64,000 nt of DNA from Hymenobacter mellowenesis. Its GTDB lineage: Bacteria > Bacteroidota > Bacteroidia > Cytophagales > Hymenobacteraceae. The position numbers and the translations under genes are program-made. Under the pieces are notes generated by a model. The model was given only the letters and a program-made list of their open reading frames with translations, was not told the origin of the DNA and did no database searches. How positions within the stretch are numbered: position 1 is the stretch's first letter; the number at the start of each line of letters is the position of its first letter. The stretch is from contig NZ_JAUQSX010000002.1 of assembly GCF_030581005.1 (NCBI RefSeq), positions 248,001 through 312,000 of the forward strand, in the 5' to 3' direction. Shown here piece by piece: positions 1 through 64,000 of this stretch.

Positions 1-91
1 CGCAGCGAAGCATCTCGCGTGCCACAACTAACTCATTCGACAGGATTAGTGGTGGCGGGCAAGATGCTTCGCTGCGCTCTGCATGACGTTC
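1..91. repeat. Degenerate family-A inverted repeat
   Basis: Two arms resembling the family-A palindrome (GCAGCGAAGCATCT near 2 and AGATGCTTCGCTGCG near 62, followed by GCATGACGTT) flank a loop of about 25 bases. It is diverged from the five well-conserved family-A copies at 5740, 9337, 12187, 39451 and 63771, and may be cut by the window edge. It lies just upstream of the membrane peptidase gene. Confidence 0.6.
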
Positions 92-109
92 ATTTAGTTC
101 TGATTCAAT

Positions 110-3100
110 ATGTTCGCACATATATTCCGTTTCGAGCTGCGCTACCGGTTCACGCAGCCCAGCACCTACCTGTATTTCGGTGTGTTTGCGCTGGCGGGCT
201 TTCTGTCCCAGACGGTGGAGGACTTCGGCTTTGCCAGCGCCAAGGTGCATGTCAACTCGCCCGATGCGCTGGCGCAGCTGCACTTCATTGCCTCCATTTT
301 GGGCATGTTTGTGACGGCAGCGGTGATGGGCACGCCCGTTTACCGCGACGATAAGGATGGTATGACTGGCCTGGTTTACACCACTTCCATCACCAAGCCG
401 GCTTATCTGAGCGGGCGGTTTCTGGGGTCTTTGCTGGCCATGTGGTTTATTATCAGCGGGGTTTCGGTGGGAGCTTTGCTAGGTATGCTCATGCCCTGGG
501 TGGACGCCGAGAAGCTGGGGCCGGTGATGCCGCTGGCGCTGCTGGTGCCGCTGGTGTTCGGCGCGTGGGTGAATGCGCTGTTCGCGGGCTGCATCTTTTT
601 TGCGGCCTATCTGGTGTTTCGGTCGCCGCTGGTAGTGTATCTGGGTGGTATTGTGCTGTTTGTGCTGTATCAGGTATCGCTCACGTTTTCGGATAAGGTG
701 AGCAGCGACCACCTGTTTGCGCAGCTCGACCCGTTCGGGCTCAGCGCCAAAAACATCGATACGAACTACTGGACCATTGCCGAGCGCAACACGCGCCTGC
801 TGAATTTCTTCGGCGGCGAGCTGGTCCAGAGCCGGCTGATGTGGACGGCCATTGGCTTGCTCATTTTGGGGGTGGCCTGCGCCTTCTTCCGGCTGGGCCA
901 AGCTAAGACCAAGGTGAAAAAGGCATCTCCCGAACCCGCACCCGTGGCGGTGGGCGCGGGCGGCCTGCGCCGCTCGCCGCAGGAATTTGGCCGCGGGCTG
1001 GGGCACTGGCAGGTGTGGCAGCTCACCAAAGTTCAGTTTCTGAACGTGGTGAAGGCTTGGCCGTTTCGGGTGCTGGCGCTGCTGGGCGTGGTGTTTGTGC
1101 TCTTCAATGCCTATTACACCTACCAGGACCCGCGCGGCATTCAGATGCCCGTGACCTACCTCATTCTGAAGATGCTGAATGACAACTATACCCTCTTTCA
1201 GCTGCTTATCATCACCATTTACGCCGGCGAGCTGGTGTGGCGCGAGCGGGACACGCGCCTGCAGCTTGTGTTCGATGCGCTGCCGTTTTCGACCTGGGTG
1301 CCGTTTTTGAGCAAGCTGCTGGCGTTGCTGGCGGTGCAGGTGGTGCTCACGCTGGTGATGGACGGGGTGGGGCTGGCCATTCAGCTCTACCGGGCCCCGG
1401 CGCTGGTTGAGCCGCTGCACTACCTCAAGGACTTCGCCCTGCAAGTGGCCAACCTGGGCGTACTCTGCACCCTGGCCCTGACCGTGCAAACGGTGGCCAA
1501 CAACAAGTACGTGGGCCACGCCGTGATGATGGTGTACTACGGCGTGGTGTTTCTGCTGGCCGATGCGCTGGGGCTGCACCACGCGCTGCTCAAATTTGGG
1601 GCGGCCGTGCCGTACACCTACTCCGACATGAACGGCTACGGGCACCTGGTGGCGCCGCTGCTGGCCATCAACGCCTACTACCTGGCCGGGGCGCTGGTGC
1701 TGGTGCTGCTCACGGGCCTGCTGTGGGTGCGCGGCAACGACACCGGCCTGCGGGCGCGGGGGCGGCAATTTGGGCAGCGTATGCAGCAGGCCGGGCTGCG
1801 GCCGGCGCTGGCCGGCGCGCTGGTGTTGCTGTTTGTGGCCGGCGCCTGGGTGTTTTATAACGCCAACATCCTCAACGAGTACCTCACGCCCAAATTCCTG
1901 GAAGCCCGTCAGGCCAACGCCGAGCGGGCCTACAAGCGCTACGAAAAGCTGCCGCAACCCAAGATTGTGGCCATCAGTCTGAACGCCGACTTGTACCCCA
2001 CGGCCAGCCCGCGCGGCTTCCGCATGGCCGGTACCTACACCCTGCGCAACAAGGAAAGCCGGGCTATCGACACGCTGTTTATCAACTACGACAACAGCCA
2101 CAGCATTAATAATCGGCTGAGCCTGAGCCGGCCGGCTACGGTGCTGCGCGACGACCCCGCGGCCGGGGTGCGCATCTACCGGCTGGCACAGCCGCTGGCC
2201 GCCGGCGACTCGCTCGACCTGCGCTTCGACGTGGCGTATTGGGCCCGGGGCTTCACGTCGCGGCTCAAGGGCACCGGCGTGTTCGACTGGGCCAACATTT
2301 CGCCCGAAGACCGCCTCACGGCCAACGGCACCTTCCTCAACGACCCCGGCCTGCACATCGGCTACCAGCCGGGCAGCGAGCTGAGCGAGGACGACGTGCG
2401 CAAACGCAACGGCCTGAAGCCCAAAGCCCGGGCCCTGACCCTGAACGACCCCCGCGGCCGCAACCAGGCCGATTTCGGCCCCGACGGCGACTACGTGCGC
2501 TACGAAGCCACCGTTAGCACCGACCCCGACCAGCTGGCCATCACGCCCGGCTACCTGCAAAAGGAGTGGCTGCAAAACGGCCGCCGCTACTTCCGCTACC
2601 GCATGGACCAGCCCATGATGCCCATGGTGTCGGTGCTTTCGGCGCGCTACCAGGTGCACCGCGAAAGCTGGCAAAACCCCGCTGGTGGCCCGCCGGTAGC
2701 CATCGAAATCTACCACGACCCCAAGCACGGCTACAACGTGGGCCGCATGGCCGAGGCCCTGCGCAAGGCCCTGCCGTATTACACGGCCGCTTTCGGGCCC
2801 TACCAGTACCGCCAGATTCGGGTGCTGGAGTTTCCGCGCTACAAGGGCTTCGCCCAGAGCTTTCCCAACACGGTGCCATTTTCGGAAAGCGCCGGCTTTA
2901 TTGATGACCTACGCGACCCGACCAAGCCGGATTTGGCCTTTTTCATTACCAACCACGAACTGGCTCACCAGTGGTGGGGCCACCAGCTGGTGGGTGCCAA
3001 CGTGCAGGGGAGCAGCATGCTCATCGAGTCGCTGGCCGAATATTCGGCCATCATGACGGCCAAGCACGAGTTTACGCCCGCCAAAATGCAGCAGTTCATG

Positions 3101-3781
3101 CGCCGTGAGCTGGATAACTACCTGCGCGGCCGGCGCCAGGAACGCAAGAAGGAGCAGCCGCTCATGCTCTGCGAGTCGCAGCCCTACATCCATTACTACA
3201 AGGGCGGCATGGTGTTCTACGCCCTGCAGGATTACATCGGCGAGGATAAGCTGAACGGCGCGCTGCGGGCCTTCCTCGCCAAAAACCGCTATCAGACCCG
3301 TCCGTACCCCAACTCGGCCGACCTGATGACTTACCTGCGCCAGGCCACGCCCGACTCGCTCCAATACGCCCTGCACGATATGTTCGAAACCATCACTCTT
3401 TATAAAAACGAGCTGAAAACGGCCTCCTACACCCCGCGTCCCGATGGCAAATTCGACGTGAACCTCACCATCAAAGCCGAAAAGCTGCGGGCCGACAGCC
3501 TGGGGAATGAAAAATCCATTGCCATGGCCGATTACATCGACCTGGGCATTTTCGGGCCCGATAAATCGGCTGGCGAAGCCTGGGACGTGCGCGGCAAGCC
3601 CTTGTTTCTGAAGAAAATCAAACTCACAAAGCCCGAAACCACGCTGCATTTTGTGGTGAACGAGAAACCCGTGAAGGCTGGTGTCGACCCGTACCAGAAG
3701 CTGATTGAGCGGTATTACATCGACAACGTGAAGTTTGTGGATGAGCAGAAGGCCGGCTCCAAGCCGGTGGCGGCGAAGTAA
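110..3781 (+). CDS. ABC-2-type permease fused to M1-family aminopeptidase
   Basis: Protein of 1,223 residues. The first ~590 residues contain two clusters of hydrophobic segments like an ABC-2 transporter permease, the last membrane helix lying near residues 565-585. The rest is a periplasm-facing gluzincin domain with the zinc site HELAHQWWGH (His949, Glu950, His953) and a downstream glutamate at 973 in the IESLAEYSA stretch. The HExxH-to-Glu distance is one residue longer than in classical M1 enzymes, which I recall as usual for this fusion family. Such proteins normally work with a separate ABC ATPase gene; none is seen here, so it may lie before the window. Start ATG at 110 was chosen because the hydrophobic segment begins directly after it. 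Substrate unknown. Confidence 0.9.
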   Translation: MFAHIFRFELRYRFTQPSTYLYFGVFALAGFLSQTVEDFGFASAKVHVNSPDALAQLHFIASILGMFVTAAVMGTPVYRDDKDGMTGLVYTTSITKPAYLSGRFLGSLLAMWFIISGVSVGALLGMLMPWVDAEKLGPVMPLALLVPLVFGAWVNALFAGCIFFAAYLVFRSPLVVYLGGIVLFVLYQVSLTFSDKVSSDHLFAQLDPFGLSAKNIDTNYWTIAERNTRLLNFFGGELVQSRLMWTAIGLLILGVACAFFRLGQAKTKVKKASPEPAPVAVGAGGLRRSPQEFGRGLGHWQVWQLTKVQFLNVVKAWPFRVLALLGVVFVLFNAYYTYQDPRGIQMPVTYLILKMLNDNYTLFQLLIITIYAGELVWRERDTRLQLVFDALPFSTWVPFLSKLLALLAVQVVLTLVMDGVGLAIQLYRAPALVEPLHYLKDFALQVANLGVLCTLALTVQTVANNKYVGHAVMMVYYGVVFLLADALGLHHALLKFGAAVPYTYSDMNGYGHLVAPLLAINAYYLAGALVLVLLTGLLWVRGNDTGLRARGRQFGQRMQQAGLRPALAGALVLLFVAGAWVFYNANILNEYLTPKFLEARQANAERAYKRYEKLPQPKIVAISLNADLYPTASPRGFRMAGTYTLRNKESRAIDTLFINYDNSHSINNRLSLSRPATVLRDDPAAGVRIYRLAQPLAAGDSLDLRFDVAYWARGFTSRLKGTGVFDWANISPEDRLTANGTFLNDPGLHIGYQPGSELSEDDVRKRNGLKPKARALTLNDPRGRNQADFGPDGDYVRYEATVSTDPDQLAITPGYLQKEWLQNGRRYFRYRMDQPMMPMVSVLSARYQVHRESWQNPAGGPPVAIEIYHDPKHGYNVGRMAEALRKALPYYTAAFGPYQYRQIRVLEFPRYKGFAQSFPNTVPFSESAGFIDDLRDPTKPDLAFFITNHELAHQWWGHQLVGANVQGSSMLIESLAEYSAIMTAKHEFTPAKMQQFMRRELDNYLRGRRQERKKEQPLMLCESQPYIHYYKGGMVFYALQDYIGEDKLNGALRAFLAKNRYQTRPYPNSADLMTYLRQATPDSLQYALHDMFETITLYKNELKTASYTPRPDGKFDVNLTIKAEKLRADSLGNEKSIAMADYIDLGIFGPDKSAGEAWDVRGKPLFLKKIKLTKPETTLHFVVNEKPVKAGVDPYQKLIERYYIDNVKFVDEQKAGSKPVAAK

Positions 3782-3782
3782 G

Positions 3783-3867
3783 CTGTAGCGTGGACTCTGC
3801 GAGTCCGCGCCCGCCCGAACCTCAGACGATATCCGTTAGGCGCGGACTCGCAGAGTCCGCGCTACAG
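3783..3867. repeat. Family-B inverted repeat between convergent genes
   Basis: Arms at 3783-3811 and 3839-3867 are nearly perfect reverse complements (core GTGGACTCTGCGAGTCCGCG) around a 27-base loop. The right arm contains the stop codon of the pseudouridine synthase gene. A second copy with the same core is at 62480-62566. Position between two convergent 3' ends suggests it may also act as a bidirectional terminator. Confidence 0.85.
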
Positions 3868-4425
3868 TCCGAAATCTGGCACTTCCCGCACCTCACCGGC
3901 TGCCAAATCGCTCAGCCAGATGTCGCCTACGCGCACCCGCACCAGTCGCAGTGTGGGGAAGCCCACGGCCGCCGTCATCTTGCGCACTTGCCGGAACTTG
4001 CCTTCGGTGAGCGTGATGCTGACCCAGGACGTGGGTCCGTGCCGGTCGTCGCGGATTTTGCGGGTGCGCGGCGGGAACGCCGGCGCGGAGTCGAGGCGGC
4101 GCGCGGCGCAGGGGTTGGTGAGGTATTTCACGCCGTGGATGCCAATTTCGACGCCGGTTTGCATTTGCGTCAGGGCCGCGTCGGTCACCAGGCCATCGAC
4201 CTGGGCGTAGTATTCCTTTTCGATTTTGCGGCTGCGCACCAGCTCGCTCATGCGGCCGTCGGTGGTGAGCAGGAGCAGGCCCTCGCTGTCTTCGTCGAGC
4301 CGGCCGATGGCCATGATGCCCTCGGGGAAATCGTGAAATTCGCCCAACTTTTTCTTCTTGGCCTCGCCCGCAAACTGGCTGAGGTAGCCGTAGGGCTTGT
4401 GGATGAGGAAGTGGCGGTGCGACAT
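3862..4425 (-). CDS. RsuA/RluE-type rRNA pseudouridine synthase
   Basis: Protein of 187 residues that isomerises a uridine in rRNA. The family signature GRLDEDSEGLLLLT is at residues 41-54, with the catalytic aspartate expected at Asp44. The N-terminus starts straight at the catalytic domain (HKPYGYLSQF) with no S4 RNA-binding domain, as in RluE (23S rRNA U2457 in E. coli), so RluE is the best guess; the exact target cannot be read from sequence. The start is ATG at 4425; the open frame extends much further upstream but only into non-coding shadow of the divergent gene. The stop codon lies inside the family-B inverted repeat. Confidence 0.88.
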   Translation of the reverse strand: MSHRHFLIHKPYGYLSQFAGEAKKKKLGEFHDFPEGIMAIGRLDEDSEGLLLLTTDGRMSELVRSRKIEKEYYAQVDGLVTDAALTQMQTGVEIGIHGVKYLTNPCAARRLDSAPAFPPRTRKIRDDRHGPTSWVSITLTEGKFRQVRKMTAAVGFPTLRLVRVRVGDIWLSDLAAGEVREVPDFGL

Positions 4426-4599
4426 GAAATGCAAGAAATATTGCCTCAACACTAGGCAAGCTAAAGTGGCTGTTTTTCTAGAGGAAAATACGGCCGGCTG
4501 GGCCTTAAAGCACCGTAAAACTAAGCTGATTGATGAATGAATGGCGAATCCTTGGCAGCTACGCGGCGCGTAAGGAGTGAACACCCAACCCATTTTCCG

Positions 4600-5706
4600 A
4601 TGCCAATTCCTACAACTTCTTACGTCCGCTACGCCGATGGCGTGGAGGAAATCCAGCCCAACGAAGACCAGCTCACCGACGAAACCGTGGCGTCGATGGC
4701 GCGGGTCAACCGCTTCATGTTCGAGAAGCACCGCCACGCCATTCGCGATGCCCACGCCAAGAGCCACGGTGTGCTGCGCGGCGAGCTGCACATTTACCCC
4801 AACCTGCCCGAGCACCTGGCCCAGGGCATGTTTCGGGAGCCCCGGGTGTACCCGGTTATTCTGCGCTTCTCGTCGGCCCCCGGCGCTATCGACCCCGATA
4901 CGCAGTCGGCGGTGAAGGGCCTGGCTGTGAAAATTATTGGGGTGGAAGGCCGGAAATTCCTGCCCGACCAGGCCGACGAAGTCACCCAGGATTTTCTGAT
5001 GGTGAACGATACCATCATTCCCACCGGCGATATCAAAAGCTACCACGACATGCAGCTGCGCCAGGAAAAGGTGTTCCTGCACGCTCCGGAGGTGGTCACC
5101 ACCATCATGACCGAAGCCGGCACCCTTATCAACCAAGCCCTTGATGCGGTGGGTATTAAGAAGGAAATTCCGCTAGTGGTGCCGCCCCATCCCAACAACA
5201 ACATCATCGGCGAAACCTTTACCACGCTCGGGGCCATCCGCTTCGGCGACTATGTCTCGAAAATCAGCGTAGCGCCGCTGTCGGGTAATGTGCAGGCCTT
5301 GGCTGGTGAGCAGGTGAAGATTACGGAGCCTGCCGGCTGGCGCGACCTGGTGGTCGATTTCTTCCGCAGCCAGGAAGCCGAGTACGAGCTGCGCGCCCAA
5401 CTCTGCACCGACCTGAAAACCATGCCCGTAGAAGATGCTTCCGTGGACTGGCCCCAGGACCAGAGCCCCTACCAGGGCCTCGGCAAAATCGTGATTCCGG
5501 CCCAGGATGCCTACAGCCCGGCCCGCCGCGTGTTCGCCGATGACGTGCTGTCGTTCAACCCTTTCCACTGCTTGCCCGAGCACCTGCCGCTGGGCTCCAT
5601 CAATCGCGCCCGCATCAAGGCCTACGAAACGTCGTCGGCCTACCGCCACCGCATGAACGCCCAGCCCCGCCGCGAGCCGCGCGACATCAGCGAGCTGCCG
5701 GACTGA
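4600..5706 (+). CDS. Catalase-family (heme) protein
   Basis: Protein of 368 residues, shorter than monofunctional catalases (about 480 or more) and matching the small catalase-like group. HAKSHGVLRG at residues 52-61 aligns with the HAKGxGxxG stretch bearing the distal heme histidine, so His52 is the likely catalytic residue. A following block (FSSAPG, then KGLAVKI near 107-112) matches the catalase fold, and the C-terminal PLGSINRAR is typical of this subgroup. No signal peptide. Peroxide removal or heme-dependent peroxygenation are both possible. Start ATG at 4600 was preferred over the upstream in-frame codon at 4537 because family similarity begins here. It is divergent from the pseudouridine synthase gene; the 174-base gap holds a small hairpin (TTGCCT/AGGCAA near 4441-4460). 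Confidence 0.8.
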   Translation: MPIPTTSYVRYADGVEEIQPNEDQLTDETVASMARVNRFMFEKHRHAIRDAHAKSHGVLRGELHIYPNLPEHLAQGMFREPRVYPVILRFSSAPGAIDPDTQSAVKGLAVKIIGVEGRKFLPDQADEVTQDFLMVNDTIIPTGDIKSYHDMQLRQEKVFLHAPEVVTTIMTEAGTLINQALDAVGIKKEIPLVVPPHPNNNIIGETFTTLGAIRFGDYVSKISVAPLSGNVQALAGEQVKITEPAGWRDLVVDFFRSQEAEYELRAQLCTDLKTMPVEDASVDWPQDQSPYQGLGKIVIPAQDAYSPARRVFADDVLSFNPFHCLPEHLPLGSINRARIKAYETSSAYRHRMNAQPRREPRDISELPD

Positions 5707-5739
5707 GACGCCAGCGGTTAGGCGGAATAACGGAAAGCA

Positions 5740-5831
5740 TGTCATGCTGAGCGCAGCCGAAGCATCTTTACCGCGAAAGTAATTTATTTACTATTGCGGT
5801 AGAGATGCTTCGGCTGCGCTCAGCATGACGT
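5740..5831. repeat. Family-A inverted repeat, convergent gene ends
   Basis: Arms of about 38 bases (left arm begins GTCATGCTGAGCGCAGCCGA) are near-perfect reverse complements separated by a short AT-rich loop. It lies between the 3' ends of the catalase-like gene (+) and the deacetylase gene (-). One of five well-conserved copies in the window. Confidence 0.9.
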
Positions 5832-5855
5832 GCTTCTTTTATTTCCCGGCTGCAA

Positions 5856-6656
5856 TCAACGCTGCTCCGTCCGAATTTTCTCGGCCACCTCTACCATTGG
5901 CGCCACCCAGATTTCTTTTTCGTGTGCCTTGAGATAACGCAGCAGCTGCCGGTGCGCAGGCAGCGCCACGTTCAGCGAGTGCCCGCCGCCCACGCCGTGA
6001 AACAGAAACACGAGCAGCGTGTGCGACGCCTGCGCTTGCTTCACTAGGTCAATCATATACTGGCCGTTTTGGCCGTTGATGGAATAGGCATCCACGTTGC
6101 TCAGGTCGACTTGCGCGGCGGTTTGCAGGCCGGGCGAAACGCCCCGGGCGGCCACGAAGTCGTTTTTCAACTGGTCGTAGAATTTCACGCCGCCAATCTG
6201 CAAATCGCCGCAGGGGTAGGCGAAGGTGCGGGCGGTTTTGCCGTCGATGGCGGTGAGCAGCGTATTGTTGGCTCGGATTTCATCCACGGCGCGGCCCACG
6301 GTGTAGGTGTGCAGGTCGTGGTCGGGCTTCACGAAGCTGCGGCCGGGCAGGCTGCCGTCGCAGGGGTGGAAGAGGGCGTGGTTGCCCAATTCGTGTCCGC
6401 GCTGGGCGGCGCGGCGCCACTCCGGCAGTCGCTTCATCACCACCGGGGAGGAGCCGATGAGGTAGAACGTACCCCGAAATTTGGCCGAATCCAGAGCCGG
6501 CACCACGTTGTCCAGGTCCACGTCGATGGCGTCGTCGTACGTCAGGACCACGGCACACTGCTTGCCGTTCCATTGATTGGGGGCAGGCGAGGTTCGAGCG
6601 GAGGCCGCGTTGGCCATCAGGAGGCCGGTAGCCAGCACTGGGGTGGGAAAATTCAT
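5856..6656 (-). CDS. Secreted polysaccharide deacetylase (NodB fold)
   Basis: Protein of 266 residues with an N-terminal signal peptide (hydrophobic to about Ala20). The NodB motif 1 is seen as TYDDA with Asp41/Asp42, and motif 2 as HELGNHALFHP, giving metal ligands Asp42, His93 and His97. A late FLFHGVGGGH stretch provides the usual histidine of motif 5. The enzyme is expected to remove N- or O-acetyl groups from an extracellular glycan; the substrate cannot be told. A CATCTTTG element (minus strand, 6682-6689) about 25 bases before the start resembles the -7 motif discussed in the findings. Converges on the catalase-like gene across a family-A repeat. Confidence 0.87.
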   Translation of the reverse strand: MNFPTPVLATGLLMANAASARTSPAPNQWNGKQCAVVLTYDDAIDVDLDNVVPALDSAKFRGTFYLIGSSPVVMKRLPEWRRAAQRGHELGNHALFHPCDGSLPGRSFVKPDHDLHTYTVGRAVDEIRANNTLLTAIDGKTARTFAYPCGDLQIGGVKFYDQLKNDFVAARGVSPGLQTAAQVDLSNVDAYSINGQNGQYMIDLVKQAQASHTLLVFLFHGVGGGHSLNVALPAHRQLLRYLKAHEKEIWVAPMVEVAEKIRTEQR

Positions 6657-6701
6657 CAGCGGAATGAGAAGGACGGACGCAAAGATGCGCCGTGCGGGGC
6701 G

Positions 6702-7778
6702 CTATTTTACTTCCTCCACTTCCACGCGCCGGTTGCGCACATCGGGCGAGGGGTGCAGAGGACGCATGTCGCCGTAGCCGATGGTACTAATGCGTTCGGA
6801 CGCGATGCCCGCCTGCACCAGGTAAGTTTTCACCGCTTCGGCCCGCTGCTCGCTCAGCACCTGGTTTTTGTCGGGCTCGCCCACCTTGTCGGCGTGGCCC
6901 GAGACGCGGATTTTGAGTCCAGGCCGCGCTTTCAGCTCCGCCGCCAGCCGGTTGAGGGCCGGGCTGGATTCGGGCAGCAGCTCTGGCTTGCCCACCTTGA
7001 AAAGCACCGTGGGCAGCACCACTGGCGTGGTCGAAATCAGCGGCGGCGCGGGCGTGGGGCGCACCGTATCGGGCGGTGCCACCGGAGCAACGGGCGGCGC
7101 GGGCGCTACCGGCGGCACCGTTTTCGGCGGCGTGCCAGTCGTTTTGATGGTGATGGGCACGGCCGAGCTTTCCTTGGTCGGGTAAAAGCCCTGCGTGATG
7201 TAGAACGTGGTGGTTTTGTCGAGCCGGGTGCGGTAGGTATTACCGGTGTTCACAGGCTGCTTCAGCTCGGCGTCGGCGTACCAGAGCACGTTGCGGCCCG
7301 AGACGCGCAAGCTGCTTTCGACCCCGGCCGGCACCGTGGCGGCCGATTTCAGCTTGACGCGGTAAAGCGTGAGCGTGCCCACCGAGCAGTCGCCGTGGGG
7401 ACGGTAGGTGGCGTGGCCGGTGAGCTTTTCCAGCGCGGGGTCGTAGGTAAAAGTGATGGAGCCGTCGCACCAATAACTGAGGGGTGTGCGGCCGGTTTCG
7501 TTCAGCTTCTCAACGTGTTCCAGGCGCAGGCCAGCGGCCGTGCGGGTGCCCTGCATCTGAAACGTGACCGTGACGTTTGGATTGCCGCCCACTTCCTCGT
7601 AGAGCACCCCAAACACGCCAGGGCCTTTGCCCTGCTGCAAGCGTAGCAGCGACGGCCAATATTTATCGGGCTGGCTGGTTTCGTTTTCCACGCCCTGCCA
7701 TACGCCCGTCAGGGATTGGGCTTGCACCGGACCCGTCAGCAGCAGGCCGCTGATTCCGTAAAAAAGGCTGCGTTTCAT
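6702..7778 (-). CDS. OmpA-family outer membrane protein with Pro-rich linker
   Basis: Protein of 358 residues starting MKRSLF with a signal peptide ending at VQAQ. The first ~190 residues form an unrecognised beta-rich domain; a proline/valine/alanine-rich linker (APPVAPVAPP) follows; the last ~110 residues are an OmpA C-terminal domain that binds peptidoglycan, seen in VSGHADKVGE and RNRRVEVEEVK. ATG at 7778 was chosen over the upstream 7802 codon because the signal peptide begins there. A TACTTTTTG sequence ends 5 bases before this ATG. It ends 45 bases before the deacetylase start on the same strand, so co-transcription is plausible. Confidence 0.85.
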   Translation of the reverse strand: MKRSLFYGISGLLLTGPVQAQSLTGVWQGVENETSQPDKYWPSLLRLQQGKGPGVFGVLYEEVGGNPNVTVTFQMQGTRTAAGLRLEHVEKLNETGRTPLSYWCDGSITFTYDPALEKLTGHATYRPHGDCSVGTLTLYRVKLKSAATVPAGVESSLRVSGRNVLWYADAELKQPVNTGNTYRTRLDKTTTFYITQGFYPTKESSAVPITIKTTGTPPKTVPPVAPAPPVAPVAPPDTVRPTPAPPLISTTPVVLPTVLFKVGKPELLPESSPALNRLAAELKARPGLKIRVSGHADKVGEPDKNQVLSEQRAEAVKTYLVQAGIASERISTIGYGDMRPLHPSPDVRNRRVEVEEVK

Positions 7779-7840
7779 TCCGCCAAAAAGTAAATAAAGC
7801 ATCAGGAGTTAATGGGTTCAACCACGGACGCTGGAAATAC

Positions 7841-7876
7841 AAAAAGGCTGCCGGAATGAGTTCCGGCAGCCTTTTG
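7841..7876 (-). terminator. Rho-independent terminator after phytase-like gene
   Basis: Perfect 13-bp stem (AAGGCTGCCGGAA / TTCCGGCAGCCTT) with a 4-base loop and a T run on the minus strand. It sits 25 bases after the stop of the phytase-like lipoprotein gene. Confidence 0.9.
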
Positions 7877-7901
7877 CGGGCCTGGGGCAGGAGTGAAAAA
7901 C

Positions 7902-9224
7902 CTAGCGCAGCGGCGTTTTGAGCTTCACGAAATAAATCCGGTTGAGGTCGACTTTGCCGGTGGCGGGCAGGGTTTTGGTGGCGAAGCCGTTCTGGCCGTT
8001 GTCCAGCACGCCAAAGTCGTCGTCGTTGGAAATGGCCAGCATGTCGTTGCCGATAAGCGCCAGCCCCTCGGCCTTGTCGTGCGGATAAACGGGCGAAATG
8101 TCCGTCAGCAGGTCCAGTACCAGCGTTTTCGTCACGGGCACCACGCCGGCCGCGGCCAGGCCCGCGCGGTCTTTCAGCTGTTCCACCGTCTGGCCGCTGT
8201 AGAGCTTGCCGGTGGCCGTGTTGGCCGGGTCCGAAATGTCGGTGGCGCCGGCCAGGTCGAACTTGTACACCCGCTTGAACGTGGCCGGGGCGGTGGCATT
8301 GCCGCCGTATAAGCCGTCGCGCTCCAGCGCCAGAAACGTGGTGTTGGTGAGGGCCGTAATTTCGCTGCACCCGGTCAGGGCGGCGCTTTCCATCAGGTAA
8401 GGGTATTGGCGGGTGGCGCCGGTGGCCAGGTCGAAGGTGACGATGCGCAGCACCACCGAGCCCGCCACGGCCGCCGACGAGGGGTTGTACATCGGCGACT
8501 GCATCAGGCCGACCAGCGTTTTGCCGTCCGGCGTGAGGGTCAGGCCTTCCATGCCGCGGTTGGGGCGGCGGCGGGCCAGCACCAGGGGCAGCGTGCGGCC
8601 GCCCGTGCCGGTGCCGAAGGGGTTGATGCGCTCCAGCGTTTTGCCCGTGGCGTCGAAGTGCGCGATGTGCGGGCCGTACTCGTCGCTAATCCAGAACGAA
8701 CCATCGGCCGCCAGCACTAGGCCTTCCGAGTCGATGCCGTCGGCGCTGGGCGCGAGCGTCTGGCCGGTGAGGTCGATGGCCGTTTCGCCGGTGTTGCCCT
8801 GGCCGACGGGGTTGGGCAGGCCGGTGAGCGGCTGGCCGGCCGCGTTTTTCAGCAGAATGGTTTGCTCCAGCGTCAGCAGGCCGTCCTTCAGCCGGAACTT
8901 GCCAATCTGGGGCGTGAAGTCGGCCTTGCCGAAAATAATGGAGTTGGCCGCCGTGCCGGCCGCGTTGGGCCCCCGGTCCGTGAGCATGTAGAACACCGCA
9001 GGGTCGTTCGGGTCCTGGGCCACCGACGAGCCGAAGCCGCCGTTGTAAAGCACCGTGCCGTTGGGCGCCGTGGCGAGGATACGCGGGTTGGCCGCTTCCG
9101 CGTAAGCCGGGTAGGTGATGGCGCTGGTGCCGGGTTCTTCGTCTTTTTTGCAGCTGCTTAGCAGTATGCTCCCGGTAAGAAAGCCACCAATAACCAAAGA
9201 CAAAGGGTAATACTTGATTTGCAT
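7902..9224 (-). CDS. Esterase-like phytase-family lipoprotein
   Basis: Protein of 440 residues. It begins with a lipoprotein signal peptide whose lipobox is LLSSC (Cys25), so it should be lipidated and surface or periplasm located. The body resembles the 'esterase-like activity of phytase' family: a beta-propeller-type fold with RRPNRGMEGLTLTPDG, DGIDSEGLVLAADGSFWISDEYGPH and late DKAEGLALIGNDMLAIS blocks. The conserved acidic blocks around EGL and DEYGP are the probable metal-binding sites. Substrate specificity cannot be assigned. The minus-strand GACTTTTG at 9253-9260 is a weak promoter candidate. Followed by a strong terminator. Confidence 0.85.
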   Translation of the reverse strand: MQIKYYPLSLVIGGFLTGSILLSSCKKDEEPGTSAITYPAYAEAANPRILATAPNGTVLYNGGFGSSVAQDPNDPAVFYMLTDRGPNAAGTAANSIIFGKADFTPQIGKFRLKDGLLTLEQTILLKNAAGQPLTGLPNPVGQGNTGETAIDLTGQTLAPSADGIDSEGLVLAADGSFWISDEYGPHIAHFDATGKTLERINPFGTGTGGRTLPLVLARRRPNRGMEGLTLTPDGKTLVGLMQSPMYNPSSAAVAGSVVLRIVTFDLATGATRQYPYLMESAALTGCSEITALTNTTFLALERDGLYGGNATAPATFKRVYKFDLAGATDISDPANTATGKLYSGQTVEQLKDRAGLAAAGVVPVTKTLVLDLLTDISPVYPHDKAEGLALIGNDMLAISNDDDFGVLDNGQNGFATKTLPATGKVDLNRIYFVKLKTPLR

Positions 9225-9336
9225 AATGCGGGCAAGGGAAATGAATTATCCCGCAAAAGTCTCGTGGCAGTGTGTCCTGAGTATTGCGCCAGCGCTATGC
9301 TTTGAAGTGGTGGAGAAGAAAGGGGGGTGGAAAAAA

Positions 9337-9433
9337 ACGTCATGCTGAGCGCAGCCGAAGCATCTCTACCGCAATCCAATCGAAAGGATTAGTACTGCGG
9401 TAGAGATGCTTCGGCTGCGCTCAGCATGACGTT
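9337..9433. repeat. Family-A inverted repeat
   Basis: Near-perfect palindromic arms (ACGTCATGCTGAGCGCAGCC at the left end and its complement at the right) around a loop containing AATCGAAAGGATTAGTA. It lies just downstream of the aldo/keto reductase stop and upstream of the phytase-like gene, both on the minus strand. Confidence 0.9.
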
Positions 9434-9457
9434 CTGCTTGCACAGAAACCCCGGCCG

Positions 9458-10330
9458 CTACCCCAAAAACGCCATGTTTTCCGCCGTGAGCTGAATCTCG
9501 GCGGCTTTAAGGTTCTCGCGTAGATGCGCCAGCGACGAGGTGCCCGGAATCGGCAGAATCCAGGGCGACTTGTGCAGCAGCCAGGCCAGGTTTATCTGGG
9601 CTTCGGAAGCGCCGTATTTTTTCGCGATTTCGGCAATCTGGCTGTCGGCTTTGGGGAGCGAATTCACCAGCGAGAAGTACGGAATGAGCGGAATGCCGTG
9701 CTGCTCGCATAAGTCCAGCACTTCCTCGCCGCCTTGGCTGTCGCCGTGGCCGAGGTTGATGGTGGTGCGCTGGCCGTGGCCGTACATGTTTTCGACGGTG
9801 GCGATTTCGCCCATTTTGAGGCCGGCTTCCAGGTCGGCGCGGCTCACGTTACTCAGGCCCACGTGTTGGATTTTGCCTTCGCGCTGCATCTCAAACATAG
9901 CCCCAAGTTGCTCCTCAAACGGCACGCCGCCGTGCCCAATCAGCCGCAGGTGCACCAGCTGCACCTGCTCCTGCTGGAGGGTACGCAGGTTGTTTTCGAT
10001 GCTGGTGCGCAGGTTTTCGGGGGTGTTGAAGGGCACCCAGCTTTTGTCGGGGCGGCGGGTGGCGCCCACTTTCGTGCAAATCACCAGGTCGGCCGGGTAG
10101 GGGTAGAGGGCCTCGGCGATGAGGCGGTTGGTGACGTCCTCGCCGTAGTAGTCGGCCGTGTCGATGAAGTTGACGCCGCTGGCCACGGCGATTTTCAGGA
10201 TTTCCAGGGCCTGGGGCCGGTCGGCCGGCTCGCCCCAGATTTCGGGGCCGGTGAGGCGCATGGTGCCGTAGCCCAGGCGGCTGACGGTGAGGGGCTGGGC
10301 GGAGTGTTGGGCAATGGTGATGGTGGACAT
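9458..10330 (-). CDS. Aldo/keto reductase
   Basis: Protein of 290 residues, the normal length for a single-domain NADPH-dependent aldo/keto reductase with a TIM-barrel fold. The catalytic tetrad is visible: Asp57 and Tyr62 in FIDTADYYGE, Lys87 in CTKVG and His127 in LVHLRL. The NADP-binding end is seen in PIPGTSSLAHLREN near residue 260. Cytosolic, no signal peptide. The physiological substrate is unknown. It is divergent from the cyclase gene across a GC-rich inverted repeat (10412-10520). Confidence 0.92.
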   Translation of the reverse strand: MSTITIAQHSAQPLTVSRLGYGTMRLTGPEIWGEPADRPQALEILKIAVASGVNFIDTADYYGEDVTNRLIAEALYPYPADLVICTKVGATRRPDKSWVPFNTPENLRTSIENNLRTLQQEQVQLVHLRLIGHGGVPFEEQLGAMFEMQREGKIQHVGLSNVSRADLEAGLKMGEIATVENMYGHGQRTTINLGHGDSQGGEEVLDLCEQHGIPLIPYFSLVNSLPKADSQIAEIAKKYGASEAQINLAWLLHKSPWILPIPGTSSLAHLRENLKAAEIQLTAENMAFLG

Positions 10331-10411
10331 GCGAAGGGAAAAAAGTGTTGGTATTGGGGAGGACGATTTGGCGGCCGGGATGTTTGAATTTGAAAAGGAA
10401 TGTTCGCACCG

Positions 10412-10520
10412 CTCACCTCACCCCCGGCTCCTCTCCTCTGGGAGAGGGGAGCCACGGCGGCGCGGCTGGCTGAATCGTCAGGCTCCCCTCTCCGCAGGTG
10501 AGGGGCCGGGGGTGAGGTGA
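10412..10520. repeat. Long GC-rich inverted repeat (family C)
   Basis: The left part (TCACCTCACCCCCGGCTCCT and following to 10462) pairs imperfectly with 10481-10520 (GGCTCCCCTCTCC then GGGGTGAGGTGA), with an inner hairpin CTCCTCTGGGAGAGGGGAG. It fills most of the divergent intergenic region between the reductase and the cyclase gene. Probably a mobile palindromic element; a regulatory role is not shown. Confidence 0.7.
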
Positions 10521-10571
10521 ACCGGTTGCGCGTATTAATTCCAAAGCTCGTTCGTGCGTAATTCGCGCTCC

Positions 10572-11660
10572 ATGAGCTTCCCATCCTCGCCTTGGCGGCG
10601 GCCCCTGCAACGGTTCTACTGGCATTCGGTGCTGGCCCTGACGGCTTTTTTCGTGCTGGGCACGCTGCTGCTGGTGCTGCTGGTGCGGGGCACGCTTTCC
10701 ACCCTCGATGCGCGGCTGGCGCTGGAGGTGGGCGGGCCGGTGGGCCTGCTGGTGGCTGGGCTGGAAGTGTACGTGTACCCGCAGCTGTTTGCGCGGGTGC
10801 GGCTGGCGGCGCGGCTGGGGCTGGGCATGGTGCTGTACCTAGCGGGGTTCTGGCTGATGCTCTTCCTTATTCGCCGTATCTTCGGCAACGCCGGGGATAG
10901 CAACCTGCTGGCTGCCCTCGATGCCGAAGGGTTTCGGAGCTGGCGCAGCCTGGCCATTCGGCCTGAGGGCACGGCGTTCGTGCGCCTGCTCACTGGCTAC
11001 GGCATCCTTAGCTTGTTCACCTCGCTGCTCTACCAGCTCAGCAACAAAATCGGCCGGCCGGCGCTGCTGCGGCTGTTTCTGGGCCGCTACCACCACCCGG
11101 TGGCCGAGCAGCGCATCTTCCTGTTTGTCGATGTGAAAGGCTCCACCTCGCTGGCCGAGCAGCTGGGCAACGAGCGGTACAGCCAGCTCATCCGCGACTT
11201 TTTCTTTGATATGGGCGCGCCCATCGTGGCCCACCGGGGCGAGATTTACCAGTACGTGGGCGATGAAGTCGTTGTGACCTGGGAGTGGAAGCCGGGCCTC
11301 GCGCAGGCCCGCTGCGTGCGCTGCTTCTTCGCCATGCAGCAGGCCATCGACCTGCGGCGCGACTACTACCTACGCACCTACGGCGCCGTGCCCGCCTTCA
11401 AAGCCGGCCTGCACGGCGGCCCCGTCATGGCCACCCAAGTTGGGGCCATCAAAACCGAACTGGTGTTTCATGGCGACGTGCTCAACACCACGGCCCGCAT
11501 CGAGGCCCAGTGCAACGCGCTGCGCAGCCGCCTGCTGCTCTCGGCCGCGCTCTACGAGGCGCTGCCTCACCCGGCGGGGGTTCGGTTTCGGGCGATGGGG
11601 GCGTTTCCGCTGCGCGGCAAGGCGGGCACCGTGGCGCTGTATTCGGCCGAAACCGACTGA
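10572..11660 (+). CDS. Membrane-anchored class III adenylate/guanylate cyclase
   Basis: Protein of 362 residues. The first ~165 residues have about four membrane helices; the C-terminal half is a class III nucleotide cyclase domain. FVDVKGST carries the first metal aspartate (Asp187) and YVGDEV the second (Asp231); the dimer-interface/catalytic region is seen in GDVLNTTARIE. The cytosolic domain would make cAMP or cGMP; purine selectivity cannot be decided safely. I chose ATG at 10572 over a GTG at 10554, as the charged MSFPSSPWRR start fits. The following small gene starts 72 bases later on the same strand. Confidence 0.85.
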   Translation: MSFPSSPWRRPLQRFYWHSVLALTAFFVLGTLLLVLLVRGTLSTLDARLALEVGGPVGLLVAGLEVYVYPQLFARVRLAARLGLGMVLYLAGFWLMLFLIRRIFGNAGDSNLLAALDAEGFRSWRSLAIRPEGTAFVRLLTGYGILSLFTSLLYQLSNKIGRPALLRLFLGRYHHPVAEQRIFLFVDVKGSTSLAEQLGNERYSQLIRDFFFDMGAPIVAHRGEIYQYVGDEVVVTWEWKPGLAQARCVRCFFAMQQAIDLRRDYYLRTYGAVPAFKAGLHGGPVMATQVGAIKTELVFHGDVLNTTARIEAQCNALRSRLLLSAALYEALPHPAGVRFRAMGAFPLRGKAGTVALYSAETD

Positions 11661-11732
11661 TGGGTTGGTGGCCGATTACCTGTTATTTTCGTGTGTGCGC
11701 CAGCGGGTGCTGGTTAGTTGAATAGGAAATTT

Positions 11733-12170
11733 ATGGCTGCTTATTTCGATGATTTTGCAGAGCCGGATGCCGGGCTGGCTGCCCGGGGCCACCAGCCGGA
11801 CGCAGCGCCGGAGAAGTCGTTTCGCCCCAGCCTCACGGGAGCGGTAGCCACCACGGCCACCAAGCTGCTGCCCCTCGTGGCCCTGCTCGATTCCATTCAG
11901 CCCTCGGTCACGAAAGAGTCGGTTTTCCGCATCCGGCGGCGCAAAATCAAGCAGCATTTCGCCGAAGTGTACGCCGAGCTGCACGCCGAGCGTCCCCGCC
12001 GCGAGGCCTTGCTCCACGCCTTCCAGGCCCTGGCCGAGCTGGTGCAGGAAGAAACCCGCGACATCAGCAAAAACGAGTTGAAGCAGGCCGCCAAGGAGGT
12101 GGTGCTGGCCACGCTGCAAAACGCCCCGGCGCTCATCAATATCGCGCACCAGGCCCGGCTGCTGGCGTAG
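11733..12170 (+). CDS. Hypothetical helical protein
   Basis: Protein of 145 residues that I do not recognise. It has no signal peptide. After an acidic start it has a hydrophobic stretch (ATKLLPLVALLDSI near 45-58), then a basic RIRRRKIKQHF segment and long amphipathic helices rich in Ala, Leu and Glu. It may be a soluble adaptor or the partner of the cyclase just upstream, with which it could be co-transcribed, but nothing in the sequence proves this. ATG 11733 is used rather than a TTG at 11718. Confidence 0.65.
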   Translation: MAAYFDDFAEPDAGLAARGHQPDAAPEKSFRPSLTGAVATTATKLLPLVALLDSIQPSVTKESVFRIRRRKIKQHFAEVYAELHAERPRREALLHAFQALAELVQEETRDISKNELKQAAKEVVLATLQNAPALINIAHQARLLA

Positions 12171-12186
12171 GGGCGGTAAATTCAGA

Positions 12187-12279
12187 ACGTCATGCTGAGC
12201 GCAGTCGAAGCATCTCTACCGCAATAGTAATTATTTACTCTCGTGGTAAAGATGCTTCGACTGCGCTCAGCATGACGTT
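12187..12279. repeat. Family-A inverted repeat, convergent gene ends
   Basis: Palindromic copy of family A with the variant GCAGTCGAAGCATC matched by compensating change GATGCTTCGACTGC in the other arm, so the two arms co-vary. It lies between the hypothetical gene (+) and the acyl-CoA synthetase gene (-). Confidence 0.9.
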
Positions 12280-12302
12280 CCATGTGTATCCAAACGATAT
12301 TC

Positions 12303-14240
12303 TCACCCCGCCTGCCGCACGTCGTACGGCACGGCCATGCCCAGCAGCGCCTGCGCAATGGCCTGGTCCGAAGCCGGGCCGCTCACCGAAATATCGGCCA
12401 CCAGCCCGCGCTGCTTGTCGTCGCGCACGGCAATGGAATCAACCGTCAGGCCCGGCACCGAAGCCAGCTGACGACCATATACCCGACTGATTTCCTGCTT
12501 GGCCAGCGCGGGCTTGAATATTTTGCCGATGGCCGTGAGGGGCAGTTCGGCGGCGGTGTAGACCTGTTTGGGCCAAGCAGCGCGCTCAGGAATGTGGGTT
12601 TCGGCGAAGTTTCGCAGCTCTGCTTCCGACACCAGCTGGCCAGGGTGCAGGGTCACGTAGGCCACGGGCAGCTCGCCGGCGTGGGCGTCGGGGCTGCCGA
12701 TGGCCGCCGCCAGGGCCACGGCCGGGTGGGCCATCAGGGCATCTTCGATGACTTTGGGGTCTATGTTGTGGCCGCCCCGGATGATGAGCTCCTTTTTGCG
12801 GCCCGTGATGTAGAAGCCGCCCTGCGCGTCCTGCCGGCCCAGGTCGCCGGTGTTGTAGTAGGGGCCTTGGCCGTCGCCGGTATCTACCCAAATGCCTTTG
12901 TTGTGCTCGGGCTGCAGATATCCGTGAAAAATGTTGCTGCCCCGCACCACCATCACGCCACTTTCTTCGGCCTCGGCGAAGCGCTGGAATTCGCCGGTTT
13001 GCTCATCCAGCATCACAATACGCACGTCCTGGTACGGCACGCGCAGGCCGATGCTGCCGGGCATGGGCGCGCCCGCCAGCGGCCCCACCACGCTGATGCA
13101 GCTGCCCTCGGTGAAGCCGTAGCCTTCCACCAGCCGCAGCTTGGTACGCTGCTCGAAGGCCCGCAGTAGCTCCACCGGCAGCGGCGCGGCCCCGCAGATG
13201 GCGTAGCGCAGAGAGCTCAAATCATGTCCCTCCACCGGCAGCGTGAGCAGCTTACTGAAGATGGTAGGCACCCCGCTGAAGAGCGAAATGCGGTAGTGCG
13301 CCACCAGCTGCCAGAAATTATCGAGAATGCCGGGGCCCCGGTAGCCCGCCGGGCTGCCCAGCACCACGGTGTGGCCCAGCAGCCACGGCACGCTGCCCGT
13401 CACCACCACGCCATTGACGTGGAACAGCGGTAGCCCGCAGAAAAACACCAGCCGCTCGGCCGCCGCCTCGCCGCCCAGCAGCTGCGAGGAAGCAAACGTG
13501 GTACTCGTAATATTATAGTGGGTGAGGGGCGCGATTTTGGGCGTGCCCGTGGTGCCGCCGGTGTGGAAGTAGCAGGCCACATCGGTCGGCGCCAGTTGCC
13601 GGCCCGACACCAGCCGGTCCGCAGGTTGGCGGCGGCTGGCTTCGGCAAAATTCACCACCTGAATGCCCAGCAGGGCCGGCTTGGGCTGCGTGAGGCGGAG
13701 CGCGCCCACCAGCAGGCGCTGCGTGAGCGGCAGGTAATCAAGCAAATCCACCGTCACCACCGTGCGTAGCGTGGGCACCAGCGGGGCCACGGCCGCCACC
13801 TTCTGCCAGATGTCGGTTTTGGGGAAAGCGCGCAGCGTCACGAGCACCTTAGTGCCGGCCGCGTTCAGAATGTCGGCAATCTGGGCCGGCTCCAGCAGCG
13901 GGTTCAGAGGGTTGACAATGCCGGCGGCCTGCCCGCCCCAGAGCGTGAAGTGCGTTTCGGGCAGGTTGGGCAGCAGGTACGACACCACATCGGTGGGGCC
14001 CACGCCCAACTCGTGCAGCATATTGGCCGTCTGGTGGCAGCGCTGCACCAGCTGCGCATAGCTGAAATCGACCGATTCGGTGGGCCGCTCCCCGCTGAAC
14101 ACGAAGCGCAGGGCCAGCGCGACGGGGTTGCGGTCGCGGCCGCGCTCCAGCAGGGCCAGGGTGTGAGCGGGGACCGGCTGGGCCGCCAGCGGCGTTTGCT
14201 CAATGGTCAGAATATCGTCGAGGTTGCGGTAGCCCGGCAT
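12303..14240 (-). CDS. Acyl-CoA synthetase / AMP-binding protein
   Basis: Protein of 645 residues of the ANL adenylate-forming superfamily. The phosphate loop is FHTGGTTGTPK near residue 230; motif GYGFTEGS near 370 and the hinge block YNTGDLGRQD...GRKKELIIRGG near 475-500 are present, as is the C-terminal lysine region PLTAIGKIFKP near 590 needed for adenylation. It should activate a fatty or aryl carboxylate with ATP to the acyl-AMP and then the CoA thioester. Overall layout resembles FadD-like proteins with a long N-terminus; the substrate is not predictable. Cytosolic. Faces a family-A repeat at its 3' end. Confidence 0.9.
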   Translation of the reverse strand: MPGYRNLDDILTIEQTPLAAQPVPAHTLALLERGRDRNPVALALRFVFSGERPTESVDFSYAQLVQRCHQTANMLHELGVGPTDVVSYLLPNLPETHFTLWGGQAAGIVNPLNPLLEPAQIADILNAAGTKVLVTLRAFPKTDIWQKVAAVAPLVPTLRTVVTVDLLDYLPLTQRLLVGALRLTQPKPALLGIQVVNFAEASRRQPADRLVSGRQLAPTDVACYFHTGGTTGTPKIAPLTHYNITSTTFASSQLLGGEAAAERLVFFCGLPLFHVNGVVVTGSVPWLLGHTVVLGSPAGYRGPGILDNFWQLVAHYRISLFSGVPTIFSKLLTLPVEGHDLSSLRYAICGAAPLPVELLRAFEQRTKLRLVEGYGFTEGSCISVVGPLAGAPMPGSIGLRVPYQDVRIVMLDEQTGEFQRFAEAEESGVMVVRGSNIFHGYLQPEHNKGIWVDTGDGQGPYYNTGDLGRQDAQGGFYITGRKKELIIRGGHNIDPKVIEDALMAHPAVALAAAIGSPDAHAGELPVAYVTLHPGQLVSEAELRNFAETHIPERAAWPKQVYTAAELPLTAIGKIFKPALAKQEISRVYGRQLASVPGLTVDSIAVRDDKQRGLVADISVSGPASDQAIAQALLGMAVPYDVRQAG

Positions 14241-14346
14241 AAGGGAAGGAGAAGCGTCGGCAGAAGCCGTGAGAGAACAGGTTTTCCTTCAAAAGTAGGC
14301 CGGAGAATGCGGGCGCGGGCATTGGGCGGCCTGCAGGGAAGGCTTG

Positions 14347-15933
14347 TTAGGCAAAAGAACCAAGCACTGGCGACGAAGCCGGGGCATGGTTTCCTGCAAA
14401 CCAGCGGGCGGCGGCTTGCCGAAGCCCGTTGCTGTCAGCAGGTGCAGCGTCGGCGGCCCAGGCTACGAATCCATCCGGGCGTATCAGCACGGCACTCAGG
14501 CCCAACTCTTCCTTTGCCCGGCCCGACACATACTTTAGGTGGTCAAACTCGCTCGCTAAAGCTGCAAGGGCAGGGTTACCCGTAAAGTCAAGCAGCAGGC
14601 CCTTACCATCGTGCAGGAAGTCGCCCAGCGTCCCGCCATCTTCTAACGCAAAGTTGGGCGCGCTGTGGCCGGCGAGCGGGTGAGGGCCTCCGAGTGGATA
14701 ATGCGTGCCGATGCCCCAGACCCGGCCGGCAAAATAGGTGGCCCCGTCGCGCGTTTCCATCAAGTCGCGCACGATGGCGTGGAGCGCGCGGCCCTGGGGG
14801 CTGGGGCTCATGAGGGCCACCTGCGCGCGCGACCAGTTCAGCACCTGCGCGCCAATGGGGTGCCGCTCGGTGAAGTAGCTGTCCAGCAGGCCGGCTGGGG
14901 CCTGCCCGTGGATGGTGGCGGCCAGCTTCCAGCCCAGGTTCATGGCATCGCCCAGACCGAGGTTGAGGCCCTGACCGCCCAGGGGCGAATGAATGTGGGC
15001 GGCATCGCCGGCCAGCAGCACCCGGCCCTGGCGGTAGGCGGTGGCCTGCCGGGCCCGGTCGGTCCAGGTGGTGGCCAAGTGGAGGGCGGTGATGGTGACG
15101 TCGGTGCCCGAGATGCGGCGGAGCACCGCCTGCACGTGCTCGCGGGTGAGGGGCTGGCCGGAGGTATGAAACGCCCCGCCGTCGAAATCCTGCATGATGA
15201 CGTAGCCGGGCTGCGATTGCAGGTACATGCCGGCGGCGGTCACGTTGCGGCCAGGCCGGAGCTTTTCGGTGTCGGCAATGTCGACCTGGGTGGTGTAGCC
15301 GGTGAACTCGGGCTCGGTGCCGGCAAATTCAAACCCGCCTAGTTTGCGCACTACGCTCCGGCCGCCGTCGCACCCCACCAGCCATTTCCCGGTAAAGGAC
15401 TCGCCATCGGTCTGTACCGTCACGGCGTCGGCGTTTTGCTGGAAGTCCGTGATGGCCAGGCCGCGCCGGATGCTGGCCCCCAGCGCTTCGGCCCGGCGCG
15501 TCAGCACCGTTTCCAGCTCGGCCAGCTCCGACATCAGGCTGGTTTCGGGGGAGCTGGGCAGGCGGTAGGGCCACTGCGATTGGTCAATGTCGCCTTCGTG
15601 AAAGGGAATGCCGGCGAAATGCCCCACCTGACGACGGGCTCCCTGCCCGGCGTTTTGGTGCGGGTTTTTCAGACGCTTGTGCAGCTCCAGCTCCGGCAGC
15701 AGCCCCCGGCGGTGCAGTGCTTCTACCGAAAGCGCATTGAGCCCCCGCACCCCAAAGGGCAGCTGCTTCAGGGGCGAGAGCGGGCTCTCGGCCTTTTCCA
15801 GCACTAGCACCGAGCAGCCGGCCAGGCCCAGCTCGCAGGCCAGAAACAGCCCGACTGGCCCGGCCCCAGCAATGATGACGTCGTAAACAGATGGATTGGG
15901 AGCGGAATTTGCGGTTTGCAGGGTGGTTTTCAT
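14347..15933 (-). CDS. FAD-dependent aromatic monooxygenase (PheA/TfdB type)
   Basis: Protein of 528 residues. The N-terminal Rossmann motif GAGPVGLFLACELGLAG (residues ~22-38) binds FAD; the second FAD motif GDAAHIHSPLGGQGLNLG is near residue 300; and a thioredoxin-like C-terminal domain completes the class A flavoprotein hydroxylase layout. Such enzymes hydroxylate phenolic, polyketide or antibiotic substrates (rifampicin and tetracycline monooxygenases are relatives), so a role in degradation or detoxification is inferred only. It lies 27 bases downstream of an AraC-type regulator gene on the same strand, a plausible regulator-enzyme pair. Confidence 0.88.
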   Translation of the reverse strand: MKTTLQTANSAPNPSVYDVIIAGAGPVGLFLACELGLAGCSVLVLEKAESPLSPLKQLPFGVRGLNALSVEALHRRGLLPELELHKRLKNPHQNAGQGARRQVGHFAGIPFHEGDIDQSQWPYRLPSSPETSLMSELAELETVLTRRAEALGASIRRGLAITDFQQNADAVTVQTDGESFTGKWLVGCDGGRSVVRKLGGFEFAGTEPEFTGYTTQVDIADTEKLRPGRNVTAAGMYLQSQPGYVIMQDFDGGAFHTSGQPLTREHVQAVLRRISGTDVTITALHLATTWTDRARQATAYRQGRVLLAGDAAHIHSPLGGQGLNLGLGDAMNLGWKLAATIHGQAPAGLLDSYFTERHPIGAQVLNWSRAQVALMSPSPQGRALHAIVRDLMETRDGATYFAGRVWGIGTHYPLGGPHPLAGHSAPNFALEDGGTLGDFLHDGKGLLLDFTGNPALAALASEFDHLKYVSGRAKEELGLSAVLIRPDGFVAWAADAAPADSNGLRQAAARWFAGNHAPASSPVLGSFA

Positions 15934-15960
15934 GCCACAAAGCTCCGGCGGCTCCGTTTC

Positions 15961-16779
15961 TCAGGCTTGTACAAACGCGACAAAATCAGGGCCGGCGGCC
16001 TGCTGCCGGCTCTGGGCTTTGCGGGCAAAGGCGGCGGGAGTGGTGCCGCTGTAGCGCTTGAATTCCCGGCTCAGGTGGGCCTGGTCGGTGTAGCCCAGCT
16101 CGTGGGCCAGGCCGGCCAGGCTGGCCGCCGGGTGCTGCCACAGGTGGTTGCGGACTTGCTCGAAGCGCATCAGGCCCGACACGTCCTTCACCGTGTAGCC
16201 GGACGCTTGCTTAAACCTTCGTTCCAGGGTGCGCACCGTGGCGTGGGCCGCCGCGGCCACCTGGCTCACCGGCAGCGTGCCCCCGGCGGCCCGCATGGCC
16301 CCGCCGGCTTTGCTAAGCAATTGATTGTTCGTTGTTTCCTGCTGGTTGTTCAGGAAATATTGCTCCACTTCTGCCAACGCTTCGTCCAGCTTTCCCGCTT
16401 GCATCCGTTTGGCTAGCTTGGCGTGCAACTGGGCAATGGGATGCTCCACGGTGCGCACGCCGTCATTCCCGGCCGGCAGGCCGAGCAGCTCGAACACCGT
16501 CCAGGGGAAGCACCGGATAGCAATGATTTCCAACTGATTTTGCGCGCAAAAATGCACCGGCTGGTTGAGCAGCCCCACCATAAAAGGGGAGGGCAGAGCC
16601 TGCCAGCCTTGCTTGGTTGCAATACTACAGGGGCTGCCGAAATAGAAAATGATTTCCGCGTAGCCGTCCGGTTGGACCTCAAAACTCGATGGCGCTGCGC
16701 CGAGGTTTATCCGGTCGTACCAAAAGCACTTGATGGTGTCCTGCAGCGCAGCAGGTGGTGCAAATTCCCGGTGATGCAT
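15961..16779 (-). CDS. AraC-family transcriptional regulator
   Basis: Protein of 272 residues. The N-terminal ~150 residues resemble the DUF6597-like sensor region of AraC proteins (KCFWYDR, DGYAEIIFYFG); the C-terminal ~95 residues carry two helix-turn-helix units, with the family signature in LAGLAHELGYTDQAHLSREF and GTTPAAFARK. It probably controls the adjoining monooxygenase gene, from which it is separated by 27 bases. Its ligand is unknown. Confidence 0.9.
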   Translation of the reverse strand: MHHREFAPPAALQDTIKCFWYDRINLGAAPSSFEVQPDGYAEIIFYFGSPCSIATKQGWQALPSPFMVGLLNQPVHFCAQNQLEIIAIRCFPWTVFELLGLPAGNDGVRTVEHPIAQLHAKLAKRMQAGKLDEALAEVEQYFLNNQQETTNNQLLSKAGGAMRAAGGTLPVSQVAAAAHATVRTLERRFKQASGYTVKDVSGLMRFEQVRNHLWQHPAASLAGLAHELGYTDQAHLSREFKRYSGTTPAAFARKAQSRQQAAGPDFVAFVQA

Positions 16780-16803
16780 CGTGAAAGATAGCGCCGCGAC
16801 ACC

Positions 16804-18078
16804 TCACCCTTGGCGCGTGCTGCCATAAAAATTGCCGCCGTAATCGCGGGCGTGGTCGCGCCAGATGCTGTGGTAATGAATCTGGCTGTGGTACACCACC
16901 CCGTTCTGGCACACAAACTCAATCCAGACTTCGGGCCCGTCGATGCGCACGTAGTCGCCGTTGGTGGCGAAGCTGCCGGTGCCGGCATAGGCGATGTAGG
17001 TGTCCGGCAGCTGGCGCTGGTAGGCGGCCAGCAGCGTGGCCGCCGTGGCGTCGTCCGAGTCCTGCACCCAAGGGGCCATGGCGGCCATCACCAGCGCCTG
17101 CTGGGCGCGGCTGAGCTGCTTGCCGGGCAGCCCCACTTTGGTGGCGGGGAAGTGGCCGTCCTGCCCGGGGCCGAGCAGCACGTCGAAAAACGACTGGGCG
17201 AGCTTCGCCTGTTTGCTCTGCTCTGGCGTCAGCCCCTTGAGCATGGCCAACATCGCCGCGGCCTCGGCCGACATGGGCGCGTAGGTGGTTCCCTTCGGCA
17301 GCACTTTGGCATTGGCCGTGGTGAAGCGCAGCGGCTCCACGCCCTCAAACTTCGGCGTGGCCCCCGTCACCTTGCCTTTGCCAAACGTGATGTTGGTGGC
17401 CAGGTGGTGGCCGCCAAACTGCAGCATCCAGGGGCCGGTGGCCGAGGGCGTGCCCAGGAAGGCAATGAAATACACGCCGCTGCCGTAGTCGTCGGCCCCG
17501 AGGCCGGGCGGACGGCCGCCGGGGCCGCGCCGCATGCCGGGCGGTGGGCCGCCCGGGCCGGGTCCACCGCCGGGAGGCCCGCCACCGCGCCGCATGCCGG
17601 GCGGTGGGCCATCACCGGGCTTGCCCGGCCCGAAGCCAGTGCCTGGCGGCGCGGCGTTCAGGTTGTCATCGGCGGCCCGCAGCTGCTGAATCTCGGCGAA
17701 ACCCTCGTTGGCGGCGGTGCCGGTGGCGGCCTGCACCACGGCCAGCGCGGCTTTGGTTTGGATGCTGTCGAGGTCGGCCAGCTTCAGGCCCAACCGGGGC
17801 ACGAAGCCGGCCGGTAGGTTCGACCAGCGGGCGGCGTTGCTGGCCGTGAATTCCTGGATGAGGGTGGCTTTTTGGGCGGCGCTCAGCGTGGCCATAAAGG
17901 CATTGGCCGCCTGCACCACGCGGGCGGTGGGGCCGGTGCCCGTGGGCACCGCTGCCACGCCCGGAGCAGGAGCGGAGGAATGTGCGGCGCCGGCCGCCGA
18001 TTTCGGGTCGGCATCCTGCTGGCAGGCCATGATGGCCAGCAGTACCGCCGCCGTGGCGAAGCAAATCGAGAGTTTCAT
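16804..18078 (-). CDS. DUF3500 lipoprotein with Gly/Pro/Arg-rich insert
   Basis: Protein of 424 residues with a lipoprotein signal peptide (lipobox IMAC, Cys19). The C-terminal two thirds match my recollection of DUF3500 proteins (MLQFGGHHLATNI, IHYHSIWRDHARDYG). Between residues ~150 and 190 lies a low-complexity insert in which GPPPGMRRG occurs twice, encoded by a duplicated 23-base segment (17527 and 17587). Biochemical function of the family is unknown to me. A minus-strand TACCTTCG at 18101-18108 lies 22 bases before the ATG. It ends 24 bases from the AraC gene start. Confidence 0.8.
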   Translation of the reverse strand: MKLSICFATAAVLLAIMACQQDADPKSAAGAAHSSAPAPGVAAVPTGTGPTARVVQAANAFMATLSAAQKATLIQEFTASNAARWSNLPAGFVPRLGLKLADLDSIQTKAALAVVQAATGTAANEGFAEIQQLRAADDNLNAAPPGTGFGPGKPGDGPPPGMRRGGGPPGGGPGPGGPPPGMRRGPGGRPPGLGADDYGSGVYFIAFLGTPSATGPWMLQFGGHHLATNITFGKGKVTGATPKFEGVEPLRFTTANAKVLPKGTTYAPMSAEAAAMLAMLKGLTPEQSKQAKLAQSFFDVLLGPGQDGHFPATKVGLPGKQLSRAQQALVMAAMAPWVQDSDDATAATLLAAYQRQLPDTYIAYAGTGSFATNGDYVRIDGPEVWIEFVCQNGVVYHSQIHYHSIWRDHARDYGGNFYGSTRQG

Positions 18079-18100
18079 ACCGTCGAACTGGTGATGCCAG

Positions 18101-18108
18101 CGAAGGTA
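18101..18108 (-). promoter_or_regulatory. Putative -7 element of DUF3500 gene
   Basis: TACCTTCG on the minus strand, 22 bases before the start codon. The same octamer precedes lepA and icmF. It fits the Bacteroidota -7 pattern TAnnTTTG except for one base. No clear -33 TTG is visible. Confidence 0.4.
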
Positions 18109-18225
18109 GCGCGGGCGGTTAACCCGCTTTTCTGGTTATCGACAGCTTCCGAATCAGCATCCACAAAGAGGCCAAAGTCCCCGACGAGCACCGGCTGCCG
18201 TTGCCTGGCGGGCTACTCAGTGCCC

Positions 18226-18948
18226 CTAATCCCGCTTTACAAACACCAGCCAGTTCGATTGGCGGGCCGTGTCGGTGCGGCGGTGGCCCAGCTTCACCAC
18301 TTGGCTGCCGGTTTTGTACCAGCCCTCGTCCCAGCCGCCCATATCCAGATACAGGGCCTGGCGGGCGCCCAGCTCCACCAGGTCGTCGGCAAAATGCTGC
18401 ATGGTCAGCTCATCAGACGTACTCTCCACCACCACCAACCGGTGGCCCGCCAGCTCCATCAGGGCCCGGCGCTGGAAAACAGCCCCTCCTTCGGTGCGCA
18501 GGTTCCGGCCCTCAAATACCAGCAGCTCCTGCAGCATCAAGGTGCCCTGGTGGCGGCGCACGCGCTCCAGCTCCGCGCGGGCCGGCGCCTGGCCCATGGG
18601 AATCCGGGCAATGCTGAGCGAGTCGCCCACCAGCGTGAGCACGCCGTCCAGAAACCCCACTTTGGCCCGGGTCTGCCGCACCCGGCCGCTGCTCACCAGC
18701 AGGTCGAGGGGCTGGCCGGTGTCCAAATCGGTGTAGGCCGCGGCCACGCTCAGCTGGTAGCGGCCGTCGGCCACGTCCGGCCGCGTGGTCATCACCCGCA
18801 CGGCCAGGCCCTGAGGATGAAACAGGGTGTATTGATGGCCATCGGTGGTGGTTTTGCCTTCTACCCGCACCTCCGGCGCGGAGCTTGAGGAACAGGCGCC
18901 CAAGACCACCAGCAACCAGACCATGATGATATTGCGCATTACGTTCAT
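18226..18948 (-). CDS. Lipoprotein, possible phosphodiester-glycosidase-like fold
   Basis: Protein of 240 residues from ATG 18948, starting with a lipoprotein signal peptide (VVLGAC lipobox). The C-terminal part (RRALMELAGHRLVVVES, then ALYLDMGGWDEGWY) resembles the NAGPA/DUF2233 phosphodiester-glycosidase family, in which an LDGG stretch near the C-terminus is conserved, but the match is partial and DGG is replaced by DMGG. Function should be treated as unassigned. An alternative start is ATG 18939. Anchored to a membrane on the periplasmic or surface side. Confidence 0.6.
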   Translation of the reverse strand: MNVMRNIIMVWLLVVLGACSSSSAPEVRVEGKTTTDGHQYTLFHPQGLAVRVMTTRPDVADGRYQLSVAAAYTDLDTGQPLDLLVSSGRVRQTRAKVGFLDGVLTLVGDSLSIARIPMGQAPARAELERVRRHQGTLMLQELLVFEGRNLRTEGGAVFQRRALMELAGHRLVVVESTSDELTMQHFADDLVELGARQALYLDMGGWDEGWYKTGSQVVKLGHRRTDTARQSNWLVFVKRD

Positions 18949-19163
18949 TGAGGCTACAATCTGACAGGATATGAGAACGATTTTTATAGCGTATGCAGCA
19001 GGATTGAATGACAAGTAACGAGTTGGTGAGGTGATTTAGCCTTTGCTTAGAACAGGGCTTATTAAAAATGCCAGGTGGAATTGAACTTTTTGGTTCAGTA
19101 TTTGCGCGTCTAATTCTGCTCTATGAGGTTCTTTTCCTGCTATATCTTAAATCTTGTCTTCAC

Positions 19164-19700
19164 ATGCAGAAATTCTTATTCACAACTTGTTCTTGCCTGA
19201 CGATTTTTTTCAGTGCCTGTAGTACCGACGAGCCCGCACCGGCTGTACCCTACAAATTTCCGGTTATTGAAGTAGAACTGACTCAAGTGGGCAACATGCC
19301 TTATGTCGGTGAGGCGCGTTGCGGTCGCCTTGGGCCTGTGGACGTTAGTGGCCTTGTGGCCGGAACCAGTCAATATCCCACCTTGGATGCCGCTTCCAAA
19401 GCATTGCCGGTGAAAACTTTTCGACCGGGCAAGCAACGATTCAATCTCGGACCAATGGACGTCGGAAATGTCGTCGGTTTGATGGTATACTACCGGGGAG
19501 CTGGTGGCCCTGGAGTTGCGCCGCCGGCTGCAGGCCAGTATTTGGAGGGGGAAGTATTTGCAGATGGGAGAAGTTTGGGCACGGTGCGGCTTGACCAACA
19601 AATCTTTAGAATGCCCCTTACGTGCTACCGATTTGCCGACGGTAACGATATCAATATCTACAATGCTGGTTGTTTAGTTATTAAGCCCTCTCTGCCATAA
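19164..19700 (+). CDS. Hypothetical lipoprotein
   Basis: Protein of 178 residues starting MQKFLFTTC with a lipoprotein signal peptide (FFSAC lipobox near residue 18). The mature part is predicted beta-rich and contains a glycine/proline/alanine segment (GAGGPGVAPPAAG). I recognise no domain. The ATG at 19164 was chosen over a far upstream in-frame ATG at 19068 because the signal peptide begins there. Base composition is lower in GC than neighbouring core genes. The flanks (18949-19163 and 19701-19913) contain no gene I can support. Confidence 0.65.
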   Translation: MQKFLFTTCSCLTIFFSACSTDEPAPAVPYKFPVIEVELTQVGNMPYVGEARCGRLGPVDVSGLVAGTSQYPTLDAASKALPVKTFRPGKQRFNLGPMDVGNVVGLMVYYRGAGGPGVAPPAAGQYLEGEVFADGRSLGTVRLDQQIFRMPLTCYRFADGNDINIYNAGCLVIKPSLP

Positions 19701-19913
19701 CAGCCTTGGCTTCCCAAAGCCGCCAGTTCAAATCGCACCCTCTATGCGAAGTAGCAAATGGCTGGCGCAACTACCAAGTTGCCCTTCGTCAGAACCTGCT
19801 TAAACGGTGGGGCGCGGGAGAAGCCGGCGCAACCTGATTGCCACCCGCGCATGAGTGCATAAACCTCTGCTAGGTGATTTGTAATCAGGCCAATACTATC
19901 TCATTGAGCGGGG

Positions 19914-20504
19914 TTAAGTGGCCACTGGCTCAATGCCTTGCTGGTCCTTTTTGAGCACCGGCTGCCGGGCCTTTCCCTTAGGGCGGCCCTTGCGGAAGGT
20001 GATGGTCCAGATGCTGTCGTAGTCATCGTCGGGCCACTGCTGGGGCTCTGCGATGCCCAGGGCCTCGGCAATTTTCACAATGTTGTGGTGCTCCCACACC
20101 AGTAGCACGGTGCCGCGGCGGCGGCGCAGCTCTTTCACGAGGCCCTTTATTTCATCGGGCGCATAGTCACTGTTGATGGTTAGGTTGTGCTGCACGGCGT
20201 AGGGCAGCACGGTTTGCATCATCCGCACGCGGGTGGTCTGGTCCTTGTCGGTGCCAATGCACGGCACGTAGGTGAAGTCCGGCGGCCGGGGCATCACCTT
20301 GTTAAGAATGTCGGGCAGGGCCAGCGCCCGCTCAAAGCCCTTCGCCGACAGGTTATCGCCCTCCGTCGGCTTCTCGCCGTGCCGGATAATCACAATTCGC
20401 AGCAGCGGACCCTTGGGCACCGGCGGCGCCTTGGGATGCACCGGGTTGAGATGGTAGAGCAAAAACAGCTTAGTCCTGTCTAATTCGGTAAAATGGGATA
20501 TCAT
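19914..20504 (-). CDS. Histidine phosphatase-family protein
   Basis: Protein of 196 residues. VIIRHGEKP (Arg41-His42-Gly43-Glu44) is the phosphohistidine motif of the branch 1 histidine phosphatases, and VWEHHNIVKIAEALG near residue 138 supplies the second catalytic histidine. The body is close to the minimum size of the fold. The C-terminal tail is basic (RKGRPKGKARQPVLKKDQ). Substrate unknown; proteins of this size act on small phosphoesters or phosphohistidine proteins. Cytosolic; a short hydrophobic patch (KLFLLYHL) is near the N-terminus. Confidence 0.75.
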   Translation of the reverse strand: MISHFTELDRTKLFLLYHLNPVHPKAPPVPKGPLLRIVIIRHGEKPTEGDNLSAKGFERALALPDILNKVMPRPPDFTYVPCIGTDKDQTTRVRMMQTVLPYAVQHNLTINSDYAPDEIKGLVKELRRRRGTVLLVWEHHNIVKIAEALGIAEPQQWPDDDYDSIWTITFRKGRPKGKARQPVLKKDQQGIEPVAT

Positions 20505-20709
20505 AAAGCAAAAGCCGTGATAAAAAGCTGGAATCAGGCAAAGTCCGCCCGGTTCCGGAACGAGCTTCTACGGCATATCAGCCAGGCAGGTGCAGGATTG
20601 CAATCGGGCCTTGACCAAGTGTGTTTATAATTGATGAAAGCAGCGCCTGGCCAACCTGCATGGGCGGTATGCCCGCCCGAGGCGGGGAAGGCATGAAACA
20701 AACAAAAGG

Positions 20710-21459
20710 CTATTGCGACAGGCTCCGCGTCACGTTGCCCTGTGCATCCAAGAAGTTGAGTTTGGCCACGCCGTTCGAATCCACCAGCAATTGCAGGCGG
20801 GGCTTGCCCAGGCGGTCGGAGAGGGACACCAGGGCCGTTTTGCTCTCGTTCTTGCCCACAAACACGCGTTGCGCAAAGGCCTTCTGGCCCGGGCGGGGCT
20901 CCATTATTTTTTGCAGCAAGGCCTCTTTGGCCGGACCGTCGGGTAGTTGCTGGGCTTTCTTATAGTCGACGCGCCAGTCCCAGAAGGCCGGGGTTTTCTG
21001 CCAGTCGTCGATGTGCAGCCCGGTGTTTTGGTCGCCGTTGTCGTCCTGGTAGCTCAGGTACAGCACCTGGTTCTGGTTGTACTGGTCGAACGACAGGTGC
21101 CCGGTGGCGCTGTAGTAGCCTTTCTCATCCTTGTGGCCCCGGAAAACCAGGCCGCCGTTCTCGGTGCCCTCGTCGTTGTAGAAAATAAGCCCCGGCCGAT
21201 TGCCGCCCGGCACCGGCGGGTTATACGGCTTGCCGTGTTCCAGCAACCCCGGCGAGCGGCTTTGGTTGGCTATCACCAGACGCAGCCGCCCGTCGCTTTC
21301 CAGCACGTTAATGCGCTCCACCGAAATTTCCTTGAAGCGCGTGGTGTCATCCTTGGTGAATGCCACCAGTCCGACCGCTCCCAGCAGCAAGGTTAAGATG
21401 CCCGACTGCCATTTCAGGCGGGTTATTTCTTTCTGCATTTTGGCAAGCTGCTCTTCCAT
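20710..21459 (-). CDS. Conserved hypothetical membrane-anchored protein
   Basis: Protein of 249 residues from ATG 21459; a TTG start at 21495 would add 12 residues. It starts with a short coiled-coil-like segment (EEQLAKMQKEITRLKW), one membrane helix (GILTLLLGAVGLVAF, residues ~22-36), then a beta-rich soluble domain with repeated strands such as LRLVIANQ, GLIFYND, GGLVFRG and SKTALVSL. The repeated L-x-D/N-x-NG pattern looks like a beta-helix or beta-sandwich. I do not recognise the family. No terminator is evident; 20505-20709 holds only a short GC-rich hairpin near 20660-20690. Confidence 0.65.
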   Translation of the reverse strand: MEEQLAKMQKEITRLKWQSGILTLLLGAVGLVAFTKDDTTRFKEISVERINVLESDGRLRLVIANQSRSPGLLEHGKPYNPPVPGGNRPGLIFYNDEGTENGGLVFRGHKDEKGYYSATGHLSFDQYNQNQVLYLSYQDDNGDQNTGLHIDDWQKTPAFWDWRVDYKKAQQLPDGPAKEALLQKIMEPRPGQKAFAQRVFVGKNESKTALVSLSDRLGKPRLQLLVDSNGVAKLNFLDAQGNVTRSLSQ

Positions 21460-21584
21460 CGTGGCACTGTCGAATAGGGATTTGATGAGCGCCAAAGTTA
21501 GTGCGCACCCCTCACCACCGCTACCGAAGCTGCGCGTGTCTTAAATGACGTGCCCGCCCAGCCCCCAGGCTCCCGCCCCGTGCT

Positions 21585-21640
21585 CTTGGCGCGCGCCTCT
21601 CAACGCCGCTAAGGAAGCTGGGCGTGTCTGTGAGTTGCGC
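21585..21640. repeat. Imperfect direct repeat, downstream of fic
   Basis: A ~55-base segment beginning CTTGGCGC and containing CTCAACG, AAGGAAGCT, GTGTCT and GAGTTGCGC in the same order as at 22791-22842. The two copies bracket the fic gene in the same orientation. Confidence 0.65.
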
Positions 21641-21671
21641 TGCTGGCGCCCTTCGACGCGCGTTGAATGAA

Positions 21672-22712
21672 TCAGCTCACGTAATAAATGGTAGCCCGCC
21701 CTTGGCCTTCCTTCGTAATACGATGCTGCCCCAGCAAGTCGGCCAGCATGCGCTTGACGGTGGGAGAGGGAATGCCCAACTTCTCGGCTATCTGGCCCGA
21801 TTTGCAGCCGGGATAATTGCCAATAAAAGCCAGCACTGCCTTTTCACGCGGCGACGACTGCGTTTCCGTTTCGCGCACCGTCAGCTTCTGCAGTAATTGC
21901 TGCTGCACCTTCAGCAGCGCATCAAAAAAGAAGGATATCCACGACGAGACGTTTTCGCCCGGCCGCTGCGACTGGCACTTTTGCAGTTCGCGGTAATATT
22001 CCGTTTTACGGCTCTCAATTTCGTGCTCCAGACTCACGTATTGAATCCAGACGTAGCCGTTCTGAAGCAGGAGCAGGGTGGCTAGCAGCCGGCTCAGCCG
22101 GCCGTTGCCATCCTGAAACGGGTGGATGCTCACAAAATCGTAGCAGAACAATGCGCACTTCACCAGTGGGTGCGTGGCCGTGTCGGCATGGTACCAGGCC
22201 ACCAGCGCGCGCATAGCATCCTCGGTGGCAAAGCCCGGCGCAGTAGTCTGAAAAATCAGCTGCTTGGTGCCGTCGGGCAGCGTGGCTTCCACGGCGTTGG
22301 AGTGCTGCTTGTAGTTACCCCGGTGCCAGTCGTCTTTGCGGCTGAACCGCAACAGCTGGTTGTGCAGTCCTTTAATGCTGTTTTCAGAAATATCAATGTC
22401 GGCGTAAGACTCCGCAATCAAATCCAGCACCTGAAAGTAGCCCACCACTTCCTGCGAATCCCGGTCTTCCAGCTTGGTGATGTCCGTGTTGCGCAGCAGC
22501 ACTTCCACCTCCGCGTCGCTCATCCGCGAGCCCTCAATGCGCGTCGAAGCGCCCACGCTCCGCACCGTGGCAATGGCTTTTAGCTGCTTCAGCGTCTGTC
22601 CCTCGCGCCGCTCAATGGCCGACCAGCTAGCATCAAACCGGTCGAGCTTGCTCACCACCGCCAGTAAGGCCCAATCCAGCGTCACTTCTACCGTATGCAC
22701 GCGCTCTATCAT
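21672..22712 (-). CDS. Fic-family protein (probable AMP transferase), class II
   Basis: Protein of 346 residues. The Fic active-site motif HPFQDGNGRLSR is at residues 197-208, with catalytic His197. An N-terminal inhibitory motif STRIEG (residues 56-61) matches the (S/T)xxxE(G/N) pattern, so the enzyme should be autoinhibited in cis. The C-terminal ~60 residues form a winged helix (GQIAEKLGIPSPTVKRMLADL), consistent with DNA binding. Fic enzymes usually transfer AMP to a protein hydroxyl; the target is unknown. The ATG at 22712 is preferred to an upstream 22814 codon because a -7-like element and an operator-like array lie between them. Flanking direct repeats suggest acquisition as a unit. 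Confidence 0.9.
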   Translation of the reverse strand: MIERVHTVEVTLDWALLAVVSKLDRFDASWSAIERREGQTLKQLKAIATVRSVGASTRIEGSRMSDAEVEVLLRNTDITKLEDRDSQEVVGYFQVLDLIAESYADIDISENSIKGLHNQLLRFSRKDDWHRGNYKQHSNAVEATLPDGTKQLIFQTTAPGFATEDAMRALVAWYHADTATHPLVKCALFCYDFVSIHPFQDGNGRLSRLLATLLLLQNGYVWIQYVSLEHEIESRKTEYYRELQKCQSQRPGENVSSWISFFFDALLKVQQQLLQKLTVRETETQSSPREKAVLAFIGNYPGCKSGQIAEKLGIPSPTVKRMLADLLGQHRITKEGQGRATIYYVS

Positions 22713-22716
22713 ACCG

Positions 22717-22724
22717 CGAAGATA
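22717..22724 (-). promoter_or_regulatory. Putative -7 element of fic
   Basis: TATCTTCG on the minus strand, separated by only four bases from the fic ATG, which would give a leaderless or nearly leaderless message. It lies directly beside the four-copy repeat array. Confidence 0.35.
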
Positions 22725-22730
22725 AGCGCC

Positions 22731-22772
22731 CGTGATACGATTTGATACGATTCGAGACGATGCTGATACGAT
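22731..22772 (-). promoter_or_regulatory. Operator-like tandem array upstream of fic
   Basis: Four copies of a ~10-base unit, TGATACGAT, TGATACGAT, CGAGACGAT and TGATACGAT, spaced about one helical turn apart and starting 18 bases before the fic ATG. Repeats on the same helix face next to a start codon suggest cooperative binding of a regulator, possibly the winged helix of the Fic protein itself (inference). Confidence 0.6.
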
Positions 22773-22790
22773 AGGCCCCGCCCCAGTGAC

Positions 22791-22842
22791 CTTGGCGCCA
22801 CTCAACGACGCCAAGGAAGCTTAGTGTGTCTTGGAGTTGCGC
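22791..22842. repeat. Imperfect direct repeat, upstream of fic
   Basis: Partner of the segment at 21585-21640, same orientation, with roughly 80% matching bases by eye after one small gap. Together they bracket fic with its promoter and operator-like array. Confidence 0.65.
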
Positions 22843-22860
22843 CCAGCAAGGGTAGTTCCG

Positions 22861-23391
22861 TTACGCATTTCTCTTCGATTCGTAAGCAGCTACAAGAGTT
22901 GTAGAATCAACAATAGAAGACTTAATGGACGGCTCTAAATTCTCTATTAATTCATCCTCTGATTTAATGAAGTTGAGAAAACAGAGCATGCTTTCATGAT
23001 TGATATAATTAACAATCAAACGCTCTTTACTAAAAAAGCAAAGCTGGTCAAACTCGTAGTAATCATTAAAACGCTTGTTTTTAAAGCTATGAACTGCAAA
23101 ATCGTATTCTAACAAATTCGCTTTACAAGTTTCATTAAGCTGAAATTTGCAAACTATATCATCTTCAACTTCAGCAAGACCAATGATATTCAGTTCCCAA
23201 TTACTGAAATAAGTCAAGCCGTCGGGAAACAAATCAGCTTTTTTAGAAACACCCATAAAGGCAAAACTGTCAGCCAACTTGAAAATTAGATTGTTCAGAA
23301 TGCTCTGCCAAATTTCGTCTGTGATGAAATCATATGATGGGTAATCTGGCCCGCTAAGGTCAAGATTGTTTAAGAAGACTTTGTTGTACAT
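22861..23391 (-). CDS. AT-rich hypothetical protein (accessory)
   Basis: Protein of 176 residues from ATG 23391, two bases after the preceding gene's stop codon, so the two are almost certainly translated from one message. It is rich in Asn, Phe, Tyr and acidic residues and its DNA is visibly AT-rich compared with all neighbours, which points to transfer. There is no signal peptide or membrane helix. I do not recognise it; the size, composition and partnering are like those of immunity proteins, but that is a guess. An overlapping upstream ATG at 23418 is possible. Confidence 0.65.
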   Translation of the reverse strand: MYNKVFLNNLDLSGPDYPSYDFITDEIWQSILNNLIFKLADSFAFMGVSKKADLFPDGLTYFSNWELNIIGLAEVEDDIVCKFQLNETCKANLLEYDFAVHSFKNKRFNDYYEFDQLCFFSKERLIVNYINHESMLCFLNFIKSEDELIENLEPSIKSSIVDSTTLVAAYESKRNA

Positions 23392-23393
23392 GC

Positions 23394-23801
23394 TTATAAC
23401 AACTGAAGTTTTTCCCATGCCACAGCACCCAAAGCTGCAATCCGAATCCATTCAGGGTCATTCAGGATTGCCGCGTCATCATAATCATCGTTTCCTGGGG
23501 AATTGTAGCTGTCTAAAGCAGTATGCCATTCAATTACAGCATCTTTTTCCTGCTTACTCACATAGCCATTCTCCACAAACTGATTGTAGCTCATGCCACA
23601 AAGCAGGTCATCGAAATAGCAGCACATAAACTCAACGAACGTATAATGTACGCTCGGTTTTTCTGCGTCTAGCCAAGTTTTGCGTTGGTGGTCGAGTGAG
23701 GTTAGTTCTTCAATTGAATATTTCCACCTCACTCGCCACAACGCTAACAATTCCTCATCAGAAACTGAATCTGATGGGCTTGAAGAATCTTCGGCAGCCA
23801 T
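23394..23801 (-). CDS. Hypothetical acidic protein (accessory)
   Basis: Protein of 135 residues, acidic, with several tryptophans (ALWRVRWKY, VIEWHTALD, DPEWIRIAA) and no signal peptide or membrane helix. It begins five bases after the icmF stop codon on the same strand, with no terminator between, and is followed after two bases by another AT-rich gene. I do not recognise a domain. The pair may be an inserted module that uses icmF transcription. Confidence 0.65.
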   Translation of the reverse strand: MAAEDSSSPSDSVSDEELLALWRVRWKYSIEELTSLDHQRKTWLDAEKPSVHYTFVEFMCCYFDDLLCGMSYNQFVENGYVSKQEKDAVIEWHTALDSYNSPGNDDYDDAAILNDPEWIRIAALGAVAWEKLQLL

Positions 23802-23806
23802 CGGAA

Positions 23807-26800
23807 TTACATATTCCGCCGGTACTGCCCGCCGACCTCAAACAGCGCGTTGGTAATCTGGCCGAGCGAGCAGTATTTCACCGTTTCCATCAGCTCCTCG
23901 AACAGGTTTTCGTTGCGCACGGCCACTTGTTGCAGGCGCTTGAGGCGGGTTTCGGTTTGGTCGGCGTTGCGGGCGTGCAGGATGTTGAGCATCTCGATTT
24001 GGTACTGCTTTTCCTCCTCCGTGGCGCGGATGACTTCGGCCGGCACCACCGTGGGCGAGCCCTTCGACGAGAGGAAGGTATTCACCCCGATGATGGGGTA
24101 CTCGCCGGTGTGCTTCAGCATCTCGTAGTGCATGCTTTCCTCCTGGATTTTGCCGCGCTGGTACATGGTTTCCATGGCCCCGAGCACGCCGCCGCGCTCC
24201 GTGATGCGGTCGAATTCGAGCAGCACCGCCTCTTCCACCAGGTCGGTCAGCTCCTCGATGATGAAGGAGCCTTGCAGCGGGTTCTCGTTCTTGGCCAGGC
24301 CCAGCTCGCGGTTGATGATGAGCTGAATGGCCATGGCCCGGCGCACCGATTCCTCGGTGGGCGTGGTGATGGCCTCGTCGTAGGCATTCGTGTGCAGGGA
24401 GTTGCAGTTGTCGTAGATGGCGTACAGCGCCTGCAACGTGGTGCGGATGTCGTTGAAGTCGATTTCCTGCGCGTGCAGGCTGCGGCCCGAGGTCTGGATG
24501 TGGTATTTCAGCATCTGGCTGCGGGCGTCGGCGCCGTACTTCAGCTTCATGGCCTTGGCCCAGATGCGGCGCGCCACCCGCCCAATCACGGCGTACTCCG
24601 GGTCGATGCCGTTGGAGAAGAAGAAGCTCAGGTTCGGCGCGAAGTCGTTCACGCTCATGCCCCGGCTCACGTAATATTCCACGAACGTGAAGCCGTTGCT
24701 CAGCGTCAGGGCTAGCTGCGTGATGGGGTTGGCGCCCGCCTCGGCAATGTGGTAGCCCGAAATTGACACCGAGTAGAAGTTGCGCACCGCGTGCCGGATG
24801 AAGTATTCCTGCACGTCGCCCATCAGGCGCAGCGCAAACTCGGTGCTGAAAATGCAGGTATTCTGGGCCTGGTCTTCCTTCAGGATGTCGGCCTGCACGG
24901 TGCCGCGCACCTGCGTCAGCGTCCGGGCCTTGATGGTGGCGTACACGTCGGCGGGCAGCACGTCTTCGCCCGTCACGCCGAGCAGCAGCAGGCCCAGGCC
25001 GTCGTTGCCGGCCGGCAGCTCGCCCTGGTAGCGGGGGCGGGCCACGTTTTTGGCCTGATAAAGCTGGTCGATTTTGGCTTCCACCTCCGCTTCCAGTCCT
25101 TGCTCTTTGATGTAGAGCTCGCACTGCTGGTCGATGGCCGCGTTCATGAAAAACGCCGCCAGCGTGGCCGCCGGCCCGTTGATGGTCATCGACACTGACG
25201 TGCTGGGGTTGGCCAGGTTGAAGCCCGAATACAGCTTCTTGGCGTCGTCGAGGCAGCAGATGCTCACGCCCGCGTTGCCGATTTTGCCATAAATATCGGG
25301 CCGGTGGTCGGGGTCCTCGCCGTAGAGCGTCACCGAGTCAAAAGCCGTGCTCAACCGCTTGGCCGGCAGGCCCATGCTCACGTAGTGGAAGCGGCGGTTG
25401 GTGCGCTCCGGCCCGCCCTCGCCGGCAAACATGCGCGTAGGGTCCTCGCCCTCGCGCTTGAAGGGGAACACGCCGGCCGTGTAGGGAAATTCGCCGGGGA
25501 AATTCTCCTGCATGGCCCAGCGCAACCGGTCGCCCCAGCCCGAGTAGCGCGGCACCGCCACCTTCGGAATGTCGTTGCCCGACAGCGACTTGGTGTGCGT
25601 CTTCACCCGGATTTCCTTGCCGCGCACCGAGTACACGTACTCCGGATTCCGGTAGTTCTGCAAGGTGCTTTCCCAGTTTTCCAGAATGGCCTGGCTGTCG
25701 GCATCGAGCCGGCGGAGCTGCGTCTGCTTGTTCTTGGTGAATTCCTCCACCATGCTGTCGGAGCTCTTTTTCTCGTCGCGGTAGTGCTCCTCCAGCTTCG
25801 CAAACGCGCCGGCCACTTCCGCAATCTGGGCTTGCTCGCGCACGCGCTGGTCGTAGGCGCGGTTGGTTTCGGCAATCTCGGAGAGATAGCGCGTGCGGTG
25901 CGGTGGGATGATGTAAATCTTCTCCGAATCCTCGGCGCTGGTTTCCAGGTGCGAGGCAAAGGTGGCGCCGGTCTTGGTTTCCAGCATCTTGAGCACCGCC
26001 CGGTACAGCCGGTTCATGCCCGGGTCGTTGAACTGCGAGGCAATCGTGCCAAACACCGGCATCTGGTCCGTGGGCGTGTCCCAGAGGCCGTGGTTGCGCT
26101 GGTACTGCTTACGCACGTCGCGCAAGGCATCCAGCGCCCCGCGCTTGTCAAACTTGTTCAGCGCAATTACATCGGCGAAATCGAGCATGTCGATTTTTTC
26201 CAGCTGCGTGGCCGCGCCGTACTCCGGCGTCATCACATACAGGCTGGCGTCGGAGTGTTCGATGATTTCGGTATCAGACTGTCCGATACCAGAGGTTTCG
26301 AGAATGATGAGGTCGTAGTTGGCGGCGCGCACCACATCCACCGCATCCTGCACGTAGCGGCTCAGCGCCAAATTGCTCTGTCGCGTGGCCAGGCTGCGCA
26401 TGTACACCCGCGGCGAGTTGATGGCGTTCATGCGAATGCGGTCGCCGAGCAGCGCGCCGCCCGTCTTGCGCTTGCTGGGGTCGACGGAGATAATGGCAAT
26501 GGTCTTCTCCGGAAAGTCCATCAAAAACCGCCGCACCAACTCATCCACTAGCGACGACTTGCCCGCGCCGCCCGTGCCGGTGATGCCAAGAATAGGAGCG
26601 GAGTGCCCCGCTTTAAGGGACTGGTTCTGGCTATTCTCGCTCAGCTGAAACTCCGAAACCAGCTGCGACTTCACCCGCTCAAACTCCTCGGGGAAGTTCT
26701 CGGCGGCGGAAATTAGGCGCCCGATGCTGCGGGCGTCTTTCTCCTTCACGTGACCAGCTTCGCCGTTCAGGTTCTCACCCGTCGGGAAGTCCGCACTTTC

Positions 26801-27226
26801 CAGCAAGTCGTTAATCATGCCCTGCAAGCCCATCGCGCGGCCATCGTCGGGCGAGTAGATGCGGGTGATGCCGTAGCCCATCAGCTCGGCAATCTCGGTG
26901 GGCAGAATCACGCCGCCGCCGCCGCCGAAGATTTTGATGTGGCCCGCGCCGCGCTCCTTCAGCAGGTCGTGCATGTACTTGAAGTACTCGTTGTGCCCGC
27001 CCTGGTAGCTGGTAATGGCAATGGCCTGCGCATCCTCCTGAATGGCGCAATCCACGATTTCCTGCACCGAGCGGTTGTGCCCGAGGTGAATCACCTCCGC
27101 GCCGCTGCTCTGAATAATGCGGCGCATGATGTTAATAGCGGCATCGTGGCCATCAAACAAAGCGGCAGCGGTGACAATGCGAACGTGGTTCTTCGGTTTG
27201 TAGGGCGCGGTGGGAGAAGGATGCAT
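23807..27226 (-). CDS. icmF: Fused isobutyryl-CoA mutase IcmF
   Basis: Protein of 1,139 residues joining three parts. Residues ~13-145 are a B12-binding domain with DGHDAA (His27 is the lower cobalt ligand). Residues ~205-430 form a MeaB-like G-protein chaperone with the P-loop [12 protein letters not shown] (214-225) and NKFDKRGA (G4). The rest is the acyl-CoA mutase TIM barrel. IcmF interconverts isobutyryl-CoA and n-butyryl-CoA (and related pairs) using adenosylcobalamin, with the G domain guarding cofactor loading. The order B12-G-mutase distinguishes it from methylmalonyl-CoA mutase subunits. A minus-strand TACCTTCG at 27282-27289 is the likely -7 element. Confidence 0.93.
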
Positions 27227-27281
27227 AGGAGGGGAGTAGCGCGGACTTTTAGTTCGCGACCATAAGGGTGGAAATCGTAAG

Positions 27282-27289
27282 CGAAGGTA
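27282..27289 (-). promoter_or_regulatory. Putative -7 element of icmF
   Basis: TACCTTCG on the minus strand, 56 bases before the icmF start codon, identical to the elements before lepA and the DUF3500 gene. Confidence 0.4.
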
Positions 27290-27292
27290 CGA

Positions 27293-27324
27293 AAAACGCC
27301 CCGGCGGGGCGGCCGGGGCGTTTT
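27293..27324 (-). terminator. Terminator after GlcG/HbpS gene
   Basis: Perfect stem AAAACGCCCCGG / CCGGGGCGTTTT with a small GC loop, 22 bases after the stop of the heme-binding protein gene and before the icmF promoter. It separates these two transcription units. Confidence 0.85.
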
Positions 27325-27346
27325 GATATTACGAAGGTTGGGCAGC

Positions 27347-27754
27347 CTACTGCCCCTGAATGGCTTTCACGCCGGCTTCAGCCACGGCGTGGTCGTCCTC
27401 TACGGAACTGCCCGATACGCCAATTGCGCCAATCACGCGGTTGCCCGAGTCCATAATTGGCAGGCCGCCGGGGAAGGTGATGAGGCCGCCGTTGGAGTGC
27501 TCAATGTTGTAGAGCGAGCCGCCGGGCTGCGAAGCTTTGCCGAGGTCGCCGGTAGGCATGTCGAAGAAACGGGCCGTTTTGGCTTTCTTAATAGAAATAT
27601 CCAGCGAGCCCAGCCACGCGTCGTCCATCCGAACGAAAGCCGTCAGGTTGGCGCCGGCATCCACCACGGCAATATTCATTTTAACGCCCATTTCGAGGGC
27701 TTTGCGGTGTGCGGCCTGAATAGCGGCCTGTGCTTGTTCGAGGGTAATGCCCAT
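27347..27754 (-). CDS. GlcG/HbpS-family heme-binding-like protein
   Basis: Protein of 135 residues, starting [19 protein letters not shown]. The whole sequence fits the GlcG/HbpS (DUF336) fold: [17 protein letters not shown], a helix, then FPGGLPIM and [19 protein letters not shown]. Members bind heme or small acids and several are redox sensors or corrinoid-related accessory proteins; the role here is not fixed. ATG 27754 was chosen because similarity begins there; the open frame upstream is proline-rich shadow. It precedes icmF on the same strand but is separated by a terminator. Confidence 0.88.
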
Positions 27755-27865
27755 GGTGGGGAAAGGGAAAAGAGTTTGAGAAGGGGCAGCAACAGCATGC
27801 CAACCCTTCTTAAACCCCGGCGGTAGTGGATAGGTTACGGGCTTACGGCACAACCCAACTCCCGC

Positions 27866-28708
27866 CTAGCCAATCGCAATGGGCGGGCTCAGCACCAGGC
27901 GCCAGGCCACGGCCACCACCACGGCCACCACCACCAGCCCCCAGGCCACGTGCGAGGGCTGTGCTCCCTGCACCGTCAGGTCGAAGGAATCGCTCATGCA
28001 GCCCAGAATCAGGGGAAACAACAGTAGCCCCATCATCAACAGGTGAAGAAACTCGTGGATGGAGAAATAGGGCAGCTTGGCCAGCGCAACGAAGCCTCCC
28101 CCCAGCAGCCAGGGCGCCATCAGGGTGCTGAACACCATGTAGCGACGGTTTTTGAAATGCATCAGGGTATGAGAATCGTGCGCCTGCAGAAAAGGCACCG
28201 TGGCCAAACGGCCAAGACCCAGCTGGATAATGCCCGCCAGCAGCGCCACGGCGGCGTTGGCGCCGTAGCCGATGCGCATCACCCAATCGGGTACGTACCA
28301 AAACCCTTCCTGGCGCAACGAATCGGCCAGCAGCGCCCCCAGAATGGCATTGCAGGCCTGAAATGCCGTCCAGAGCAGCAGTAGCTTGAAAAGGCCCGGA
28401 CGGGCCCGCTCGCGCTTCCAGTACCACCAAAACGCGATGAACCCCACCACCAAGCACCCCAACGGCCCGATGCCGTATGTGGCAATGATGCTGTGCTGCG
28501 ACCATTGGCGGTCGGGCACCGCATACAGGATGCGGCTGGGGTCCCAGGTGCCCTGCAGGGCGTAGCGCTGCGACATGGCCACTTTGGCCACTTGGTGCAG
28601 GCCCCATACCATGTAATAGGTCAGAATGTAGATGACCGTGCTGTTGAGGGCCGCAATCTGGAATTTTTTGCTGCCGGTCGGGCTTGGCGAATCGGAAAAA
28701 TCGGTCAT
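27866..28708 (-). CDS. Polytopic membrane protein with intramembrane HExxH
   Basis: Protein of 280 residues with about seven hydrophobic segments after a polar 16-residue start. IHEFLHLLMMG near residue 225 places an HExxH motif at the edge of a helix, which may be a metal site, but the second signature of site-2 proteases (an LDG-like motif) is absent. I do not recognise the family. ATG 28708 is chosen over 28753. Divergent from lepA. A hydrolase function should not be assumed from the short motif alone. Confidence 0.6.
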   Translation of the reverse strand: MTDFSDSPSPTGSKKFQIAALNSTVIYILTYYMVWGLHQVAKVAMSQRYALQGTWDPSRILYAVPDRQWSQHSIIATYGIGPLGCLVVGFIAFWWYWKRERARPGLFKLLLLWTAFQACNAILGALLADSLRQEGFWYVPDWVMRIGYGANAAVALLAGIIQLGLGRLATVPFLQAHDSHTLMHFKNRRYMVFSTLMAPWLLGGGFVALAKLPYFSIHEFLHLLMMGLLLFPLILGCMSDSFDLTVQGAQPSHVAWGLVVVAVVVAVAWRLVLSPPIAIG

Positions 28709-28868
28709 TATGGTAGCGCCCGGCAGATGAATAGCGGAATCAGAAAATAGCACAGTTGGAATACAAATGGCAAAACTAAGCCCTTGCTGCTGAATTCAAG
28801 CACCCCGGCCCGCCGCCTGGGCCGGAGCGGGGCCAGCGAGCCAACTGGCTTTTGCGGCCCGGGTTTCG

Positions 28869-28876
28869 TACCTTCG
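28869..28876 (+). promoter_or_regulatory. Putative -7 element of lepA
   Basis: TACCTTCG, 21 bases before the lepA GTG start; same octamer as before icmF and the DUF3500 gene. A TTG at 28853-28855 might serve as the -33 element, though the spacing is shorter than usual. Confidence 0.45.
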
Positions 28877-28897
28877 TGCTCTGAAAAACCGCCCTCT

Positions 28898-30685
28898 GTG
28901 AAGAATATCCGCAACTTTTGCATCATTGCCCACATCGACCACGGGAAAAGCACCCTGGCCGACCGCCTGCTCGAGTTCACCAGCACCGTGGCCAAGCGCG
29001 ACATGCAGGCCCAGCTGCTCGACAACATGGACCTGGAGCGTGAGCGGGGCATCACCATCAAGAGCCACGCCATTCAGATGCAGTACCCCTACAAAGGGGA
29101 AATCTACACGCTGAACCTGATTGACACGCCCGGCCACGTCGACTTTAGCTACGAAGTAAGCCGCAGCATCGCCGCCTGCGAAGGCGCGCTCCTGATTGTG
29201 GACGCCTCGCAGGGCATCGAAGCCCAGACGATTTCCAACCTCTACCTCGCCATCGGGGCCGATTTGGAAATCATTCCCGTGCTCAACAAAATCGACCTCC
29301 CGCACGCCATGCCGGAGGAAGTGACCGACGAAATTGTGGACCTCATCGGCTGCAAGCCCGACGACATCATCCACGCCTCGGGCAAGGCCGGCATCGGCAT
29401 CGAAGCCATCCTGAACGCCATCTGCGAACGGGTGCCCGCGCCCTCCGGCGACCCGGAAGCGCCGCTACAGGCCCTGATTTTCGACTCGGTGTTCAATTCC
29501 TACCGCGGCATCGAAGTCCTGTTTCGCATCAAGAACGGGGTGATGAAAAAGGGCGACAAGCTCCGCTTCATGGCCACCGGCAAGGAATACGGCGCCGACG
29601 AAATCGGCATCCTCGGCCTGAACCAGGAGCCGCGCCAGGTGATGGAGGCCGGCAACGTGGGCTACCTCATCTCGGGCATCAAGGAAGCCCGCGAAGTGAA
29701 GGTGGGCGACACCATCACCCACGTACACCGGCCCACGCCGGAAGCCATCCAGGGCTTTGCCGACGTGAAACCGATGGTGTTTGCCGGCATCTACCCTGTC
29801 GACACCACCGAGTACGAAGAGCTGCGCTCCAGCATGGAAAAGCTGCAGCTCAACGACGCCTCGCTGGTGTGGGAGCCTGAAACGTCGGTGGCCCTCGGCT
29901 TCGGCTTCCGCTGCGGCTTCCTGGGCATGCTGCACATGGAAATCGTGCAGGAGCGCCTAGAGCGCGAGTTCAACATGACGGTCATCACCACGGTGCCCAG
30001 CGTGCAGTTCCACGCCACCGGCACCAAAGACCAACTGCTGACCATCAACGCGCCGAGCGAAATGCCCGAGCCGAACCTGATTAAATACATCGAGGAGCCC
30101 TACATCAAGGCCCAGATTATCACGGCTTCGGAATACGTAGGAGCCATCATCACGCTGTGCATGGACAAGCGCGGCATCATCAAGGGCCAGAGCTACCTCA
30201 CTTCCGAGCGGGTGGAGATGAGCTTTGAGCTGCCGCTGTCCGAAATCGTGTTCGACTTCTTCGACAAGCTCAAGTCCATTAGCCGCGGCTACGCTTCGCT
30301 GGATTACGAGCTGATTGGCTTCCGCGAGTCCGACATGGTGAAGCTTGACGTGATGCTGAACGGCGAGAAGGTGGATGCCCTATCGGCCATCGTGCACCGC
30401 TCCAAGAGCTACGAGTGGGGCAAGCGCCTCTGCGAGAAGCTGCGCGAGCTACTGCCCCGCCAGATGTTCGACATCGCCATCCAGGCTTCGATTGGGCAGA
30501 AAATTATTGCCCGCGAAACCGTGAAGGCCCTGCGCAAAAACGTAATTGCCAAGTGCTACGGCGGCGACATCAGCCGGAAGCGCAAACTGCTCGAAAAGCA
30601 GAAAGAAGGCAAGAAACGGATGCGCTCCGTGGGCTCCGTCGAAATCCCGCAAGAGGCGTTTCTGGCGGTTCTTAAAATCGATTAA
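28898..30685 (+). CDS. lepA: Elongation factor 4 (LepA)
   Basis: Protein of 595 residues, the usual LepA length. Translational GTPase motifs are AHIDHGKST (11-19, G1), DTPGHVD (76-82, G3) and NKIDLPHA (130-137, G4), followed by the EF-G-like domains and the LepA-specific C-terminal domain with basic [19 protein letters not shown]. It back-translocates or remodels stalled ribosomes and associates with the membrane. The start is a GTG (28898); no in-frame ATG lies upstream, and starting here gives the family's conserved N-terminus. Ends in a strong terminator. Confidence 0.97.
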
Positions 30686-30688
30686 ATT

Positions 30689-30722
30689 AAAAAGGCGGCT
30701 CTTATTAGAGCCGCCTTTTTTT
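30689..30722 (+). terminator. Terminator after lepA
   Basis: Stem AAAAAGGCGGCTC / GAGCCGCCTTTTT with loop TTATTA and T run, directly after the lepA stop. Complementary A/T tails make it usable from both sides, and the DUF5684 gene converges on it. Confidence 0.92.
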
Positions 30723-30743
30723 ATGGTATCGAGCCCGCAGGAG

Positions 30744-31145
30744 CTAGTAAGCGGCCGGCGCCAGGTTCTGGTTGGGGCCTTCAACGGGACCTTGGTACTG
30801 CACTTCGCTGGAGAAGCCCCACAACGGTATGAAAATGAAGCCCAGGAAAATAACCGCTAGGTAGTTGCCGATTCCATACTTGCCAAAAGACTTGGCAAGG
30901 CTGACATTGAGCGTTATGGCAAAGTAGATATTGACCAGCGGAATGAAGAGCAGAATGATTTTCCACGCCTCACGACCCACAATCTCCTGCATAACAATGA
31001 TGTTGTAGATGGGGATGATGGCCGCCCAGCCCGGCTTCCCCGCTTTAACGAAGAGCTTCCAGAAGCCGGCAATGACAAAAGCAAAAATGGCCAGCTCAAG
31101 GAGTAGAAAAAAGATAATGCCAGCTGTTGAAGGTTGGTTTTCCAT
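30744..31145 (-). CDS. DUF5684-type small membrane protein
   Basis: Protein of 133 residues with about four hydrophobic segments. The signature GKPGWAAIIPIYNIIVM (residues ~36-52) followed by AWKIILLFIPLVNI matches what I know of DUF5684 family proteins, usually signal-peptidase-like or inner-membrane proteins of unknown role. A polar tail rich in Pro, Gln and Asn ends the protein. It converges on lepA at a shared terminator. Confidence 0.75.
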   Translation of the reverse strand: MENQPSTAGIIFFLLLELAIFAFVIAGFWKLFVKAGKPGWAAIIPIYNIIVMQEIVGREAWKIILLFIPLVNIYFAITLNVSLAKSFGKYGIGNYLAVIFLGFIFIPLWGFSSEVQYQGPVEGPNQNLAPAAY

Positions 31146-31229
31146 GAAAAAAAGTTAGTGAAGGTGAAGGGATTGTGCCCGCCAATGTATCAACTTTTTG
31201 CAGAAATGACTAATTAACTAATTCTTTCT

Positions 31230-32150
31230 ATGAACGCCGAAATGCCAACCACCACCTCCAACCTCATCGACGGCAAGCAAACCGCCGAGGACATCAAAGC
31301 CGAAATAGCCGCCGAAGTAGCGGCCCTGAAAGCCGCCGGCCAGAAGGTGCCCCACCTCGCCGCCATTCTGGTGGGCCACGACGGCGGCTCCGAAACCTAC
31401 GTGCGCAACAAGGTGCTGGCCTGCGAGCGGGTGGGCTTCGCCTCCACGCTGCTGCGCTACGAGGACGACATCACCGAGGCCGAGCTGCTGGCCAAAGTGG
31501 ATGAGCTGAACCGCGACCCGGAAATCGACGGTTTCATCGTACAGCTGCCGCTGCCCAAGCACATCGACCCCGAGAAGGTCATCGAAGCCATCCGGCCCGA
31601 GAAGGACGTCGACGGCTTTCACCCCATGAATATTGGCCGGATGGTGGCCGGGCTGCCGGCGCTGCTGCCCGCCACGCCGTCGGGCATTGTGGAGCTGCTG
31701 GCGCGGCAGGGTATCAAAACCAGCGGCAAGCACGCCGTGGTTATTGGTCGTTCGAATATTGTTGGCACCCCGGTTAGTATCTTGTTAGCTAAAAACTTGG
31801 ATACGGCCAACTGTACGGTTACTTTATGTCATTCGCGCACTCAGAACCTGGCCGAGATATGCCGAACGGCCGACATTGTGGTGGCCGCCATTGGCCGGCC
31901 CGAGTTCGTGACGGCCGACATGGTGCGGCCCGGCGCCGTGGTGATTGACGTGGGCACGACCCGCGTGGCGGATGCGAGCAAGAAGAGCGGCTTCACGCTG
32001 AAAGGCGATGTGAATTTTGCCGAGGTGGCGCCCCTGGCGTTGGCCATCACGCCGGTGCCCGGCGGAGTGGGTCCCATGACCATTGCCATGCTTCTGCTGA
32101 ACACTTTGCGCGCCGCGAAGGGGGATATTTATCCCAAGTCGGCCAGCTGA
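31230..32150 (+). CDS. folD: Methylenetetrahydrofolate dehydrogenase/cyclohydrolase FolD
   Basis: Protein of 306 residues, bifunctional enzyme of one-carbon metabolism. The catalytic pair Tyr57 and Lys61 is in [17 protein letters not shown] and [10 protein letters not shown] form the first family signature, and [13 protein letters not shown] with [15 protein letters not shown] the NAD(P)-binding and second signature. Cytosolic. Start ATG 31230 gives a short nonconserved extension (NAEMPTTTS), with an internal Met at residue 5 as an alternative. The intergenic 31146-31229 has no terminator. Confidence 0.95.
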
Positions 32151-32323
32151 TTTTTTAGGAATATTTGGTTATCGTAACCCGAACCCGTACTTTTAAAGTC
32201 CGGCCTTGGAACAGTGTGTCCCATTGCCAGCGTTTGGGCTGCTCGGCTACCCGACGCCGTTTAGATATGATACCAGTGAATTTACTTTCTCCCGAAATAA
32301 TTGTACCATCCGGCGAAGTGCCG

Positions 32324-32935
32324 ATGGATTATCAGAACGTGCTGCTGCCGGTGATGGAGCAGTTTTATACCATCCAGGGCGAGGGCTATAACACTGGGCG
32401 CGCGGCGTATTTTATCCGGCTGGGCGGCTGCGACGTGGGCTGCGTCTGGTGCGACGTGAAAGAGTCGTGGGATGCCGACGCGCATCCGCGCCAGTCGGTG
32501 GCGCAGTTGGTGGAAAACGTGTTGGCGTACCCCGGGCGCAACGTCGTCATCACCGGCGGCGAGCCGCTGATGCACGATTTGGGGCCGCTCACGGCCGCGC
32601 TGCGCGCCGTCGGCTGCCGCACCTGGATTGAAACCTCGGGCGCGCACCCGCTTTCCGGGGAGTGGGATTGGGTGTGCGTGTCGCCCAAGAAATTCAAAGC
32701 GCCGCTGCCGGAAGTACTCGACGCCGCGCACGAATTGAAAATCATCGTGTTCAATAATTCCGATTTTAGCTGGGCCGAGGAGCACGCGGCGTTGGTACCC
32801 GCCACTACGCGCTTATACTTGCAGCCCGAGTGGAGCCGCGCGGCGCGCATGACGCCCGAACTAGTTGACTACGTGAAGCAGCACCCGCAGTGGCAGGTGT
32901 CGCTGCAAACCCATAAGTATCTGGACATTCCTTAG
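32324..32935 (+). CDS. queE: 7-carboxy-7-deazaguanine synthase QueE
   Basis: Protein of 203 residues, a radical SAM enzyme that makes the deazaguanine ring in queuosine biosynthesis. The cluster ligands are Cys36, Cys40 and Cys43 in CDVGCVWC, a CxxxCxxC motif; FYTIQGEG at 14-21 is the substrate-binding start and ITGGEPLMH the SAM-binding GGE block. I chose ATG 32324 because the conserved region starts here; ATG 32267 would add 19 residues. No preQ1 riboswitch is recognisable in 32151-32323. The OmpA/PD40 gene follows after eight bases. Confidence 0.92.
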   Translation: MDYQNVLLPVMEQFYTIQGEGYNTGRAAYFIRLGGCDVGCVWCDVKESWDADAHPRQSVAQLVENVLAYPGRNVVITGGEPLMHDLGPLTAALRAVGCRTWIETSGAHPLSGEWDWVCVSPKKFKAPLPEVLDAAHELKIIVFNNSDFSWAEEHAALVPATTRLYLQPEWSRAARMTPELVDYVKQHPQWQVSLQTHKYLDIP

Positions 32936-32943
32936 CGTACCCT

Positions 32944-34920
32944 ATGCGTCGCAATACAATGTTGGGGGCGTTGCGCCTCGGAGTAATGTGTGTGCTGGGC
33001 CTGACGGCGGCCGAACCGGCCCGGGCCCAGCTAACGCCCAAAGTGCAAACGCCCACCAACACCAAGGCGCGGTCGCTGCTGGAAAAAGCCCAGCAGCAAA
33101 CCCGGGAGCGTGACTTCGTGAAGGCCGTCGAAACGCTGAACCAGCTCAACGAGAAGTTCCCCTCGTTCGGGGAAGCTTTTCTGCTGAAAGGCTCCTTGCT
33201 CAAGGCAATGGGCGACAACCGCAACGCCATGGCCGCCTACCGCGACGGCCTGGGCAAGGTGCCGCTCGAAGCCGTGCACTCCTCCGAATACCAGCTCCTC
33301 GGCGACCTGGCCCTGAGCTACGGCGACTACCAAACCGCCCTCGATGCCTACAAGAACCTGCTGAAGGTAGCGCCCAAAACTCAGAAAAACCTGGCCAAAT
33401 CGCAACGCCAGCTGCTTACCTGCGAGTTCGCTCTCGATGCCATCAAGCATCCGGTAGGCGAAGCGCCGGTAGCGCTGCCCGCCCCGATGAACGCCTTTAA
33501 GTTTCAGTACTTTCCGGCGCTCACGGCCGACAATCGTTTCCTGCTCTTCACGGGCCGCCCAGCGGCCAGCAGCGGCGAGGACCTGTACGTGAGCCGCCAG
33601 AGCAAAGACGGCAGCATGGGCGCGCCCGTGCCCATTTCGCCGGCCATCAACTCCAGCTACAACGAGGGCGCGGGCTCTATTTCGGGCGATGGCAAGACGC
33701 TGGTGTTTGCCTCCTGCGACCGTCCCAAGGCTATTGGCAACTGCGACCTCTACATTTCGCGCCGCACCGGCAACAACTGGAGCGCGCCCGTGAACCTGGG
33801 CACCAACGTGAACTCCACGGAGTGGGACTCGCAGCCCTCGCTCTCGGCCGACGGCCGGACGCTGTACTTCACCTCCACGCGCCGCGGCGGCCAGGGCCAG
33901 GAAGACATCTACGTGAGCACCCTGCAGCCCGACGGCAACTGGAGCATGGCCCAAAACGTGGGCACGCCCGTGAACACGGCCGGCAAGGACATGGCTCCGT
34001 TTATTCACGCCAGCGGCACCACGCTCTATTATGTGACCGACGGACTGGTGGGCATGGGCGGCCTCGATGTGTTTCGGTGCGAGAAGAATGCAAACAATAG
34101 CTGGAGCCCGCCGCGCAACCTGGGCTACCCGCTGAACACCTTTGAGAACGAGGCGTCGCTGTTCATCACTTCCGATAACCAGAAGGGCTTTTGCTCCCGC
34201 TCGCGGGCCTCGGATGAGCCGATGGGGGGCTACCGCCTCGCCCGGGAGCGCCCGGTGGAACTGTTCAGCTTTGCGGTGCCGCCGCCCGTGAAAGCCCGCG
34301 AAACCAGCACCTACACCCAGGGCCGCGTGTTCGATGCCAACACCAAGAAACCGCTCAAGGCCGAGGTCAAACTCTACGACCTCGACACCGACGTGCTGAC
34401 GCAGTTCGTGACCTCCGACCCCGAGTACGGCGATTACACTGTGGTGCTCAACGAAGGCCACCACTACGCCATGTACGCGGCCGCCGACAAGTACCTGCTC
34501 AAGAGCCTCAGCTTCGATTATTCTAGCCAGCGTACCTTCGACCCGCTCGCGCTGGATATTTACCTGGAGCCCGTGCGCTCGGGCCGCAGTGTGGTGCTGA
34601 ACAACCTGTTTTACGACACCAACAAGTACGAGCTAAAACCGCAGTCGCGCACCGAGCTCAACCGGCTCATTGAGTTCCTGCGGCAGTACCGCGACGTGCA
34701 GATTGAAGTTTCGGGCTACACCGACAACGTGGGCTCGCCGGAGGCCAACATTCAGCTTTCGCAGCGCCGGGCCCAGGCCGTGGTCGAGTATCTATCGAGC
34801 CATGGCATCTCGCCCAACCGGCTCCGGTCGAAGGGCTACGGCGAGGGACACCCGCTGGCCGCCAACGACACCGAGGCCCATCGCCAGCTGAACCGACGCA
34901 TTGAACTGCACATTTTGTAA
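32944..34920 (+). CDS. OmpA-family protein with TPR and PD40 repeats
   Basis: Protein of 658 residues. A signal peptide (ends ARAQ, residue ~29) is followed by tetratricopeptide-like helices (to ~170), then WD40-like PD40 strands with SGDGKTLVFAS, SADGRTLYFTS and the FGLG-type turns, a carboxypeptidase-regulatory-like beta domain (TYTQGRVFDANTKKPLKAEV near 450) and an OmpA domain at the C-terminus (VEVSGYTDN and RLRSKGYGE). This layout is widespread in Bacteroidota, with homologues encoded near type IX secretion genes (PorE). Expected in the periplasm, bound to peptidoglycan. A terminator follows. Confidence 0.9.
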   Translation: MRRNTMLGALRLGVMCVLGLTAAEPARAQLTPKVQTPTNTKARSLLEKAQQQTRERDFVKAVETLNQLNEKFPSFGEAFLLKGSLLKAMGDNRNAMAAYRDGLGKVPLEAVHSSEYQLLGDLALSYGDYQTALDAYKNLLKVAPKTQKNLAKSQRQLLTCEFALDAIKHPVGEAPVALPAPMNAFKFQYFPALTADNRFLLFTGRPAASSGEDLYVSRQSKDGSMGAPVPISPAINSSYNEGAGSISGDGKTLVFASCDRPKAIGNCDLYISRRTGNNWSAPVNLGTNVNSTEWDSQPSLSADGRTLYFTSTRRGGQGQEDIYVSTLQPDGNWSMAQNVGTPVNTAGKDMAPFIHASGTTLYYVTDGLVGMGGLDVFRCEKNANNSWSPPRNLGYPLNTFENEASLFITSDNQKGFCSRSRASDEPMGGYRLARERPVELFSFAVPPPVKARETSTYTQGRVFDANTKKPLKAEVKLYDLDTDVLTQFVTSDPEYGDYTVVLNEGHHYAMYAAADKYLLKSLSFDYSSQRTFDPLALDIYLEPVRSGRSVVLNNLFYDTNKYELKPQSRTELNRLIEFLRQYRDVQIEVSGYTDNVGSPEANIQLSQRRAQAVVEYLSSHGISPNRLRSKGYGEGHPLAANDTEAHRQLNRRIELHIL

Positions 34921-34943
34921 GCCTGCTCACAGCAAAGCAATGC

Positions 34944-34983
34944 AAATGGCCTCCGGCGGAAATTTCCGCCGGAGGCCATTTTA
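34944..34983 (+). terminator. Terminator after OmpA/PD40 gene
   Basis: Perfect 17-bp stem (AAATGGCCTCCGGCGGAAA to TTTCCGCC...CATTTT) with a minimal loop, 24 bases after the stop codon. Confidence 0.92.
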
Positions 34984-35042
34984 CTTAAAGCAAGGCTTTA
35001 AGCAGATGAAAATTTAATAGCATTCGCACTTAAAAAAATATG

Positions 35043-35068
35043 GTTCGCCCGTTGGCGGACTTTTTTTT
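35043..35068 (+). terminator. Second, apparently orphan terminator
   Basis: Stem GTTCGCC / GGCGGAC with loop CGTT and eight T's. It is 60 bases beyond the OmpA/PD40 terminator with no gene between. It may back up the first one or end a very short transcript. The stretch 34984-35266 is AT-rich and otherwise holds only the leader of the next gene, including a short hairpin AGGCCA...TGGCCT near 35208-35232. Confidence 0.7.
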
Positions 35069-35266
35069 GAGCTCAGGTTTAGATTTTTCAGTCCGAAAAA
35101 ACACATTATAAATCAGGTGTTTATAATTATCAGTAAAAATCGTTTAATTAAAAAAGTGCTATAAAAATGATATTTTGTGCAAATAAAAATTGTGATTACG
35201 TTTGAACAGGCCAACAGCAATGAAAATGGCCTTTCACCATACGTTTCACCATTCACCCCCCAACTC

Positions 35267-35641
35267 ATGAAAAACTTGTTCCTGGCTGCCTGCCTTGCTG
35301 CGGGCGTGTACACTGGCCCGGCCGCGATGGCTGGTCCCGGCGACGGCGCCTACTCGCCGGCCATGATGACCCGCGCAACCACGCTCACCCGGGCGCTGGC
35401 ACGGCACATCCATTTCAACGAGGCCCAGTACCTCGCCGTGAAGCAGCTGCACCTGAATATGCTCACGGAGCGGCGCGACCTGGAGATTCTGCTTAACGGC
35501 GCGAGCGCTGAGGAGCGGGATATGCGCCTGTCGCAGGCCCAGCAGCGCTACGAGTTCGAACTGGCCGCCTTGCTCCAGCCGCAGCAGCTAGTGGCCTACC
35601 AGTCGCTTCGCAACAACTTTACCGCGCACCGGCTCAAATAG
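35267..35641 (+). CDS. Small secreted helical protein, Spy/LTXXQ-like
   Basis: Protein of 124 residues with a signal peptide (MKNLFLAACLAAGVYTG). The mature part is mostly amphipathic helix: HIHFNEAQYLAVKQLHLNM, then a charged segment with RDLEILL and QAQQRYEFELAALLQPQQLVAYQSL. The spacing of an LNExQYL-type helix and an L-x-PxQL end resembles the periplasmic Spy/CpxP fold, and a paralogue with the same layout is at 48758. A periplasmic chaperone or stress role is inferred only. ATG 35267 is chosen because the signal peptide begins here. Confidence 0.75.
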   Translation: MKNLFLAACLAAGVYTGPAAMAGPGDGAYSPAMMTRATTLTRALARHIHFNEAQYLAVKQLHLNMLTERRDLEILLNGASAEERDMRLSQAQQRYEFELAALLQPQQLVAYQSLRNNFTAHRLK

Positions 35642-35665
35642 GGGAGACGTTCCCCACCGGACACG

Positions 35666-35697
35666 AAAAAGCCCGCTCACTGAGCGGGCTTTTTGTT
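35666..35697 (+). terminator. Terminator after Spy-like gene
   Basis: AAAAAGCCCGCTCA / TGAGCGGGCTTTTT with a very short loop, about 25 bases after the stop codon. It also lies downstream of the convergent gltA and can serve both. Confidence 0.9.
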
Positions 35698-35787
35698 TTA
35701 TCTATGCTTAGTTGTCAGTTGCTCATTGTCAGGTTGTTGAACAAAAAAAACTAACAAATGACAACAAGCAACTAACAACTAAAAGCC

Positions 35788-37077
<1,290 letters not shown>

Positions 37078-37282
37078 GGGCGGGAGGGGTGAGGAAAAAA
37101 TACGGTGCGAAACTAACGCATAAGCCGTAAGCCGGGAAATTTCCGGCGCTGCGGCGCTCCATTCACTACAAAGCAAGGGCCCGCATGGTTTCGCAAATGC
37201 GCCCAAAAACCGCCCTGAGCGCCCTTGGCATCGTTTGCGAAGATTTCACGCCGGCCTCCGTTAAATCGGCGTTAAAGCCAAG

Positions 37283-38716
37283 CTATTTGCCAATGCAGAA
37301 CTGCGTGAAAATGCTGGTGAGCAAATCTTCGGACGAAATCTCGCCAGTGATTTCACCCAGTGCGGCCAGGGCGTGGCGCAGGTCGGCGGCCAGCAGCTCG
37401 GTGCCGCGGCCGGTATCGAGGCCGGCCTGCACGGCCGCGAGGTGGGCGGCGGCCGTTTCCAGGGCCCGAGCGTGGCGCACGTTCGTGACGATAGTGGCCG
37501 AAGCCGTGTTTTCCAGGGCCGAGCCGCGTACCTGGGCCACTAAAGCGGCCTGCAGTGCCTCCAGGCCCTGGTTTTGCCCGGCGGCCAGCAGCACCAGCGG
37601 CGCCAAGGCTGTGGAATCAGGTGAAGCGGTTGATGCAGAATTAAATGCATGCTCAAACGCCCGCAGGGTTTCGGCTGTTGCCAGGTCCGTTTTATTGCCC
37701 ACGGCCAGCACTGGCAGGTCTAAACCGGCGGTCAGTTCCCTTATTTCGGCTCGCACCTCGGCCGGGGTTATTTCAGATAAGTCGAACAGATACAGCAGCA
37801 AAGCAGCTTGCCGCACACGCTGGCGGGTGCGCTGCACACCGATGGCCTCAACCTCATCGGCCGGGTTGTCGCGCAGGCCGGCCGTGTCAACGAAGCGGAA
37901 GCGCAGGCCGTCGATGCTCACCTCGTCCTCGATGAAGTCGCGCGTAGTGCCGGGAATGGCCGATACAATGGCGCGCTCTTCACGCAGCAAAGCGTTGAGT
38001 AGGGTGGATTTGCCCGCGTTGGGCCGGCCGGCAATGACGGCGGTGATGCCGTTTTTGATGACGTTGCCGAGCTCAAAGGAGTGGAGCAGCGCGGCCACCA
38101 CGCCGCGCCCTTCATCAAGCAACCGGGCCAGGCCGGTGCGGTCGGCAAACTCCACGTCCTCTTCGCCAAAGTCCAGCTCCAGCTCTAGCAGCGCCGCGAA
38201 TTTGACGAGGCGGGCGCGCAGGTCGCGCAGTTCCTGTGAGAAGCCGCCGCGCAGCTGGTTCAAGGCCACTTTGTGGCTCAGGGCGGAGTCGGCGGCGATG
38301 AGGTCGGCCACGGCCTCGGCCTGGGCCAGGTCCAGGGCGCCATTTAGGAAGGCGCGCTTGGTGAACTCGCCGGCTTCGGCCAGGCGGGCGCCGTGGCGCA
38401 GGAGCAGGGCCAGCACCTGGCGTACCACGTAGTCGGAGCCGTGGCAACTGATTTCCACCACGTCTTCTCGGGTGAAGGAGCGGGGCGCCCGGTACAGCGC
38501 CACCACTACTTCGTCGATGATTTCGGCGCTGGCCGGGTCGCGTAGGGTGCCGTAGTGTAAGGTGTGGCCGGCGGCTTTTGTCAGGCTTTTCTTGGAGAAA
38601 ACGGCTGCCGTAATGGCTACTGCCGCCGGCCCCGAGAGGCGCACCACGGCTAGGGCTCCCGCGCCGGAAGGCGTCGACAACGCGACGATGGTGTCGGAGA
38701 AAATTGTCTGAACCAC
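37283..38716 (-). CDS. mnmE: tRNA modification GTPase MnmE
   Basis: Protein of 477 residues. The N-terminal formyl-THF-binding domain (STPSGAGALAVVRLSGP) is followed by a helical domain into which the G domain is inserted, with GRPNAGKSTLLNALL (G1) and GTTRDF (G2/K-loop region). The C-terminus ends with the catalytic CIGK. With MnmG it modifies the wobble uridine of several tRNAs. The start is GTG at 38716, since no ATG is in frame before the conserved TIFSDTIVALSTPSG. Same strand as the DtxR-type gene, 59 bases downstream of it. Confidence 0.95.
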   Translation of the reverse strand: MVQTIFSDTIVALSTPSGAGALAVVRLSGPAAVAITAAVFSKKSLTKAAGHTLHYGTLRDPASAEIIDEVVVALYRAPRSFTREDVVEISCHGSDYVVRQVLALLLRHGARLAEAGEFTKRAFLNGALDLAQAEAVADLIAADSALSHKVALNQLRGGFSQELRDLRARLVKFAALLELELDFGEEDVEFADRTGLARLLDEGRGVVAALLHSFELGNVIKNGITAVIAGRPNAGKSTLLNALLREERAIVSAIPGTTRDFIEDEVSIDGLRFRFVDTAGLRDNPADEVEAIGVQRTRQRVRQAALLLYLFDLSEITPAEVRAEIRELTAGLDLPVLAVGNKTDLATAETLRAFEHAFNSASTASPDSTALAPLVLLAAGQNQGLEALQAALVAQVRGSALENTASATIVTNVRHARALETAAAHLAAVQAGLDTGRGTELLAADLRHALAALGEITGEISSEDLLTSIFTQFCIGK

Positions 38717-38775
38717 GGATTCTGCGGATTAATCGGATTGGTCGGATTTGGTAGACGCTTACCGTCCATTCCGCC

Positions 38776-39438
38776 TTATTCCGTTACAAACAAATTGCGG
38801 CTGACTTCGGCTGAAATCAAAGCCGTACGCTCCTTATTGATGCGGAGCTCGAAGGAGTTATCAAACGCCACCTTATCTAGTACTTGAACTACGGCGCCAA
38901 GTTGCAGACCGACTTTGTCGAGGTATTGGAGGAAGGGCGCGGTGGTGTTTTTGACGGCGGCCAGGGTGCCGCGCTCGCCGGTGCAGAGGTCGGCCAGCAG
39001 GCGGTGGGTGGGGCGGCGCATGGCGCCGTCCTCGGCCGGAATGGGGTCGCCGTGCGGGTCGAGGGCGGGGTGGCCCAGGAAGGCGTCGAGCCGGCGCATG
39101 AGCAGCGGCGACTGCACGTGCTCCAACTCCTCGGCCACGTCGTGCACCTCATCCCAGCTAAAGCCGAGCTGCTGCACCAGAAATACTTCCCACAGCCGGT
39201 GCTTGCGAATGGTGAGCAGGGCCAGCCGCTCGCCCTCTGCCGTGAGCTGCACGCCCCGGTAGCGCTCATAGTTCAGCAGGTTCTTTTCGGCCAGCCGCCG
39301 CAGCATGTCCGTGACGGAAGGGGCCCGGGTGGCCAGCGCCGCCGCAATACGATTGGTGCTCACGCCGGCCATCCCGGGCTCTTCTTCGGCCAGCTTGAAA
39401 ATGGCTTTTAAGTAGTTTTCTTCGGTCTGACTAGGCAT
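38776..39438 (-). CDS. DtxR/MntR-type metal-dependent regulator
   Basis: Protein of 220 residues. An N-terminal winged helix (TEENYLKAIFKLAEE then TRAPSVTDMLRRLAEKNLLNYERYRGVQLTAEG) is followed by the metal-binding/dimerisation domain (RHRLWEVFLVQQLGF, HDVAEELEHV with metal-ligand His and Glu residues) and a C-terminal SH3-like FeoA domain (LQLGAVVQVLDK). Such proteins repress iron or manganese uptake genes with Fe2+ or Mn2+ as co-repressor; the metal is not determined. ATG 39438 is chosen; a TTG lies three codons upstream. Confidence 0.9.
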   Translation of the reverse strand: MPSQTEENYLKAIFKLAEEEPGMAGVSTNRIAAALATRAPSVTDMLRRLAEKNLLNYERYRGVQLTAEGERLALLTIRKHRLWEVFLVQQLGFSWDEVHDVAEELEHVQSPLLMRRLDAFLGHPALDPHGDPIPAEDGAMRRPTHRLLADLCTGERGTLAAVKNTTAPFLQYLDKVGLQLGAVVQVLDKVAFDNSFELRINKERTALISAEVSRNLFVTE

Positions 39439-39450
39439 GCAATACAAAGA

Positions 39451-39551
39451 ACGTCATGCTGAGCGCAGCCGAAGCATCTCTACCGCAGCAGTAAACCAAT
39501 TAACTGGATTGCGTTGCGCGGTAGAGATGCTTCGGCTGCGCTCAGCATGAC
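39451..39551. repeat. Family-A inverted repeat
   Basis: Near-perfect palindrome with arms like other family-A copies (ACGTCATGCTGAGCGCAGCC), with a longer loop that contains TAACTGGATTGCGTTGCGC. It lies between the fabH stop and the DtxR-type gene start, both on the minus strand. Confidence 0.9.
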
Positions 39552-39558
39552 AGGCGAC

Positions 39559-40569
39559 CTACCATTTAATTAGGGCCGAGGCCCAGGTGAAGCCGGAGCC
39601 GAAGGCAGCGAGACAGACTAGGTCGCCGCGCTTGATTTTGCCTTCCTGCACGGCTTCGCTCAGGGCGATGGGCACGGAGGCGGCGGTGGTGTTGCCGTAG
39701 CGTTGGATGTTGCTGAACACCTTGTCGTCGGTCAGGCCCATTTTCTGCTGCACGTACTGGGTGATGCGTAGGTTGGCTTGGTGCGGAATAAGCATGTCGA
39801 TGTCGGTGGGCTGCATGCCATTCTGTTCCAGCGCCTCTTTGATGACCTGCGGGAAGCGCACCACGGCGTGCTTGAACACGTTCTGGCCGTTCATGTAGGG
39901 ATACAGGTCCTGTTTGTTAGCCACCACGTAGTCAGCGCGGTTGTCGCGGTTTGAACCTGGCTCTTTCACGATGAGCTCCTCGGCAAACTCGCCCTGTGCG
40001 TGCAGGTGGGTGCTGAGGATGCCCTGGCCCTCGGTGGAGCTGGGGCGCAATACCACGGCCCCGGCGCCGTCGCCGAAAATGACCGAAACGCCGCGGCCTT
40101 CCGGCGACTTGTCGAGGCCGGATGAGTGGATTTCGGAGCCCACCACCAGCACCGTGTCGTACATGCCGGTGCGGATGAATTGGTCGGCTACCGACAGGGC
40201 GTACACAAAGCCCGAGCACTGGTTGCGCACGTCAAGGGCGGGGCAATTGTTGCTGATGCCCAGCTCGCGTTGCAAAAGCACGCCGGAGCCCGGAAAGAAA
40301 TAGTCGGGCGAGAGCGTAGCAAACACAATCATCTGGACGTCGTTGGCTTCAACGCCAGCCATTTCCAGGGCCTTGCGCGAGGCGTTGGCGCCCATGTTGG
40401 CGGTGGTGTCCTTGCCTTCCTCAAACCAGCGGCGCTCCTGAATGCCGGTCCGTTCCTGAATCCAGGCGTCGGAGGTGTTCATGAGGGGTTCGAGCTCGGC
40501 GTTTTTGACGACGCGGCTGGGAACGTAGTGGCCGACTCCGGCGATGTATGAATGACGTAGCGTGGCCAT
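39559..40569 (-). CDS. fabH: Beta-ketoacyl-ACP synthase III (FabH)
   Basis: Protein of 336 residues that starts fatty-acid elongation by condensing acetyl-CoA (or branched acyl-CoA) with malonyl-ACP. Active site Cys118 is in VRNQCSGF, with His in LIPHQANLRI and Asn in RYGNTTAASVP completing the triad; FGDGAGAVVL is the usual glycine-rich block. ATG 40569 starts the conserved N-terminus. IcmF nearby makes isobutyryl-CoA, a possible branched starter, but the link is only inference. A CACCTTTG element on the minus strand sits within the 112-base gap before the start. Length fits FabH. Confidence 0.93.
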   Translation of the reverse strand: MATLRHSYIAGVGHYVPSRVVKNAELEPLMNTSDAWIQERTGIQERRWFEEGKDTTANMGANASRKALEMAGVEANDVQMIVFATLSPDYFFPGSGVLLQRELGISNNCPALDVRNQCSGFVYALSVADQFIRTGMYDTVLVVGSEIHSSGLDKSPEGRGVSVIFGDGAGAVVLRPSSTEGQGILSTHLHAQGEFAEELIVKEPGSNRDNRADYVVANKQDLYPYMNGQNVFKHAVVRFPQVIKEALEQNGMQPTDIDMLIPHQANLRITQYVQQKMGLTDDKVFSNIQRYGNTTAASVPIALSEAVQEGKIKRGDLVCLAAFGSGFTWASALIKW

Positions 40570-40681
40570 GGGCTGTGGAGGAGTGAAATGGGAATTCTGA
40601 GAAGATAGCAGCGCCGATGAAACCCGCCGCATGAGTAATCAACCAGAATGATTGACGCAAAATGGGCGCAAAGGTGGCGGT

Positions 40682-41860
40682 TTAAACGAGAGAATCCAGC
40701 AAAAGCCACAATTTTTTGCCTTCGGAGGCCCATAGCGCGTCGGCCGGAATGCCGTTCGGGTAGAAATTGTTCCGTCTCAGCTCGGCTACCAGCGCCGGCC
40801 CGTCGAGCGGCTGCGCGAAGTCGACCGGCAAGCCGGCGCCGTGCTGCCGAATGAGCGCCTGCCAGCGTGGGTTGGGCGAGGCCAGGATGGGCAGGCCGTG
40901 GGCGAGGTACTCGAACAGCTTGGTGGGCCGGCAGCGCTCGGTGCTGGTGTGCGGCCGGTAGGGCAGCAGGCCGATGTCGCTAAGGCCTATTTCGGCCACA
41001 ATTTTCGCGTGCGGCACCATGTCGGCTCCGCCAGTCAGCTTCAGCCAGTCTGCGTGTTGGGCCACGGCTTCCTGCAGCCGCCGCAGCAAATCGGGCTGCT
41101 GACAGAAGCCGATGATGGTGAGCTGCACCCCGCCGGGCCAGGCCGGGCGCAGCTGCCGGGCTAATGCAATGGCATCCCATACGCCGTTCAGTTCCGAAAT
41201 GGTGCCGGAGTAGAGCAGGCGCAGCGGTTGGCCCGGAGCGGGTAGCGAGTGCGGCGCGAATGACTCGTTAGGGGTCGGTTGGTACTTGTTTTCGAGCACC
41301 AGCACGCGGCCGGCCGGCTGCGGGCGCAAATACGGTAGCTCGTCGGCATAGCTGGCTTCGGCCAGAATGATGGCCGAGCCATTTTGGGCCGCCAGTGTTT
41401 CGACCCAGCGCAGGCCACCCGCCAGCACGCGGCGCGCGAGGCCGCCGTACACGCGCTGCGTGCGCACATTGAGGGCGTAATTTTCGCGGATATCGTAAAT
41501 AAACTTTCGGCCTGTGCCCAGCCGTTGCCACAGTAGCGTGAGCGGCAGCAGTTCCGGCGCGTGGACGATGACCAGGGCTGGTCGCAGCTTCTGGAGCAGC
41601 TGCCAGTAGCGCCACTGCGCCACCAGCCGACCCAGGCTCAGGCGCGAGCCCTGAAAAATGGGATGCTGCCCGACTTGGCCCTTTGCTGCAGCCGGGCTGG
41701 GCGGCTGGACATTGGCCGCCGCCCGGCCGGCAATGTGAACCTGCACATTGGGCCGCTCCCGCAGGGTTTCGGCAAACTTGCCTCGCATGCGGGTATCGTC
41801 CACGGGCTTCAACACCGAAGCCAGCAATACCCTTACCTGAGACGAACCGGAGCCAAACAC
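40682..41860 (-). CDS. Group 1 glycosyltransferase (GT4-like)
   Basis: Protein of 392 residues with the two Rossmann halves of a GT-B enzyme: N-terminal LLASVLKPVDDTRMRGKFAETL and VIVHAPELLP; C-terminal LLYSGTISELNG, LPYRPHTSTERCRPTKLFEYLAHGLPILAS, which holds the E(x7)E-type nucleotide-sugar-binding region (ERCRPTKLFE). It should transfer a sugar to a surface polysaccharide or glycolipid; donor and acceptor are unknown. The start appears to be GTG 41860, as no suitable ATG is in frame. It is divergent from dapD. Confidence 0.82.
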   Translation of the reverse strand: MFGSGSSQVRVLLASVLKPVDDTRMRGKFAETLRERPNVQVHIAGRAAANVQPPSPAAAKGQVGQHPIFQGSRLSLGRLVAQWRYWQLLQKLRPALVIVHAPELLPLTLLWQRLGTGRKFIYDIRENYALNVRTQRVYGGLARRVLAGGLRWVETLAAQNGSAIILAEASYADELPYLRPQPAGRVLVLENKYQPTPNESFAPHSLPAPGQPLRLLYSGTISELNGVWDAIALARQLRPAWPGGVQLTIIGFCQQPDLLRRLQEAVAQHADWLKLTGGADMVPHAKIVAEIGLSDIGLLPYRPHTSTERCRPTKLFEYLAHGLPILASPNPRWQALIRQHGAGLPVDFAQPLDGPALVAELRRNNFYPNGIPADALWASEGKKLWLLLDSLV

Positions 41861-41873
41861 GCTTCAAAGATGG

Positions 41874-41881
41874 TAGTTTTG
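41874..41881 (+). promoter_or_regulatory. Putative -7 element of dapD
   Basis: TAGTTTTG, an exact TAnnTTTG match, 65 bases before the dapD ATG in the divergent region shared with the glycosyltransferase gene. No -33 TTG is evident. Confidence 0.35.
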
Positions 41882-41946
41882 CGGCTTCCAATAATAGCTA
41901 CGGCCCCAACGGCCCGCTTTTCATCTCTATTCATTCGCCTTAACCG

Positions 41947-42771
41947 ATGGCTGACCTGCAAACCCAAATCGAAGCCGCCTGGGCCGACCGCGCGCTGCTC
42001 CAAACCCCCGAAACCAAAGCCGCCATCGAGCACGTCATCGAAGAGCTTGATAAGGGCCGCCTGCGCGTGGCCACCCCACCTACGGAGGACGGCGGCGAGT
42101 GGACCATCAACGAATGGGTGAAGAAGGCCGTGATTCTCTACTTCCCCATCCGCCAGATGAGCACGCAGGAGGTCGGCCCCTTCGAGTATCACGACAAAAT
42201 GCTGCTCAAAACCGACTACGCCGGCCAGCAGGTGCGTGTGGTGCCGCCCGCCGTGGCCCGCTACGGCGCGTTCCTGGCCCCCGGCGTCATCCTCATGCCC
42301 AGCTACACCAACATTGGCGCCTACGTGGGCGAGGGCACGATGGTGGACACCTGGGCCACCGTGGGCAGTTGCGCCCAAGTAGGCAAGGGCGTGCACCTGA
42401 GCGGCGGCGTGGGCCTCGGCGGCGTGCTTGAGCCCGTGCAAGCAGCTCCCGTCATCATCGAAGACGGCGCCTTCATCGGCTCACGCAGCATTCTGGTTGA
42501 AGGCTGCCGCATTGGCAAGGAGGCCGTGATTGGCGCGGGCGTGACCATCACCGGCAGCACCAAAATCATCGACGTCACCGGCTCCGAGCCCAAGGAGTAC
42601 CGCGGCTACGTGCCGCCGCGCTCGGTCGTCATTCCCGGCTCCATCGCCAAGCAGTTTCCGGCCGGCGAATACCAGGTGCCGTGCGCTCTCATTATCGGCC
42701 AGCGCAAGCCCAGCACGGATTTGAAAACGAGTTTGAACGACGCGTTGCGGGACTTTGGGGTGAGTGTGTAA
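41947..42771 (+). CDS. dapD: Tetrahydrodipicolinate N-succinyltransferase DapD
   Basis: Protein of 274 residues, the usual length. It has an N-terminal helical domain and a left-handed beta-helix of hexapeptide repeats (GAYVGEGTMVDTWATVGSC, GAFIGSRSILVEG, VIGAGVTITGSTKIIDV). Enzyme of the succinylase branch of lysine and meso-diaminopimelate synthesis, cytosolic trimer. The catalytic and CoA-binding region is in MVDTWATVGSCAQVGK. The 152-residue hypothetical gene follows after 12 bases. Confidence 0.95.
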   Translation: MADLQTQIEAAWADRALLQTPETKAAIEHVIEELDKGRLRVATPPTEDGGEWTINEWVKKAVILYFPIRQMSTQEVGPFEYHDKMLLKTDYAGQQVRVVPPAVARYGAFLAPGVILMPSYTNIGAYVGEGTMVDTWATVGSCAQVGKGVHLSGGVGLGGVLEPVQAAPVIIEDGAFIGSRSILVEGCRIGKEAVIGAGVTITGSTKIIDVTGSEPKEYRGYVPPRSVVIPGSIAKQFPAGEYQVPCALIIGQRKPSTDLKTSLNDALRDFGVSV

Positions 42772-42783
42772 TGCCGTAGTAAG

Positions 42784-43242
42784 ATGAGTTTAGACGGCTG
42801 CTTGGGCTGTAGCGGCGGAGCTATCAAGCTCATCCTGCTGCCATGCATAGCATACGGTTTATATGCTTGGGTAGCGCCAGCTAATCCGTCTGAGCATAGC
42901 TATCTGGTGCATGCCGACGAGCGAACATACATGGAGCTGGAAACGGAGCAGCATGTCGATTGGGGCGGCTGGGACCGGCAAGGCAAACCTTCTTATTGGA
43001 CCACCAATATCTATTATACCCGTCTGGGCGGCTGGTTCGGTCGCACCCACCGGGTATTATTAGCCAAGTTGGATACGGGCGACCGTGAGGACCAACTGGC
43101 CGAAGCCGAGTTTCGGCGCTCCAGCGAAGGTGGCTACGTGGCTCCAGTTTATATCAGCATCGTGAACAGTTGGTTTACCCCGCCTCATCGTTTTTCCGCC
43201 GATACCGTGAAGCAGATTGACTGGAAAGGGCAAGCACGTTAG
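42784..43242 (+). CDS. Hypothetical protein with N-terminal membrane helix
   Basis: Protein of 152 residues. A short start with three cysteines (SLDGCLGCSGGAIK) precedes one hydrophobic segment (LILLPCIAYGLYAWVA, ~17-32). The soluble part is rich in Trp, Tyr and charged residues. I recognise no domain. Base composition is a little lower in GC than dapD, which lies 12 bases upstream on the same strand, so the gene may share its message; their products need not be related. Confidence 0.65.
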   Translation: MSLDGCLGCSGGAIKLILLPCIAYGLYAWVAPANPSEHSYLVHADERTYMELETEQHVDWGGWDRQGKPSYWTTNIYYTRLGGWFGRTHRVLLAKLDTGDREDQLAEAEFRRSSEGGYVAPVYISIVNSWFTPPHRFSADTVKQIDWKGQAR

Positions 43243-43274
43243 TTGTGGAACAGCACTTGCTTAAGCGCTAACAA

Positions 43275-43307
43275 CAAAAAAAGCCCGCTAACCAGCGGGC
43301 TTTTTTT
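43275..43307. terminator. Bidirectional terminator between convergent genes
   Basis: AAAAAAAGCCCGCT / AGCGGGCTTTTTTT hairpin with loop AACC, usable from both sides: after the hypothetical gene (+) and after msrA (-). Confidence 0.92.
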
Positions 43308-43327
43308 ACGGAAACAAAGCAAGGGAA

Positions 43328-43864
43328 TTATACCCCCGCCTTCAGCTTCTCGCCGAACAGTGCCTTCACCTTATCCACCTTTGGGCGGGCCACAAACTGG
43401 CAGTAGGGCTCGTGGCCGTGCAGGTTGAAGTAGTTCTGGTGGTAGTCCTCGGCGGGGTAGAAGGTGGGCGCGGGCAGAATCTCCGTCACCACCGGGTTGG
43501 GGAAGGCGTGGTTGTCGTTGAGCTTCTTTTTATACTCCTCGGCCAATTGCTTTTGCTCCTCGTTGTGGTAGTAGATGCCCGAGCGGTACTGGGTGCCCAC
43601 GTCGTTGCCCTGGCGGTTGAGCGTGGTCGGGTCGTGGGTTTTCCAGAAGATTTCGAGCAGTTCCTTGTAGCTGATAACGGCCGGGTCGAAGGTGATGTCA
43701 ATTACCTCGTTGTGGCCGGTGAGGCCGCTGCACACTTCTTTATAGGTGGGGTTGGCAATGCGGCCGCCGGCGTAGCCGGACACCACTTTCTCCACGCCCT
43801 TCAGGTTCTGAAATACGGCCTCGACGCACCAGAAGCAGCCGGCGCCAAATGTTGCATGTTGCAT
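43328..43864 (-). CDS. msrA: Peptide methionine-S-sulfoxide reductase MsrA
   Basis: Protein of 178 residues. The active-site motif GAGCFWCVEAVFQ has catalytic Cys10; GHNEVIDITFDP and HDPTTLNRQGNDVGTQYRSGIYYH are family blocks. Repairs oxidised methionine. No signal peptide, so probably cytosolic. ATG 43864 begins the conserved N-terminus; the open frame upstream is not conserved. Confidence 0.96.
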   Translation of the reverse strand: MQHATFGAGCFWCVEAVFQNLKGVEKVVSGYAGGRIANPTYKEVCSGLTGHNEVIDITFDPAVISYKELLEIFWKTHDPTTLNRQGNDVGTQYRSGIYYHNEEQKQLAEEYKKKLNDNHAFPNPVVTEILPAPTFYPAEDYHQNYFNLHGHEPYCQFVARPKVDKVKALFGEKLKAGV

Positions 43865-43973
43865 GGGTAGGATGTTGATTCGTTGTTGTTGGTAACAACG
43901 CGGTAGACGCGGCCGGGGTTTATTCCTTACAGTAGGAGGTGAGCATGACGTTTTGGAAAGGCTCAACAGCAGC

Positions 43974-44861
43974 CTACTTCCGGAACCGCGCGGCCACCAC
44001 CAATTCCTTCGAGCCAGCCGTGTGCTGATAGAAGCCCTCGCCCGATTTCACGCCCAGGCGGCCGGCCATCACCATGTTCACCAGCAGGGGGCAGGGGGCG
44101 TATTTGGGGTTGCCCAGCCCCTCGTGCAACACCCTGAGAATGGCCAGGCACACGTCGAGGCCAATGAAATCGGCCAGTTGCAGCGGGCCCATGGGGTGGG
44201 CCATGCCCAGCTTCATCACGGTATCGATTTCCTCCACGCCCGCCACGCCCTCAAACAGCGTGATGATGGCCTCGTTAATCATGGGCATCAGAATGCGGTT
44301 GGCCACGAAGCCGGGGTAGTCGTTCACCTCGGTCGGCGTTTTGCCCAACTGGCGCGAGAGGTCCATCACCTTTTGCGTCACTTCGTCCGACGTGGCGTAG
44401 CCGCGAATTACCTCCACCAGCTTCATCACCGGCACCGGATTCATGAAGTGCATGCCGATAACCTGCGCCGGCCGCTTGGTCACGGCCGCAATTTTGGTAA
44501 TGGAAATCGACGAAGTATTCGAGGCCAGAATAGCCCCGGCCGGCGCGTGCTGGTCCAGGTCGCGGAAGATTTGCAGCTTGAGGTCCACATTTTCGGTGGC
44601 GGCTTCCACCACCAGCTCGGCGCCCGCTACACCTTCGGCCAGCGAGGTAAACGTCTTCAAACGGCCCAGGGTGGCGGTTTTGTCGTCTTCACTCAGCGTG
44701 GCTTTGGCCACCTGGCGGTCGAGGTTTTTGGTGATGGTGCCCAAGGCCCGGTCCAGCGCCGGCTGACTGATGTCGATGAGGGCCACGGCAAAGCCGTGCT
44801 GCGCAAATACGTGGGCAATGCCATTGCCCATGGTGCCAGAACCGATAACGGCGACGTTCAT
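43974..44861 (-). CDS. 3-hydroxyacyl-CoA (3-hydroxybutyryl-CoA) dehydrogenase
   Basis: Protein of 295 residues. NAD-binding motif GSGTMGNGIAHVFA (7-20) followed by the acidic IDI loop, then catalytic blocks SNTSSISITKIA and GMHFMNPVPVMKLVE that carry His and Asn, and YPGFVANRILMPMINEAI. Oxidises (S)-3-hydroxybutyryl-CoA to acetoacetyl-CoA or the reverse; role in butyrate or PHB-type and fatty acid metabolism. ATG 44861 is preferred to the far upstream 44978 because the NAD motif should follow the start directly. A TAGCTTTG on the minus strand (44918-44925) is the best promoter candidate. Confidence 0.93.
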   Translation of the reverse strand: MNVAVIGSGTMGNGIAHVFAQHGFAVALIDISQPALDRALGTITKNLDRQVAKATLSEDDKTATLGRLKTFTSLAEGVAGAELVVEAATENVDLKLQIFRDLDQHAPAGAILASNTSSISITKIAAVTKRPAQVIGMHFMNPVPVMKLVEVIRGYATSDEVTQKVMDLSRQLGKTPTEVNDYPGFVANRILMPMINEAIITLFEGVAGVEEIDTVMKLGMAHPMGPLQLADFIGLDVCLAILRVLHEGLGNPKYAPCPLLVNMVMAGRLGVKSGEGFYQHTAGSKELVVAARFRK

Positions 44862-44917
44862 AACGAATAACAAAAGAGTGGGTGGGAATACAAATGCCGG
44901 CCGGTTGCCAGGCGTCG

Positions 44918-44925
44918 CAAAGCTA
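44918..44925 (-). promoter_or_regulatory. Putative -7 element of hydroxyacyl-CoA dehydrogenase
   Basis: TAGCTTTG on the minus strand, an exact TAnnTTTG match 56 bases before the ATG. Confidence 0.4.
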
Positions 44926-45055
44926 CGGCGGGGTGTGCAACCACCGTTTTGTTTGCGGGTTACCAACTTTTTTTTCAATTAATATATCCTTTTACAAACA
45001 CCCGCGTACAAAGCCGCATAGTTTGTTTCTTTCACCTCCTTCACTCACGCTAGCC

Positions 45056-45214
45056 ATGGGCAACCTCCTGTATATCATCGCCGTCATTCTCGTAATCATC
45101 TGGGCCGTTAGCTTCTTCGGGGGCTTCTTTACGGGTGGCATCATCCATACCCTGCTGGTCATTGCGATTATCGCCATCCTGCTGCGCGTCATTAGCGGCC
45201 GAAGCGCCGTCTAA
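45056..45214 (+). CDS. Lmo0937-family small membrane protein
   Basis: Protein of 52 residues, almost entirely two hydrophobic helices (LLYIIAVILVIIWAVSFF and IIHTLLVIAIIAILLRVI) separated by GGFFTGG. The pattern MGNLLYIIAVILVIIW matches my recollection of the lmo0937 family of membrane proteins, which often respond to stress; function is unknown. A distant TTG/ATG extension of the frame (from 44882) looks like non-coding. Ends with a bidirectional terminator. Confidence 0.8.
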   Translation: MGNLLYIIAVILVIIWAVSFFGGFFTGGIIHTLLVIAIIAILLRVISGRSAV

Positions 45215-45245
45215 AGCGCACCCTACGGGGTTAACTTTAAAAACA

Positions 45246-45283
45246 CAAAAAAGCCGTGCTGAGCAATCAGCACGGCTTTTTTG
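45246..45283. terminator. Bidirectional terminator between convergent genes
   Basis: CAAAAAAGCCGTGCTGA / TCAGCACGGCTTTTTTG with a short loop GCAA. It serves the lmo0937-type gene (+) and the beta-barrel gene (-). Confidence 0.93.
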
Positions 45284-45298
45284 TGTTCGTTGAAAGCA

Positions 45299-46099
45299 CT
45301 ATTTCCCGATGTCGAACAGGAAGCTGAAGCGCAGCACAAACCCGGGATACAGCGAAAAAACGGAGCTGTCAAAGTTGTAAAGCCCTACAATATCGACTGC
45401 CGCGTGCTCGCCCAGGTAGGAGCGGTAGCCGATGCCGGCCAGTGGCGTGGTCACGGTGCGCTTGTATTTGAAATAGCCGTTATTGCCGTCATAGTCAATC
45501 AGTTCCGCGTTGGTGACTTCGTACTCGGCGTGCACAAAGAATTCCTTGTACACGATGTACTGCGCAAAGGCCTTGAAGCCGAGGCTACTCGAACTAATGC
45601 TCTTATCGCCCTGCCGGTTGAGAACATAGCCGGCATTGGTAGCGCTGTTGCTTAGGCTGAAGCTGCTGTAAGCGTAGGAAATGCCCGGGCCGATGGCAAA
45701 CTTATCCGTGACCCGGTACCCCAGCGAGGGGGCCGCGCTCACATTGAATTGGTTCAGCCCGCCGTTGGACGCGAAGCCCAGGCCCACGTTGGTGTAAAGG
45801 AATTTTTTGGTGGCCGGCCGGCTTTCCGCGCCGCCGGCTTTGGTCGTCTGGCGGTTGGGAAAGTCCAGGCCGGACGGCGCATCGGGCGTGGGGCGCGTTT
45901 CGGGCTGCGGCTCCGTTGGCACCGGGGCGGTGGGCACCGGTGCGGTCGGGGCCGGCGTGGGCTCCGCGGGGCGCGGCTGCACGGGCGGCGGGCCGGGAGG
46001 CGCCGAGTTCAGCACGGGCTTGTCCTGGGCCTGAGCCCGGTGGGCCGGCAGCCAGGCCACACCCACCAGCAGCAGCAACGGGAGCAAATGACGTTTCAT
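45299..46099 (-). CDS. Outer membrane beta-barrel protein with Pro-rich N-terminus
   Basis: Protein of 266 residues with signal peptide (ends RAQAQ near residue 25). Residues ~30-75 are proline/threonine/alanine-rich, with repeats such as TAPVPTAPVPTEP. The rest is a barrel of alternating hydrophobic strands (FLYTNVGLGFASNGG, LGYRVTDKFAIGPGISYAYSSFSLS, FVHAEYEV, GIGYRSYLG, YPGFVLRFSFLF). Position: outer membrane. No function is evident. Start ATG 46099 begins the signal peptide. Confidence 0.8.
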   Translation of the reverse strand: MKRHLLPLLLLVGVAWLPAHRAQAQDKPVLNSAPPGPPPVQPRPAEPTPAPTAPVPTAPVPTEPQPETRPTPDAPSGLDFPNRQTTKAGGAESRPATKKFLYTNVGLGFASNGGLNQFNVSAAPSLGYRVTDKFAIGPGISYAYSSFSLSNSATNAGYVLNRQGDKSISSSSLGFKAFAQYIVYKEFFVHAEYEVTNAELIDYDGNNGYFKYKRTVTTPLAGIGYRSYLGEHAAVDIVGLYNFDSSVFSLYPGFVLRFSFLFDIGK

Positions 46100-46201
46100 G
46101 GAGAGAAGCGGAATGAGAAATGAAAGTTGACGATGAACGGATTAACGGTTGATGAACTAACGAATTTTACCCCGTCCATCGTTCTGCCATTCGTCGAATA
46201 C

Positions 46202-47824
46202 TTAAGCCAACTGGTACATTTTCTGACGCTGGGCTTTCAGCGTTTCGTCGGCCAGGTACTCCTCGTAATTCATGCGGCGGTCGATGATGCCGTCGGGCGT
46301 GAGCTCAATGATGCGGTTGGCCACCGTGTCGATGAACTGCAAGTCGTGGGAGGCGAAGATGAGCGAGCCGCTGAATTCCTTCAAGCCGTTGTTCAGGGCC
46401 TGAATGCTTTCCAGGTCCAGGTGGTTCGTGGGGTCATCCAGCACCAGCACGTTGCCGCTTTCCAGCATCATCTTGCTGAGCATGCAGCGCACTTTCTCGC
46501 CGCCGCTCAGCACGTTGGGCTTCTTCTGCGATTCCTCGCCCGAAAACAGCATCCGGCCCAGCCAGCCGCGCACAAAGCTCTCGTCCTTGTCCACGGAGTA
46601 TTGCCGCAGCCAGTCCACTAGGTTCATGTTGTCGGCCTGGAAGAAAGCGCTGTTTTCCTTAGGGAAGTAGCTGGGCGTGATGGTAGTGCCCCACTTAAAT
46701 TCGCCCTTGTCGGCTTGAGCTTCGCCAAAAATGATGTCGAACAGGAGGGAGGCCGCCCGGTCGTCGCGGCCCACGATGGCCACCTTGTCGCCCTTATCGA
46801 GCGTAAACGACACATTTTTCAGTACCGACTGGCCGTCCACCGCCTTGCTCACGCCGTCTACCGTTAGCAGCTGGTTGCCGGCTTCGCGCTCGGGCTTGAA
46901 GGCGATGTAGGGATAGCGACGCGACGAAGGCTTGATTTCTTCCAGCGTCAGCTTTTGCAGCAGCTTCTGGCGGCTGGTGGCCTGCTTCGATTTCGAGGCG
47001 TTGGCCGAGAAGCGGCGCACAAACTCTTCGAGCTCCTTGCGCTTATCCTCGGTCTTCTTGTTTACGTCCTGGCGCTGGCGCAGGGCCAGCTGGCTGCTCT
47101 CGTACCAGAACGAGTAGTTGCCGGGATACATCGTGATTTTCGAGAAGTCCAAGTCGGCCATGTAGTTGCACACGGCGTCGAGGAAGTGGCGGTCGTGGCT
47201 CACCACAATCACCGTATTCTGGAACGAGTCGAGGAAGTTTTCCAGCCAGAGCACGCTCTCGGCGTCGAGGTTGTTGGTCGGTTCGTCGAGCAGCAGCACG
47301 TCGGGGTTGCCGAAAAGAGCCTGGGCCAGCAGCACGCGCACTTTTTCGCTGGCTCCCAGGTCCGACATCAAGCTGTAGTGCTTGTCCTCGGTGATGCCGA
47401 GGCCGGAGAGCAGCTCGGCCGCTTCGTAGTCGGCGTTCCAGCCCTCGAGGTCGGCAAACTCGCCTTCGAGCACGGCGGCCCGCTCGCCGTCGGCATCCGA
47501 AAAATCGGCTTTGGCGTAGAGGGCGTCCTTTTCCTGCATCACCGCAAACAAGCGCTGGTGGCCCTGAATCACGGTTTGCAGCACCTGCTGGTCGTCGTAG
47601 GCAAACTGGTTCTGCTTGAGCACGGCCAGGCGCTGGCCGGCGGGCATTTCCACCGAGCCGGTGTTGGGCTCGATTTCGCCCGACAGGATTTTCAGGAACG
47701 TGGACTTGCCGGCCCCGTTGGCCCCGATGAGGCCGTACACGTTGCCGGGTAGGAATTTAACGGTGACGTCTTCAAACAGCACGCGCTTGCCGTAGCGCAG
47801 GCTCACATTGGATGTGGAAATCAT
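46202..47824 (-). CDS. ABC-F family ATPase, YbiT-like, with degenerate second site
   Basis: Protein of 540 residues, soluble tandem ATPase. NBD1: Walker A GANGAGKST (34-42), Walker B LLLDEPTNNLD. NBD2: signature LSGGEKVR (439-446), but its Walker A reads GRDDRAAS (352-359) with no lysine, and its Walker B is VLVLDDPTNHLD, with Asp in place of the catalytic Glu. The NBD1 signature is LGASE rather than LSGGE. YbiT in E. coli also has an unusual NBD1 signature but keeps a normal NBD2 Walker A, as I recall. ABC-F proteins act on the ribosome E-site during translation; this one probably too. Confidence 0.9.
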   Translation of the reverse strand: MISTSNVSLRYGKRVLFEDVTVKFLPGNVYGLIGANGAGKSTFLKILSGEIEPNTGSVEMPAGQRLAVLKQNQFAYDDQQVLQTVIQGHQRLFAVMQEKDALYAKADFSDADGERAAVLEGEFADLEGWNADYEAAELLSGLGITEDKHYSLMSDLGASEKVRVLLAQALFGNPDVLLLDEPTNNLDAESVLWLENFLDSFQNTVIVVSHDRHFLDAVCNYMADLDFSKITMYPGNYSFWYESSQLALRQRQDVNKKTEDKRKELEEFVRRFSANASKSKQATSRQKLLQKLTLEEIKPSSRRYPYIAFKPEREAGNQLLTVDGVSKAVDGQSVLKNVSFTLDKGDKVAIVGRDDRAASLLFDIIFGEAQADKGEFKWGTTITPSYFPKENSAFFQADNMNLVDWLRQYSVDKDESFVRGWLGRMLFSGEESQKKPNVLSGGEKVRCMLSKMMLESGNVLVLDDPTNHLDLESIQALNNGLKEFSGSLIFASHDLQFIDTVANRIIELTPDGIIDRRMNYEEYLADETLKAQRQKMYQLA

Positions 47825-47877
47825 TCAATCAGAAAATAGGGGCTTACAAAAGACACGCTGCGAAGCGCATCCGCCTG

Positions 47878-47885
47878 CAAAATTA
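47878..47885 (-). promoter_or_regulatory. Putative -7 element of ybiT-like gene
   Basis: TAATTTTG on the minus strand, exact TAnnTTTG match 54 bases before the ATG. The rest of 47825-48105 is intergenic between divergent genes, with a GC-rich hairpin (CCGGCCGGGG...CTCCCGGCC near 48010-48035). Confidence 0.4.
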
Positions 47886-48105
47886 CGCAACAGGACCCGG
47901 GCCGGAATCCGTATTGCCCAACTAGTTGCCGGGCTTAGCGAAAATAACTCCCGCATCTGCCAATTAGTGCCCGATAACGACGGAAATGTGAACGGACGTC
48001 AGGTATTTCCGGCCGGGGCAAAACCTCCCGGCCTTCGGGCTAGTATAAAATAGCAGCAAGCCGGTGTCGCCGGCCAAATCCCTTCATCCTAACCGCATTT
48101 CCGCC

Positions 48106-48576
48106 ATGGCTGATACCGAATTGACCTCCGAAAACAATGGCCTGCGCATGGGCATCCTCACGGGCGTGGTCCTGATTGCGTACACGGGCATTGCCGCGCT
48201 GGCCGGCTTCCTCGACAAAATTGAAGCCGGCACGCTCGACATTGTCATTTTGATTGCCGGTATTGTGATGGCCATTATGCGCCTGAAACGCTACCGCCGC
48301 AACCGCCTTTCCTACTTCCAGGGTTTTAGCACAGGCATTATCACGGCCATTGTGGCGTCGGTGATGCTGGGCGCGTTTTTCTGGCTGTTGGGCGGCATCA
48401 GCAAGGCGGCAATTACGGCCATTGAGGCCCGCGACCTGTTTGGGGCCGACCTGGGGGTGCTCATCAGCGGCCTGGGCATCATCCTGCTCGGCACGATGAC
48501 CGGCGTCATCACTTCGCTCGTGGCCATGCAGTACTTCAAAAGCCCCGACCACATGCCGGTTGCCAGCCTCGATTAG
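48106..48576 (+). CDS. DUF4199 membrane protein
   Basis: Protein of 156 residues with four hydrophobic helices (GILTGVVLIAYTGIAALAGF, IVILIAGIVMAIMRL, AIVASVMLGAFFWLLGGI, LGIILLGTMTGVITSLVAM). The RYRRNRLSYFQGFSTGIITAI region matches the DUF4199 pattern common in Bacteroidota. Function unknown. ATG 48106 begins MADTELTSENNG; the earlier in-frame codon at 48064 is less likely. Confidence 0.82.
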   Translation: MADTELTSENNGLRMGILTGVVLIAYTGIAALAGFLDKIEAGTLDIVILIAGIVMAIMRLKRYRRNRLSYFQGFSTGIITAIVASVMLGAFFWLLGGISKAAITAIEARDLFGADLGVLISGLGIILLGTMTGVITSLVAMQYFKSPDHMPVASLD

Positions 48577-48603
48577 CCCTTATTTCCTTCCCAGAACGTT
48601 TCT

Positions 48604-48636
48604 CAAAAGCGGCTCCGTCAGGAGCCGCTTTTTTGG
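48604..48636 (+). terminator. Terminator after DUF4199 gene
   Basis: AAAAGCGGCTCC / GGAGCCGCTTTT hairpin with loop GTCA and T run, 27 bases after the stop codon. Confidence 0.92.
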
Positions 48637-48757
48637 TATTAAGGCAAGATGAAGAAAATCGCGCTATAAGAAAAAAAAGATAAAACAGAAACTAAACTTT
48701 ATATTGCGGGCGTTATCAACGAAGCCTCGAAATTTTCAGGTCAAAAAGATAATTGTT

Positions 48758-49162
48758 ATGTCTAAATTGTTCGCCCTTCTACTCGCCTTTTTCCTCTTCT
48801 CTGCCGCGCATTCGGCCAATGCGCAAATGTCGGACCGGCTCAGTGAGCACCCCAATTTTGGTAAAGCCATCAACCAGGAGGCCGCAGCCGCCACCCGCGA
48901 GATGATGAACCGTCTGCACCTCAATGAGGGCCAGTATCTCAAACTATTGCCGCTGAACCGCACCAAGCTCGCCGGCCTGGGGAGCATCAACAGGGCGTAT
49001 AAGAACGACGAAACCACCCGCGCGGCCAAAGCCGCCGAGCTGGAAGCCCAATACGAGCAGGAGTGCAGCCGCATTCTCACGCCGTCGCAGCTCAGCCAGC
49101 TGCAGCAAAGCAATGGCCAGCCCGCGGCTGCGCCCGCTAACTCGGGCAATGGCCTAGGTTGA
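48758..49162 (+). CDS. Small secreted helical protein, Spy/LTXXQ-like paralogue
   Basis: Protein of 134 residues with a signal peptide (LLLAFFLFSAAHSANAQ). The mature part has helix MMNRLHLNEGQYLKLLPLNRTK and a helix AAELEAQYEQECSRILTPSQLSQLQQ, in the same order as the gene at 35267. The tail is low complexity (QPAAAPANSGNG). This layout recalls Spy/CpxP-type periplasmic proteins; role inferred only. ATG 48758 begins the signal peptide. The 120-base leader is very AT-rich. A strong terminator follows. Confidence 0.75.
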   Translation: MSKLFALLLAFFLFSAAHSANAQMSDRLSEHPNFGKAINQEAAAATREMMNRLHLNEGQYLKLLPLNRTKLAGLGSINRAYKNDETTRAAKAAELEAQYEQECSRILTPSQLSQLQQSNGQPAAAPANSGNGLG

Positions 49163-49183
49163 TTTTTACCGTCCAGTATATCT

Positions 49184-49222
49184 AAAAAAGCCCCGGCAAT
49201 AACTATTGCCGGGGCTTTTTTG
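49184..49222 (+). terminator. Bidirectional terminator after Spy-like paralogue
   Basis: AAAAAAGCCCCGGCAATA / TATTGCCGGGGCTTTTTT hairpin with loop of two to four bases; it serves the gene upstream (+) and the convergent lipoprotein gene (-). Confidence 0.93.
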
Positions 49223-49225
49223 GGA

Positions 49226-49645
49226 TTATGGGGTAGGGGACAGCGGGTCCGTCAGCACTTCCGTCACCGTGCCCAGCGGACCAAAGCGCAGGCTGAGGCA
49301 GGCGGCGCCGGAACGGGCGTGCCGGCCTTCGCACTGGCTGCCAGGCTCCAGGTAATAGTAGTACACTTTTTCGGTGCCGGCGCGTAACTCTTCCTCATCG
49401 GGCTGGCCGAGCAGGGTGGTTACGTCGTCGGCGCGGGCTTCATAGAGCTGCTCCTTGCTGCGCACCAGGGCCGGCACGGCGGCGCGGCGCTGGTTGCGGC
49501 AGGCATAAGGGTCGGCGCGCCAGGTGGGAGCGTCGAAGTCCGGGAGCTGCGGCAGCGCGTGGCCGCAGCCGCCCATCCACAGCCCGCTAAATGCCAAAAG
49601 CAGGAAACCGCACGAGCGGACGGTGATGCTGGGAAACCTGGACAT
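49226..49645 (-). CDS. Lipoprotein, BamE/SmpA-like layout
   Basis: Protein of 139 residues with a lipoprotein signal peptide (GLWMGGC lipobox near residue 27). The mature protein has DDVTTLLGQPDEEELRAGTEKVYYYYLEPG and ends LSLRFGPLGTVTEVLTDP, a layout like that of BamE/SmpA-type or OmlA-type proteins (short helix, then beta strands from a xxxGxPD turn). Outer-membrane role is inferred; the family was not proven. ATG 49645 chosen over a TTG at 49660. Confidence 0.65.
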   Translation of the reverse strand: MSRFPSITVRSCGFLLLAFSGLWMGGCGHALPQLPDFDAPTWRADPYACRNQRRAAVPALVRSKEQLYEARADDVTTLLGQPDEEELRAGTEKVYYYYLEPGSQCEGRHARSGAACLSLRFGPLGTVTEVLTDPLSPTP

Positions 49646-49703
49646 GGGCAATTGCAGCAAAATGCAGCAGTAGGGTGACGTAGAAATTGACGAAACTAAG
49701 CAC

Positions 49704-49711
49704 TAAATTTG
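49704..49711 (+). promoter_or_regulatory. Putative -7 element of L,D-transpeptidase-like gene
   Basis: TAAATTTG, an exact TAnnTTTG match, 62 bases before the ATG; a TTG at 49686-49688 could be the -33 element though the spacing is shorter than typical. Confidence 0.35.
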
Positions 49712-49773
49712 GCACGATGCTGTATAAAGCTCTTGCCGGGAATAATTAGAAATATAATCGTTCGGTGTTAGCA

Positions 49774-50571
49774 ATGAAGGCTAGAACAATCGTTGGGATG
49801 CTGCTGGGCGCTGGGATTACGGCGGGGCCGGCCGCGGCGCAGTCGGTGCCGGCGGCTGTGGCAGCGCTGCCGGAGCCGGCACGCCGGGTTTATTATCAGG
49901 CGGCTTTTGAGCAGCAAGCTGCGCTGTTGTATGCTAAGCTGAAGCTGGCCGACACGGGGCTGACGCTGCCGGTGTTTCGGGAGGGGCTGGTGGGCTATTA
50001 TAACCTGCGGCGCGACAGCCACCGGGCCGGCAGTCCGCCGGTGCTCACGCTCATCGATTTTGGCCGGCCCAGCCAGCAGAAGCGCCTGTGGGTGATTGAC
50101 GTGGCGCACGCCAAGGTGTTGTTTCACACGCTGGTGGCCCACGGCAAAGCCAGCGGCGGCGATGTGCCGGTGGCCTTCTCAAACCGCGACGGCTCCGAAA
50201 TGAGCAGCCTGGGCTTCTACCGCACGGCGCCCACCACCTACACCGGCAAGCACGGCCTGTCGCTCAAAATCCAGGGCCTCGACCCCGGTTTCAATTCCAA
50301 CGCTGAAAGCCGCGCCGTGGTGGTGCACGGGGCCGATTACGTGTGCGAGGACTTCGTGAAAGCCCACGGCCGGCTGGGGCGCAGCCAGGGCTGCCCGGCG
50401 CTGCCCGTGGCCGAAACGGCGGCTATTGTGAAAACCATTCGGGGCGGCAGCGTGGTGTATCTGCACGGTCCGGCCGGGGCCGGCTACCGCTCGCAGTGGC
50501 TGAACCTCGATACCGCCGCGGCGGCCTACGCCGGCCTGAGCATGACCGGTGGCGAAGGCCAGGTGAACTAA
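49774..50571 (+). CDS. YkuD-type L,D-transpeptidase catalytic domain protein
   Basis: Protein of 265 residues with a signal peptide (to about AAAQ, residue 22). VVVHGADYV and GRSQGCPALPV (near 205-215) resemble the HxxxxxxxSxGC catalytic motif of YkuD-like L,D-transpeptidases of the PF13645 type, with cysteine as nucleophile. Such enzymes make 3-3 peptidoglycan cross-links or tether proteins. In the window, mtgA and the M48 peptidase give further envelope functions, not necessarily linked. ATG 49774 is preferred to 49765 as the signal peptide begins here. Confidence 0.82.
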   Translation: MKARTIVGMLLGAGITAGPAAAQSVPAAVAALPEPARRVYYQAAFEQQAALLYAKLKLADTGLTLPVFREGLVGYYNLRRDSHRAGSPPVLTLIDFGRPSQQKRLWVIDVAHAKVLFHTLVAHGKASGGDVPVAFSNRDGSEMSSLGFYRTAPTTYTGKHGLSLKIQGLDPGFNSNAESRAVVVHGADYVCEDFVKAHGRLGRSQGCPALPVAETAAIVKTIRGGSVVYLHGPAGAGYRSQWLNLDTAAAAYAGLSMTGGEGQVN

Positions 50572-50650
50572 GAACGGGTACCCTGAAGCGGTGCTTCGGC
50601 CCGTGGAACGACTCCGCCGCAAGCCGAAGCATGGCTTTGGGGTAATCGTT
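50571..50650. repeat. Family-D inverted repeat
   Basis: Imperfect arms (GGTACCCTGAAGCGGTGCTTCGGCC and its partner GCCGAAGCATGGCTTTGGGG) immediately after the L,D-transpeptidase-like gene. Similar to the element at 53841-53938, which is better conserved. Confidence 0.65.
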
Positions 50651-50700
50651 CGGCCAACCCGAAAACCGGATAAGAATAACCAGAACGGAAAGGGTGCGTT

Positions 50701-50742
50701 AAAAGCGCGAACCGGCCTTCGCAAGGTCCGGCTCGCGCTTTT
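50701..50742 (+). terminator. Terminator-like hairpin before M48 gene
   Basis: AAAAGCGCGAACCGG pairs with CCGGCTCGCGCTTTT (one mismatch) around a loop of about 12 bases. It would end the preceding transcript and lies 24 bases before the M48 gene. Confidence 0.7.
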
Positions 50743-50766
50743 CCCCTAACCCTTTTCTTTCTAGCT

Positions 50767-51579
50767 ATGCGACTCAATCTCCGCTTCATCATTGCCATCA
50801 TTGTGGCGGCGGTGTCCCTTTTTGGGTATTTCTTCAACACTTCCAAAAACGAGGTGACCGGCGAAACCCAGCACGTAAACATGAGTGCCGACCAGGAAAT
50901 TGCCCTGGGCGTGCAGGCCGCGCCGGAAATGGCCGCCCAGTACGGCGGCGAAAGCTCCGATGCCCGCGCCACGGCTGCCGTGCAGCAGGTGGGCCAGAAA
51001 ATAGTGGCCAGCACCAAAGCCGGCCAAACGCCTTACCGGTTCCAGTTTCATTTGCTGGCCGATGACAAGACCATCAATGCCTTTGCGCTGCCCGGCGGGC
51101 AGGTGTTTATCACACAGGGCCTGCTCAAAAACCTGACCTCGGAAGCCCAACTGGCCGGGGTGCTGGCCCACGAAATCGGCCACGTAGTGGGCCGCCACTC
51201 GGCCGCGCAGGTGGCCAAGTCGAACCTGACACAGGGCCTAGCCGGCGCGGCCACCATTGCCTCGTACGACCCCAACAGCCCCGGCAGCTCGGTGGCCAAG
51301 GCGGCGGTGGCAGCGGCCATTGCCAAGGTGGTGACGCTGCGTTTCGGGCGCGAAGACGAGCTGGAAGCCGACAAGATTGCCGTCGATTTCACACCTAAGG
51401 CCGGCTACGACCCCCGCGCCATGATTCAGGTGATGAAAATGCTGGAGCAGACCGGCGGCCGTAGCTCCACCCCGGAATTCCTGAGCACCCACCCCGACCC
51501 CGGCAACCGCATCGGCGAGCTGGAAAAGGAAATCGCGGCGGAATACCCGCAGGGCGTGCCGGCCGGGTTGAAGCAGTAA
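50767..51579 (+). CDS. M48-family metallopeptidase
   Basis: Protein of 270 residues with an N-terminal membrane/signal segment (FIIAIIVAAVSLFGYFF). HEIGH (His135, Glu136, His139) is the zinc motif and EDELEADKIAVDF near 195 carries the third ligand, as in the BepA/LoiP-type periplasmic M48 peptidases involved in outer membrane protein quality control. The C-terminal STPEFLSTHPDPGNRIGEL block is typical of the family. The gene converges on a LON-domain gene with a long inverted repeat and a terminator between. No cysteine lipobox, so probably inner-membrane anchored or periplasmic. Confidence 0.9.
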   Translation: MRLNLRFIIAIIVAAVSLFGYFFNTSKNEVTGETQHVNMSADQEIALGVQAAPEMAAQYGGESSDARATAAVQQVGQKIVASTKAGQTPYRFQFHLLADDKTINAFALPGGQVFITQGLLKNLTSEAQLAGVLAHEIGHVVGRHSAAQVAKSNLTQGLAGAATIASYDPNSPGSSVAKAAVAAAIAKVVTLRFGREDELEADKIAVDFTPKAGYDPRAMIQVMKMLEQTGGRSSTPEFLSTHPDPGNRIGELEKEIAAEYPQGVPAGLKQ

Positions 51580-51590
51580 CGCCCACTGGT

Positions 51591-51759
51591 CATTGCGAGT
51601 GGAGCGCAGCGCAACGCGGCAATCCGTCCTGTTAGCAGCGATGAACCTGGTAATGTGAAAAAGCCCTGGTACCATTGCGGTGCCGGGGCTTTCTGGTAAA
51701 AGGGTGTGCTGGTTTTAGGAGGACGGATTGCCGCGTTGCGCTGCGCTCCACTCGCAACG
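51591..51759. repeat. Family-E inverted repeat enclosing a terminator
   Basis: Arms 51591-51630 and 51719-51759 (core TGGAGCGCAGCGCAACGCGG and its complement) pair along about 38 bases with few mismatches; 88 bases lie between. Between convergent genes. Confidence 0.85.
51659..51692 (+). terminator. Terminator inside family-E repeat
   Basis: AAAAGCCC-GGTACC and GGTGCCGGGGCTTT hairpin with loop ATTGC and weak T tail; lies in the loop of the larger inverted repeat downstream of the M48 gene. Confidence 0.7.
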
Positions 51760-51767
51760 ACAAAAGA

Positions 51768-52403
51768 TTAAAAGTTGGGTGGCGTGAGGTTTTTGAAGTG
51801 GCCATTCAGCCGCACCCGCTCCTTGAGGCGCTCGGTTTCGAGGACGACGGGCAGGATGGTGTCGAGGTGCTCGCGCACCATTTCCTGCCGCTCCTGCTCG
51901 CTGGTGGTGGCCAGGAGCTGGTATTCCTGCTCGGTGCTGAAGCCGATGTGGTGGGCCACGTCGAAAATGCTGTAGTCGGGGGCCAGCTCCAATAAGAGCT
52001 TGCGCAGGCCGAGGGCTTCGTAGAGCTGGCGCACCTGGCGGGTGATGATGTCGCGCAGGAGCGGGTCGGCTTCTTCGTCCTGCACCACGTCTTCGATGAG
52101 GCCGCCGGCGTAGAGCTTGCCGGGCGCCTGGCGGTAGAATTTATTGATGCGAAACACGCCCACGGCCTTGGTGCGAATATCAAGCTCGCCGCTGGAATAG
52201 GTTTGCTCCACACTCACGAGGCGCATTTCGGTGCCCAGCTCGCTAAGGGAATTGTCGAGGTAGGGCGGGATGCCGAAGGTGGCGTTTTGCTCAATGCACT
52301 CGCGCACCAGCTGGCGATAGCGCGGCTCGAAGATGTGCAGGTTCAGCTTTTCGCCCGGAAAAACCACCAGATTGAGCGGGAAAAGTGGCAGCAGGCGGGC
52401 CAT
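51768..52403 (-). CDS. LON peptidase N-terminal-domain protein
   Basis: Protein of 211 residues made only of a LON substrate-binding domain (LLPLFPLNLVVFPGEKLNLHIFEPRYRQL at the N-terminus; TKAVGVFRI, then a helical part with SEQERQEMVREHLDTILPVVLE). It has no AAA+ or protease domain. Small LON-domain proteins like this are common but their partner is unknown. ATG 52403 chosen because the conserved segment starts there. Converges on the M48 gene. Confidence 0.88.
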   Translation of the reverse strand: MARLLPLFPLNLVVFPGEKLNLHIFEPRYRQLVRECIEQNATFGIPPYLDNSLSELGTEMRLVSVEQTYSSGELDIRTKAVGVFRINKFYRQAPGKLYAGGLIEDVVQDEEADPLLRDIITRQVRQLYEALGLRKLLLELAPDYSIFDVAHHIGFSTEQEYQLLATTSEQERQEMVREHLDTILPVVLETERLKERVRLNGHFKNLTPPNF

Positions 52404-52551
52404 GGAATGGGGAGATGGGGAGTAGGGAAATGCAAAGGAAGGCAGGGGGTAACAGCGAAGCCTGGCCATAGTGTTTAGGCGGGCTTGTTCCTGCGTAAAG
52501 CCAGGAAGCGGCCGAAGGTAGGCGGGAAAGCCGAAACCCCGCGCGCCACGC

Positions 52552-52559
52552 TACTTTTG
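52552..52559 (+). promoter_or_regulatory. Putative -7 element of mtgA, near-leaderless
   Basis: TACTTTTG, an exact TAnnTTTG match that ends six bases before the mtgA ATG, predicting a transcript beginning at or next to the start codon. Confidence 0.4.
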
Positions 52560-52564
52560 CCCCA

Positions 52565-53332
52565 ATGTCATCTGCCAAACTGATTCCTGATTTTTCGATA
52601 TTGCTCAAACAGGCGGGGCGTTTGCTGCTGCAAGTGGTGGCGGCCCTGTTTCTGGCCTCGGTGGCTTGGGTGCTGATGTACCGCTGGGTGGCCCCGCCCG
52701 CTACGTGGCTGATGCTCGACCGACGCGCCCACGCCCCCGTGGGGCTGGGATACTACGGCATCCAGCCCGACCCGCGCCACATCAACTACCAGTTCCGAAC
52801 CCTGGACGAGGTGGCGCCCGCCGTGCCGCTGGCCCTGGTGGCGGCCGAAGACCAGCGTTTCCTTATTCACCACGGCTTCGACTTCGACGCCCTCACCCAA
52901 GCCGCCAAACGCAACTGGAACCGCGCCGAGGGCAAGCCCGTGGTGGGCGGCAGCACCATCTCGCAGCAAGTGGCCAAAAACGTGTTTCTGTGGCAGGGCC
53001 GCAGCTACGTTCGCAAGGCCGCTGAGGCCTATTTCACGGTGCTGATTGAGTTTTTGTGGAACAAGCGGCGCATTATGGAGATGTACTTGAGCGTGGCCGA
53101 GATGGGCGACTGCACCTTCGGGGTGGAGGCCGCCAGCCTGCGCTACTTCGGCAAGCACGCCAGCGAGGTGAGCCCCGCCGAAGCCGCGCTGCTGGCCGGC
53201 GTGCTGCCCAACCCGCTGCGCTTCCGGGCCTCGAACCCGGGGCCGGTGGCGCGGGCCAAGCAACAGCGGGTGCTGCGCAATATGCGTCGCCTGGGCGGCA
53301 CGTCATACGTCAAACTGCTCCTCAATAAATAG
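52565..53332 (+). CDS. mtgA: Monofunctional peptidoglycan glycosyltransferase MtgA
   Basis: Protein of 255 residues, GT51 family. One membrane helix (VVAALFLASVAWVLMYRWV, ~24-42) is followed by the transglycosylase fold with catalytic Glu95 in VAAEDQRFLIHHG, GGSTISQQVAKNVFLW and RRIMEMYLSVAEMGD. It polymerises lipid II at the cytoplasmic membrane without a transpeptidase domain. The next gene begins two bases after its stop, so they form an operon. Confidence 0.95.
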   Translation: MSSAKLIPDFSILLKQAGRLLLQVVAALFLASVAWVLMYRWVAPPATWLMLDRRAHAPVGLGYYGIQPDPRHINYQFRTLDEVAPAVPLALVAAEDQRFLIHHGFDFDALTQAAKRNWNRAEGKPVVGGSTISQQVAKNVFLWQGRSYVRKAAEAYFTVLIEFLWNKRRIMEMYLSVAEMGDCTFGVEAASLRYFGKHASEVSPAEAALLAGVLPNPLRFRASNPGPVARAKQQRVLRNMRRLGGTSYVKLLLNK

Positions 53333-53334
53333 CT

Positions 53335-53817
53335 ATGAAAAAGCAATTTCAGCCCCTAGTAGCAGTGGCTGCCCTGCTCACGTTGGGCGTGGGCACCGGC
53401 CGCGCGCAGCAAGCGCCGCGCCCTATGCCACGGACCGACGCAAAGGATGCCGCCGCCATCCGGCAGGTGCTGACGACACAAACGGCGGCCTGGAACCGGG
53501 GCGACATCCCCGGCTTCATGCAGGGCTACTGGCAATCGGACTCACTGGTGTTCATCGGCCGCAAAGGCCCGACCTATGGCTGGCAGCAGACGCTGGATAA
53601 CTACAAAAAGGGCTACCCCAATGCTGATGCCATGGGAAAGCTCGATTTCAGCGGGCTGCGCATCACCGTGCTGGCGCCGGGCGCGGCCCAGGTGGTGGGC
53701 CACTGGCATCTGGCCCGGCCGGCGGCCGGCGACGTGCAGGGGTATTTCCTACTGGTGCTGCGGCAGTTTGACGGGCAGTGGAAGGTGGTGGCCGACCACA
53801 CGAACAGCAGCCAGTAG
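53335..53817 (+). CDS. Secreted DUF4440 / NTF2-like protein
   Basis: Protein of 160 residues with a signal peptide (to about residue 23, GRAQQ). The body IRQVLTTQTAAWNRGDIPGFMQGYWQSDSLVFIG fits the DUF4440 / nuclear-transport-factor-2-like cone fold, and the C-terminus QFDGQWKVVADHTNS is typical. A catalytic function is unproven; many members are secreted ligand-binding or hydrolase-like domains. Two-base spacing to mtgA indicates an operon. Confidence 0.88.
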   Translation: MKKQFQPLVAVAALLTLGVGTGRAQQAPRPMPRTDAKDAAAIRQVLTTQTAAWNRGDIPGFMQGYWQSDSLVFIGRKGPTYGWQQTLDNYKKGYPNADAMGKLDFSGLRITVLAPGAAQVVGHWHLARPAAGDVQGYFLLVLRQFDGQWKVVADHTNSSQ

Positions 53818-53840
53818 GAACCGGCTGCCGAGGAGCTACC

Positions 53841-53938
53841 CGAGTGTACCCCAAAGCTCCGCTTCGGCCCGCGTCAGGCCGTTGTTTGTAGCACTTTTTG
53901 GGTGTCGTTCGGCCGAAGCGTAGCTTCGGGGTACTCGT
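53841..53938. repeat. Family-D inverted repeat, convergent gene ends
   Basis: Arms 53841-53871 and 53907-53938 (CCCAAAGCTCCGCTTCGGCC and its near complement) are about 30 bases each. Related to 50571-50650. It lies between the DUF4440 gene (+) and an OmpA gene (-). Confidence 0.8.
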
Positions 53939-53962
53939 CCTGCCAGCTTCGGCAGCTTTATT

Positions 53963-54589
53963 TCAGGAAATGATGACCTCCACGCGGCGGTTCTGCTGGC
54001 GGCCGGTGGGGTTGTCGGAACCGTCGGAATTGGTGTTGGGGGCCACGGGATTGGCTTCGCCAAAACCCTGCACCTGCAGCTGGCCGGCGGTGCCGGCCTG
54101 GTGCTGCGTCAGCCAGTTGGCAATGGCCTGGGCGCGCCGACGGGAGAGTGACACGTTGTAGGCATCGTCGCCCTTGGCATCGGTGTAGCCGTTGATAACG
54201 ACGCGGCTTTTGGTGTACTCGCGCACTACCTGGGCCAGCTTTTCGAGGGTGGGCGCGGCGCCGGGCTTGATGTCGGCTTTATCAAAATCGAACAGTACGT
54301 CGGTGTCGAAATTGATAACCAGGCCCATGTCGGTCATTTTGCCGCCCAGGTCGCTGGCCGCCCCCGACAAGTCGCTCACCTGGCCGGTGAGCTTCTGCCC
54401 CTGGTCGGGGCGTGAAGCCGTTGGCGCGGGGCCCGGCCCGGCAGCGGCCGGAGTGGGTGCAGCCTCGGCCGGGGGCGGCGGCGGGACCGGCGCGGACCGT
54501 TCGGCCGACGACGGTGCTTTTTGCTCGGAGCAGCTGCTGGTCAGCAATGCGGCGGCAACCAAGGCCGCCTGAAAAACGACGCGGCTCAT
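53963..54589 (-). CDS. OmpA-family lipoprotein
   Basis: Protein of 208 residues with a lipoprotein signal peptide (LLTSSC lipobox, Cys20). A proline/alanine-rich linker (APTPAAAGPGPAP) leads to a C-terminal OmpA domain: DVLFDFDKADIKPGAA, VINGYTDAKGDD and VQGFGEANPV with NRRVEVIIS at the end, which binds peptidoglycan. Outer membrane, facing periplasm. Its start codon overlaps the upstream gene's stop by four bases (ATGA), so translation is coupled. Confidence 0.9.
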   Translation of the reverse strand: MSRVVFQAALVAAALLTSSCSEQKAPSSAERSAPVPPPPPAEAAPTPAAAGPGPAPTASRPDQGQKLTGQVSDLSGAASDLGGKMTDMGLVINFDTDVLFDFDKADIKPGAAPTLEKLAQVVREYTKSRVVINGYTDAKGDDAYNVSLSRRRAQAIANWLTQHQAGTAGQLQVQGFGEANPVAPNTNSDGSDNPTGRQQNRRVEVIIS

Positions 54590-55161
54590 CGCTGCACGGG
54601 AATGGCGTCGAAGGAGCTGGCTCCCGGAATGCTAATCGACACCGTGGAAGTGGTGGTGGGCGGGGCCGGGAATTTCAGCGTGACGATGGCGGGCGCGTCT
54701 TTGTGAGCGGTGATGTCGAGTATTTTGCCGTTGCTGTTCAGCGGTAGCGCCATGTACTGGCCCTGCTGGTCCTTGAGCACGTTGTATTTGCGGGAAGTGG
54801 CGTCGTCGATGTAGTTAATCTGGTCGACTTCGGCGTGGGTGTAGGCGCCGTTGGTGGTGCCGGGCGGCAGGGCAAACTGCAGCTCCACGTTCAGAATATC
54901 GCCTACGACGCGCGCCTTGGTGAGCGAAACCTGGGTGCCGCTGGGGCCCGCCTGGGTGGAAAGCGCGGCCGGGGCCGGCGCGGGAGCCGGGGCAGCGGGC
55001 GGCGCAGTGGCTTCGCTGCGCTCCACGCCAGGCGCGGGGGCCGGCGGAGCGGGCGCGGTTTCGGTGGGCGCGGAAGTAGTGGTGGTTTCGGCGGTTTTTT
55101 CCTGGCTGCAGGCGGCCAGGCTGAGCGCAAAAGCACTGGCTACGAAAAAGGGCTTTAGCAT
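54586..55161 (-). CDS. Lipoprotein coupled to OmpA lipoprotein
   Basis: Protein of 191 residues with a lipoprotein signal peptide (LSLAAC lipobox near residue 18). A long Thr/Pro/Ala-rich stretch (TETAPAPPAPAPG) follows, then a compact beta domain with VVGDILNVELQFALPPG and ISIPGASSFDAIPVQR. I do not know the family. ATGA overlap with the next gene indicates a stoichiometric, coupled pair, probably both in the outer membrane. ATG 55161 chosen, since the frame upstream lacks a signal peptide. Confidence 0.75.
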   Translation of the reverse strand: MLKPFFVASAFALSLAACSQEKTAETTTTSAPTETAPAPPAPAPGVERSEATAPPAAPAPAPAPAALSTQAGPSGTQVSLTKARVVGDILNVELQFALPPGTTNGAYTHAEVDQINYIDDATSRKYNVLKDQQGQYMALPLNSNGKILDITAHKDAPAIVTLKFPAPPTTTSTVSISIPGASSFDAIPVQR

Positions 55162-55336
55162 GAGAATAGGAAAATAGTTGAGTTTGGGAGTACGGGGCAA
55201 GGCTGCCGGAGGTTAGTGGGTGGGCTTGCTGTTGGTGGCCCGTTACTGGCAGGCAGGCCACCAACCGCGCTAACTGCCGGCCTGGCAGCTCTTCTGCGCC
55301 TCGGCTCTGACTACTTCCTGCGCCGGGTGGCCAACT

Positions 55337-55368
55337 AAAAAGCCCGCTCCAGACCGGAGCGGGCTTTT
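55337..55368 (-). terminator. Terminator after the gene remnant
   Basis: AAAAGCCCGCTCC / GGAGCGGGCTTTT with loop AGACC, 21 bases below the remnant's stop codon on the minus strand. Its presence supports that a real gene once ended here. Confidence 0.9.
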
Positions 55369-55388
55369 CGAATGATAAGCGGATGATG

Positions 55389-55640
55389 CTAGGCTTTGGG
55401 GGCGGTTTCGGGCTTGGGTCCGGCTTTCTGGCGTTCGCTCTCGCGCACGCCGCCGCACTGCTCGCACCCATCGCTGTCTTTGGTGTATTTCTGGCCCACG
55501 CCGGTGAGCGTGGAGCTCGATTTCTTGGCCAGCAGCTTTTCGGCAGCGTCGAGCTTGTTCTTGAGGGCGTCGAGGTCTTTGCGGACCTTGTTGTAGGTGC
55601 CAAGCTGGGCATTTGGAAAAGGACCGGGCGCGGAGCGAGC
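55389..55640 (-). pseudogene. Gene remnant lacking a start codon (Zn-ribbon-like C-terminus)
   Basis: An open frame whose coding-like part (TYNKVRKDLDALKNKLDAAE, then KDSDGCEQCGG) is a coiled coil followed by a CxxC pair. No ATG, GTG or TTG is in frame between this stretch and the stop of the companion gene at 55646; the frame beyond runs into the companion gene as a shadow. An out-of-frame ATG occurs near 55612. It retains its own terminator. The simplest reading is that insertion of the restriction island removed its start. Confidence 0.55.
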
Positions 55641-55645
55641 CGGCG

Positions 55646-56497
55646 CTAAAAGCGTTTTACACCCAGCACCTTGAGCACCGTGTAATGCAGTTGCGGGTTG
55701 CCAAAGTTGCCCTGAAACGTAGTGTCGGTGCGTAATCGAATACTGAGGTAGTCGTTGGGCCGAACATCGACCCGGCCTTGGTGGAATTCCTCTAACCACG
55801 CCGTATCGGCCATTTTGGCGGGAATGGTGTGGTTTTTCAAAACCAATTCCCACATAGCTTCGCCCATAAAATCGGGCCGCTTGATTTTAACTAGGTACTC
55901 GTTTTCGGACGTTTCGGTGCTGGTGGCCAGCAGCGCCCGCAGGTTTGAGGTATCGAAGCCGGGATTGAGGCGGGCATTCCCGACGGACGACCGGTAGTCG
56001 GCGTAGTCGCCGGGCCGCAGCAGCGCGGCGGCCCGCACGATGTCCTCCATCAACCCCACGAGCTTGAGGGTGGAAAGCTGGCCGGGTACCATCAAGGGGT
56101 TGAAGGTTTCGGTGGGGGCCATCGATTCCAGGGCGATGCGCAGGTTTTCGATTTCCTGCGCATCGGTGAAACCGGTTTTGCCTTCGAGCAGCTTCAAGAG
56201 CTGGTACTTCGCTTTGAGCAAAAAATGGCCGACCAACTTTTTCCAGTCGAAGCCCTGGATGGCTTCGTCGGGGATGCCCCGCACCAGGATGGCCAGCTTC
56301 GAGCGGATGGAACCAGCCTCGACGTCGTCCAGAATCAGTTCGGCGTGTAGCTCGGGCAGAATGGACTGCGCCAGCAACTCATCGAATTTCGTGAAGGCGG
56401 TTACCAGGTCGGCAATGGCCTTGAACACGCGTTGCGGGGTCTGGCTTTGGCGCTCAAACTGGACGTACAATTCGAATTCGGCAACGACGGCTTCCAT
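55646..56497 (-). CDS. Unknown protein next to type ISP restriction gene
   Basis: Protein of 283 residues that I cannot assign. N-terminal half is helical (FELYVQFERQSQ, FKAIADLVTAFTKFDELLAQ, DEAIQGFDWKKLVGHFLLKA); the C-terminal half is more beta-rich (NEYLVKIKRPDF, VLKVLGVKRF). It lies 67 bases after the 3' end of the restriction gene's C-terminal segment on the same strand and has no other partner, so it may be part of the same defence module (inference). No membrane helix or signal peptide. Start ATG 56497. Confidence 0.7.
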   Translation of the reverse strand: MEAVVAEFELYVQFERQSQTPQRVFKAIADLVTAFTKFDELLAQSILPELHAELILDDVEAGSIRSKLAILVRGIPDEAIQGFDWKKLVGHFLLKAKYQLLKLLEGKTGFTDAQEIENLRIALESMAPTETFNPLMVPGQLSTLKLVGLMEDIVRAAALLRPGDYADYRSSVGNARLNPGFDTSNLRALLATSTETSENEYLVKIKRPDFMGEAMWELVLKNHTIPAKMADTAWLEEFHQGRVDVRPNDYLSIRLRTDTTFQGNFGNPQLHYTVLKVLGVKRF

Positions 56498-56564
56498 GTT
56501 GGTGCTGGTAATTTTCTCCCAAAATCAGGGTCTTCGCCCATAGCCCGGCGGCGGCTCAAAGCTG

Positions 56565-56870
56565 TCAGGCCGACGGCTTCAATGGCGACTGCGCCGCCAG
56601 CGCATCCACAATTTCCATGGTTTGCACGCTCACGGTGCACACGCGGGCCAGCAGGTCGGCAACCTGCTCAACGTGGTCGGCAAAGCGGTAGGTGTCGAAG
56701 TGCGCCCGGATAGTGGGGTCCTTGGGCGTGCGTTCCTTGTACTGGTCGAGCACCCACTCTAAAGCCGAGCGGTTGCCGAGGCGGTAGCGCCAGGCGGCTT
56801 CGGGAATGCCGGTAATGACGTCGTCCTCGAAAAGTGCAATAGTGCCGGCAGCCGGGTCCGCCTTGAGGCG
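56565..56870 (-). other. Out-of-frame C-terminal coding segment of type ISP enzyme
   Basis: Read in the frame ending at 56565, this stretch gives RLKADPAAGTIALFEDDVI, then IPEAAWRYRLGNRSALEWV, then LDQYKERTPKDPTIRAHFD and DHVEQVADLLARVCTVSV. This is the kind of conserved C-terminus seen in type ISP/Type_ISP_C enzymes (WRYRLGNRSALEWVLDQY is the hallmark). It lies just beyond the 10-bp repeat tract and is out of frame with the upstream enzyme by one base at the current copy number. No ATG begins it. Confidence 0.88.
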
Positions 56871-59650
56871 TGGTTTCCGCTGGTTTCCGCTGGTTTCCGC
56901 TGGTTTCCGCTGGTTTCCGCTGGTTTCCGCTGGTTTCCGCTGGTACGTTTTAGAGTCGGGTGTGGTTCAGCTTTTTCGTAATTAATGTGGAGTGCTAAAA
57001 GCTGCGCACCACCAGCGCTCCAGGTTGCAAAGTCCGGATAAAAGGGCAGGCGGGGGAAATCTTGTTTCAGGTTCTGGGCGTAGGCGACACGGTAGTGAGG
57101 GTCGTGCAGTACGGCGTAGGCGTAGTGGAATATTTGCTCCCCGCTGATGCTGGCGTCGCTATAGTGTGTGCGGAATTGCGCAAGGCCCCAAGCGGTGATA
57201 TTGGCTTGTTTGTCGCCGTTTGTGTTCTTATAATCGAGTGGAATGCATTGCGTGCTAGCACCAGCTCCTACGTAATGGTAATCTGTTGCAACTTCTGCTG
57301 TGCAGACCATGAATGGCTTTGCTGAATTAGGGCCAGTCAACAACATCACAGTACCAGTCGCGCCGATTTTTTTACCAAACAGACCTTGTTCGTCAACAAA
57401 AACCGACGAACGATAAATGAATCGTTTCACGAAAGGCCTGTAATCGTAAGGAACGATGCGCCTCTTATCAAGGGGTTCCCGTCCACCTTTGTCCAACTTG
57501 CTTTTCAAGTTGCGGGACCATTTGAAGGTGAGTGCAACATCGGAAGCGAATACATGCTTAACGCCCGGCTTGTCATATTCATCAATAAGATATCGCATTT
57601 TCTCAGCCACAGTTTCTACAGTCTCTCCCGTAACCCATTCATCTCGACCTGAATTAATGCCGGTACCATAGTGTCGAAACAGAGCCCGCTCCCCCGCAAT
57701 ACTTTTCGCGCCTTTTGTTTCCTTATCAATCAGCGGCACCAGGCTTTCCCAGTCGTTGTCCGTTTGGCCCAGCCAGTTGCCTTTGGTGTCGGGCTTGATG
57801 CGGTCGAAATCGAGGGCTTTAAACCTGGTTTCGTGGAGGAAGGTAAGCTTGTCGGCAGCCGTTTCCAGGGCGGGGCGGCCGGCGTAGTGAATTTTGGCAA
57901 GCTGGCCCTTGCGCTTGGGCTGCTTGATAAAAAAGGCCATGGCCACGCCCGTCTGGATGCCGAATACATTGTGCTTGGTGCCCGAGAGCTTGGGGTTGGC
58001 CCGCACGTCGCCACCAAGGTCCACGAGGTAGATGTCGGAAAACTCATCGGCCACCGACTTGCGGAAGCCGTCGAAGGTACGCGAGTGAATGAAGCTGCTG
58101 TTGGTGATGAAAGTGAGCACGCCCTTATCGGCCAGCCGGTCGCTGGCCCAACGAAAAAACCGGGCGTACATGTCGTAGAGCTTGGTTTTTTGGGCGGTAC
58201 TGCGGGCAATGTACGTGTCCTTGATGCGCTTGTCGACCTCCTTGTAAGTGCGGTTTTTGTTGTTGTCGTTCTCGTTTTGCTGGTTGGCGTTGTAAGGCGG
58301 GTTGCCGATGATGACGGATAGTTCCCGCTCGTTCTGGCGCCTGATGCGCTGGGCGTTTTCCAGGCCCAGGCCGAAGCTGAGGCCGAGCTGCCCACGCCGG
58401 GTTTTCTGAAAGCCCACGTTGTCAAGGGTGTCCACGAAGCAGATGTTGTGAAACTCGGCGTAGGCGCCCATCTTCTGCTTGTAGGTGTACTCGATGTTGA
58501 GGTTGGCGATGTAGTAAGGCAGAATGGCTACCTCGTTGGCGTACAGCTCGTGCTGGTATTTGTGGGCCAGGGTCTTTTTGGGGAGGTATTCCAGCAGTTC
58601 CGTGATAAAGGTGCCCGTGCCCGTGGCCGGGTCCAAAATTTCGACGCCCTTGTCGCCGAGCAGCTTGTCGAAATGCTTCTCGGTGAGGTGTTCGGTGCTT
58701 TCAATCATAAAGCGCACCACCTCGTTGGGCGTGTACACGATGCCGAGGCGGTCGGCCCCTTTGGGGTTGTAGGCTTTGTAGAAGTTCTCGTACACCACCT
58801 TCAAAAATTTCTGCTTCTCCTTGTGGCTGGCAATGCCGGAGGCCTGGGCATTGATGACGTCGAAGAAGGGCCGGATGCGCTCCAAGGTGTCGCGCCGGGT
58901 AGAGCCGGTGAAGAAGGTATTGATGACCTGCTCCAACTCGTGAGCAATGTTATTCTCGCGGTGAAACTGCGTCTCATCAAACACCCGGTTGAAGATGTCC
59001 TCGGTGAGAATGTGCTGAATCATCATCTCGCGGGCTTCGCTCGCCCCGAAATCGGGGTTGATGCTGTCCTGGCCCAGCACCACGAAATCGGCTAATTTGG
59101 TTTTGAACTTGGCGTTGGTTTTTTCGGCCGCTTCAATCACGTTGCGCAGGCTCCCGACCACCCCGGGCAGGTCTTGCCGAAACTGCTCGATGGCCCGCCG
59201 AAACGTTCGTACCTCGGGCCGCTCGTAATTAAGGAACTGGCCCAGCAGGCGGTCAGTCGCCGCGTCGTCGTCCAGTAGCACCCGCCCGGCCTCGCTGCCC
59301 GCCTGAATGAGCACCAGGGTGCGCGAATCTTCAAACAGAATGTTATCCTGCGGGTAGCCTTTGGCGAATTTCTTCTGGATTTCCTCGTCCAGGTCGTCGC
59401 CGGTATCCTTCGCTTCCCAGTAGCCCCAGCTGAGGCGCAAGGCATCCTTCACGGTGCCATCCGGCCGAATCATGTTGCCCTTGATGGCCTTGTAATCGAG
59501 CTGGGGCACCAGCAGAAAATCCTTCTGGCGGCAATACTCATTTAGCAGGCGCTCAAATGCGCCGCTAATGGCAGATTCTTTGGCGGTGCCCCCGTAGTGA
59601 ATGAGTTGGGCAATTTCGTTCTGATAGCGTTGGACTGCCTGGCGCGACAT
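56759..59650 (-). CDS. Type ISP restriction-modification enzyme, currently frame-shifted 3' end
   Basis: Current product is 963 residues, from ATG 59650. N-terminal nuclease-like part: RPDGTVKDALRLSWGYWEAK (Glu79, Lys81 as part of a PD-(D/E)xK site). MTase core: LDPATGTGTF at 339-348 (motif I) and GNPPYN at 449-454 (motif IV), which define an N6-adenine methyltransferase. There is no helicase domain, unlike LlaGI-type ISP enzymes. The C-terminus is read through seven 10-bp repeats (56871-56940) and ends in an unrelated tail (SGNHASRRTRLPALLHFSRT) because the conserved C-terminal part is in another frame. Confidence 0.88.
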   Translation of the reverse strand: MSRQAVQRYQNEIAQLIHYGGTAKESAISGAFERLLNEYCRQKDFLLVPQLDYKAIKGNMIRPDGTVKDALRLSWGYWEAKDTGDDLDEEIQKKFAKGYPQDNILFEDSRTLVLIQAGSEAGRVLLDDDAATDRLLGQFLNYERPEVRTFRRAIEQFRQDLPGVVGSLRNVIEAAEKTNAKFKTKLADFVVLGQDSINPDFGASEAREMMIQHILTEDIFNRVFDETQFHRENNIAHELEQVINTFFTGSTRRDTLERIRPFFDVINAQASGIASHKEKQKFLKVVYENFYKAYNPKGADRLGIVYTPNEVVRFMIESTEHLTEKHFDKLLGDKGVEILDPATGTGTFITELLEYLPKKTLAHKYQHELYANEVAILPYYIANLNIEYTYKQKMGAYAEFHNICFVDTLDNVGFQKTRRGQLGLSFGLGLENAQRIRRQNERELSVIIGNPPYNANQQNENDNNKNRTYKEVDKRIKDTYIARSTAQKTKLYDMYARFFRWASDRLADKGVLTFITNSSFIHSRTFDGFRKSVADEFSDIYLVDLGGDVRANPKLSGTKHNVFGIQTGVAMAFFIKQPKRKGQLAKIHYAGRPALETAADKLTFLHETRFKALDFDRIKPDTKGNWLGQTDNDWESLVPLIDKETKGAKSIAGERALFRHYGTGINSGRDEWVTGETVETVAEKMRYLIDEYDKPGVKHVFASDVALTFKWSRNLKSKLDKGGREPLDKRRIVPYDYRPFVKRFIYRSSVFVDEQGLFGKKIGATGTVMLLTGPNSAKPFMVCTAEVATDYHYVGAGASTQCIPLDYKNTNGDKQANITAWGLAQFRTHYSDASISGEQIFHYAYAVLHDPHYRVAYAQNLKQDFPRLPFYPDFATWSAGGAQLLALHINYEKAEPHPTLKRTSGNQRKPAETSGNQRKPAETSGNHASRRTRLPALLHFSRTTSLPAFPKPPGATASATARL
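56871..56940 (-). repeat. Seven perfect 10-bp tandem repeats (phase-variation tract)
   Basis: Seven uninterrupted units of TGGTTTCCGC (plus strand); on the coding strand GCGGAAACCA. Because 10 is not a multiple of three, each gain or loss shifts the frame. The unit encodes an open decapeptide pattern (AETSGNQRKP) in every frame, so no stop arises within the tract. Location near the 3' end of the restriction enzyme gene separates the catalytic domains from the C-terminal segment. Confidence 0.95.
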
Positions 59651-59677
59651 AATTAAAAGCGGGTAGAAACAGACCCA

Positions 59678-59684
59678 CAAGGTA
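59678..59684 (-). promoter_or_regulatory. Weak promoter candidate for restriction gene
   Basis: TACCTTG on the minus strand 27 bases before the ATG; one base short of the TAnnTTTG pattern. Confidence 0.25.
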
Positions 59685-59850
59685 GCCCGATTTTACACGA
59701 TACCATTCCCCGCCTCGCCATGTGGGCTGCTGCCGGAGGTCAATTCGGCGGCGCACTATGCGGCCGTAGATGCGGGCGTCCCCTGGCCGTTGTTGCCATA
59801 GAACATGAATAGCCGCTTCACATAGCCTGACCGTCCTATTTTGCGGCCCC

Positions 59851-60813
59851 ATGAACCGCTTCGACCGCATCACCGCCATCCTCATCCAGCTCCAATCCAA
59901 GCGCGTGGTGAGCGGCCCCGCGCTGACCGAGCGGTTTGGGGTGAGCTTGCGCACCATCTACCGCGACCTGCGCACGCTGGAGCTGGCCGGCGTGCCGCTG
60001 TTTGGCGAGCCGGGGGTGGGCTACTCGCTGGCCGAGGGCTACCGGCTGCCGCCCGTCATGTTTACCCGTGAGGAAGCCACGGCCCTGCTCACGGCCGAAA
60101 AGCTGGCCGCCCGCCTCACCGACGCGCCCACGGCCCAACTCAGCGGCGCGGCCATGGACAAGCTGCGCGCCGTGCTGCGCCACGCCGACCGCGACCACCT
60201 CGAAACCCTGGGCCCGCACATCCAGGTGTTTGGGCCGCGCGACCCGGCCGACCGTCCCAACGCCTACCAGCCGCTGGTGACGGCCGTGGCCGCGCACCAG
60301 GTGGTGCACCTGCGCTACCAGGCCGCCGACAGCCGCGAACCAACCACCCGCGACGTGGAGCCCATCGGCCTGTACCGGAGCCGGCACTGGCACGTGGTGG
60401 CGTATTGCCGGCTACGGCAAGCCTTCCGGGAGTTTCGCCTCGACCGCATCGAGCACCTGGAGCTGCGGGCCGAAACCTTCGCGGCCCGCCCCGAAACCCT
60501 GGCCCACTACTGGGCCGCCGAGGCCGCCCGGCGAGGCAAGGAAAAGGTGGTGCTCCGCTTCGAGGCCGCCGCCGTGGCGCCGGACCTGGCCCAGCAGCTG
60601 CACGACACCAAGCGCCAGTATGGCTGGACGCAGGAGCGGCCGCTGCCCGATGGCCGCCTGGAAATGACCCTGCTCATCGGCTCGTTTCCCTACCTGGCCG
60701 CCTGGCTGCTGCCCTACGCCGGGGCCATCACGGTGGTGGAACCGCCCGCGTTGCGCGAGCACCTGCGCGCGCTGGCCCGGCGGGCCTACGATTTTTTTGG
60801 CGCGCCCGAATAG
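59851..60813 (+). CDS. WYL-domain transcriptional regulator (YafY family)
   Basis: Protein of 320 residues. N-terminal HTH (RFDRITAILIQLQSKRVV, then LRTIYRDLRTLELAGVPLFG) is followed by a WYL domain (EPIGLYRSRHWHVVAYCRLR) and a C-terminal WCX region. WYL regulators respond to nucleotide-type ligands and frequently accompany phage-defence loci, so a role in controlling the adjacent restriction gene is possible. It is divergent from that gene across 200 bases. TATTTTG at 59837-59843 lies seven bases before the ATG. Confidence 0.9.
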   Translation: MNRFDRITAILIQLQSKRVVSGPALTERFGVSLRTIYRDLRTLELAGVPLFGEPGVGYSLAEGYRLPPVMFTREEATALLTAEKLAARLTDAPTAQLSGAAMDKLRAVLRHADRDHLETLGPHIQVFGPRDPADRPNAYQPLVTAVAAHQVVHLRYQAADSREPTTRDVEPIGLYRSRHWHVVAYCRLRQAFREFRLDRIEHLELRAETFAARPETLAHYWAAEAARRGKEKVVLRFEAAAVAPDLAQQLHDTKRQYGWTQERPLPDGRLEMTLLIGSFPYLAAWLLPYAGAITVVEPPALREHLRALARRAYDFFGAPE

Positions 60814-60901
60814 CTGCTGACATAGGGCTGTCAGGGGCGGGGAGGACCTTTGCAGAGTCAAGTGACAAGGACTCTTTTTCAACCCCATTTCCCCGTTTTC
60901 T

Positions 60902-61327
60902 ATGTTTGTTAATGCCCTGACCGCCGTTCATTGGCTGAGTGTGCTGCTAGCCTTCGTGGCGTATTTCCTGCTGGGTGCGCTGTGGTACCTGCTGCTTTTC
61001 CCGAAGCTGTACCGGGTGTCGCTGGGCAAGGAGAACGAGCCCGATACCGGGCAGAATCAGCAGCCCATTTTCATTGTGGGGCCGGCGGTGTGCGCGCTCA
61101 TCATCACCATTACCTGCGCGGTGCTGCTGCGGGCGCTGCACATTGCCGCGTATGGCCCGGCGCTGGGCTTTGCGCTGGTGGTGGGGCTGGGCTACCTGTT
61201 CACCAATACCGTCAACATTGCCATCAACCCGAATATTCCGCGGCCGTTTCTCTACGGGTTCATCACGGGCAGCTACCACCTGGTGGGCATGGTGCTGGTG
61301 AACCTGATTCTGGTGGCTGTGCAATAA
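60902..61327 (+). CDS. DUF1761 membrane protein
   Basis: Protein of 141 residues with four hydrophobic helices. HWLSVLLAFVAYFLLGALWYLLLFPKLY is typical of DUF1761, and NPNIPRPFLYGFITGSYHLVG is also usual. Function unknown; inner membrane. The gene ends four bases before a small inverted repeat and converges on the App1-like gene. Confidence 0.83.
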   Translation: MFVNALTAVHWLSVLLAFVAYFLLGALWYLLLFPKLYRVSLGKENEPDTGQNQQPIFIVGPAVCALIITITCAVLLRALHIAAYGPALGFALVVGLGYLFTNTVNIAINPNIPRPFLYGFITGSYHLVGMVLVNLILVAVQ

Positions 61328-61330
61328 GGG

Positions 61331-61364
61331 CTGGTAGCGCGGACTATACGGTCCGCGCTACCAG
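61331..61364. repeat. Short inverted repeat overlapping App1 stop
   Basis: CTGGTAGCGCGGAC / GTCCGCGCTACCAG perfect arms around TATACG. Same core (GTAGCGCGGAC) as family B but with a shorter loop. It contains the App1 gene stop and lies between two convergent genes, so it may act as a terminator. Confidence 0.75.
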
Positions 61365-62456
61365 TCCCAGCCCCGCCGCGTGGGCTGCGGCGTCCGCATA
61401 ATCGACCGACAGCAGCATGGGCACATCTTCGCGGCCCAATTCCTCAATGATGGGGCCGACCAGCGCGGCCCGCTCGGGCACCTGTACGTCGCGGATGTAG
61501 ATGGCCCGGATGCGGCCGGGGTGGCGGCGCACCACTTCGCGGTAGATGCGGGCGTCTTCCTGGCCGCTGTCGCCGAGCAGCACGAAGGGCAGCTGGGGGT
61601 AGGTGGTGAGGATGTCGTCGATTTCGTGGAGCTTGTGGGCGAAGTGGATGGCGGCCGAGCCCGTGATGCCGGCCGGCACGGGGGCCTTGGGCCGGGCAAT
61701 GCTGAGGTCGCGCAGCAGGAGCGGGCCGGTGGGAATGTCGTGCAGCTTCAGAAAGTCGGCCAGCAAGTCGTAGAGGTTCCAGGGGCTGCTGCTCACGTAA
61801 AAGAAGGGGTTGTCGGGCTGGCCGGTGCGGCCGTGCTGGAGCCGGCGGTAGAACTCAGCCACCCCTTCGAAAGGCTGTTTCGATTGGGCATTGCTGAAGA
61901 GCACGCGGCCCAGCATCTTGACCAGGTTGGTGGCGCTGGTTTCAAACACCGTGTCGTCGAGGTCGGAAATGACGCCGAACTCGGCGCTGGCGGGCGGCAC
62001 CAGCACGTGGGCCTGGGTGGCGATGGCCTCGGCGGGCAGCTTGAGAAACGCGGGCAGCCGGGCCACGCGCACGGGCACGGGGTACCAGAGGAAGTCGACG
62101 GGGGCGGGCAGGGCCTGCGGCTCGATGACGAGGGTGAAGTAGCCCTCGTCGTCGGTGCTCACCAGGTGCTGGCTGCCGTCGGGCAGTTCGGCCACGAGGT
62201 CGGCCGCGGCCACTTCACGGCTGTTGAAGCGGCGCACCATGCTGCGGAAATTGCGCCAGCGCGAGTCGGCGGCGGTGGCGGCGGTCAGGCCGGGGTCGGC
62301 CAGCAGGCGGCCTTTGATGTAGAACTTCCGGGCGGTGCCGTAGCTGCGGTAGGCGTCGATTTGCAGGGGGCGCAGCCAGCCGCGCCGAGCCGAATAGCGG
62401 GTGAACAGGTGGTCGGTCCACTCCGAAAGGTTGGAAAGGGCATTGGGCAGCTTCAT
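61344..62456 (-). CDS. App1-type phosphatidate phosphatase-like protein
   Basis: Protein of 370 residues of the App1/DUF2183 group (HAD superfamily). SDLDDTVFET near residue 175 is the DxD(D/T)T nucleophile motif; FYVSSSPWNLYDLLADFL and FVLLGDSGQEDARIY follow in order as HAD motifs II and IV-type. The N-terminal ~160 residues form a beta domain. Yeast App1 dephosphorylates phosphatidic acid at the membrane; bacterial function is not established. Cytosolic, no signal peptide. The stop codon lies within the inverted repeat at 61331-61364. Confidence 0.85.
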   Translation of the reverse strand: MKLPNALSNLSEWTDHLFTRYSARRGWLRPLQIDAYRSYGTARKFYIKGRLLADPGLTAATAADSRWRNFRSMVRRFNSREVAAADLVAELPDGSQHLVSTDDEGYFTLVIEPQALPAPVDFLWYPVPVRVARLPAFLKLPAEAIATQAHVLVPPASAEFGVISDLDDTVFETSATNLVKMLGRVLFSNAQSKQPFEGVAEFYRRLQHGRTGQPDNPFFYVSSSPWNLYDLLADFLKLHDIPTGPLLLRDLSIARPKAPVPAGITGSAAIHFAHKLHEIDDILTTYPQLPFVLLGDSGQEDARIYREVVRRHPGRIRAIYIRDVQVPERAALVGPIIEELGREDVPMLLSVDYADAAAHAAGLGLVARTV

Positions 62457-62479
62457 GGGGCAAACCTACGGCTGGCAAG

Positions 62480-62566
62480 CCGTAGCGTGGACTCTGCGAG
62501 TCCGCGCCGGTGCGAATGGGGCCACAGTTCTAGCAGGCGCGGACTCGCAGAGTCCACGCTACAGCC
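62480..62566. repeat. Family-B inverted repeat in divergent region
   Basis: Arms 62480-62507 and 62536-62566 share the GTGGACTCTGCGAGTCCGCG core with 3783-3867. Unlike most others, it lies upstream of two divergent genes. Confidence 0.85.
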
Positions 62567-62628
62567 GGCCGTACGGCGGCCTTTTGCGTAGAAGCTGAAC
62601 CTTGAATTCCCGGTTTCTTCCAAGCGCC

Positions 62629-63747
62629 ATGTCCACCGCCACTGCTCGTCCCAAAACCCGCAAAAAAACGCTGCTGCCGCAAGAGGAAGCGCACATTCTC
62701 TACAAAGACCCCGCCCGGCAGGCCGAGATGGCCGGCCTGCGCTATGCCACCGACCAGGGCACGGGCATCAGCCGCAAGCCTACCCGGGCCGGCCATTTTG
62801 CCTATTACGATGCCAAAGGCCAGAAAATCACCGACGACAAAACGCTCACGCGTATCGGCAGCTTCGTGATTCCGCCGGCCTGGACCGACGTCTGGATTTC
62901 GCCCTCAGCCAACACCCACCTGCAGGTGACCGGCCACGACAACCTGGGCCGTAAGCAGTACCGCTACCACCCGGCCTGGGACGAAATGCGCAGCCTGACC
63001 AAGTTTTCGCGCCTGCGCACCTTCGGCGAAAAGCTGCGGCCGCTGCGCCAGCAGCTCAACAAGGACCTGCGCCGCCCCGAGCTGGACCGCGAAAAGGTGA
63101 TTGCCCTGGTGCTCACCCTCATGGACCAGTCGTTTATCCGCGTCGGCAATAAGGAGTACGCCAAAAAGAACGGCAAGTCGAAGCCCAGCTACGGCCTCAC
63201 CACGCTGCTCGACAAGCACGTGGACGTGACCGGCACGGACGTCAACTTTAGCTTTGTAGGTAAAAAAGGCGTGCCGCACGACGTGACCCTTCACGATGCG
63301 CGCCTGGCCCGGCTGGTGCGCAAGTGCAAGGAAATCCCGGGCCAGCACCTGTTTCAGTATTATTCGAAAGACGGCCAGCGGCACGCCCTCGAATCGGGCG
63401 ATGTGAACGATTACCTGCACCGGCACACTGGCCTGGCCCTGTCGGCCAAGGACTTCCGCACCTGGGGCGGCACCGTGAAGATGGTGGGCTGCCTCGAAGC
63501 CGTGCTGCGGGAGGAGCCCGACCTGGCACCTGAAAAGGTGATTAAAAAAGCCGTGAAGGACGTGGCCGCCGGTCTGGGCAACACGCCCACGGTGTGTTCC
63601 AAATACTACATCCACCCGCAAGTCGTCGAGCTGTTCAAGTCCGGCCAGCTCATCGAGTTCCTGCGCAAGCACGACGCCGAAGCTAAACCCAATGACCTGC
63701 TTTCGCCGGTGGAAAACCTTGTGCTGAAAATGCTGGAACAGGCTTAG
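62629..63747 (+). CDS. DNA topoisomerase IB
   Basis: Protein of 372 residues, poxvirus-type eukaryote-like topoisomerase IB. Catalytic Tyr327 lies in SKYYIHPQV; the RKQYRYHPAW block, RVGNKEYAKKNGK and KDFRTWGGTVKM carry the expected Arg, Lys and Arg of the active site. It relaxes supercoils by a 3'-phosphotyrosine intermediate. A TTG codon at 62602 gives nine more residues, but ATG 62629 is preferred. The gene ends before a family-A repeat. Confidence 0.93.
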   Translation: MSTATARPKTRKKTLLPQEEAHILYKDPARQAEMAGLRYATDQGTGISRKPTRAGHFAYYDAKGQKITDDKTLTRIGSFVIPPAWTDVWISPSANTHLQVTGHDNLGRKQYRYHPAWDEMRSLTKFSRLRTFGEKLRPLRQQLNKDLRRPELDREKVIALVLTLMDQSFIRVGNKEYAKKNGKSKPSYGLTTLLDKHVDVTGTDVNFSFVGKKGVPHDVTLHDARLARLVRKCKEIPGQHLFQYYSKDGQRHALESGDVNDYLHRHTGLALSAKDFRTWGGTVKMVGCLEAVLREEPDLAPEKVIKKAVKDVAAGLGNTPTVCSKYYIHPQVVELFKSGQLIEFLRKHDAEAKPNDLLSPVENLVLKMLEQA

Positions 63748-63770
63748 TAGAAGCTGTAAAAACCGTGTAA

Positions 63771-63874
63771 CGGTCATGCTGAGCGCAGCCGAAGCATCTC
63801 TACTGCGGCAGTAATCCAATCGAAAGGATTTACTATTGCGGTAGAGATGCTTCGGCTGCGCTCAGCATGACCGT
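63771..63874. repeat. Family-A inverted repeat, convergent gene ends
   Basis: Near-perfect palindrome with GGTCATGCTGAGCGCAGCCG at the left end; loop ATCGAAAGGATTTACTA is nearly identical to that of 9337-9433. Between topoisomerase IB (+) and a partial gene (-). Confidence 0.9.
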
Positions 63875-63894
63875 TCTGGATTTCGCCTGGCCGA

Positions 63895-64000
63895 CTACTC
63901 TTCCGGCACCTTGTCAAAGGCATCCTTGGCCGGGGCGGCTTCCTGTATGAATCGAATGCCCGCCTGGCCCGTGGTGGCCCTGAATTCATCATTGCCCGCA
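63895..64000 (-). CDS. C-terminal end of an unidentified gene (partial)
   Basis: A minus-strand frame open from the window edge encodes AGNDEFRATTGQAGIRFIQE then AAPAKDAFDKVPEE before TAG at 63895. The residue composition is protein-like and the stop stands clear of the inverted repeat. The rest lies outside the window, so no identity is possible. Confidence 0.5.
   Translation of the reverse strand, partial: AGNDEFRATTGQAGIRFIQEAAPAKDAFDKVPEE

Follow-up and report, generated by a model that had tools for sequence, protein, structure and literature searches.

A decamer repeat tract as a candidate on/off switch in a Hymenobacter restriction-modification gene of the DrdV-like type IIG class

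The restriction-modification gene and its repeat tract

The window, the 64-kb stretch of DNA analyzed here, carries on its minus strand a restriction-modification (RM) gene whose open reading frame contains the decamer GCGGAAACCA in 7.4 perfect tandem copies (period 10, 74 bases, TRF score of 148; Table 1). TRF reported eight rows for the whole window, with the runner-up scoring only 86, and no other array in the window passed the perfect-array criteria (unit of 4 to 12 bases, at least three copies, and at least 24 bases). When the window was dinucleotide shuffled 200 times, the longest perfect array with a period of 4 to 12 spanned 24 bases versus the 74 observed, and a search for two tandem decamers with at most one mismatch found no second site in the 6.42-Mb genome.

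The decamer is a non-triplet unit, and the tract is free of stops in all frames. When the copy number was varied in silico, 2, 5, 8, and 11 units gave long frames of 1,011, 1,021, 1,031, and 1,041 amino acids (aa) ending at 56565, 6 and 9 units gave 990 and 1,000 aa ending at 56668, and 7 units gave 963 aa ending at 56759. At 7 units of GCGGAAACCA, the conserved C-terminal segment (C segment), the last tenth of the gene, is out of frame. The gene therefore has what is expected of a phase-variable RM gene, namely, a non-triplet tandem repeat within the ORF whose unit number sets the frame. A preliminary description of this DNA had given seven perfect 10-bp units, a 963-residue product with its stop at 56759, products of 1,031 and 1,021 residues with the stop at 56565 after adding one unit or removing two, and a third state ending at 56668 (here, 6 and 9 units); the array, the ORF, and the copy-number sweep bear out all of these figures. 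A separate guide polypeptide starting from GTG at 56753 (62 aa) was discarded on inspection; it lacks the first part of the C segment.

Ten neighboring proteins were scanned, nine with housekeeping-type families and one without a family, and no defense island around the RM gene was found among them. The downstream neighbor (55646 to 56497, minus strand, 283 aa) matches the NCBIfam family LAPAL putative phage structural protein at 65.6 bits against a cut-off of 60 and has a weak match to PADLOC PDC-S42.

Table 1. Features of the RM gene in window coordinates
Feature	Position	Strand	Evidence
RM ORF as present, 963 codons + stop	56759..59650	-	ORF list
Nuclease region, about residues 1-150	59201..59650	-	Conservation over 48 sequences
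Coupler PF22240, residues 155-277	58820..59188	-	Pfam
N6-adenine methyltransferase PF02384, PF07669, residues 283-546	58013..58804	-	Pfam
Variable base-reading block, about residues 641-800	57251..57730	-	Identity profiles, trees
Type_ISP_C in-frame part, PF18135 2-263, residues 657-908	56927..57682	-	Pfam
Decamer array, 7.4 x GCGGAAACCA	56871..56944	-	TRF, perfect-array scan
Conserved C-terminal guide segment, 101 codons + stop	56565..56870	-	PF18135, alignments, dN/dS
Stop in use at 7 units	56759..56761	-	ORF, copy-number sweep
Third-frame stop (6 or 9 units)	56668..56670	-	Copy-number sweep

Enzyme class and position of the tract

The preliminary description had assigned the enzyme to type ISP. 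A coupler, a gamma-type methyltransferase, and Type_ISP_C do occur in one chain (PF22240, PF02384, PF07669, PF18135), which is a type ISP feature, but the assignment is not supported. Pfam detected no ATPase/translocase motor family between the nuclease and the coupler of the window protein, and the alignment with LlaBIII begins only at residue 746 of that enzyme, leaving LlaBIII 1-745 without a counterpart. DrdV, by contrast, aligns over the entire protein (window residues 1-905 to DrdV 1-912 and the C segment to DrdV 941-1027), starting at residue 1 and without a gap of motor size. In the N-terminal nuclease region, P63 and D64 are invariant and E79 and K81 are at least 90% conserved over 48 sequences, residues which we take to be a PD-(D/E)xK motif. 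Judged by this end-to-end alignment, the N-terminal nuclease, and the lack of a detectable motor, the window enzyme is DrdV-like type IIG rather than type ISP.

When the protein was aligned to PF18135, positions 2-263 of the family matched in one frame and positions 245-341 in the other. The N part aligns to LlaBIII up to residue 1461, and the C segment aligns from LlaBIII 1492. The guide subdomain of LlaBIII (residues 1448-1578) is reported to be the recognition subdomain with the highest conservation in type ISP enzymes; in LlaGI, the core packs against the guide, which steers the DNA and reads no bases, and the base-reading loops sit outside it (PMC4872093). By this alignment, the tract is placed inside the guide subdomain, between the recognition-domain core and most of the guide. 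Because it lies at the equivalent of LlaBIII 1461-1492, the short form would retain the nuclease, the methyltransferase, and the recognition core, with most of the guide gone. The preliminary description was thus right about a conserved C segment beyond the tract; it had, however, taken the tract to part the nuclease and methyltransferase from that segment, whereas the division falls between the recognition core and most of the guide. In a structure model of the H. ruricola enzyme, the tract corresponds to residues 895-912, and residues 902-910 are among five stretches with a pLDDT below 50, in keeping with a loop that may tolerate variable length.

Tracts and frame states among related alleles

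Related alleles were collected from 80 loci, from a search of 120 genus genomes, and from 120 listed proteins of 7,998. The clade was delimited at ≥66% identity to the query and holds, among the matches listed, 19 alleles with a readable linker. The genus label rests on named records among the loci rather than on the metagenomic proteins; for P0004, the source gives the name Janthinobacterium lividum. Duplicate records were counted once (P0001 as the window, P0007 as L005, P0016 as L007, P0018 as L006, and P0017 as H. caeli, whose gene is split over two contigs, the linker being taken from the second, L102). The count leaves out P0014 and L009/L090, which end before the linker, L092/L110 of G057, where the gene is disrupted and the linker gone, and L093, which is 34% identical.

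Among the matches listed, 11 of the 19 clade alleles have a non-triplet tract at the linker, 5 of them in frame and 6 out of frame (Table 2). Five of these tracts were read from DNA and six were deduced from peptides, and six unit sequences were seen or deduced. The tract-free alleles (P0004, H. artigasi, P0008, P0009, P0012, P0013, P0015, and H. caeli) are in frame in 8/8 cases.

Table 2. Clade alleles with a tract at the linker
Allele	Tract	Frame	Source
Window	7 units of GCGGAAACCA	Out	DNA
H. ruricola L004	CACCCCCCCG x5	In	DNA
H. sp. CA2-7 L006	ACACGCCC x9	Out	DNA
H. fodinae L007	ACAACCCC x12	Out	DNA
G077 L091	CACCCCCG x3	Out	DNA
P0005	GCGGAAACCA as in window, about 9 units	Out	Inferred from peptide
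P0002	ACACGCCC as in L006, about 5 units	Out	Inferred from peptide
P0003, P0006, P0010	CACCCCCG as in G077, about 4 units	In	Inferred, 11 residues
P0011	ACAGCCCC	In	Inferred from peptide

Two comparisons pair one unit with different counts. P0005 has the same decamer as the window in about 9 units, as deduced from its peptide, versus 7. Adding one octamer to the G077 tract yields GTYTPAPPHPRTPA and the linker length seen in P0003, P0006, and P0010, although two or three residues after GTYTPAPPHPRTPA are not alike. Both frame states therefore occur among natural alleles, which come from different species or metagenomes, not from one strain. With other repeats at the same spot in relatives and both frame states represented, the tract is likely an on/off switch, and we consider it probable from these sequences that gain and loss of units randomly turn a DrdV-like type IIG enzyme on and off in Hymenobacter. 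Comparison across relatives, in which both states are found, lends good support to the earlier claim that the gene is phase variable. It is highly improbable that the unit number reflects an error of assembly or sequencing in a gene that is truly in frame: tandem arrays are prone to miscounting and the count in the window comes from the assembly, but arrays of other units occupy the same place in four further genome records, three of them out of frame, so that an error in a single assembly cannot account for the array itself.

None of 102 more distant proteins among the matches listed has a repeat at the linker (Fisher P = 6e-11, relatedness ignored). Among distant loci whose linker could be read, 71/71 are in frame; two of these, both of one Prochloron MAG (L054:8791-8821 and L074:8794-8824), have 4.4 copies of the heptamer AAATTCA at the linker. 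By the perfect-array scan, all five arrays in the window and 122 kb of other Hymenobacter loci (with some overlap) lie at the linker. Outside Hymenobacter, it returned 40 arrays from 74 loci (910 kb), so perfect arrays are by no means unusual elsewhere, a background that speaks against the switch reading. Among the 120 genus genomes, the decamer tract occurs in the window only, and all 17 matches to the octamer pattern, confined to G024 and G104, fall at this gene. A family survey with PF18135 matched 34/204 genomes, with linker-split matches only in the window's genome (G000), G024, G104, and G077; in G122, the match is split elsewhere, with a stop. Arrays of at least three copies and 20 bases were found neither in the 16 family loci read (L122-L137) nor in 29 phylum loci (L161-L189), of which L161 has an 11-base run of A.

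The phylum search matched 66/395 genomes, most of whose loci are more distant and motor-bearing by length. L166-L189, other phylum loci, and, once in the genus, L093 are longer relatives with frames of about 1,600 to 1,700 residues, which are probably true motor-bearing type ISP enzymes. Another phylum relative, L162 (G339:C11:104563-108210), has about 200 extra residues in an open frame between query positions 823 and 826. Among plasmids, 257 records matched, one at 60 to 80% identity, and viral contigs yielded no relative.

Selection on the C segment and exchange of the recognition block

A rival reading takes the out-of-frame alleles to be decaying pseudogenes and the arrays to be neutral expansions in a dispensable linker. 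Against it, the out-of-frame alleles read in DNA contain no internal stop in the C segment, whose dN/dS is 0.045 to 0.24 in the 9 computable pairs of 15, with 0.045 found between two out-of-frame alleles; these values are rough, with synonymous sites close to saturation, and the other six pairs are saturated (five with H. fodinae and window/CA2-7). That non-triplet tracts recur at a single site and that 5/11 are in frame, a share no different from one third (P = 0.52), also speaks against decay. In its favor, out-of-frame alleles make up 6 of the 11 with a tract, the G057 gene is disrupted, and the G077 gene bears a second lesion of 1 base near codon 361 (L094:2540-2640; a two-contig assembly), either real or a sequencing error. 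Together with the H. caeli gene on two contigs, these cases indicate that gene decay occurs too, yet as an account of the tract alleles we regard it as distinctly improbable. Several unit sequences occur at one linker in an otherwise conserved gene, a pattern that suggests selection for switching at this position and not for any particular repeat.

Additional copies or fragments of the segment were also seen. In H. ruricola, a relic (L004:10968-11069) that is 76% identical to residues 58-91 of the C segment is found some 2 kb downstream from the intact gene, and extra C fragments downstream of the gene occur in L046, L062, L063, L073, and L075. The window's genome has a second guide-like stretch, 43% identical to the C segment (L003; G000:C6:43515-43718), in a 275-aa frame for which no match to the N part was found.

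The recognition domain is mosaic. In 40-residue blocks, the window and P0006 proteins are 87 to 100% identical over residues 1-640, 20 to 42% over 641-800, and 66 to 82% beyond, while P0005 and P0006 have the 641-800 block in common (80 to 92%) and tracts that are not alike. Trees of residues 1-620 and 630-885 conflict in a manner matching block exchange. In the C-segment tree, in which only one inner branch is well supported, the CACCCCCG, CACCCCCCCG, and ACACGCCC alleles group together (92/96) and the ACAACCCC and ACAGCCCC alleles fall elsewhere. Taken together, the block profiles and conflicting trees demonstrate, at the level of sequence, that alleles swap the block spanning about residues 641-800 independently of the tract, and the C-segment grouping indicates that the tract type travels partly with the guide. 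Such a swap would presumably alter the recognition sequence, leaving the recognition block variable independently of the switch. The final decamer copy encodes the K-P of a KPRLK motif found in tract-free guides, which suggests that the unit may have grown out of the linker itself.

Proposed switch and comparison with known systems

Under the on/off reading, slipped-strand mispairing, reported as the usual mechanism for such tracts, would add or remove units. With 2, 5, 8, or 11 units, the guide would be in frame and the full enzyme made; with 7 units, the short form without most of the guide would neither cut nor methylate, and a population would contain both restricting and silent cells. Since cutting and marking reside in one chain, a single frameshift would alter both.

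The main alternative is that the tract switches function, the guide-less form, with its nuclease, methyltransferase, and base-reading core, still methylating or reading an altered site and only the full form cutting normally. Because the guide of LlaGI reads no bases, the short form may by analogy retain some activity. The base-reading loops of LlaGI lie outside the guide (PMC4872093), a C-terminal tract alters the recognition site of H. pylori JHP1272 (PMC3936762), and the NgoAV tract is reported to yield two HsdS forms, full-length and truncated, that differ in specificity. We nevertheless judge this alternative unlikely, given that 71/71 distant loci have a conserved C segment in frame, that the LlaGI core packs on the guide (PMC4872093), and that the short-form tails differ from one allele to another, which argues that no common short form is retained. 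A version with two dials, in which free block exchange is combined with a fast repeat of changing unit that toggles the guide alone to give a methylate-only or other-site form, seems quite unlikely. With the tract inside the guide, the role of this conserved, non-reading subdomain is directly testable.

Should the on/off reading be true, repeat-driven RM switching extends to DrdV-like type IIG enzymes and to an environmental genus of Bacteroidota. The preliminary description had considered a decamer-repeat type ISP switch in an environmental member of the Bacteroidota undescribed, a claim borne out in part. Repeat-switched type IIG enzymes are already known from C. jejuni and H. pylori; what is new is the enzyme family (DrdV-like) and the host. 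In the open full-text literature, we found neither a repeat-switched DrdV-like enzyme nor a report with both "phase variation" and "Hymenobacter"; most subscription journals lie outside it, making absence weak evidence. A P. laudensis paper with the terms "type ISP," "phase variation," and "tandem repeat" was set aside, as they occur in unrelated places.

DrdV itself (type IIG; PDB 7lo5/7lvv), at about 1,030 residues, has the domain order of the window enzyme and is 48 to 49% identical to the H. ruricola model. LlaGI and LlaBIII (type ISP) have a coupler, a methyltransferase, and a recognition domain made up of core, jaw, and guide in common with it but possess an ATPase motor, which the window protein lacks (PMC4872093); type ISP frameshifts in H. 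pylori are stated not to be caused by repeats. In switched type III mod and type I genes, repeat length likewise sets the frame of a DNA methyltransferase, but the enzymes are of other types, and the surveys quoted covered types I and III (PMC7394358). JHP1272 (HP1353-HP1354) of H. pylori is a type IIG enzyme in which a repeat adds or removes a C-terminal piece; unlike in the window gene, the piece alters specificity, the tracts are homopolymeric, and the recognition domain is MmeI-like (PMC3936762). Cj0031c of C. jejuni, like the window gene, encodes a single-chain type IIG enzyme with a tract in the ORF before a C-terminal part, and like the window family it has tract-free alleles and a variable recognition region; its tract changes are reported to alter methylation and phage restriction, and its authors predict that they abolish both activities together (PMC4889913). 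As far as tested, Cj0031c belongs to a different subfamily, and its homopolymeric G tract, found in an enteric pathogen, contrasts with the 8- and 10-base units of changing sequence in Hymenobacter, an environmental member of the Bacteroidota.
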